Below the pieces are notes generated by a model. The model was not told the origin of the DNA. It saw only the letters and a program-made list of their open reading frames with translations, and searched no databases. Shown here one piece after another: positions 1 through 28,935 of a stretch of 28,935 nucleotides of DNA. The position numbers and the translations under genes were made by a program. Source of the stretch: a virus. The stretch lies in the IMG/VR virus record IMGVR_UViG_3300026077_000017, positions 1 to 28,935 of that record; one strand, given 5' to 3'. Within the stretch, counting starts at the first letter, position 1; each line of letters opens with the position of its first letter.

Positions 1-1
1 C

Positions 2-325
2 TATGACATCATGGCAGAGCTGACTACATTCATTCAGAGAGGTCCAGCATGGGAGGCAGAGGAAGGATGTAACGATGACCTTGCTATGTGTCTGGTTATC
101 TTCGCATGGATAGCAACTACGGATTATTTCCGTGAGTTACATGACGATGATGTACGGTTGAAGATGTATCAAGAGCAGAAAGAAGGAATAGAAGCAGACA
201 TGGCTCCATTTGGTTTCATAGATAACCATATTGACTATGAACAGACTATAGTAGATGATGAAGGTACTCAGTGGAATGTAGATGAGTATGGAGATAACTC
301 ACACATGTGGGAATATCTGTCGTGA
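2..325 (+). CDS. 17: Terminase large subunit gp17, C-terminal fragment
   Basis: This is the 3' end of the DNA-packaging motor gene; the reading frame is already open at the left edge (Tyr-Asp-Ile before the first Met at position 11), so the Met is internal and the gene starts outside the window. The visible part carries the end of the RNase H-like nuclease domain: the stretch EEGCNDDLAMCLVIFAWIAT matches the family pattern in which the Asp after the Asn/His contributes to the metal-binding catalytic site. The ATPase domain lies upstream and is not seen. Its position directly before gp18 matches the T4 order 17-18-19-20. It ends in an acidic tail. Its stop overlaps a GTG start of the next gene (GTGA). 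The identification rests on motif and synteny. Confidence 0.82.
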   Translation, partial: YDIMAELTTFIQRGPAWEAEEGCNDDLAMCLVIFAWIATTDYFRELHDDDVRLKMYQEQKEGIEADMAPFGFIDNHIDYEQTIVDDEGTQWNVDEYGDNSHMWEYLS

Positions 326-558
326 GCATAGAAGATGACTTCTCTCTTGAGCATTTATTATTTAAGGAGAGGAAGTGTAGATTCTGTGGACAGACTAAAA
401 GTTTATTAGAAGATTTTTATCTAACAAGAAAGGATAGAGGTAATAATCCATCAGCATATGCGTATGAGTGTAAGTCTTGTACCATATGGAGAGTCAATAG
501 AAAGAGAACTAGAAAGAGACCTTTACCACCATACCTAGCAGACTACCCTGACTGGTAA
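322..558 (+). CDS. Small CxxC/CxxC zinc-binding protein
   Basis: This encodes a 78-aa basic protein of unknown role. I chose the GTG at 322, which overlaps the terminase stop as GTGA, the coupling used throughout this genome; an upstream in-frame GTG at 307 would add five residues. Two cysteine pairs are visible: CRFC at residues 19-22 and CKSC at 50-53, followed by an Arg/Lys-rich stretch (NRKRTRKR). The pattern CxxCG-x-K-x-L-x-x-F then CKxC resembles the zinc-binding front half of endonuclease VII/HNH-type nucleases, but no catalytic His/Asn motif follows, so nuclease activity is not supported. A nucleic-acid-binding zinc protein tied to packaging or late expression is an inference from charge and location. 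Confidence 0.6.
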   Translation: MSIEDDFSLEHLLFKERKCRFCGQTKSLLEDFYLTRKDRGNNPSAYAYECKSCTIWRVNRKRTRKRPLPPYLADYPDW

Positions 559-594
559 TCACGGCTTGATTCCCCAGTGGAAAAACACGTTTCG

Positions 595-601
595 ATAAAT
601 A
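595..601 (+). promoter_or_regulatory. Late promoter (ATAAATA) for gp18
   Basis: The sequence GATAAATA lies 42 bases upstream of the gp18 start in an 84-base intergenic gap. It matches the T4 late consensus TATAAATA except for the first base, and it resembles late elements described in marine T4-like phages. No -35 element is needed for gp55-type promoters. A good Shine-Dalgarno (TAGGAG, 628-633) follows nine bases before the gp18 ATG. Confidence 0.65.
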
Positions 602-642
602 ATTTCAGCATCCAATTTGGAATACACTAGGAGATTTAACAG

Positions 643-3414
643 ATGGCATCGACACAACTTTCACCAGGAGTTGTCGTTCTAGAAAGAGATCTTACCAACG
701 TAGTAAACGCAACAGTAGATAATATTGCTGCTATCGTTGGTTCTTTTGAAAAGGGACCTGTAGAGCAGGTAACTAATGTAACCAGTGAGAAAGAATTACT
801 TTCTATATTCGGCAAACCTACGGACTATAACTACGAATACTGGTTTAGTGCGGCTCAATTCTTACTATACGGAGGTACTGTTAAGGTAGTCCGTGCAGTT
901 AACGATTCACTTAAAAACGCAATAGATACTGCACAGTTTACTGTATCTACGTTTAGTGCATCAGACACAATATTAACAGTTGCTTCTGCAACAGACTTCG
1001 ATGTTAATGATGTCCTTCAAATAGATGCTGAATTAGTAACTATCTCCAGTGTTTCTGGTAATGATGTAACAGTTGCACGTGGACAGTTAGCAACATCTGC
1101 TGTATCTCACGCTGCTGCATCTTCAATCACATTGATTGAGCCAGCTGGCACATCAACAACCATCGCTGAAGGTGGAACATATAGTGACAGTGACGTAACT
1201 CTATCAGTTACATCTGCTGCTGCTCTTGGTGCAGGTACTAACTCATACATCAGGATTGATGATGAGATTCTTCAGGTATCTTCTATTGCTGGTAACGATC
1301 TAACCGTTGTACGTGCTCAGTTAGGAACAACTGCTGCTGCACACACTGATGGATCTACTATTACTCTCCAGAATGTTACAACTAACAAGACTGAGATTAA
1401 TGAAACAACTGCTACTGGTGTTACTGCTCCTCTAATTAAAAACTTAGAGACATATGAAGCTAACGTAGAAACTGCTGCTAACAACTGGAAGTGGGGAGCA
1501 AAGACTGCTGGATCATATGGTAACTCATTACGTGTTGTAGTTACAGACGCTGGTCCTGATCAGGTTTTATATCTTGCACAACCAACATCTGCTGAGTGGG
1601 AATTCGTTAACAACGCAGAGATATCCTTCTCTAACGCTAACATCTATGGTCGTGTATATGACTACACTGTTATTGTTACATTCAAGGATGACGCTGAGTT
1701 AGTTGGATCCTTCGAGAAAGACAACTATATCACTGCTGTTAGTGGTGGTGTTACAGGTCGTGTTGTTGCATACGATAAAGTAAATCGTAAGTTGGAAATC
1801 ACTATTGATGGTACATCATCTGATATACTTGAAGTTAATGATACCGTTACTGAGTTAGCAAACAACTCTAACACACCTGGATCTGCTACTGGAGACAAGG
1901 GAGACATCGAATCAATCACACGTGAGTTACGTGTTGCATTGAATCAAGCATCACCTAACTTCCAAGCAAACCAGACAGTTACTGATGCAAACGCTACAAG
2001 TATAGCCATTGCTAACGTAGAGTCTGACTATGAGGGAAGACTATACGGAGAGAACACAAAGTGGATCAACGTTGCTGCTAGACCTACAACCTCTGCATGG
2101 GTATCAGAAAGAGGTGGACACAATGACCTAATGCACATTTTGGTTATTGATGGAGACGGAAAGATCACAGGAACTCCTAATGCAGTTCTTGAGAAGCACC
2201 TTAATGTTTCTAAAGCAAACGATGCTAAGTCACCTCAAGGTGATAACATCTATTACAAGGATGTAATTAAGCAGTACTCTTCTTACCTATATTGGGGTAG
2301 TCATGAGACTTCTAACATCTATGATAAGAACACTGTTGTAAGTGGTGTGCTTGGTGTTTCAGGTATCAACAGAGAGTTTGATATCATCAAAGCATCTAAC
2401 CCTCTTAACAACCTAGATGATCCAACAGGATTGAATCCTCTAGCAGTGCCTCTACTTGGTACTAAGAACCGTGCAACTATTCGCTACTCACTACAAGGTG
2501 GTGTAGATGGATACACGATTCAAAGGCCAGACATACTTGGTGCATACGATCTATTCAATGATGCAGAAACTGTAGACATTGATTACCTACTCATGGGTCC
2601 ATCTATGAGTGGTATAGATGATACGATTGCTAAAGCACAGCATGTAATTTCTATTGCTGCTGCACGTAAGGATTGTATCGCATACATCTCTCCTTATCGT
2701 GGAGATATAATTGGTCAGACTAAGACATCAACAATAGTACAACGCACAGTTAACTATTATGACCAGTTAAGCAGTACATCATACGCTGTATTTGACAATA
2801 ACTACAAATACATATATGATAAGTATAGCGATAAGTACCGTTACATTCCTTGTAACGCTGACGTTGCTGGATTAACATTATCCACAACTTTACAACAGGA
2901 GCCTTGGTATTCACCTGCTGGCTTTAACAGAGGACAACTTCGTAACGCAATTAAACTTGCTTACTCTCCTCTAAAAGATCACAGAGATTCCTTATATGCT
3001 TCACGCATCAACCCAATCGTAGCCTTCCCTGGACAGGGTATCGTACTCTTCGGAGACAAGACTGCACTGAGTTATGTGTCTGCCTTTGACAGAATTAACG
3101 TTAGACGTTTATTCCTAGTCATGGAAGAAGCAATTTCAGAGGCTGCTAAGACCCAACTATTTGAGTTGAATGACGAGTTTACTCGCCAGCAATTTAAGAA
3201 CATTGTTGAGCCTTACCTACGCAGTGTCCAATCAAGACGTGGTATAGTTGACTTCCTCGTAGTCTGCGATGGAACTAACAACCCTGCTGAGTCGATTGAC
3301 CGTGGTGAATTCTACGCAGAGATATTTGTGAAACCCACAAGATCTATCAACTTCATCACATTGACCTTCACTGCAACTAGAACTGGAGCAAGCTTCAGTG
3401 AGCTAGTTTCGTAA
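643..3414 (+). CDS. 18: Contractile tail sheath protein gp18
   Basis: This is the tail sheath subunit, which polymerises around the tube and contracts to drive it through the host envelope. At 923 aa it is well above the roughly 660 of T4 gp18. The N-terminus (SPGVVVLERDLTN, then AAIVGSFEKGPV) is the usual sheath entry segment. The C-terminal domain (about residues 860-920) ends in the typical FLVVCDGTNNPAESIDRGEF and VKPTRSINFITLTFTATR segments. The extra length includes two related beta-rich repeats, residues about 106-164 and 183-242, each with the layout xxLxVxSA, IDxExxxVSSxxGND, TVxRxQL, SITL. Start choice: TAGGAG nine bases upstream and a late promoter before it. gp19 follows after 67 bases, as in T4. 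Confidence 0.95.
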   Translation: MASTQLSPGVVVLERDLTNVVNATVDNIAAIVGSFEKGPVEQVTNVTSEKELLSIFGKPTDYNYEYWFSAAQFLLYGGTVKVVRAVNDSLKNAIDTAQFTVSTFSASDTILTVASATDFDVNDVLQIDAELVTISSVSGNDVTVARGQLATSAVSHAAASSITLIEPAGTSTTIAEGGTYSDSDVTLSVTSAAALGAGTNSYIRIDDEILQVSSIAGNDLTVVRAQLGTTAAAHTDGSTITLQNVTTNKTEINETTATGVTAPLIKNLETYEANVETAANNWKWGAKTAGSYGNSLRVVVTDAGPDQVLYLAQPTSAEWEFVNNAEISFSNANIYGRVYDYTVIVTFKDDAELVGSFEKDNYITAVSGGVTGRVVAYDKVNRKLEITIDGTSSDILEVNDTVTELANNSNTPGSATGDKGDIESITRELRVALNQASPNFQANQTVTDANATSIAIANVESDYEGRLYGENTKWINVAARPTTSAWVSERGGHNDLMHILVIDGDGKITGTPNAVLEKHLNVSKANDAKSPQGDNIYYKDVIKQYSSYLYWGSHETSNIYDKNTVVSGVLGVSGINREFDIIKASNPLNNLDDPTGLNPLAVPLLGTKNRATIRYSLQGGVDGYTIQRPDILGAYDLFNDAETVDIDYLLMGPSMSGIDDTIAKAQHVISIAAARKDCIAYISPYRGDIIGQTKTSTIVQRTVNYYDQLSSTSYAVFDNNYKYIYDKYSDKYRYIPCNADVAGLTLSTTLQQEPWYSPAGFNRGQLRNAIKLAYSPLKDHRDSLYASRINPIVAFPGQGIVLFGDKTALSYVSAFDRINVRRLFLVMEEAISEAAKTQLFELNDEFTRQQFKNIVEPYLRSVQSRRGIVDFLVVCDGTNNPAESIDRGEFYAEIFVKPTRSINFITLTFTATRTGASFSELVS
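958..1368 (+). repeat. Two tandem diverged repeats inside gp18
   Basis: Two copies of an approximately 60-residue module are encoded at about 958-1134 and 1189-1368. Shared landmarks are LQIDAELVTISSVSGNDVTV versus IRIDDEILQVSSIAGNDLTV, then ARGQLATSA versus VRAQLGTTA, then SITL versus TITL. Similarity is clear in protein and weaker in DNA, so the duplication looks old. Modules with this pattern are found as add-ons in various phage structural proteins; here they probably form surface-exposed domains on the sheath. Confidence 0.7.
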
Positions 3415-3481
3415 TTAAGTAAACTCGTGGCACGGCTAAGATAACATCATCGTGCTCAACCTCTAATAGGAGCAATACAAA

Positions 3482-4174
3482 ATGTCAGCATTCGACAGCC
3501 AGACTTATCCTGGTCAGTCCGAGGGTAAGCAAATAAACGCACCGATTCTAGACTTTAGAAATAGAATCGGTGACCTTGCCCGTCCTAACCTGTTTCAGGT
3601 TGAGATCGGATTTCCACAGATAGTAGACAACGGTACACCTCAGTCAGGTGCTACCCCAGGATCACAAGAACAGAGAGGAGAAGAAAGTGCGGGGGGATCT
3701 CGTGGCGGATCTGGAGCCTCTTCTAGTTCACTTGCTTCTTTCCTAGTGAAAGCAGCAAACATCCCAGCTTCAACAGTTGGAGTAATCGAAGTGCCTTACA
3801 GAGGTAGGTCACTTAAGATTGCAGGAGACAGAACCTTTGAGCCATGGACAGTTACCGTCCTCAACGATAAAGGATTCGCACTTCGTTCCAAGTTTGAAGA
3901 GTGGTCTACTAAGATTCAGGCATTACACCAGAATCTACAAGCACCTAGAGTTATTGCAGAGTATCAATCTGATGCTCTTATCAGACAATACGACAGACAA
4001 GGTGCAGTGGTTAGATCTTACAAGTTTGTAGGAATATGGCCTTCAACAATATCCGCTATTGATCTAGCATGGGATAGCAACGATACTCCAGAAGAGTATA
4101 CTGTTGAGTTCCAGGTTCAGTACTGGACATACGCAAGTGACGCTAACGCTGGTAACGCAGTTTCCGTCGCCTAA
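3482..4174 (+). CDS. 19: Tail tube protein gp19
   Basis: This is the inner tail tube subunit through which DNA passes. At 230 aa it is longer than T4 gp19 (about 163). The N-terminus has NRIGDLARPNLFQVEIGFP, followed after an insertion by FLVKAANIPASTVGVIEVPY, the beta-strand hallmark of gp19-type tube proteins, and a C-terminal ISAIDLAWDSNDTPEEYTVE segment that fits the same fold. Residues about 49-83 are a Gly/Ser/Gln/Glu-rich, probably disordered insertion. AGGAG lies nine bases before the ATG. No late promoter is obvious in the 67-base gap from gp18, so co-transcription with gp18 is likely. The stop codon TAA forms part of the next late promoter. Confidence 0.92.
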   Translation: MSAFDSQTYPGQSEGKQINAPILDFRNRIGDLARPNLFQVEIGFPQIVDNGTPQSGATPGSQEQRGEESAGGSRGGSGASSSSLASFLVKAANIPASTVGVIEVPYRGRSLKIAGDRTFEPWTVTVLNDKGFALRSKFEEWSTKIQALHQNLQAPRVIAEYQSDALIRQYDRQGAVVRSYKFVGIWPSTISAIDLAWDSNDTPEEYTVEFQVQYWTYASDANAGNAVSVA

Positions 4175-4177
4175 ATA
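4171..4177 (+). promoter_or_regulatory. Late promoter (CTAAATA) for gp20, overlapping gp19 stop
   Basis: CTAAATA sits on the gp19 stop codon: the TAA at 4172-4174 is both the stop and the core of the promoter. It lies about 26 bases before the gp20 ATG, leaving room for a short leader with an AAGGA ribosome site. It fits the family seen before gp18, the gp67-like gene and gp22. Confidence 0.55.
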
Positions 4178-4202
4178 CTTTATAATGCAAAAGGACAGAT
4201 AA

Positions 4203-5813
4203 ATGTCACAACTGTTTGGTTATTCAATTGAACGTAAAAAGAAGGGTCTTAAATCAGTAGGCCCTTCTTTTGTTACGAAAGATACGGATGATGCAGCACA
4301 ACCCATTGTGGCAGGTGGTTACTTTGGTCAATACGTTGACCTCGGTGACGCTGCCAACAAAGCAAGTGATGTGGATCTTATCGGTAGATACCGTGAGATG
4401 TCATTACATCCAGAGGTAGACCAAGCAATTGGAGATATCGTCAATGAAGCCATCGCTGGTGATCTAGATGATCACCCAGTAGATGTAGAGCTCTCAAACC
4501 TAAGGGTTTCTGAGTCTGTAAAGAAAAGAATTAGAGAAGAATTTAATAACGTTTTAAGTTTATTAAATTTTGATCAGAAAGCATATGATATCTTCCGTAG
4601 GTGGTACATCGACGGAAGACTTTTTTATCATAAGATGATCAACCCTGATAATCCTGCTGAAGGATTGACGGAGTTAAGGTATATTGATCCTAGAAAGATT
4701 AAAAAGGTTATCGAATATGATAAACCTAAGGATAGATTATCACCTGCTGATCCAGAAGTTAACACACTAGTACCTAAGAGTGTAGAGTATTTCATTTATT
4801 CACCTAAAGGACTACGTGGGTATGAGAATAGAGGATTAAAAATAGCACCTGATGCAGTATGTTTTGTCCACTCTGGACAATTAGATATGCAGCGTAACTA
4901 TGTGCTATCACATCTACATAAAGCTATTAAGGCAACTAACCAGTTGAGAATGATTGAAGATTCACTGGTTATTTACCGCATGTCTCGTGCACCAGAGCGT
5001 AGAATATTCTATATAGATGTAGGTAATTTACCTAAGCAGAAAGCAGAGCAGTACCTTAAAGAGGTAATGTCTCGCTATAGAAACAAGTTAGTATATAATG
5101 CTGACACAGGAGAGATAAGAGATGACAAGAAGTTCATGTCAATGCTCGAAGACTTCTGGTTACCAAGAAGGGAAGGCGGTAGAGGAACTGAAATCTCTAC
5201 GCTCCCAGGTGGACAGAATCTTGGAGAACTTGAGGACATCAAATACTTCCAGAAGAAACTCTACCGTGCATTAAATGTACCTGAGTCACGTCTGGAATCT
5301 GATAGTTCATTTAACGTGGGTAGGTCTGCTGAGATCACACGTGATGAAGTAAAATTCCAGAAGTTCATCGCAAGACTCCGCAAGAAATTCTCTGACTTAT
5401 TCAACGATCTTCTTAAGACACAATTGGTACTCAAGGGTGTAGTAACTTTAGAAGAATGGGATGAATATAAGGAGCATATCCAGTATGATTTCGTTGCTGA
5501 CAACTACTTCAGTGAGTTGAAAGAGCAAGAGATTATGAATGAGCGTATGGCTCTAGTCGCTCAAATGGATCCTTTTGCTGGTAAATATTTCTCACTTGAA
5601 TACATGCGTCGTCAGATATTACGTCAGACAGATGAAGAGTTTAATGAGATACAAGAGCAGATGGACACTGAGATCCAAGAGGGTAAACTTGTAGATCCTG
5701 TAGAGATGCAGAAGTTAGAAGTTGCTCAAATGGAGATGTCTTTGATGCCTCCTGAGCCAGATCCTGCGGAAGCAGGTATTAGTCCTGCGGACTATAAAAA
5801 AGGAGATATCTAA
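4203..5813 (+). CDS. 20: Portal vertex protein gp20
   Basis: This is the portal subunit, a dodecameric ring at one vertex of the head that initiates prohead assembly and forms the DNA channel; the packaging motor docks on it. Its length, 536 aa, matches T4 gp20 (524). Recognisable segments include WYIDGRLFYHKM (residues 134-145) and LRYIDPRKIKKV (158-169), typical of T4-type portals, plus a long charged helical C-terminal region. It lies between gp19 and the core/protease genes, as in T4. A short AAGGACAG ribosome site precedes the ATG. The stop TAA is again embedded in a late promoter. No frame disruption is seen. Confidence 0.95.
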   Translation: MSQLFGYSIERKKKGLKSVGPSFVTKDTDDAAQPIVAGGYFGQYVDLGDAANKASDVDLIGRYREMSLHPEVDQAIGDIVNEAIAGDLDDHPVDVELSNLRVSESVKKRIREEFNNVLSLLNFDQKAYDIFRRWYIDGRLFYHKMINPDNPAEGLTELRYIDPRKIKKVIEYDKPKDRLSPADPEVNTLVPKSVEYFIYSPKGLRGYENRGLKIAPDAVCFVHSGQLDMQRNYVLSHLHKAIKATNQLRMIEDSLVIYRMSRAPERRIFYIDVGNLPKQKAEQYLKEVMSRYRNKLVYNADTGEIRDDKKFMSMLEDFWLPRREGGRGTEISTLPGGQNLGELEDIKYFQKKLYRALNVPESRLESDSSFNVGRSAEITRDEVKFQKFIARLRKKFSDLFNDLLKTQLVLKGVVTLEEWDEYKEHIQYDFVADNYFSELKEQEIMNERMALVAQMDPFAGKYFSLEYMRRQILRQTDEEFNEIQEQMDTEIQEGKLVDPVEMQKLEVAQMEMSLMPPEPDPAEAGISPADYKKGDI

Positions 5814-5816
5814 ATA
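5810..5816 (+). promoter_or_regulatory. Late promoter (CTAAATA) after gp20, overlapping gp20 stop
   Basis: CTAAATAG covers the gp20 stop (TAA at 5811-5813), 22 bases before the core-protein ATG. It has the same stop-codon fusion as at the gp19/gp20 junction. Confidence 0.5.
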
Positions 5817-5837
5817 GTTTTATATTAATGAATCATT

Positions 5838-6104
5838 ATGCCTACTGAAGTAGCAAGAGATATCGTAAACGCACTGTTTGCGGGTAAGAAAGATCTCTCA
5901 GATTATGTTGTCCAAGGTTTGAATGCGAAAGCAGTCGATGCCATTGATGCACATAAGCAAGAGGTTGGAAAACATATGTTCAAACCACAGGAAGACGGTC
6001 CTGAAAACACCGAGCAACCTGAGGATGCAGCACCTGAAGCTTCAGCTGAAACTGAAAACGAAACCGAGGTAACTAAAGATGAAACTGATCAGGGAGGAGA
6101 TTGA
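5838..6104 (+). CDS. 67: Prohead core protein, gp67-like
   Basis: This 88-aa protein sits between portal and protease, the slot held by gp67 and gp68 in T4. The first 50 residues are amphipathic and helical (PTEVARDIVNALFAGKKD). The rest is a very acidic Glu/Asp/Pro/Ala-rich tail. Small size and an acidic tail are expected of a scaffold core component that is degraded by the gp21 protease during maturation. Only one gene occupies the slot, so a separate gp68 is missing or replaced. Sequence similarity alone is weak; the call rests on position, size and composition. Its 3' end overlaps gp21 by 26 bases. Confidence 0.65.
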   Translation: MPTEVARDIVNALFAGKKDLSDYVVQGLNAKAVDAIDAHKQEVGKHMFKPQEDGPENTEQPEDAAPEASAETENETEVTKDETDQGGD

Positions 6105-6726
6105 AACTGCTAAAGTAACAATCACTGAAGGTAAGAATGGTAAGAAAAACCATTTTATCGAAGGTGTGTTTTTGCAGGGGGAGATCAAAAACCGCAATGG
6201 TCGGATGTATCCTATCTCGACCTTACAAAGAGAAGCCGCAAGTTACAATCAAAAGTATATTGAGAAGGGACGTGCACTAGGAGAGTTAGGTCATCCAGAT
6301 GGTCCTACTATCAACCTAGATAGAGTGTCACATCTCATTACTTCCCTTAAACAGGAAGGTAATAACTATGTTGGCAAGGCAAGACTATTGGACACACCAA
6401 TGGGTAACATTGCCAAGAACCTCATTGATGAGGGTGTCAAGTTGGGAGTTTCATCCCGTGGACTTGGTACCATAAGAGAAAGAGATGGTGTTAAAGTTGT
6501 CATGGATGACTTTATGCTCGCAACTGCTGCCGATATAGTAGCAGATCCTTCCGCACCAGATGCTTTCGTCAATGGAATCATGGAAGGACGTGAATGGATC
6601 TACAATAGTGGAGCAATTCAAGAGCAAACAGTGGAGCAAATCAAGAAAAGAATTGATAATGCTGCACTAAATCAAATGGAAGAGGTAAAACTTTCCGCAT
6701 TTAATCAGTATTTACAGCAATTGTAA
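6079..6726 (+). CDS. 21: Prohead core maturation protease gp21
   Basis: This is a serine protease that assembles inside the prohead, then cleaves scaffold, core proteins and the gp23 N-terminus. Its length of 215 aa matches T4 gp21 (212). Catalytic landmarks of the herpes/T4-type (S77) proteases are present: His72 in GELGHPDGPTI, Ser125/126 in GVSSRGLG, and the trailing DIVADPSAPDAF segment. The start lies inside the 3' end of the core-protein gene (26-base overlap), which suggests translational coupling. The first residues (MKLIREEIETAKVTITEGKN) fit the usual family start. The substrates gp22 and gp23 are the next two genes. Confidence 0.93.
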   Translation: MKLIREEIETAKVTITEGKNGKKNHFIEGVFLQGEIKNRNGRMYPISTLQREAASYNQKYIEKGRALGELGHPDGPTINLDRVSHLITSLKQEGNNYVGKARLLDTPMGNIAKNLIDEGVKLGVSSRGLGTIRERDGVKVVMDDFMLATAADIVADPSAPDAFVNGIMEGREWIYNSGAIQEQTVEQIKKRIDNAALNQMEEVKLSAFNQYLQQL

Positions 6727-6738
6727 TTACCTGGTTGT

Positions 6739-6745
6739 CTAAATA
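6739..6745 (+). promoter_or_regulatory. Late promoter (CTAAATA) for gp22/gp23
   Basis: CTAAATAA lies in the 56-base gap after gp21, about 38 bases before the gp22 ATG. It is the only clear late element before gp22 and gp23; the 41-base gap before gp23 has none. Confidence 0.55.
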
Positions 6746-6782
6746 ACTAATAGCAATCGCATTTATCGATACGGAGACTACA

Positions 6783-7823
6783 ATGTCAGAAGAGATTACA
6801 AAAACTCTGGATGAATCAAGTGTAACCGCAGGAGCGAAGCCAGCAGAACCCCAAGGAAAACTTGGATCAGATGGTAGTAGTCTCGGTGGCGTACAAGATC
6901 TTGGAGGTCCTACACCTTTTAATTCAAAACCAGATGATGATAGCAACAAGTATAAGACTATCGCTGGTGGTAACGCCCAATCACCTACAACTAAACCATC
7001 TGATGCTTCCGCACAGAAGGCAGAATTTAGTGACAAGGGTGACGTAAAAGCAGGACACGAGCCAGAAGGCGACGTGATTGCTGAAGAGCCTGCTGAAGAA
7101 AAAGTTATAGAGGTAGATTTATCTGCTGACGTTGCTGCACTCACCGAGGGTGAGGAGTTAAGTGACGGATTCAAAGACAAAGCAAAGACTATCTTTGAAG
7201 CTGCAGTTGTCTCACGTCTAAACGAAGAGCTAGAGCGAATGCATGAAGACTATGCAAAAGCACTAGAGCAAGAAATTGAAACCGTCAAGTCTGACCTTGC
7301 AGAAAAGGTAGACGAGTATTTGACATACGCTGTTGAAGGTTGGATGAAGAAGAACCAACTTGCAGTAGAGTCAGGTATTAAGGCAGAGATGGGAGAGTCA
7401 GTCCTATCTGGTATCAAACAAGTTTTTGTCGAGAATTACATTGATCTTCCCGACGAAAAAGTTGACCTTGTAGATGGTCTACAGGAGCAACTCAATAAAA
7501 TGGAGTCAAAACTCAACGAATCAATTGAAGAAAACGTTGGCTTGTCTAGGCAAGTTGGCGGCTATATTAAGAATGGGATTGTGACAGAGATTGCAGAGGG
7601 CTTAAGTCTCTCTCAGAAGGAGAAACTAGTCTCCCTCGCAGAAGCTGTTGAGTTTGATAATGAAGAAGCTTTCAAAGCGAAGGTTTCTACACTACGTGAA
7701 TCCTACTTCTCTACGAAGCCTGAGAAGACTACGGTCTCTGAGGATGTCCAAGTAGAGAACGCCCCTGAAGCTGGCAGTGCTATGGATGCATATTCACAAG
7801 CAATTGCTCGTTGGGCAAAATAA
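6783..7823 (+). CDS. 22: Major prohead scaffold protein gp22
   Basis: This is the internal scaffold around which the gp23 shell assembles; it is later cut into peptides by gp21. It has 346 aa against about 269 in T4. Residues 1-110 are low-complexity (Gly, Ser, Pro, Asp). Residues about 115-300 are highly charged and helical, with coiled-coil character (EELERMHEDYAKALEQEIE). The last 25 residues (AGSAMDAYSQAIARWAK) are a typical scaffold ending that would contact the shell. The ribosome site CGGAGA precedes the ATG. Position between protease and capsid, length and composition make the call secure; the extra length lies mostly in the low-complexity front. Confidence 0.9.
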   Translation: MSEEITKTLDESSVTAGAKPAEPQGKLGSDGSSLGGVQDLGGPTPFNSKPDDDSNKYKTIAGGNAQSPTTKPSDASAQKAEFSDKGDVKAGHEPEGDVIAEEPAEEKVIEVDLSADVAALTEGEELSDGFKDKAKTIFEAAVVSRLNEELERMHEDYAKALEQEIETVKSDLAEKVDEYLTYAVEGWMKKNQLAVESGIKAEMGESVLSGIKQVFVENYIDLPDEKVDLVDGLQEQLNKMESKLNESIEENVGLSRQVGGYIKNGIVTEIAEGLSLSQKEKLVSLAEAVEFDNEEAFKAKVSTLRESYFSTKPEKTTVSEDVQVENAPEAGSAMDAYSQAIARWAK

Positions 7824-7851
7824 ACTTATCCACATTCAAAAAAATTCGGAG

Positions 7852-7863
7852 TTAGTTAACTAA
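7852..7863 (+). promoter_or_regulatory. Perfect 12-bp palindrome in gp23 leader
   Basis: TTAGTTAACTAA is its own reverse complement and lies between the CGGAG ribosome site (7847-7851) and the gp23 ATG at 7865. The gap between ribosome site and start is 13 bases, longer than at the other virion genes (about 9). Pairing of TTAG with CTAA would shorten it. Function is unknown. Confidence 0.4.
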
Positions 7864-7864
7864 A

Positions 7865-9232
7865 ATGTTTAACGCAGAATCACTCCAAGAGAAGTGGAAC
7901 CCTATTCTTGAGCACTCTGAGCTCGATCCTATTAAGGATACCTACAGAAAAGCGGTTACCAGCGTCCTCTTGGAAAACCAAGAAAAGTTTTTGAAAGAAG
8001 AGCGTGGTCTCGTAACTGAAGCAGCACCTACCAACTCACTTGGTGGTACTGGTTACTCAGGAGGTAGCACCGCTACAGGTCCTGTTGCAGGTTTCGACCC
8101 AGTTCTTATTTCACTTATCCGTCGTAGTATGCCTAAGCTAATTGCTTATGACATATGCGGAGTTCAACCAATGACAGGTCCTACTGGACTTATCTTTGCG
8201 ATGAGATCCACGAAGGGTACAAACAGAGACATCAACAACAGTGCAGTTGAAACATTCTTCAACGAAGTTGATACAGAGCATTCATCTGAAAACAGTGCTA
8301 ATGGTTTAGCATCTAACACTCAGACAGGATCTAACCCAGGTCTACTTGCAGACGCTGCTGGTAACTATACCATCGGTGGTCAAGGTATGACTACTGCTCA
8401 GTCTGAAGCATTAGGCGACGCAGCTAACAACCACTTCAACGAGATGGGATTCTCGATTGAGAAGGTTACTGTTACTGCTAAGTCACGTGCTTTGAAAGCT
8501 GAGTACAGTTTAGAGCTTGCTCAAGACCTTAAGGCTGTGCATGGATTGGACGCTGAGTCTGAGCTTGCAAACATCCTATCAACAGAAGTCCTTGCTGAAA
8601 TCAACAGGGAAGTTGTTAGAACTGTTTACAAGATCGCTAGACCTGGTGCTCAAAACAATACAGCTACTGCTGGTACTTTCGACCTTGACGTTGATAGTAA
8701 TGGTAGATGGTCAGTTGAGAAATTCAAAGGATTACTTTTCCAGATCGAAAGAGATATGAATGCCATCGGGCATGAAACTCGTCGTGGGAAGGGCAACATT
8801 CTCATCTGCTCTGCTGATGTAGCATCTGCTCTCTCAATGGCTGGAGTCCTTGACTATTCATCAGGCATCAACGGTGCTGTAGGTGGACTAGGAAATGTTG
8901 ATGACAACTCATCTACTCTAGTTGGTACTCTTAACGGAAGAATCAAGGTCTATGTTGACCCTTACTCAGCAAACGTAAGTGACAATCACTTCTATGTTTC
9001 TGGATACAAAGGATCATCTGCATACGACGCAGGATTATTCTACTGTCCTTACGTGCCTCTACAAATGGTCAGAGCCGTAGGTCAGGACACCTTCCAACCA
9101 AAAATCGGGTTTAAGACTCGTTATGGTATGGTTGCTAATCCATTTGCTGAAGGTCTTACACAAGGTGTAGGTGCTCTAACAGCTAATGCTAACCGCTACT
9201 ACAGACGTGTTAAGGTTACAAACCTAATGTAA
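7865..9232 (+). CDS. 23: Major capsid protein gp23
   Basis: This is the main shell protein of the head (HK97 fold). It has 455 aa, shorter than T4 gp23 (521) as in marine relatives. The segment at residues 96-114 (DICGVQPMTGPTGLIFAMR) is the classic g23 signature. A likely gp21 cleavage site is LVTE/AAPT after Glu52, giving a mature protein of about 403 aa. FNEMGFSIEKVTVTAKSRALKAEYS and the ending LTANANRYYRRVKVTNLM are also typical. It is preceded by the palindrome and CGGAG and followed by a strong intrinsic terminator, so the head operon ends here. No gp24 vertex paralogue follows, in line with other cyanomyoviruses. Confidence 0.97.
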   Translation: MFNAESLQEKWNPILEHSELDPIKDTYRKAVTSVLLENQEKFLKEERGLVTEAAPTNSLGGTGYSGGSTATGPVAGFDPVLISLIRRSMPKLIAYDICGVQPMTGPTGLIFAMRSTKGTNRDINNSAVETFFNEVDTEHSSENSANGLASNTQTGSNPGLLADAAGNYTIGGQGMTTAQSEALGDAANNHFNEMGFSIEKVTVTAKSRALKAEYSLELAQDLKAVHGLDAESELANILSTEVLAEINREVVRTVYKIARPGAQNNTATAGTFDLDVDSNGRWSVEKFKGLLFQIERDMNAIGHETRRGKGNILICSADVASALSMAGVLDYSSGINGAVGGLGNVDDNSSTLVGTLNGRIKVYVDPYSANVSDNHFYVSGYKGSSAYDAGLFYCPYVPLQMVRAVGQDTFQPKIGFKTRYGMVANPFAEGLTQGVGALTANANRYYRRVKVTNLM

Positions 9233-9253
9233 TATCATATCGATATACACACA

Positions 9254-9281
9254 AGAGAGACCCTTCGGGGTCTCTTTTTTT
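9254..9281 (+). terminator. Intrinsic terminator after gp23
   Basis: The stem AGAGACCC-TTCG-GGGTCTCT (9256-9275) has a stable UUCG tetraloop and is followed by a T run to 9281, 24 bases after the gp23 stop. It is the clearest rho-independent terminator in the window and separates the head operon from the small genes downstream. Confidence 0.93.
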
Positions 9282-9290
9282 ATGTACATA

Positions 9291-9298
9291 CCTAAATA
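9291..9298 (+). promoter_or_regulatory. Late promoter (CCTAAATA) after the gp23 terminator
   Basis: CCTAAATA follows the terminator by about ten bases and lies 23 bases before the ATG at 9321. It would restart late transcription for the small genes and the tail-tube-like gene. Confidence 0.5.
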
Positions 9299-9320
9299 TT
9301 AGTGCAGAATAGGTATAGCC

Positions 9321-9485
9321 ATGAACGGCAGACTAGACAAAGTTGCTATGACCTCCAAACTCATGCAACTTAAAAGAGAGTTACACTACAAGTGTGAGAT
9401 AGGAGAGAAGGGTGAGTGGGAGTGCAAAGGTGCAGACGAGTATCTAAATAGAACACTGGACGTACTAGACGAATATTATATGTAA
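9321..9485 (+). CDS. Small conserved-looking protein of 54 aa
   Basis: This is a short ORF filling the gap after the gp23 terminator: starts MNGRLDKVAMTSK, ends LNRTLDVLDEYYM. It is charged, probably helical and soluble, with two cysteines (YKCEIGEKGEWECKG) spaced around a short hairpin-like loop. It is supported by a late promoter 23 bases upstream and by filling the space to the next gene. Ribosome site AATAGGT is weak. I do not recognise a family and assign no function. A TCTAAATAG element inside its 3' part (9443-9451) may be another late promoter. Confidence 0.6.
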   Translation: MNGRLDKVAMTSKLMQLKRELHYKCEIGEKGEWECKGADEYLNRTLDVLDEYYM

Positions 9486-9494
9486 TGCTATAAT
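9466..9494 (+). promoter_or_regulatory. Sigma-70-type promoter, TAGACG-N17-TATAAT
   Basis: A perfect -10 (TATAAT, 9489-9494) lies 17 bases after TAGACG (four of six matches to TTGACA) at the end of the 54-aa gene. The expected start site, about 9501, falls right at the ATG of the next gene (9502), which would give an almost leaderless message. Confidence 0.45.
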
Positions 9495-9501
9495 ATGGGA
9501 C

Positions 9502-9816
9502 ATGACAGAAGAAAAAATCAAATCATTATGTTATACCAAAGAAGAAGTTGATGCAATGATTGCTGCTGCTGTAGCAGAAGCACGTGCTATTGATGAAGCA
9601 TCGATGCGTAAACATAATAGAGAGGCAACCATCATCAGTATGATCCTTGGGTTCACATGTCTCGCATTATTCCTAGATGGACTACTCCGTATACTGGGTA
9701 TCATCCCACCATTCATGGACATTGATGTCAGTATAGTAGATCAGATTGTAGAGAAAGTAGAGCATGATGTAATACCACAGGTTGAGAAGTATAAGGCATA
9801 TATACCGAGGATATAA
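9502..9816 (+). CDS. Single-pass membrane protein of unknown function
   Basis: This 104-aa protein has one hydrophobic segment at about residues 43-67 (IISMILGFTCLALFLDGLLR, with Asp59 and Arg63 near the end). The N-terminus is cytoplasm-like and charged, and the C-terminal tail is amphipathic (IVDQIVEKVEHDVIPQVEKY), possibly a short coiled coil. No signal-peptide cleavage motif is evident. It is flanked by small genes between gp23 and a tail gene. A sigma-70-like promoter abuts its start, and its stop is part of a TATAAATA late promoter, so it may be made early or middle while its neighbours are late. No family recognised; holin or host-membrane roles are only guesses. Confidence 0.72.
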   Translation: MTEEKIKSLCYTKEEVDAMIAAAVAEARAIDEASMRKHNREATIISMILGFTCLALFLDGLLRILGIIPPFMDIDVSIVDQIVEKVEHDVIPQVEKYKAYIPRI

Positions 9817-9819
9817 ATA
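9812..9819 (+). promoter_or_regulatory. Late promoter, perfect TATAAATA
   Basis: TATAAATA is an exact match to the T4 late consensus. It contains the stop codon of the membrane-protein gene (TAA 9814-9816), and its last A is the first base of the next ATG (9819). Transcription would begin inside the 49-aa ORF, so it most likely serves the tail-tube-like gene at 9965. Confidence 0.65.
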
Positions 9820-9968
9820 TGTTAAGCAAGGACTATAGACTCAGACTGTCTGTTATAGCCTGCAAGACTCGTCTTGATAGGGAAGTTAGTCTAGAAGATA
9901 GGATTTGGGCTCAGAAATTAGTTGAGCATAACAATCATGCCAGAGGTATCTGGGAAAGGATGACATGA
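9819..9968 (+). CDS. Small basic protein of 49 aa
   Basis: This short ORF starts MLSKDYRLRLSVIACKTRLD and ends NNHARGIWERMT. It is Arg/Lys-rich and probably helical. Its stop overlaps the ATG of the next gene (ATGA at 9965-9968), the coupling seen across this genome, which is the main support that it is translated. No separate Shine-Dalgarno is clear, and a perfect late promoter sits on its start, so late transcripts would not contain its ATG. It would be read only from upstream transcripts. No function assigned. Confidence 0.5.
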   Translation: MLSKDYRLRLSVIACKTRLDREVSLEDRIWAQKLVEHNNHARGIWERMT

Positions 9969-10519
9969 CTACCTGGAAAAAACAAATAGAGAATAGAAAC
10001 TTCCTGTCTCCGATAGGATTCAAGTTTGCTCTTGCAAAATATCCTAAGATCTCATACTTCTGTCAGACTGCTAACATACCTAGCATGAATCTAAGTATTC
10101 AGCAGCAGTCCACACCATTTAGATCACTACCATTGGAAGGATTCATAGAATATGATCCTTTGACACTATCATTCTTGGTAGATGAAAACCTAGAAAACTA
10201 TTTGATACTACACAACTGGATCCGTGCACTAGGTACTCCTGATAGTACTACTGAGAGAAGAGATTTTGTTATTAAGATGGAGCAGTTGTTTGGTAACAAG
10301 GATCTGTATGCTGATGCTACCTTGATGGTACTTAATAGTAACTTCCAACACAATTTTGACGTGGTGTTTGAAGACTTGATACCCATAGGGTTGAATGCTT
10401 TAGAGTTTAATGCTACAGTAGATGGTACTGAGTATGCTATGGCAACTGTGTCATTCAGATACCTTGCATATCAGATCCGTAAGAGGGAAGAATCGAAGCG
10501 TAATACACAAATAGATTAA
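9965..10519 (+). CDS. Tail tube-like / tail completion structural protein
   Basis: This 184-aa protein has the tail-tube fold pattern: KFALAKYPKISYFCQTANIP near the front (compare KAANIP in gp19), then LEGFIEYDPLTLSFLVDENL and YLILHNWIRALG, a segment typical of gp19-family tube, tube-initiator and tube-terminator proteins. It lies in the slot just after gp23 where cyanomyoviruses carry a tail completion gene often called gp3. It is therefore likely a virion protein capping or extending the tube at the neck or baseplate. I cannot separate gp3 from a second gp19 paralogue by eye. It is probably late, from the TATAAATA at 9812. Confidence 0.6.
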   Translation: MTTWKKQIENRNFLSPIGFKFALAKYPKISYFCQTANIPSMNLSIQQQSTPFRSLPLEGFIEYDPLTLSFLVDENLENYLILHNWIRALGTPDSTTERRDFVIKMEQLFGNKDLYADATLMVLNSNFQHNFDVVFEDLIPIGLNALEFNATVDGTEYAMATVSFRYLAYQIRKREESKRNTQID

Positions 10520-11143
10520 ATGACAGTTAGTTATGAGGAACATCCTGCGTTCCCTGTGAGATTCTTTAAGTTTCGTGCTTCAAAAGAATTAACTTCTACT
10601 ACACTAGCGGAAGTAAAAAAATTACAATTCACCAAACGGAATGAACCTGATGGTGTCGGAACAAGTGGTGCTATACAGAATAGAAAGGAGTTTCTTCCTA
10701 TTCATAAGTGGTTTCAAGACTGTATTGATTCCATTCATAAGAATGAGAGGTGGCACACTGATAGATTAGTAGTTAATAAGTCTTGGGCTAATAGATCTGA
10801 TGCTAACACAGGAGATAGTCATGGATATCATCGTCATCCTATGTCATATCTTAGTGGTGTATTCTATCTTACTAAAGGAGCACCCACTGTATTTCTAGAT
10901 CCTGTAAAGGATAGAGACTGGGGTCAATTTCATCTTGATGGATACCCTGATAAGGATTGTAAACTGTTTACTCACCTAGGTGTAGGTGGTTTGATAGTGT
11001 TTCCTAGTTATGTTATCCACGGATCGGATTCAAACTATGATGTGGATAGGTTTACCATTGCATTCAATACATTTCCTCAAGGAGAATTTGGTGGACATTA
11101 TGGGTGTGATGTAACAGTTAATGATTGTGGTGATTATCTATGA
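10520..11143 (+). CDS. 2OG-Fe(II) oxygenase family protein (paralogue A)
   Basis: This 207-aa protein has the core of the putative 2OG-Fe(II) oxygenase family PF13759: YHRHPMSYLSGVFYL, then APTVFLDP, then GGLIVFPSYVIHGSD and RFTIAFNTFP. Likely iron ligands are His in HRH (residues 104-106) and the distal His167; Arg177 is the likely 2-oxoglutarate anchor. Such enzymes couple 2-oxoglutarate decarboxylation to hydroxylation; the substrate is unknown. It abuts the preceding stop with no gap and overlaps uvsY by four bases, so it belongs to the recombination operon. It closely resembles the tandem pair at 23104 and 23763, with RHPMS identical in all three. Confidence 0.8.
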   Translation: MTVSYEEHPAFPVRFFKFRASKELTSTTLAEVKKLQFTKRNEPDGVGTSGAIQNRKEFLPIHKWFQDCIDSIHKNERWHTDRLVVNKSWANRSDANTGDSHGYHRHPMSYLSGVFYLTKGAPTVFLDPVKDRDWGQFHLDGYPDKDCKLFTHLGVGGLIVFPSYVIHGSDSNYDVDRFTIAFNTFPQGEFGGHYGCDVTVNDCGDYL

Positions 11144-11583
11144 ATTTAGAAAAGATTGAGGAGATGTGGGCAAAGGATGCAGAGAAATTCTTTGATCACA
11201 GGGACTTACCTGAGTTGCTTGCCAACGATAGTATGGAAACTCCCAAACTACATGCAAAGTATTTGCAATTATATAATGAATTTAAACTTATGCTCTCCGA
11301 TGCGGAGAAAAAGTATAAGCAGTTGTATAAAGAGAAGTGGTTATATTACAATGGGAAAGCACCTGCCTCTGTCTACGCAGAGAAACCCTTTGATCTTAAG
11401 GTACTAAAGGGTGATCTTGATATGTTCATCGATAGTGATGAGGATGTATGCCGTGCCAAGCAGAAAAAAGACTACCTTGAAACTTGTATAAATTCTATTG
11501 ATAGGATACTTAAGCAGATCCACAATAGAGGGTTTGACATTAAGAACACTATCGAAATTGTAAAGTATTATGGGATTCGATGA
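11140..11583 (+). CDS. uvsY: UvsY recombination mediator
   Basis: This is the mediator that loads the UvsX recombinase on single-stranded DNA covered by gp32. At 147 aa it is near T4 UvsY (137). The C-terminal pattern INSIDRILKQIHNRGFDIKN matches the family's AIKSRGFAIK-type ending, the middle has the KxxKWLYYNGKA segment comparable to ARLDYYSG in T4, and the whole chain is helical and charged. It lies immediately before uvsW, its neighbour in T4, with a four-base overlap on both sides (ATGA). UvsX itself is not in the window. The identification rests on motif, size and synteny. Confidence 0.82.
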   Translation: MNLEKIEEMWAKDAEKFFDHRDLPELLANDSMETPKLHAKYLQLYNEFKLMLSDAEKKYKQLYKEKWLYYNGKAPASVYAEKPFDLKVLKGDLDMFIDSDEDVCRAKQKKDYLETCINSIDRILKQIHNRGFDIKNTIEIVKYYGIR

Positions 11584-13037
11584 CCACCATCATAAAGAAG
11601 AACGAGATCTTCCTGAAGGTGGAGGCAGAACCTCATCTTCATAAAGAATTAAGTGAGCATTTTCAGTTTGAAGTACCTGGTGCACAGTTTATGCCAGCAG
11701 TCAAACGAAGATACTGGGATGGAAAGATAAGATTATATTCACCTGGTACGGGTGAGATATATTGTGGACTATATGATTACCTTACTGACTACCTAGAGGA
11801 GAAGGGGTATGAATATGAGGTCTTAGAAGATAAATACTATGGTAGGCCAAACGATACTGAAGAGTATGTCACACCTGAAGGCACAGCGGCTTTTATTCGT
11901 TCTCTTAGGCTCCCCTTTAAAGTCAGAGATTACCAGCTTAAAGGAATTTACACTGCGATTAAATTTCGTCGCAAGCTTTTATTATCCCCCACGGGCTCGG
12001 GAAAATCGCTAATAATATATGCATTGGTGCGTTGGCACCTGCTAAAAGACAGAGAGATATTAATTATTGTCCCTACTGTCTCTCTTGTAGAACAATTGTA
12101 TAAGGATTTTATAGATTATGGTTGGGATGTCAGGGAAGTTCATAAGATTAGTGCAGGAGAAGAAAAGTATGTCGATAATAAAGTCGTTATATCAACTTGG
12201 CAGTCTATCTATAAGGAATCCAATAAGTTTTTTGAACGTTTTGATGTCGTTATCGGGGATGAAGCACACCTTTATAAAGCTAAATCACTCGTGGGTATCC
12301 TTACGAAGTGCTATGATGCGAAGTATAAGGTAGGACTGACTGGTACTCTGGATGGTATGGAAGCACACCAACTGGTACTAGAAGGATTGTTTGGTAGATG
12401 TGATAAGGTTACTAATACAGTAGAGTTAATGAAACAGGGTCACCTTACTCCTCTTAAGGTGCGGATATTACTACTTAAACATGGTTGGGTGCCCTTTGAT
12501 TTCTATCAACAGGAGATGGATTACTTATGCATGCACACCAAGCGTAGTAACTTCATCACTAATCTAGCACTAGATCTAAAGGGAAACACCCTGATACTCT
12601 ACAATTACATAGAGAAGCACGGAGAACCTATATGGGAAATACTAAATAGTAAAGTAGAGAAAGATCGTAAGATTTTCTTTATACATGGAGGGGTTGATGC
12701 TGTAGAAAGGGAAGAGGCTCGTAAGATATGCGAAACTCAAAAGGATGCTATAATATTAGCATCATACGGAACCTTCTCAACTGGTATCAATATTCGTAAT
12801 CTCCACAATGTTATCTTTGCATCCCCTAGTAAGTCTAGGGTGAGAAATTTACAGTCCATTGGACGGGTTCTGAGGAAGGGAGAAAATAAAGCACAAGCAG
12901 TATTGTATGACATTGCTGATGACTGCTCTAAAGACTCTCAATATAATTATACTCTTCGACATCTCGTAGAAAGGATGAAAATATATGATGAAGAGTGCTT
13001 TGATTATGATATAACCAAGGTCAATTTTAAGAAATGA
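11580..13037 (+). CDS. uvsW: UvsW DNA/RNA helicase
   Basis: This is a superfamily 2 helicase that unwinds branched DNA and R-loops, resolving recombination intermediates and shutting down origin-primed replication in favour of recombination-dependent replication. At 485 aa it is close to T4 UvsW (about 500). Visible motifs: Walker A SPTGSGKS near residue 137, DEAH box at 227-230, GLTGTLDG just after (motif III region), and motif VI QSIGRVLRKG at 425-434. The N-terminal 100 residues carry the family's small accessory domain (VKRRYWDGKIRLY). Overlaps with uvsY and with the next gene suggest one transcript. No key residue is missing. Confidence 0.95.
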   Translation: MTTIIKKNEIFLKVEAEPHLHKELSEHFQFEVPGAQFMPAVKRRYWDGKIRLYSPGTGEIYCGLYDYLTDYLEEKGYEYEVLEDKYYGRPNDTEEYVTPEGTAAFIRSLRLPFKVRDYQLKGIYTAIKFRRKLLLSPTGSGKSLIIYALVRWHLLKDREILIIVPTVSLVEQLYKDFIDYGWDVREVHKISAGEEKYVDNKVVISTWQSIYKESNKFFERFDVVIGDEAHLYKAKSLVGILTKCYDAKYKVGLTGTLDGMEAHQLVLEGLFGRCDKVTNTVELMKQGHLTPLKVRILLLKHGWVPFDFYQQEMDYLCMHTKRSNFITNLALDLKGNTLILYNYIEKHGEPIWEILNSKVEKDRKIFFIHGGVDAVEREEARKICETQKDAIILASYGTFSTGINIRNLHNVIFASPSKSRVRNLQSIGRVLRKGENKAQAVLYDIADDCSKDSQYNYTLRHLVERMKIYDEECFDYDITKVNFKK

Positions 13038-13471
13038 CTATCCAATACATCAGACACGAGCAAGAATTCTATGGAGTCATCAAGTTAAAAACTGGTGACA
13101 CTCTATTAGGTAGTATGATTGCTACACAAGAAGACGACAATCCAGATAAGACTGTATTTTATATACAGGAACCTGCTACTCCTAACATGCATCAAGTAGA
13201 GAAGGATGGGCAGATGGGTATGGCTGTTGGTCTACTTAAATGGATGATGTTTGCTGATGAAGATTTCTATATGGTCAATGAAGATGACATTATTACTGTG
13301 GCACCTATGTCTATGGATAGTATCCTGATGTATAAAATGTGGGTGCGTAAAGAGTGTAAGACATCTAAAACAGATGTTGAAGTTAAAATGAATCCTAATA
13401 TGGGATTGGTTGGTAAGGTATCTGACTTTAGAAGTAAGTTGGAGGACTTCTGGAAACGCACTAACTCTTGA
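13034..13471 (+). CDS. Conserved phage protein, possibly Sm-like fold
   Basis: This 145-aa protein lies between uvsW and the late sigma factor. The front half (GVIKLKTGDTLLGSMIAT, then TVFYIQEPATPN) has the strand pattern of Sm/LSm-type proteins: a Lys-x-Lys-x-Gly-Asp turn, a Gly in the next strand, then a strand ending in Pro. The rest is Met-rich (GLLKWMMFADEDFYMVNED). If the fold is right, an RNA-linked or replication-fork scaffold role is possible, but there is no direct evidence. It overlaps uvsW by four bases, and its TGA stop lies inside the -35 box of the gp55 promoter. Confidence 0.6.
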   Translation: MTIQYIRHEQEFYGVIKLKTGDTLLGSMIATQEDDNPDKTVFYIQEPATPNMHQVEKDGQMGMAVGLLKWMMFADEDFYMVNEDDIITVAPMSMDSILMYKMWVRKECKTSKTDVEVKMNPNMGLVGKVSDFRSKLEDFWKRTNS

Positions 13472-13496
13472 CAGTATTTGGATTAACCTATACAAT
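13468..13496 (+). promoter_or_regulatory. Sigma-70-type promoter for gp55, TTGACA-N17-TACAAT
   Basis: A consensus -35 (TTGACA, 13468-13473) and near-consensus -10 (TACAAT, 13491-13496) are separated by exactly 17 bases, 21 bases before the gp55 ATG. The expected start near 13503 falls at the right edge of a small palindrome, TGTATACA (13496-13503). The -35 overlaps the stop of the upstream gene. This is what host RNA polymerase would read, so gp55 can be made before any late sigma factor exists. Confidence 0.8.
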
Positions 13497-13517
13497 GTAT
13501 ACAGGTGAGATAATTAT

Positions 13518-13997
13518 ATGGCATCTAAAATGGCTCGTAAGCAGAAGCAACACTACGTTGATAACAAAAAGTTTTTACAAGAGATAACGAATTATCGACT
13601 TGCGGTTGAGGCTGCGAAGAGAAATGATGAAGAGAAACCTCGCATCACTCATTATCTTGCTGAATGCTTTTTAAAAATAGCAACACACTTATCATATAGA
13701 CCAAACTTTATTAACTATATGTTTAAGGAGGACATGATATCCGATGGGGTAGAGAACTGTGTCCAGTATATCGATAATTTTAATCCAGAGAAGAGTAAGA
13801 ATCCATTTGCATACTTCACGCAGATAATATATTACGCTTTCTTAAGAAGGATAGCAAAAGAGAAGCGTCAGATGGACATACGTGATAAGTTAATAGAAAA
13901 GAGTGGGTATGAGCAAGTATTCCACTCAGATAATAATGATGATCACTCTGAAATGAATAGCATTAAGGGTAGAATTGAGACAAGTATGAGGAACTGA
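13518..13997 (+). CDS. 55: Late-transcription sigma factor gp55
   Basis: This small sigma-70-family protein redirects host RNA polymerase to TATAAATA-type promoters of head and tail genes. It has 159 aa (T4 gp55 is 185). The region DGVENCVQYIDNFNPEKSKN followed by FAYFTQIIYYAFLRRIAKEK is the sigma region 2-like helix pair that binds the core enzyme and the melted promoter; a basic N-terminus (ASKMARKQKQ) precedes it. Its position next to gp47 fits cyanomyovirus order. The last residues (SIKGRIETSMRN) do not show an obvious acidic-hydrophobic clamp-binding tail, unlike what is described for T4. It has its own early promoter and overlaps gp47 by one base. Confidence 0.92.
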   Translation: MASKMARKQKQHYVDNKKFLQEITNYRLAVEAAKRNDEEKPRITHYLAECFLKIATHLSYRPNFINYMFKEDMISDGVENCVQYIDNFNPEKSKNPFAYFTQIIYYAFLRRIAKEKRQMDIRDKLIEKSGYEQVFHSDNNDDHSEMNSIKGRIETSMRN

Positions 13998-15031
13998 TGA
14001 GCAAAGTCCTCATAATTACAGACCAACACTTTGGGGTCCGTAATGACAACCAACATTATGTTGATAGATATAGAAAATTTTATACAGAGACAGTCTTACC
14101 CCTTATCGATAAGGAAGGTATCACTGAGATATTAAATCTTGGAGACACCTTTGATAGGAGAAAGGGAGTTAACTTCTCATCTCTAGAAGCAGCAAAGGAC
14201 ATGTGGTTCAGACCTCTGCAAGACAGGGGTGTAAAAATGACCATGTTGTTAGGTAATCATGACATCTATTTCAAGAATACTCTCCGTGTTAATTCTCCTG
14301 AGCTTCTCCTTGGGGAGTTTGATAATATTGAGATCATTTATTGTCCAGGTGAGAGGATTATAGGTGGGGTAAAGATGATGCTTGTCCCTTGGATCTGTGA
14401 AGAGAATAGGGAAGCATGTTTTGAAGCAATAAACGATACAGATGCTGACTATTGCATGGGTCACTTTGAATTGAATGGTTTTGATCCAATTCCAGGTGTC
14501 ACTATGAAACATGGTGATGATCCTACAGCACTGTCTAAGTTTAAAATGGTATGCTCAGGACATTTCCATTGCAGAAGTCACAAATCTAACATCCATTACC
14601 TAGGTAATCCTTGTCAGTTATACTGGAATGATTACGGTCATGATCGTGGGTTTCATACACTAAATACTTCTACAAGAAAGTTAAAATTTCATAAGAATCC
14701 ATACCATACTTTTAATAAAATATTTTATAAAGATGATATCAATCTGACACCGATGTCTCTTAAGAAATTAGAAGGCACTTATGTTAAACTTATCGTCGAG
14801 GAGAAGAATGATCAAGTCAAATTTGATCAGGTGGTCAGAAGATTACAGGCAGTTGACCTAGCAGATCTTAAGATCATCGAAGATGTAACATATGACTTGG
14901 ATTCAGTAGAGACTGACGTTGAGGTTGAAGACACATTGACAATACTTGAGCACTGTGTTTCAGACTTTGATAATAAAGATGATATATTTCCAATACTCAA
15001 GTCCTTATACATGGAGGCAGTTGAAGTCTAA
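13997..15031 (+). CDS. 47: gp47 recombination nuclease subunit (Mre11/SbcD type)
   Basis: This is the nuclease subunit of the gp46/gp47 complex, which resects double-strand ends for recombination-dependent replication and helps degrade host DNA. At 344 aa it matches T4 gp47 (339). Metallophosphoesterase motifs are in order: DQHFGVR (residues 8-14), LGDTFDRRK, LLGNHD, then GHFH, giving the usual two-metal site. The C-terminal 100 residues are acidic and would contact gp46. Its start overlaps the gp55 stop (GATGA), and its stop overlaps the next start by one base (TAATG). All expected active-site residues are present. Confidence 0.95.
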   Translation: MSKVLIITDQHFGVRNDNQHYVDRYRKFYTETVLPLIDKEGITEILNLGDTFDRRKGVNFSSLEAAKDMWFRPLQDRGVKMTMLLGNHDIYFKNTLRVNSPELLLGEFDNIEIIYCPGERIIGGVKMMLVPWICEENREACFEAINDTDADYCMGHFELNGFDPIPGVTMKHGDDPTALSKFKMVCSGHFHCRSHKSNIHYLGNPCQLYWNDYGHDRGFHTLNTSTRKLKFHKNPYHTFNKIFYKDDINLTPMSLKKLEGTYVKLIVEEKNDQVKFDQVVRRLQAVDLADLKIIEDVTYDLDSVETDVEVEDTLTILEHCVSDFDNKDDIFPILKSLYMEAVEV

Positions 15032-15300
15032 TGTTTGTGCTGCTTGACAAGAAGACAGGTGGTGTATATGCTGTAAGAGATGATAATCATACTGAGCGAG
15101 TGGTCCAGATCTTTGTTGACAAAGATGATGCGACACGTTATTATGATATGCTGTTGGCAGATGACTATCCTCGGAAGCTAACTGTACAGGAGATCGAAGA
15201 AGATCAGGTCAAAGAGAATTGTACTATGCATGGCTATGCATTTTCTTTCATAGGACCAGATGAATTCGTAATTCCTCCCCCACAAGACGACCCTAAATGA
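15031..15300 (+). CDS. Small protein resembling cyanobacterial DUF3110
   Basis: This 89-aa protein lies between the two nuclease-complex genes and overlaps both (TAATG and ATGA junctions). The layout FVLLDKKTGG, then VVQIFVDKDDATRYYDMLLA, then DYPRKLTVQEIEEDQVKENC, then HGYAFSFI follows the DUF3110 family of cyanobacteria (FVLL, VVLMFExEDDATRFAxMLEAQDFP, VExIDxEEIxxFC), as far as I recall that pattern. Function is unknown. A host origin is plausible and supports a cyanobacterial host. It is soluble, acidic, with a Pro-rich end. The location suggests a regulator of, or adaptor to, gp46/gp47, but this is inference only. Confidence 0.6.
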   Translation: MFVLLDKKTGGVYAVRDDNHTERVVQIFVDKDDATRYYDMLLADDYPRKLTVQEIEEDQVKENCTMHGYAFSFIGPDEFVIPPPQDDPK

Positions 15301-16958
15301 TTGTATTTGATAAGATTCGTTGGAAGAATTTCCTATCTACTGGAAACTCTTTCACTGAGGTGAACATAACTGATGCTCAATCACACTTAGTGATAGGTGC
15401 CAACGGTGCAGGGAAGTCCACGATGCTGGACGCTCTGTGCTTTGTATTGTTCAACAAACCATTCAGGAAGATTAGTAAACTACAGTTGGTTAATAGTATA
15501 AATGAAAGGGACACTGTAGTAGAGATTGAATTCTCTATCGGTAGTATTAATTACAAAATTATTAGAGGAGCTAAACCAAATGTATTTGAGATTTATAGAA
15601 ACGGTACGCTCTTGGATCAAGAGGCAGCAAGCAAGGACACCCAAAAATACTTGGAGCAATCAATCCTCAAGTTTAACTACAAGTCCTTTACACAAGTCGT
15701 CATCCTCGGATCATCCACTTTTGTCCCATTCATGCAACTCAATGCTCCTGTCAGGAGAGAAGTTATCGAAGATCTATTGGACATCCAGATCTTCTCTCGA
15801 ATGAATAATCTATTGAAAGATAGATTAAAAGATGCAAGAGAGATCATAAAGAACTGTGAGCACGAGTTGAAACTTGCTTCCCAACAGGTTGAAATGCAAG
15901 AAAGATCGATCACTACCTTAGAGAGACTCAGTAGTGAGCATAAAGGTAAGATGGAAGCACGAATGGAAGAGATTCATACAGAGGTTGGTGCTAGTCAGGA
16001 TGAGATCACTGAGTTGACTAAGAAGATTGATCGAATGCAAGACATACAAGCAAAGTATGATGAGATGAAGGAGATGAGGGTCAAGATAACTCACAACTTA
16101 GAGAAGGCTGACAAGGATCTGAAGTTTTATTGGGAGAATGATAACTGTCCTACCTGTAATCAGGTGTTAATGGACAAGACTGAGTTGATTGATGGAGCAC
16201 AAGGGAGACAGAAGAGATTTTTAGAAGGTTTAAATGTTATAACTGACTCACTTAATAGAGGAAACAAACAGATTAAGGAGTTACAGGGACATGCACAGGG
16301 TATAAACAAGGCAAATGCAAGGATTAGTGCTCTCCAGAGTGAGTTAAAGAAATTAATGACGGAAGTTAACCAAGAGGCACCTGATATTGATCTTGAGAGA
16401 GACCAGTTAGATAAGTATCAGTCCTTACTTTCGGCCACTGAAAGTGACTGTGCTGAAGAAAATAAGAATTATGACAATTTGACTCTGGTTGGTACCTTAT
16501 TGAAAGACTCTGGTATTAAAAGCAAGATCATCAGTAAATTCATACCTATAATCAACCAGAAGATCAATAAATATCTACAGTCTATGGACTTCTTCGTTAA
16601 CTTTACCCTTGACGATGAGTTCAATGAAGTAATTAAGAGTAGATTCAGAGATGAATTCTCCTATGCCTCATTCTCAGAGGGTGAGAAGCAGAAGATTGAC
16701 CTAGCACTCCTCTTTACATGGAGAGAGATAGCAAAACTCAAGAATTCTGCTGCTACCAACCTTCTTATACTGGATGAGGTCTTTGACTCTTCACTGGATG
16801 ACTCTAGTACAGATGAATTACTGAAGATTCTAAGGGGATTGGGTGAGAATGTTAATTTATTTGTCATTTCTCACAAAGGAGAGCTACTTCTTGATAAATT
16901 TGAGAAAACCCTTAAGTTTGAGAAGGCAAATGATTTTTCCAAACTGGCAGCATCATAG
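15297..16958 (+). CDS. 46: gp46 recombination ATPase subunit (Rad50/SbcC type)
   Basis: This is the SMC-like ATPase partner of gp47, powering end processing. It has 553 aa (T4 560). Walker A GANGAGKST lies at residues 34-42, coiled coils flank the zinc hook CPTC at 284-287, the ABC signature FSEGEKQK is near 459-466, and Walker B LLILDEVFD at 489-497 is followed by the His-switch segment FVISHKGE. Every catalytic feature is in place. The start overlaps the DUF3110-like gene by four bases. The gene is followed by a hairpin array and terminator, closing the recombination operon. Confidence 0.96.
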   Translation: MIVFDKIRWKNFLSTGNSFTEVNITDAQSHLVIGANGAGKSTMLDALCFVLFNKPFRKISKLQLVNSINERDTVVEIEFSIGSINYKIIRGAKPNVFEIYRNGTLLDQEAASKDTQKYLEQSILKFNYKSFTQVVILGSSTFVPFMQLNAPVRREVIEDLLDIQIFSRMNNLLKDRLKDAREIIKNCEHELKLASQQVEMQERSITTLERLSSEHKGKMEARMEEIHTEVGASQDEITELTKKIDRMQDIQAKYDEMKEMRVKITHNLEKADKDLKFYWENDNCPTCNQVLMDKTELIDGAQGRQKRFLEGLNVITDSLNRGNKQIKELQGHAQGINKANARISALQSELKKLMTEVNQEAPDIDLERDQLDKYQSLLSATESDCAEENKNYDNLTLVGTLLKDSGIKSKIISKFIPIINQKINKYLQSMDFFVNFTLDDEFNEVIKSRFRDEFSYASFSEGEKQKIDLALLFTWREIAKLKNSAATNLLILDEVFDSSLDDSSTDELLKILRGLGENVNLFVISHKGELLLDKFEKTLKFEKANDFSKLAAS

Positions 16959-16986
16959 TAAGAAGGCTGCCAAACGTCATCTCAAG

Positions 16987-17038
16987 CCGCAAGCACTGCG
17001 GTCTGCACGAGAGAGACGCAGACACTTGAAGAAGTGTC
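16987..17038 (+). other. Stem-loop array in the gp46 3' region
   Basis: Two hairpins precede the terminator: CCGCA/TGCGG (16987-17001, loop AGCAC) and GACACTT/AAGTGTC (17021-17038, loop GAAG). A third pairing, GTCTGC (17001-17006) with GCAGAC (17018-17023), would compete with both. The array lies in a 140-base stretch with no accepted gene. It may protect the transcript end, be a processing site or act as a small RNA; the sequence cannot decide. Confidence 0.55.
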
Positions 17039-17043
17039 TACTC

Positions 17044-17070
17044 AACCCTCCCAAGCGGAGGGTTTCCTAT
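17044..17070 (+). terminator. Terminator-like hairpin after gp46
   Basis: The stem AACCCTCC (17044-17051) pairs with GGAGGGTT (17057-17064) around loop CAAGC, followed by TTTCCTATTAT. The eight-pair stem is strong, but the T tract is interrupted, so termination may be partial. It separates gp46 from the vWA protein gene. Confidence 0.65.
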
Positions 17071-17098
17071 TATACTATTAATATACACGGAAAGATCA

Positions 17099-19285
17099 AT
17101 GCAGACACAGGACATCAAAGGCACACTCGCCAAACTACTAGCAACAGAGAATCTCATAGTAGAACATAAGGTTGTAGAGACTGCTTCCTTTGATGTTGAC
17201 AAGAGAGTCTTGGTCTTACCTATATGGGACACAACAGAGAGAGTATATAACCTATTAGTAGGACATGAGGTTGGTCACGCACTCTTCACACCAAATGAAG
17301 AGTGGAAAACTCTAAACTGTCCTAAGTCTTATGTAAATGTGACTGAGGATGCAAGGATCGAGAAACTAATGAAGCGTAAGTTTCCTGGTCTTGCTAAGGA
17401 TTTCTTCCAAGGGTATCAACAACTAAATGCAGGTGACTTTTTCCGTATCCAAAACATAGATGTGGAGGAAATGAATCTGATTGACAGAATCAACCTTCAT
17501 TATAAGATTGGATCCTATGAAATGATCCCATTTAATGACGCTGAGGCACCCTTCAGAGACGCTGTAGGGGCAGCAGAAACATTCGAGCAAGCATTGGAGT
17601 GTGCAAGAGCAATTTATGAGTATGAAAAAGGTCAAAAAGAGAAGGAGAAACTGGAGTCTCTATCTGGGGAAGAGAGTCAGGCAAACGATAATATCGATGG
17701 ATCTACAGGCAACTCCACTGGAGAGGCACCTGAAGGTGAAGACGGAGAGGCAGATGGCAAACCTGATTCGCAACCTGAGGAGACTGAATCAGAGGCAGAT
17801 TCAACCGAAGGCGAAGCAATTAAGCAAGGTGGCATTGAGGCAGGTGACCTTGAGGCTCAGACAGATCAGTCCCTCTCAGATAATCTCAAGAAACTTGCAT
17901 CAGACTATCAGGGAGACCAGACGCATTACGTTGAGATTGATAACGTGGATCTTTCTCACCATATAGTAAGTCCTAAGAAGATACATGATTTGACTGCTGA
18001 GTTTTGGGGTGCAGAGCAGTATACTGATAAGGAGTATGCTTACTATCAAGAGTTAAACTGGGAAAGATGCGATTCTGAGTATAGAATATTCAAACGTAAG
18101 GCAAGTCAGGAAGTAAACTATCTCTCTAAAGAATTTGAGATGAAGAAGTCTGCTGCTGCATATGCTAGAGAGCAAGTAGCTCGCACTGGTAGTCTAGATA
18201 TGGCAAAACTCCACACATATAAGTGGAATGAGGACATCTTTAAGAAGATAACAGTTAAACCTGATGGTAAGAATCATGGATTAGTCTTCCTATTAGACTG
18301 GTCTGGATCAATGGCAGACGTTATCCATGACACATACAAGCAATTGCTCTCACTATGCTTCTTCTGTCGTAAATCAGGCATCCCATTTGAAGTGTATGCT
18401 TTTATTCAGGATGGACATTACATTGCTCCCGATGCTAAGGATAGGCAAGAGTGGACTGGTCGTGTTAATACCTTCCATGTGCCTTGGGAATTCTCTTTAC
18501 TCAACTTCCTTAGCAGTAAACTTAACAATGCAACATTTGATTTGTATGCTAAGGAATTATTCCGAGTAACATACATGTATGAGTCTCGTTATGGTCATGG
18601 TAATAGATTGAGTTACTATCACTGTGAAGAGAGAAGACATGAGATCCCTAATGCTATCCCAAATCACTTGAATCTTGGTGGCACACCACTTAATGAAGCA
18701 CTTGTTTGTTTACAAAGTCTTATACCTGACTTTCAAAAGAAGAGTGGAGTTGAGAAGACACACTGTGTTATCCTAACTGATGGTGATGCACAACACTCTG
18801 GTATGTGGATGGAGAGTGAGTGGAGAGGTGAAGATAAGATCCATAGGACTGGTCTTCGTTACAATACTTGCTTCAGAGATAGAAGAAATGGTAGGACATA
18901 TAAGTTTGATTCTATGAGACCTCAGCACTCAGTTACCAAACAGATCCTACAGTATCTAAAGGGACGCTATCCTTCATGTAACTTCTTAGGATTCCGTATT
19001 GCATCTAATCGTGATGTTAATAGGCATGTTGATTATGCACAAGAGTTAACTGAGAGACAGATTAAAGATGCAAAGAAAGCATGGACTAAGAATAAGTCTT
19101 GCTCTGCACCTATAGATGGGTATCAAGAGCTCTTCTTTTTATCATCTAAGCATCTAAATATTGACACTGAGTTTGAGCCTAAGTCAGATTCAAAGGCAGA
19201 CATTAAGAGAGCATTCACTAAGTCTCTTAAGGGTAAGTCAAACAATAAGAAGATCTTATCCTCTTTCATTGATCAAATAGCATGA
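17099..19285 (+). CDS. CobT-like protein with HExxH site and vWA domain
   Basis: This 728-aa protein is fused from recognisable parts. Near the N-terminus is a zinc-metallopeptidase-like motif, HEVGH at residues 56-60, with a candidate third ligand in TEDARIEKL (about 82-90). A very acidic linker (about 185-265) follows. The C-terminal half has a complete vWA metal site: DWSGSM (400-405), Thr529 in GGTPL and Asp561 in LTDGDA. CobT subunits of aerobic cobaltochelatase share the order N-domain, acidic linker, vWA and pair with CobS; a CobS-like gene lies 563 bases downstream. Cyanophage relatives are annotated as peptidases or left hypothetical. Cobalt insertion is possible, but an AAA+/vWA remodelling complex fits the HExxH motif better. 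Its stop overlaps the next start. Confidence 0.78.
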   Translation: MQTQDIKGTLAKLLATENLIVEHKVVETASFDVDKRVLVLPIWDTTERVYNLLVGHEVGHALFTPNEEWKTLNCPKSYVNVTEDARIEKLMKRKFPGLAKDFFQGYQQLNAGDFFRIQNIDVEEMNLIDRINLHYKIGSYEMIPFNDAEAPFRDAVGAAETFEQALECARAIYEYEKGQKEKEKLESLSGEESQANDNIDGSTGNSTGEAPEGEDGEADGKPDSQPEETESEADSTEGEAIKQGGIEAGDLEAQTDQSLSDNLKKLASDYQGDQTHYVEIDNVDLSHHIVSPKKIHDLTAEFWGAEQYTDKEYAYYQELNWERCDSEYRIFKRKASQEVNYLSKEFEMKKSAAAYAREQVARTGSLDMAKLHTYKWNEDIFKKITVKPDGKNHGLVFLLDWSGSMADVIHDTYKQLLSLCFFCRKSGIPFEVYAFIQDGHYIAPDAKDRQEWTGRVNTFHVPWEFSLLNFLSSKLNNATFDLYAKELFRVTYMYESRYGHGNRLSYYHCEERRHEIPNAIPNHLNLGGTPLNEALVCLQSLIPDFQKKSGVEKTHCVILTDGDAQHSGMWMESEWRGEDKIHRTGLRYNTCFRDRRNGRTYKFDSMRPQHSVTKQILQYLKGRYPSCNFLGFRIASNRDVNRHVDYAQELTERQIKDAKKAWTKNKSCSAPIDGYQELFFLSSKHLNIDTEFEPKSDSKADIKRAFTKSLKGKSNNKKILSSFIDQIA

Positions 19286-19821
19286 ATATATTCGTAGTAG
19301 ATGAGGATCCTGCACTAGCAGCATTCTCTCTACCAGACAAATACATTGTTAAGATGCCTGTTGAGACCACGCAGATGATAGCGTTGGTCTTTTCTAGGTG
19401 GCATTGGAATGTTGGACCTGTATTGAAGGCAGATAACAAACCATACAATACTACTAAGGGTGCATTCAGAAATCACCCATGTACTAAGTGGGCAGCAGAA
19501 AGTCCTGATAATTTACAGTGGTTATTTCAGCATGGTATATCATTGTGTAATGAATACACTTCCAGATATGGTAAGAAACATGCATGTGAGAGAAGTATAA
19601 GACTGGCAGCACTTACACAAATGGATAACGGATGTCCAGAGCATCACACTCCATTTGTTAGGGCAATGCCTGATGCTCTAAAGTACCGTGAGGATATCGA
19701 TACTACCACTGCGTATCAAATGTACGTATCAAGTAAGGCATGGGTGCTAGATGATTACAAGCGTGTGCCAGATAACAAACCGTCCTGGTTACCTACACAA
19801 CCGTATGATTTAGGGTTATAA
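19282..19821 (+). CDS. Conserved phage protein with NHPC motif, function unknown
   Basis: This 179-aa protein is encoded between the vWA protein and the CobS-like ATPase, overlapping the former by four bases (ATGA). Distinct segments are MNIFVVDEDPALAAFSLPDK, KMPVETTQMIALVF, FRNHPCTKWAAESPDNLQWL and NEYTSRYGKKHACE. It is rich in His, Cys and Trp, which hints at metal binding or catalysis. I recall similar proteins in marine phages but no established function. It may belong to the same functional unit as its neighbours or be a separate small enzyme. No membrane segment or signal is visible. Confidence 0.75.
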   Translation: MNIFVVDEDPALAAFSLPDKYIVKMPVETTQMIALVFSRWHWNVGPVLKADNKPYNTTKGAFRNHPCTKWAAESPDNLQWLFQHGISLCNEYTSRYGKKHACERSIRLAALTQMDNGCPEHHTPFVRAMPDALKYREDIDTTTAYQMYVSSKAWVLDDYKRVPDNKPSWLPTQPYDLGL

Positions 19822-19847
19822 TAATTATATAAACAAACAAAGATCCA

Positions 19848-20975
19848 ATGCCTGTTAAATTAAACGTTACTTCTGAAGATATCAGAGACTACCTTGTAGG
19901 AGAATACGGAGTAAACGTAAAGACCCCTGAATTACAAAATGCATGTGACCACTTCGGTCTTGCATACCAAACAGTATCAAAATACTTAAATGAATTTAAA
20001 GTTAAAAGAGGAGTCTGGGATTTGACTGTGGCAGAAACTAAGAAAGCACTAGAGAAATCTTACACTCAGACACAGAGTCAGATTGTAGATTCATTTGACC
20101 CTGCCTATCTTGAAGCTAAGGATCTAAAACCTGCTAAGGATAATCACTTCGTACCATTCGGTAACTTCAATGACCTAAAGAAGGTAATCACATCTAAGAT
20201 CTTCTACCCTATATTCATCACTGGTCTATCAGGTAACGGTAAGACCTTTGGTGTAGAGCAAGCATGTGCTCAGGCAAAGAGGGATCTAATCCGTGTAAAC
20301 ATTACTATTGAAACTGATGAGGATGATCTTATTGGCGGTTTCCGTCTTGTTAATGGGTCAACTGTTTGGCATAATGGACCTGTCATTGAAGCCTTACAAC
20401 GTGGAGCAGTCCTATTACTCGATGAAATTGACCTCGCCTCTAACAAGATCCTCTGTTTACAATCCATTCTTGAAGGAAAGGGTGTATACCTCAAGAAAAT
20501 TGGTAAGCAAGTAGTACCTGCTGAGGGATTCACAGTTGTAGCAACTGCTAATACTAAGGGTAAAGGTAGTGAAGATGGTAGATTCATCGGCACAAACGTC
20601 CTAAATGAGGCATTTTTGGAGCGTTTTCCACTAACATTTGAGCAAGAATATCCGAATGCCAAGACAGAAATCAAGATGCTCAATAACTATTGTAAAGAAT
20701 TAGACTGCTGTGATGATAAGTACATTGCTAACCTTACTACATGGGCCGAGATTATCCGCAAGACATTTAACGATGGTGGAGTGGATGAAGTCATCTCAAC
20801 ACGTAGATTGGTGCATATTATTCGTGCTTATGCTATCTTTAGTGATAGGGTAAAAGCGATCAAGGTATGCTTGAATCGTTTCGATGACGAAACAAAGCAG
20901 TCATTCTTAGAATTGTATGATAAGATTGATAATGAGGTTGACATCGAGAACCTTGACAACATTCTAGCCAACTGA
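19848..20975 (+). CDS. cobS: CobS-like AAA+ ATPase (MoxR type)
   Basis: This is a 375-aa AAA+ ATPase. Walker A is GLSGNGKT at residues 126-133, Walker B VLLLDEID at 188-195, with NITIETDEDDLIGGF and WHNGPVIEAL between them as in CobS and other MoxR-type ATPases; VVATANTKGKG supplies sensor 1. In bacteria CobS works with CobT and CobN to insert cobalt into hydrogenobyrinate a,c-diamide; cyanophage cobS genes are widely annotated this way, though the activity is not certain. Residues 29-50 (QNACDHFGLAYQTVSKYLNE) look like a helix-turn-helix. A short AT-rich gap separates it from the 179-aa gene; the ribosome site is weak. An early-type promoter is buried in its 3' end. Confidence 0.85.
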   Translation: MPVKLNVTSEDIRDYLVGEYGVNVKTPELQNACDHFGLAYQTVSKYLNEFKVKRGVWDLTVAETKKALEKSYTQTQSQIVDSFDPAYLEAKDLKPAKDNHFVPFGNFNDLKKVITSKIFYPIFITGLSGNGKTFGVEQACAQAKRDLIRVNITIETDEDDLIGGFRLVNGSTVWHNGPVIEALQRGAVLLLDEIDLASNKILCLQSILEGKGVYLKKIGKQVVPAEGFTVVATANTKGKGSEDGRFIGTNVLNEAFLERFPLTFEQEYPNAKTEIKMLNNYCKELDCCDDKYIANLTTWAEIIRKTFNDGGVDEVISTRRLVHIIRAYAIFSDRVKAIKVCLNRFDDETKQSFLELYDKIDNEVDIENLDNILAN

Positions 20976-20981
20976 TATACT
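20953..20981 (+). promoter_or_regulatory. Sigma-70-type promoter, TTGACA-N17-TATACT
   Basis: Consensus -35 TTGACA (20953-20958) and -10 TATACT (20976-20981) are separated by 17 bases and overlap the end of the CobS-like gene. The expected start, about 20988, is the A of the next ATG. It would drive the DUF3310-like gene and the clamp/clamp-loader operon early in infection. Confidence 0.75.
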
Positions 20982-20987
20982 GACTGT

Positions 20988-21302
20988 ATGAAATACAGAG
21001 AAGACGATACGATCAAGGTGGTGCAGGATTATATCTCCAGCACCTACCGATCTCACTACTCTAACGAAGAGAAGGGGGTCCAGACTCTAGACCTCCTTGA
21101 GGCGATAGGATCAGCAGAGCACTTCTGTCAATCTAATATCATCAAGTATGCATCTCGCTACAAGAAAAAGAGTCAGCATAAGAGTGACGTGCTAAAAATC
21201 ATTCACTATGCTATACTATTATACTATTTCTCAGGCACGTCGTATCCTGATGATAAAGAAGTCCCACCCCCAACACCAGCAGAATTTATAGACTATGACT
21301 GA
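20988..21302 (+). CDS. DUF3310-like protein
   Basis: This 104-aa protein has the signature LDLLEAIGSAEHFCQSNIIK, YASRYKKKSQHKSDVLKIIH, YAILLYY, which follows the DUF3310 pattern (LEAIG-F-x-x-GNxxKYxxRxxxK-DxxKAxxYL). These phage proteins have been described as nucleotide-kinase-related, but no P-loop is present here, so enzymatic function is unproven. It ends in a Pro-rich tail and overlaps the clamp gene by eight bases. A strong sigma-70-type promoter ends seven bases before its ATG, implying a near-leaderless message or that the gene is translated poorly while the clamp is the main product. Confidence 0.65.
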   Translation: MKYREDDTIKVVQDYISSTYRSHYSNEEKGVQTLDLLEAIGSAEHFCQSNIIKYASRYKKKSQHKSDVLKIIHYAILLYYFSGTSYPDDKEVPPPTPAEFIDYD

Positions 21303-22029
21303 ACCAAAAGATTGGAAGACGAATCTACAATTATCTAAGTATTCAGTTGATACACTGCGTAACTTCAGTACTATCAACAAAAGTATCCTTATCAGACCAG
21401 GCAAGTTTATTGAAACTATGTCGGTTAATAAGAATATCATCGCTCAGTCTCAGATAAAAGAGTTTATCCCTGAGCAGATGGCGATCTATGATCTACCATT
21501 ATTCTTAGGAGCACTGTCTCTGTTTAAGGATCCTTGGTTATTCTTCCCTGATGATAAGAAGGTCATCATATATGATGAGACTACTAAGGGTAAGACAACC
21601 TTCTACTACAGTGACCCTAGTGTTATTGTAACCCCACCTGATTTTAATCCTGACATACCTGAGATTGAAGTCATGTTTGATCTACCTCAGGCAGATCTTA
21701 CTCAACTACTACAGGCAGCGAAGGTGTATGGTGTAGAGGACTTGTGTGTTAATGGGTTTAGAGGTGAGTATAGTATATGTGTTAAGGATAAGAAGAATAC
21801 TACTTCTAATGTATTCTCATTACCATTGAAGAAGGTTATCTTCCAAGATCCTTTAGGTAAGGAGAGAGGTGGTGGTGCTAACCCTGATTTCTGTTACTGC
21901 TTTAAGGTAGAGAATCTTAAGTTGGTTGATGCATCGTATCACATTGCACTTAGCAAGAAGAACATTGCTAACTTCACATCATTATCACATAATGATTTGA
22001 ATTACTTCATTGCTTTGGAGCCTAACTAA
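21295..22029 (+). CDS. 45: Sliding clamp gp45
   Basis: This is the DNA polymerase processivity clamp, a trimeric ring; in T4 it is also the mobile enhancer for late transcription. At 244 aa it is near T4 gp45 (228). The N-terminus LSKYSVDTLRNFSTINKSIL, then IRPGKFIETMSVNKNIIAQS, then MAIYDLPLFLGALSLF, is typical of T4-type clamps. It is followed by the loader gene with a one-base overlap (TAATG), as in the T4 order 45-44-62-regA. The eight-base overlap with the DUF3310-like gene implies coupled translation. Confidence 0.94.
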   Translation: MTEPKDWKTNLQLSKYSVDTLRNFSTINKSILIRPGKFIETMSVNKNIIAQSQIKEFIPEQMAIYDLPLFLGALSLFKDPWLFFPDDKKVIIYDETTKGKTTFYYSDPSVIVTPPDFNPDIPEIEVMFDLPQADLTQLLQAAKVYGVEDLCVNGFRGEYSICVKDKKNTTSNVFSLPLKKVIFQDPLGKERGGGANPDFCYCFKVENLKLVDASYHIALSKKNIANFTSLSHNDLNYFIALEPN

Positions 22030-22961
22030 TGTTTCTATGGGTTGAAAAGTATCGACCACATACTATTGAAGAATGTATCTTACCTGAGGATACCAAAGCT
22101 ATATTTCAGGGATTCTTAGAGCAAGGGGAAATACCAAACCTCTTGCTCTCTGGCTCTGCGGGTGTAGGTAAAACCACAGTTGCTAAGGCACTGTGTGATG
22201 AGTTGGGGGTTGATTCTTATGTCATTAATGGGTCTGATGAGGGTAGATTCCTGGACACTGTACGCAATCAGGCAAAGACCTTTGCTAGTACTGTTTCTCT
22301 TACATCTCAGTCTCGTCACAAGGTTATCATTGTTGATGAAGCAGACAATACTACTGCTGATGTCCAACTTCTCCTCAGGGCAGCGATTGAAGAGTTTCAA
22401 GGGAACTGCAGGTTCATCTTCACCTGTAATTATAAAAATAAAATTATTGCACCACTCCACTCACGATGCTCCGTAGTAGATTTCAATGGTAAGGTTAATA
22501 AGAAGCAGTTAGCAGAAGCATTTTTCAATAGGGTTAAGGTAATCCTTGAGATGGAGATGGTTAAGTATGAAGAGAAGGTCGTAGCAGAAGTAGTAATGAA
22601 GTACTTCCCTGACTTTCGTAGGACTCTTAACGAATTGCAGAGGTATTCTTCTTGTGGAAAGATTGATACAGGTATATTATCCTCAGGTAATGAGTTTAGT
22701 ATTGAGAAGTTGGTTGGTTATCTTAGGAAGAAAGAGTTTACCAACATGAAGAAGTGGGTAACACAGAATATGGACAGTGAACCTCAGGATATAATGAGGA
22801 AGGTGTATGACAACCTATATAATTATTTTGACTCCAAGTCAATACCAGAGGCAGTTTTGATCATCTCAGAGTATCAATATAAGTCCTCGTTTGTTGTCGA
22901 TCAAGAGATAAATATGGTTGCTTTTATGACAGAGTTAATGATGCGATGCGAGTACACCTAA
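22029..22961 (+). CDS. 44: Clamp loader large subunit gp44
   Basis: This AAA+ ATPase forms, with gp62, the loader that opens gp45 and places it at primer ends. At 310 aa it is close to T4 gp44 (319). It begins LWVEKYRPHTIEECILPED as loaders do. Walker A GSAGVGKT lies at residues 42-49, Walker B VIIVDEAD at 99-106, sensor 1 region FTCNYKNKI at 131-139, and the SRC arginine-finger motif at 145-147. The C-terminal collar region is intact. In T4 the small subunit gene 62 follows directly; here about 2.3 kb of accessory genes are inserted between them. Confidence 0.96.
   Translation: MFLWVEKYRPHTIEECILPEDTKAIFQGFLEQGEIPNLLLSGSAGVGKTTVAKALCDELGVDSYVINGSDEGRFLDTVRNQAKTFASTVSLTSQSRHKVIIVDEADNTTADVQLLLRAAIEEFQGNCRFIFTCNYKNKIIAPLHSRCSVVDFNGKVNKKQLAEAFFNRVKVILEMEMVKYEEKVVAEVVMKYFPDFRRTLNELQRYSSCGKIDTGILSSGNEFSIEKLVGYLRKKEFTNMKKWVTQNMDSEPQDIMRKVYDNLYNYFDSKSIPEAVLIISEYQYKSSFVVDQEINMVAFMTELMMRCEYT
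22907..22914 (+). promoter_or_regulatory. Possible late promoter (GATAAATA) inside gp44 end
   Basis: GATAAATA, identical to the element before gp18, lies 47 bases before the 48-aa ORF that opens the oxygenase/methylase insertion. It is within coding sequence, so chance occurrence is possible in this AT-rich DNA. If used, it would let the inserted genes be expressed late, apart from the early clamp operon. Confidence 0.3.
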
Positions 22962-23107
22962 TGGATGAGTCTAGAGTTAATGATCTATGGGAAGATATGG
23001 ATAGACTCAATGCTCTGTATGAGGAATTGATGTGGCCAGAAGATATACACCTAGAATTTAAAGCAGACTACGAGAATAATCGTATTATAATTCAACCTAT
23101 GAAATGA
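22961..23107 (+). CDS. Small acidic protein of 48 aa
   Basis: This short ORF starts MDESRVNDLWEDMDRLNALY and ends YENNRIIIQPMK. It is linked to both neighbours by overlaps: TAATG with gp44 and ATGA with the next oxygenase. It fills the only gap between them, which supports translation. The acidic front half looks helical, the back half beta-like. No family recognised. It is the first gene of the insertion that separates gp44 from gp62. Confidence 0.6.
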   Translation: MDESRVNDLWEDMDRLNALYEELMWPEDIHLEFKADYENNRIIIQPMK

Positions 23108-23766
23108 GACAGAAATACTCTACTGTGAATATGTTTCCTATCAGGTGCTTCTCATTCAAAGCACCTAAGGATTTGACTGAGAGCACCTTAGAGAAGGTAA
23201 ACCAACTAGAATACCGATGTTATAATGGTGACGGTGGGGTTGGCACCAGTCTAGACATACATAAGAATCCAGATTTCTACGACCTCCATGAATGGTTTCA
23301 GAGGTGCGTAGATTCTTTGCATGTGGACAATGGCTGGAATTGTGATAGAATAGTAGTTAATAAATCTTGGGTCAATAGATCTGATGCTGAGACTGGTCAT
23401 CACCACACACCTCATAGACATCCTATGTCATGGTTGAGTGGGATATATTATCTCACTGAAGGTGCACCCACTATATTTGTTGATCCATTATCACAAAGGG
23501 AGTGGGCACAGTTTCATGTTGATGGTGGTCCTATAACTGATGCAACACAATATATCCATCCAAAAGCAGGTGGGTTATTTGTATTCCCTAGTTATATGAT
23601 TCATTCAACTGACCCTAACTTTGACCTATGTAATAGATTCTCTATCGCATTTAATACATTCCCTAGTGGAGCACTTAATTTCGGTGGTTGGGATCAAGCA
23701 ATGGCAAAGGTACAGGTTGAAGGATGGGCAGATTTAGGTCCATTAAATTTAAGTGATTACTCATGA
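23104..23766 (+). CDS. 2OG-Fe(II) oxygenase family protein (paralogue B)
   Basis: This 220-aa protein is a close relative of the 10520 protein over its whole length: RIVVNKSWVNRSDAETGHH, HRHPMSWLSGIYYL, APTIFVDP, GGLFVFPSYMIHSTD and RFSIAFNTFP line up in order. Likely iron ligands: HRH at residues 104-106 and His167; Arg178 probably holds 2-oxoglutarate. The substrate is unknown. It overlaps the 48-aa ORF and the next oxygenase by four bases each, so the three are co-translated. The tandem arrangement next to an adenine methylase suggests acting on nucleic acid, but protein or small-molecule substrates are equally open. Confidence 0.8.
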   Translation: MRQKYSTVNMFPIRCFSFKAPKDLTESTLEKVNQLEYRCYNGDGGVGTSLDIHKNPDFYDLHEWFQRCVDSLHVDNGWNCDRIVVNKSWVNRSDAETGHHHTPHRHPMSWLSGIYYLTEGAPTIFVDPLSQREWAQFHVDGGPITDATQYIHPKAGGLFVFPSYMIHSTDPNFDLCNRFSIAFNTFPSGALNFGGWDQAMAKVQVEGWADLGPLNLSDYS

Positions 23767-24410
23767 CGGCATATCCAGGCATAGAAAGACATCTATTCCC
23801 AATTAAAATCAGGGAGTACCATAAACCTGAGGATGATTTGAATGATAAGCTTATAGAATTCTTTAAGACTTATCCTCAGCAACCTTCTAATCTTCCAGAG
23901 GGTGTGTTGACTAGTAGACCTGATTTGCATAAGTGTGACAACGAACATGTTAAGAAATTACATGGTTGGTTTTATGCATGCTTAGAGGAATACTATAATG
24001 AGTATCAGTTATACTGTGATGGATTAGAGATATCTCTATCATGGTTTAATCATGCACCAGCAGGGTCTGGTGTGGGACATCCCTTACATAGACACCCTAT
24101 GTCATATGTGAGTGCTGTATACTATCTTACAGAGGGTGCACCAACAGCCTTTGAAGACCCTGTTACACCTAGAGTATATGATACACTAGATGTATTCCAA
24201 CACAGTGCTATGGTAAATGAGTGGGGTATCAATGAGACCATCACTCCAGAGCCAGGCAAATTAATCATATTCCCTGCGTGGTTGAGACACTACTCAGACA
24301 GACAACTTGACAACTTTGATCGATGGACTATGAGTTTCAATGCATTTCCAGTCGGTAAAGTCAATGTCGGTCCATGGGACATGCCACAATTAGAGGTAAA
24401 ATTATTATGA
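23763..24410 (+). CDS. 2OG-Fe(II) oxygenase family protein (paralogue C)
   Basis: This 215-aa protein is a more diverged member of the same family: LHRHPMSYVSAVYYLTEGAP, FEDPVTPR, KLIIFPAWLRHYSD and RWTMSFNAFPVGK. Candidate ligands: HRH at residues 109-111, His176; candidate 2-oxoglutarate Arg187. The N-terminal 90 residues differ from paralogues A and B, so substrate choice may differ. It is encoded in tandem with paralogue B and overlaps the Dam methylase start by four bases (ATGA at 24407). Codon use and base composition look like those of the neighbours, so there is no sign of very recent import. Confidence 0.78.
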   Translation: MTAYPGIERHLFPIKIREYHKPEDDLNDKLIEFFKTYPQQPSNLPEGVLTSRPDLHKCDNEHVKKLHGWFYACLEEYYNEYQLYCDGLEISLSWFNHAPAGSGVGHPLHRHPMSYVSAVYYLTEGAPTAFEDPVTPRVYDTLDVFQHSAMVNEWGINETITPEPGKLIIFPAWLRHYSDRQLDNFDRWTMSFNAFPVGKVNVGPWDMPQLEVKLL

Positions 24411-25246
24411 AAAAGTTTAGAAAGACACCACTCCGTTATCCAGGTGGTAAATCAAGGGTAGCAAAGGATTTTATCCCAAGATTCCCTCAGTGTAAGGAGT
24501 ATCGTGAACCTTTTGTAGGTGGTGGTAGTGTGGCACTGTTGTTTAGTCAGAGGTATCCTGACATCCCTGTGTGGATTAATGACAAGTATACTTATCTCTA
24601 TAATTTCTGGGTACAACTCCAGAAGAGAGGAGATGAATTGTCTGACACGCTAGTTAAGACCAAGGAAGATCATAGCACCGAGGACAAGGCCAAAGAATTA
24701 TTTAAAGAGTCAAAGGATAAGATAAAGAAAGAAGAAGATGACTTCCAAAGAGCAGTATTATTCTGGATACTTAACAAGTGTTCCTACTCAGGACTGACAG
24801 AGAATAGTTCCTTCAGTGCCACAGCATCTAGACAAAACTTTACTACTCGTGGTGCGACATATCTTAAAGAGATCTCAGGTATCATTCAATCTTGGAGGAT
24901 AACTAACCTAGATTATTCCGACGTTATGAAGGCACCTGGTACAGATGTATTCCTATTCTTGGATCCACCATATAAGATAGGCACCTACCTCTATGGTAGT
25001 AATGCTGAGTTGCATAAGAGTTTCAAGCATGAGGAATTTATTGCAGAGTGTGAACGGTGTACACATGATTGGTTTGTGACGTATAATGTAGATCAGGAAC
25101 TCAAGGATGCATACAAAAACTTCCACCAAGAAGAGTTTCAAATTACCTATGGCATGAAGCATAGGCCAGACAACAAGCAGAAGAAAGAACTGCTAGTATG
25201 TAACTACGACATTAACAAGTCACCATTGGAAGCAATCTATGCATGA
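24407..25246 (+). CDS. dam: DNA adenine (N6) methyltransferase, Dam family
   Basis: This 279-aa protein transfers a methyl group from S-adenosylmethionine to adenine N6 in DNA, probably at GATC as in T4 Dam, though the site cannot be read from sequence. Motifs: LRYPGGKSR (residues 9-17), the SAM-binding REPFVGGGS (33-41), and catalytic DPPY (186-189). I chose the ATG at 24407, which overlaps the upstream stop and gives the usual MKKFRKTPLRYPGGKS start; an in-frame ATG at 24374 would add 11 residues inside the oxygenase gene. No restriction enzyme is adjacent, so this is an orphan methylase. It likely protects phage DNA or times replication or packaging. Confidence 0.9.
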   Translation: MKKFRKTPLRYPGGKSRVAKDFIPRFPQCKEYREPFVGGGSVALLFSQRYPDIPVWINDKYTYLYNFWVQLQKRGDELSDTLVKTKEDHSTEDKAKELFKESKDKIKKEEDDFQRAVLFWILNKCSYSGLTENSSFSATASRQNFTTRGATYLKEISGIIQSWRITNLDYSDVMKAPGTDVFLFLDPPYKIGTYLYGSNAELHKSFKHEEFIAECERCTHDWFVTYNVDQELKDAYKNFHQEEFQITYGMKHRPDNKQKKELLVCNYDINKSPLEAIYA

Positions 25247-25625
25247 GTATCCGCTAAAGGATTACCTTAACAGTATCAATCTAAAGCAGGGAGATCTCTC
25301 TAAAGACGAGAGAGCAATGAAAAAATACCCTGCTTTCGTTGTGAACAAGTGTCTGTCTTCCTTCATTGACACTGTGATGCATGCTAATGAGATGAATGCT
25401 TCATCGCATATTGATAATGTTCTCCAATACCAGTATTTTATACATAGTGTTAGGAAATCTAAGAGATTTTCTCCTTGGGATAAGAAGTCTAAAGACTGTG
25501 ACCTTGACTTAGTGAAAAGATACTATGGTTATAACACTGAGAAAGCTCGACAAGCAATGAGAATATTGTCTAAGGAGCAACTTGAAGTTATTCGATCTAA
25601 ATTAGATACTGGAGGAAGACAATGA
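25239..25625 (+). CDS. 62: Clamp loader small subunit gp62
   Basis: This is the small, non-ATPase subunit of the gp44/gp62 loader. At 128 aa it is shorter than T4 gp62 (187), as in marine relatives. It starts MHEYPLKDYLNSINLKQ and contains YPAFVVNKCLSSFIDTVMHA and CDLDLVKRYYGYNTEKARQA, recognisable for the family. It overlaps Dam by eight bases and RegA by four. The order gp62-regA is kept from T4; only the link with gp44 is broken by the inserted genes. Confidence 0.88.
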   Translation: MHEYPLKDYLNSINLKQGDLSKDERAMKKYPAFVVNKCLSSFIDTVMHANEMNASSHIDNVLQYQYFIHSVRKSKRFSPWDKKSKDCDLDLVKRYYGYNTEKARQAMRILSKEQLEVIRSKLDTGGRQ

Positions 25626-26041
25626 GTGATGAGATCTCGTGGTCTCAAGACATGATGTTAGAAGTTACTCTTAAGGAACCCGATGACTTTCTCAAAGTGA
25701 GAGAGACATTGACTCGTATAGGTGTAGCATCTCGCAAGGAGCGTAAGCTCTATCAGTCTTGTCACATTCTACATAAACGTGGTAAGTACTACATAGTTCA
25801 CTTCAAAGAACTCTTTGCACTGGACGGTAAGCCTACTAACATCACATCTAATGATGTGCAACGTCGCAATCGTATCGCTAAACTACTGTCAGACTGGGGT
25901 CTGATTGAGATTGTAGGATCAGCAGACGACTTGGCACCTCTTAACCAAATAAAAGTTTTATCCTTTAAAGATAAAGGTGAATGGACACTAGAGTCCAAAT
26001 ATAATATTGGTAAAAAGAAAACACCACAGGAGGTGAGTTAG
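25622..26041 (+). CDS. regA: RegA translational repressor
   Basis: RegA binds around start codons of early messages and blocks their translation, including its own and those of clamp-loader genes in T4. It has 139 aa (T4 RegA 122). Family segments: MMLEVTLKEPDDFLKVRETL, LTRIGVASRKERKLYQSCHI, LHKRGKYYIVHFKELFALDG and RRNRIAKLLSDWGLIEIV. It directly follows gp62, as in T4. A Lys-rich extension is present at the C-terminus. Targets cannot be predicted here because RegA sites are loosely defined AU-rich sequences. Confidence 0.93.
   Translation: MSDEISWSQDMMLEVTLKEPDDFLKVRETLTRIGVASRKERKLYQSCHILHKRGKYYIVHFKELFALDGKPTNITSNDVQRRNRIAKLLSDWGLIEIVGSADDLAPLNQIKVLSFKDKGEWTLESKYNIGKKKTPQEVS
26028..26037 (+). 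promoter_or_regulatory. Very strong Shine-Dalgarno before 26043
   Basis: AGGAGGTGAG matches the anti-Shine-Dalgarno end of 16S rRNA over at least nine bases, five bases before the ATG. It is the best ribosome site in the window and implies high output of the membrane protein that follows. Confidence 0.8.
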
Positions 26042-26042
26042 T

Positions 26043-26474
26043 ATGGCTGACGAGAAAGAGACAAAAGAAGAAGACTTGACAAAAAAAGGTCTCCTTGGTA
26101 CAATAAAGGACAAGATCTTACCAGATGAAGACGAACAAGCAGCAATCATATCTACTTTTGTGAGACTTGGTGTACTTGTTTGGAGTGGTGGAATATTGAC
26201 GTTAAACTACGTCGCTATCCCAGGAGTACCACAACAGAAAATCGATCCAACCTTCATAGCTTCGGTGTTCACTGGAGTTTTAGCTTCGTTCGGGATTCAA
26301 ACTGCTTCTAAGAAGGGGGATGGTACCATGAAGATGAATGGCAACGGAAACGGTGTCAATGGTAACGGTAATGGTAACGGTGGACCTGTGCAAACCTTAA
26401 GGATTGAGCAAGCACCACTAAAAATTATTGCTGTTGACCCTGGTAAGAAAGATGAAAAACCCTATACACTATAA
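26043..26474 (+). CDS. Two-helix membrane protein, holin-like candidate
   Basis: This 143-aa protein has a charged N-terminus (residues 1-33), a first hydrophobic helix (about 36-58, TFVRLGVLVWSGGILTLNYV), a short loop (PGVPQQKIDP) and a second helix (70-86, FIASVFTGVLASFGIQ). An Asn-Gly repeat tract (99-114) and a hydrophilic tail follow. Two helices with a tight turn and charged ends resemble class II holins, but phage small membrane proteins often look this way and no endolysin is nearby. The Shine-Dalgarno is the strongest in the window. A TTGACA-N17-TACAAT promoter-like sequence lies inside the gene (26076-26104). Confidence 0.72.
   Translation: MADEKETKEEDLTKKGLLGTIKDKILPDEDEQAAIISTFVRLGVLVWSGGILTLNYVAIPGVPQQKIDPTFIASVFTGVLASFGIQTASKKGDGTMKMNGNGNGVNGNGNGNGGPVQTLRIEQAPLKIIAVDPGKKDEKPYTL
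26076..26104 (+). promoter_or_regulatory. Possible internal sigma-70-type promoter
   Basis: TTGACA (26076-26081), 17 bases, TACAAT (26099-26104): the same boxes and spacing as the gp55 promoter. It lies inside the coding sequence of the membrane protein, in phase with Asp-Leu-Thr and Gly-Thr-Ile codons, so chance is possible. It would feed the genes from 26480 onward. Confidence 0.45.
26336..26385 (+). repeat. Asn-Gly codon microrepeat
   Basis: Tandem AAC/AAT-GG(T/C/A) codons encode NGNGNGVNGNGNGNGG in the tail of the two-helix membrane protein. Codons vary at the third base, so the repeat is held at protein level as much as at DNA level. It probably acts as a flexible linker. Confidence 0.8.
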
Positions 26475-26479
26475 AGAAA

Positions 26480-26731
26480 ATGTGTCAAAAAGTAATTAAT
26501 GTCATCGCTATTGCGTCTGGCGTTGTATCTCTTGCCGTTGTTGGCGTTAGTGGTTACGTTTATGTTAACCAAGAATCCATCATAGAGTCAGTTAAAGAGA
26601 AAGCACTGGGATCTATCGGTGGTGCTGCCCTTGGTGGTGCTCTCGGTGGTAGTTTACCAGTACCAGGACTTGCACCTCAAGCTGCACCTGATGCACCTGC
26701 TGCTCTACCTGGACTACCATTTGGTGGCTAA
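26480..26731 (+). CDS. Small membrane-anchored Gly/Pro/Ala-rich protein
   Basis: This 83-aa protein has one N-terminal hydrophobic helix (residues about 5-29, VINVIAIASGVVSLAVVGVS), then a charged turn, a Gly/Ala/Leu-rich GxxxG-like stretch (GSIGGAALGGALGGSL) and an Ala/Pro-rich end (APQAAPDAPAALPGLPFGG). The GxxxG-type pattern can drive helix packing in membranes. It follows the two-helix protein after five bases, and its stop overlaps the next start by one base. No known family; a joint membrane role with its neighbour is possible. The ribosome site is weak, so coupling to the upstream gene is likely. Confidence 0.65.
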   Translation: MCQKVINVIAIASGVVSLAVVGVSGYVYVNQESIIESVKEKALGSIGGAALGGALGGSLPVPGLAPQAAPDAPAALPGLPFGG

Positions 26732-27243
26732 TGCATCACAAATTATATAAATCTCAGGTTGTCCTAGACAATCAGAGAGTGATGATTAACATATTAAATA
26801 ATGCTATCCCTCTCTTAGAGGGGGAAGATACAACTTGGACATACCACAGATATAATATCTTTGGATTAACCTCCCCAACTCGTGTGTTCTATGAACTATA
26901 CAATGAGTTGAGGGGGTTTTGTTATGAGTATACAGGTGCTGATCAATTATGGATGCAGTCATGGGTCAACTACCACATGCCTGATAAAGTTTTAACAAGA
27001 CATAACCATACTTGGCCCGTACATGGATACATATCTATAAGACCCCATAAAACTAAGACAGTCTTTGATGGGTTTGAAATAGATAATGAAATAGGTAATG
27101 TTTATATTGGTCCAGGTCTTTTACATCACCATGTAGAGGTACTAGAGGACTATGATACACCTCGGATAACAATAGGATTTGATCTACTGACAGATCCAAC
27201 AAGTTTATCTGGAAATATTGGATTGATACCTTTCCCGAAATAA
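26731..27243 (+). CDS. Probable diverged 2OG-Fe(II) oxygenase-like protein (D)
   Basis: This 170-aa protein has a double-stranded beta-helix look: RHNHTWPVHGYISIRPH, then KTVFDGFEIDNEIGNVYIGP, then GLLHHHVEV and TPRITIGFDL. Candidate metal ligands are the His residues at 91-93 or 98 and the His cluster at 132-134; Arg145 could bind 2-oxoglutarate. The motif order matches the oxygenases elsewhere in the window, but spacing is tighter and the HRHPMS box is absent. It could instead be a cupin-type binding protein. It joins the genes before and after by one-base overlaps (TAATG). Confidence 0.55.
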   Translation: MHHKLYKSQVVLDNQRVMINILNNAIPLLEGEDTTWTYHRYNIFGLTSPTRVFYELYNELRGFCYEYTGADQLWMQSWVNYHMPDKVLTRHNHTWPVHGYISIRPHKTKTVFDGFEIDNEIGNVYIGPGLLHHHVEVLEDYDTPRITIGFDLLTDPTSLSGNIGLIPFPK

Positions 27244-27854
27244 TGTTTAAGAAATTAAAGACACCAGACACTGAAGAGTTTAAAGAGCTGAAGGGTCTTA
27301 TACTCTCACCTATGTTTTCTTGGCATGTAAATGACCAAGCAACTGCCTTCTTGGATCCTACTAAAGGATACTCTGATCTATGGTTTTATTCTCATTCATT
27401 CTTGCATGGACCTAACCATCCAGACAATCCAAGACCTGATCATAATAAATACCCTAAAGTGAACTCAAACTACATGGACTTAATGGACATTGTAGTTGAC
27501 CAGATATTTGAATTGAATAGAGTGAGGTGTCATTGCATCTATAGGATCAATGCTAACTCAGTATACCCCCAGATGAAGGGTGGTATATTAACTCAACCCC
27601 ACGTGGATCATCAGTTTCCACATAAGAATCTATTAGTATACCTAACAGATGCTGGTGGTGATACAATATGCTTTGATGATGACGGTAAGAAACATCATTA
27701 CACACCTAGTGAGGATGATATAGTAGAGTTTCAAGGATTGCATTGTATGCAACCTCCTCCAGACAAGAGAAGAGTAGTCATAGTTATGACTTACCTTGAT
27801 GCTGAGCTAGAACCATACCGCACTAAGTGGAATACAGATCAGTGGAGAGACTAA
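27243..27854 (+). CDS. 2OG-Fe(II) oxygenase, prolyl-4-hydroxylase-like (E)
   Basis: This 203-aa protein has the standard facial triad: HVD at residues 120-122 in LTQPHVDHQFPHKNLLVYL, distal His167 in FQGLHCMQPP, and Arg176 or Arg177 for 2-oxoglutarate in DKRRVVIVMTYLD. The central strand VYLTDAGGDTICFDDDGKKH fits the P4H-like group. Cyanomyoviruses are known to carry such enzymes; their phage substrate is not settled. This one differs from the HRHPMS group (A, B, C) in keeping the Asp of HxD. It is encoded in tandem with D, with one-base overlaps on both sides. Confidence 0.82.
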   Translation: MFKKLKTPDTEEFKELKGLILSPMFSWHVNDQATAFLDPTKGYSDLWFYSHSFLHGPNHPDNPRPDHNKYPKVNSNYMDLMDIVVDQIFELNRVRCHCIYRINANSVYPQMKGGILTQPHVDHQFPHKNLLVYLTDAGGDTICFDDDGKKHHYTPSEDDIVEFQGLHCMQPPPDKRRVVIVMTYLDAELEPYRTKWNTDQWRD

Positions 27855-28111
27855 TGGACGTACAAAAGATCACAACAGGAGTCACCGCAGCAGCAGTCAT
27901 AGGCACTGGTGCTACTATAGGTGGTGGTACCATTGTAGATAACTACAAAGGTGGACCTGAGAAGAGAGCCAATGCTGAGGAGGTTAGGCTCCGTGAGATC
28001 ATTAGAGAAGAATTATATTTACAGTTGGTAAACGCATGGCCGACTACTAGCGGCCCAGTTAAAGGGACACCAACCCCTAATAAGGATTACAAACAACAAG
28101 TACCAAAATGA
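27854..28111 (+). CDS. Small protein with hydrophobic N-terminus
   Basis: This 85-aa protein starts at the ATG overlapping the upstream stop (TAATG). A longer in-frame start at 27827 would lie inside the oxygenase gene and is less likely. Residues 5-27 (KITTGVTAAAVIGTGATIGG) are hydrophobic and small-residue-rich, either a membrane helix or a phage-type anchor. The middle is charged and helical (EKRANAEEVRLREIIREELY), and the end is Pro/Thr-rich. It overlaps the next gene by four bases. No known family; it may be one of the small membrane or virion proteins common in this region. Confidence 0.6.
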   Translation: MDVQKITTGVTAAAVIGTGATIGGGTIVDNYKGGPEKRANAEEVRLREIIREELYLQLVNAWPTTSGPVKGTPTPNKDYKQQVPK

Positions 28112-28371
28112 GTGGAGACCAGAGAGATCAGAGTCTAATCTTCTATAGTGAAGAGATGACTGTAACAAAGCAAATTTTAATTCAACATAAGAGGGATAAT
28201 TCAATGAGCGATATACTCTTTCACGTATATGATAAGAAATCAGAGGTGGTAGCACATACTCTGACTGTGGAGGAGTTGGAAGAGAAGTTGAGGGCAGAAG
28301 AGATCAATACAAACAAGCATGAGATTGTCCCAGTATGGGAACCACCCTATGACATGGATCTATCACAATGA
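28108..28371 (+). CDS. Small acidic protein of 87 aa
   Basis: The ORF begins at an ATG overlapping the previous stop (ATGA). A second in-frame ATG at 28204 has its own fair ribosome site (AGAGGG) and would give a 55-aa product starting MSDILFHVYDKKSEVVAHTL, which reads like a compact folded domain; the first 32 residues look less ordered. I keep the longer form but rate the start as uncertain. The C-terminal half is acidic (EELEEKLRAEEINTNKHEIV). It overlaps the next gene by four bases. Function unknown. Confidence 0.55.
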   Translation: MSGDQRDQSLIFYSEEMTVTKQILIQHKRDNSMSDILFHVYDKKSEVVAHTLTVEELEEKLRAEEINTNKHEIVPVWEPPYDMDLSQ

Positions 28372-28935
28372 TTCCAGACATCCCACAGATTAATACAGGT
28401 ATACCTAGAATCACAGTAAATGGTACAGGTATACCTTTTATACGTTCACCTTGGACATATAATGCTGGGATAAGAAGTATAAACAATATTCAGTTAGCAG
28501 AGTTACGTCCTTGGGAGGTGGCGGTGCCAACAACCTATGGAATAGATCCACCAGTAGTAGTTAATGCAGGTGTTCCCATCGTTAATATGCCTGGTTGTGT
28601 CAAAGTACACAAAGAGAATGCTAAGAGAGATCCATCTAGAAATAAGAACCTTGTAAATAATGACCCTAAAGGTAACGTAGTATTATGTGATGCAGGGATG
28701 CCATATTATGAGCCACCTAACTATGATGCTAGAGAATTGACATGGCAAACTGTCACCCCTGATCAAGAGGAGGGTGATGAAGGATTAAATGTAGAGGAAC
28801 CTGACCTTGGTACACCAGAATCGCCAGGTGCACCTGATACACCAACGACTGATGGCCCAGTAGAATGTCCTCCACCTAATGCTAGACGCATAGGTGATAG
28901 GAATCAGAAGGGTGATGAGCAAGTTAAAGAATATA
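28368..28935 (+). CDS. Probable virion structural protein, 5' part
   Basis: The frame opens with the ATG that overlaps the previous stop (ATGA) and stays open to the right edge: at least 189 aa. The front (IPDIPQINTGIPRITVNGTG, IPFIRSPWTYNAGIRSINNI, AELRPWEVAVPTTYG) is rich in Pro, Ile and aromatic residues and is followed by VNAGVPIVNMPGCVKVHKEN. A Pro/Glu/Asp-rich segment follows around residues 140-170. I recall similar proteins in cyanomyoviruses being listed as virion structural proteins near baseplate genes, but no domain can be named from what is visible. The upstream genes are small and coupled, so it may be the first gene of a baseplate module continuing beyond the window. Confidence 0.68.
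   Translation, partial: MIPDIPQINTGIPRITVNGTGIPFIRSPWTYNAGIRSINNIQLAELRPWEVAVPTTYGIDPPVVVNAGVPIVNMPGCVKVHKENAKRDPSRNKNLVNNDPKGNVVLCDAGMPYYEPPNYDARELTWQTVTPDQEEGDEGLNVEEPDLGTPESPGAPDTPTTDGPVECPPPNARRIGDRNQKGDEQVKEY

Follow-up and report, generated by a model that had tools for sequence, protein, structure and literature searches.

The window analysed here, a 28,935-nt contig from a T4-like cyanophage, carries the replication genes in the T4-like operon order gp45-gp44-gp62-regA, which, as profile searches show, is broken between gp44 and gp62. All the genes of this region lie on the plus strand. The sliding clamp gene gp45 (21295..22029; PF09116, E=7e-10; phrog_223, E=6e-68) overlaps by 1 base the gene for the clamp-loader large subunit gp44 (22029..22961; PF00004 and PF21328 Gp44_lid; phrog_168, E=8e-128), the upstream border of the gap, hereafter the slot. 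Filling it are a 48-aa ORF of the DUF7191 family (22961..23107; PF23821, E=2e-24), two 2OG-Fe(II) oxygenases of the PF13759 family, namely oxygenase 1 (23104..23766; E=1e-17), an optional slot member, and oxygenase 2 (23763..24410; E=7e-14), of the lineage that lies directly upstream of the methylase, and a Dam-like D12-class N6-adenine DNA methyltransferase (24407..25246; PF02086, E=4e-31; phrog_56, E=2e-83). The downstream border is the clamp-loader small subunit gene gp62 (25239..25625; PF16790, E=1e-16; phrog_225, E=2e-48), followed by the gene for the translational repressor regA (25622..26041; PF01818, E=7e-48). The first-pass annotation had placed a four-gene cassette between gp44 and gp62; the cassette is indeed there, and the profile matches bear out its gene identities at the family level. 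The same annotation had described every junction as a 4- to 8-base overlap. The successive overlaps from gp44 to gp62 are 1, 4, 4, 4 and 8 bases, and the description thus holds for all but the gp44/48-aa ORF junction, a TAATG with a 1-base overlap. Compared with the closest relative, L009, dN/dS is 0.07-0.14 for all four cassette genes, indicating that the genes are real and under purifying selection.

The methylase scores 109 bits against PF02086 (cut-off 22) and contains the LRYPGGK and DPPY motifs; the AdoMet motif REPFxGGxS and the catalytic DPPY are invariant across the methylase alignment. Its start is most likely at 24407 rather than at the longer-ORF start, 24374, because the homologues begin at the former. 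The protein shares with E. coli Dam the D12-class fold motifs, the N-terminal LxxxGGK and DPPY, but differs where specificity is concerned: the residues aligned to K9, N120 and R124 of E. coli Dam, which we take to be its GATC contacts, are R, S and E (N120 to S and R124 to E), and the methylase falls below the cut-offs of the curated Dam models (97.9 bits versus 114.85 for TIGR00571 and 46.6 versus 441 for NF008152). Since the recognition residues differ and the scores are below these cut-offs, GATC specificity is unsupported. GATC occurs 155 times in the window versus 165 expected, a lack of depletion that is compatible with protection and is no proof of it. The ORF list and profile search revealed no cognate endonuclease beside the methylase in the window's slot; the relative L009 carries a weak PD-(D/E)XK-like ORF. 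Structurally, the methylase is closest to PDB entry 7m6b, for which a literature search gave no paper. Judging from the gene arrangement, it is plausible that an adenine methylase is produced together with the replisome.

We rejected the DUF7191 ORF as a dedicated part of the cassette, because this small cyanophage-wide protein is present in 328 phage records and in several of those listed it lies far from gp62. The two oxygenases are 34% identical to each other and score 64 and 52 bits (oxygenases 1 and 2, respectively) against PF13759 (cut-off 27). In the alignments the conserved positions are HRH, DP, H and R, and an HxD is missing from its customary position. The sole profile matches are PF13759 and a sub-threshold cupin match, with none to the AlkB or TET/JBP profiles. 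Structure models of high confidence (pLDDT 92.9 and 92.6) have as their best fold matches 3bvc and 2rg4, PF13759-like proteins of known structure that are also the top sequence matches of oxygenase 1, but are only ~20% identical to the oxygenases and are themselves uncharacterised. These are followed by HygX, SnoN, GriE and prolyl hydroxylases, and the 50 top-ranking fold matches for either protein include none described as a nucleic-acid enzyme acting on bases. On the strength of these models, hydroxylation of a protein or small molecule is more likely than oxidation of methyladenine. Cellular relatives of oxygenase 2 were discarded, because the one genome scan for them yielded only a short fragment and two contigs that look like phage.

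The guess that the same arrangement might exist in other cyanomyoviruses proved right. Comparison of the gp44-gp62 interval for co-occurrence of the four genes showed the full set in cyanophage P-TIM40 (NC_028663), where gp44, a 47-aa ORF, two PF13759 oxygenases, a Dam-like methylase, gp62 and regA follow in the same order, with the difference that pcyA is inserted between the methylase and gp62; the methylases are 57% and the methylase-proximal oxygenases 49% identical between P-TIM40 and the window. Four other isolates, S-WAM1, P-RSM6, S-SZBM1 and S-H38, also combine oxygenase and methylase in the gap, but with a single oxygenase and with DUF7191 unrecorded there. Other Kyanoviridae (S-RIM8, S-RIM2, S-MbCM100, S-CAM1, P-SSM2 and others) carry the methylase in a slot that lacks a PF13759 oxygenase, whereas in S-CAM9, S-SM2, S-SCSM2R and S-PRM1 the one large cargo gene that adjoins gp62 in this slot encodes not the methylase but a DruA-like protein (PF14236, phrog_19197). 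In a Vibrio phage gp44 and gp62 touch directly, and in ACG-2014f the methylase lies ~13 kb away from the slot. By a crude count, the gp62 start is overlapped by an ORF in 148 of 258 intervals, and tight coupling is therefore not universal. Between constant borders, the contents of the slot differ from phage to phage. The cassette represents ordinary variation of a kind that public cyanophage genomes already show at this replication locus.

Methylase and DruA alternate repeatedly. Among 22 complete isolate genomes, 16 have a close Dam homologue, four a DruA-like protein and none both. The wider survey covered 258 distinct gp44-gp62 intervals, with a Dam-like gene in 191, a DruA-like gene in 49, neither in 18 and both in none, against 36 with both expected under independence. 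On the gp44 tree we count about 12 supported independent Dam/DruA exchanges, always in opposite directions (sign test, p about 0.001). In the literature searched we found no published report of such an either/or pattern at the clamp-loader genes. The exclusion could result from allelic exchange through recombination in the flanking genes and not from shared function. DruA itself is classed solely as a defence-system domain (Druantia). One DruA-like record is annotated 'methylcarbamoylase mom', which is where the idea of a relation to Mu Mom came from; profile comparison gave this relation a probability of 0.2% (weak evidence, as the profile is shallow), and we did not retain it.

The first-pass annotation had further proposed a modification unit at the fork, in which the N6-methyladenine produced by Dam, or another base, is oxidised by at least one of the two oxygenases, yielding hypermodified, restriction-resistant DNA. 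The adjacency of the genes with 4-base overlaps speaks for such a unit, as does the finding that just 1 of the 89 oxygenase-bearing intervals lacks Dam and that oxygenase 2-type genes keep their place adjoining Dam. However, this co-occurrence traces back to approximately one to three gains: the first survey gave two changes on the gp44 tree and two on the Dam tree, and the wider one only three supported independent oxygenase differences, too few for a significant sign test of whether oxygenase follows methylase presence. Oxygenase presence as such changes about 2-5 times on the trees, and copy number is labile (15 changes). Dam is also often found without an oxygenase: 103 of the 191 Dam-bearing intervals lack one and 88 have one. 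PF13759 oxygenases, too, are common where a slot methylase is missing: these genes number 2-14 per genome in 19 of the 22 isolate genomes, including four without a slot methylase, and the window itself has a further PF13759 oxygenase gene (10520..11143, plus strand) with a 4-base overlap with uvsY and no adjoining methylase, which is a control against a Dam-specific oxygenase function. Together with folds that resemble other hydroxylases and the missing AlkB and TET/JBP matches, these observations leave the claim that the oxygenases oxidise the Dam-methylated base unsupported, and we consider the fork-modification model highly improbable.

The phage completely avoids CCGG, CGCG and GCGC. Fully protected DNA would have no need of such avoidance, which counts against a protective modification at all sites. 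GGCC is avoided in Dam loci and not in DruA loci (44 matched pairs, p=3e-5). We nevertheless rejected a causal link between Dam and GGCC avoidance, because neither the window (13 GGCC observed versus 13.8 expected) nor its nearest relatives (ratio 1.09) show such avoidance, even though Dam is present in the window and in many of those relatives.

What, then, might the oxygenases do? Pseudomonas P4H, including its complex with EF-Tu, and PHD2 are among their fold matches, and PF13759 genes adjoin core replication and recombination genes (uvsY; gp44/gp62), as might be expected if they hydroxylated a protein of the replisome, the ribosome or a translation factor during infection, in the way that the bacterial prolyl hydroxylase acts on EF-Tu. 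Small-molecule enzymes match equally well or better, however, and up to 14 copies per genome suggest diverse substrates, making this a rather doubtful, if conceivable, role. The copy number and the presence of HygX, SnoN and GriE among the top fold matches are in keeping with an action on metabolites, or with consumption of 2-oxoglutarate that tunes host nitrogen signalling, a role proposed for cyanophage 2OG oxygenases generally (PMC3037559); it leaves the conserved place beside replication genes unexplained, and we hold it to be unlikely.

As for the gap itself, the variety of other cargo (pcyA, ferrochelatase, PurS, nrdC, denV-like, PyrE-like and HNH genes) would suit a site of indiscriminate insertion that lacks any functional theme, where Dam and DruA alternate as a side effect of allelic modules recombining. 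Yet this other cargo is found freely alongside Dam, while DruA never is in either the 258 intervals or the 22 genomes, and 240 of the 258 intervals hold Dam or DruA; we therefore regard a themeless spot as rather unlikely. A bolder reading sees in the gap a conserved position at which functionally equivalent DNA-modifying enzymes, methylase or DruA, can replace one another, their equivalence accounting for their mutual exclusion. This reading is improbable in our estimation; if it were true, DruA would be a DNA-modifying or modification-reading domain, and phage DruA, produced together with the replisome, would serve counter-restriction.

The explanation that we find reasonably probable is that T4-like cyanophages have, between gp44 and gp62, a cargo slot built into their replication operon (gp45-gp44-slot-gp62-regA). 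Most often this slot is filled by a gene predicted to encode a DNA-modifying enzyme, a D12-class methylase here and a DruA-domain protein elsewhere. The overlapping frames make a shared message probable, in which case the methylase would be co-translated with the clamp and clamp loader and on hand during phage DNA replication. Its most likely activity is methylation of adenine N6 within a short target, which may protect the DNA against a host or phage nuclease. The PF13759 oxygenases and DUF7191 would be passengers that joined a slot already holding the methylase, the oxygenases presumably acting on a protein or small molecule rather than on methyladenine. The literature offered no activity for any of the cassette proteins.

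The survey weakens the inference of oxidised methyladenine from oxygenases that adjoin Dam. What it adds is a repeated choice between a Dam-like and a DruA protein, made between the clamp-loader genes in phages that are abundant in the ocean. The pattern opens a testable route to understanding what DruA does and how the DNA of these phages is treated.

The window, a virus contig of 28,935 bases, carries T4-like structural genes followed by uvsY, uvsW, a denV-like glycosylase gene and a gp45-gp44-gp62-regA operon. As claimed in the first-pass annotation, a cassette separates the clamp-loader genes gp44 (22029-22961) and gp62 (25239-25625): we found four overlapping genes in this slot, encoding a DUF7191 protein (48 aa, 22961-23107), two PF13759 2OG-Fe(II) oxygenases (23104-23766 and 23763-24410) and a predicted D12-class methylase (24407-25246), with overlaps of 1, 4, 4, 4 and 8 bases at the successive junctions from gp44 through gp62. 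All four are under purifying selection relative to the closest relative, L009 (dN/dS 0.14, 0.09, 0.11 and 0.07, in gene order). L009 has an extra PD-(D/E)XK-like ORF (5372-5869, weak Pfam match) between DUF7191 and the first oxygenase. The methylase scores below the curated Dam cut-offs and has R, S and E aligned to K9, N120 and R124, the known GATC-contacting residues of E. coli Dam; the window shows no depletion of GATC (155 sites observed, 165 expected). 'Dam' is therefore used here as a family label.

Further oxygenase genes lie elsewhere in the window. A PF13759 2OG-Fe(II) gene (10520-11143) with no methylase beside it has a 4-base overlap with uvsY (11140-11583); an oxygenase gene adjoining uvsY is also known from Syn9, where 2OG oxygenases were noted beside uvsX and uvsY (PMC2984593). 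Two oxygenase-like genes (26731-27243 and 27243-27854) follow regA. For the second, the match is to phrog_274, which is annotated as DNA endonuclease V; this label looks wrong, since its homologue in the slot of L272 (970-1536) hits phrog_274 as well as, weakly, the 2OG-Fe(II) family PF13640.

The guess that other cyanomyoviruses share the arrangement was borne out, as it is already known from isolate genomes. P-TIM40 has the order gp44, 47-aa ORF, two oxygenases, dam, pcyA, gp62; S-WAM1, P-RSM6, S-SZBM1 and S-H38 have a single oxygenase plus the methylase; ten other isolates among those examined have the slot methylase without a PF13759 oxygenase; and S-CRM01, ACG-2014f and S-CAM9 have a slot without methylase. 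In Vibrio phage K471 the two clamp-loader genes are adjacent. In P-TIM40-like phages (L103, L104, L004) the bilin reductase gene pcyA separates the methylase from gp62, so the slot also accepts metabolic genes. Cyanophage clamp-loader regions also occur on contigs assigned to Nonlabens xiamenensis (L232, NZ_RMVE01000006; close to P-TIM40) and to the TMED129 MAG (L231), which appear to be phage DNA wrongly attributed to a bacterium and to an archaeal MAG. A 2010 comparison listed N6A-methylase and 2OG-Fe(II) oxygenase among genes in 14/16 cyanophages (PMC3037559), and S-SCSM1 encodes 24 2OG oxygenases, ten of them PF13759 (PMC9602691).

We then surveyed IMG/VR loci, mostly metagenome fragments, using gp62, methylase and oxygenase queries followed by three divergent gp44 queries, which impose no selection on cargo. 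After duplicate removal, 258 intervals had both borders. Methylase and oxygenase occurred together in 88 of these, a figure that is not an abundance estimate because the first three queries were biased towards relatives of the window; 103 carried the methylase alone, one the oxygenase alone and 66 neither. Among the 139 intervals found via gp44 alone, the corresponding counts were 2, 74, 1 and 62.

Many methylase-free intervals encode a ~350-385 aa protein with a DruA domain (PF14236, phrog_19197), which replaces the methylase in L225 (3201-4352) and 48 other intervals. The methylase is present in 191 of the 258 intervals, the DruA-like gene in 49 and neither in 18; none has both, against 36 expected with independence, although a Fisher test on these counts takes no account of shared ancestry. 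On a FastTree gp44 tree, ~12 supported independent Dam/DruA exchanges were all opposite (p ~0.001), a count possibly inflated by local recombination since gp44 adjoins the slot. Sixteen large records split into nine DruA-like and seven methylase without overlap, and 22 complete isolate genomes include 16 with a close methylase homologue, four with DruA-like and none with both; S-SCSM2R has one distant D12 match (E=6e-23). Both genes often abut or overlap gp62. Allelic replacement without shared function could produce this exclusion, but the methylase is freely found together with other cargo. DruA-like proteins of six Synechococcus phages were described in the Phold paper (PMC12774648); the literature searched contained no report of their slot location or of Dam/DruA exclusion.

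The proposal that the oxygenases oxidise the Dam product was not supported, nor, as far as can be shown, are oxygenase and methylase an evolved pair. In the first survey, the gp44 and methylase trees each require only two changes in oxygenase presence, and the wider set yields three supported independent differences (sign test not significant). Copy number changes ~15 times, and genes of a given position class largely form orthologous lineages, the methylase-adjacent gene mostly belonging to one group and the second gene to another. PF13759 occurs in 19/22 complete isolate genomes (2-14 matches each), including S-CAM9, S-SM2, HTVC008M and S-SCSM2R, which have no slot methylase. Confident AlphaFold2 models (pLDDT 92.9 and 92.6) both best match two uncharacterised bacterial proteins, 3bvc and 2rg4, followed by HygX, SnoN, GriE and prolyl hydroxylases including the EF-Tu-modifying enzyme and PHD2; we recognised no AlkB or TET-type enzyme in the 50 best matches of either model. 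These predicted folds make action on DNA less likely, without excluding it. The window contains no CCGG, CGCG or GCGC (expected 13.0, 7.6 and 12.8; Poisson probabilities 2e-6, 5e-4 and 3e-6), and methylase-plus-oxygenase loci pooled contain 4 CCGG against 547 expected. Because fully protected phage DNA would gain little by avoiding these sites, this is indirect evidence against base hypermodification that protects all sites. In 44 matched locus pairs, Dam loci are depleted in GGCC (90 observed, 232 expected) whereas DruA loci are not (310 and 299; p=3e-5); in the window, which carries Dam, GGCC is not avoided.

The most useful outcome of this analysis is a view of the gp44-gp62 gap as a cargo slot that would accommodate alternative predicted DNA-targeting enzymes.
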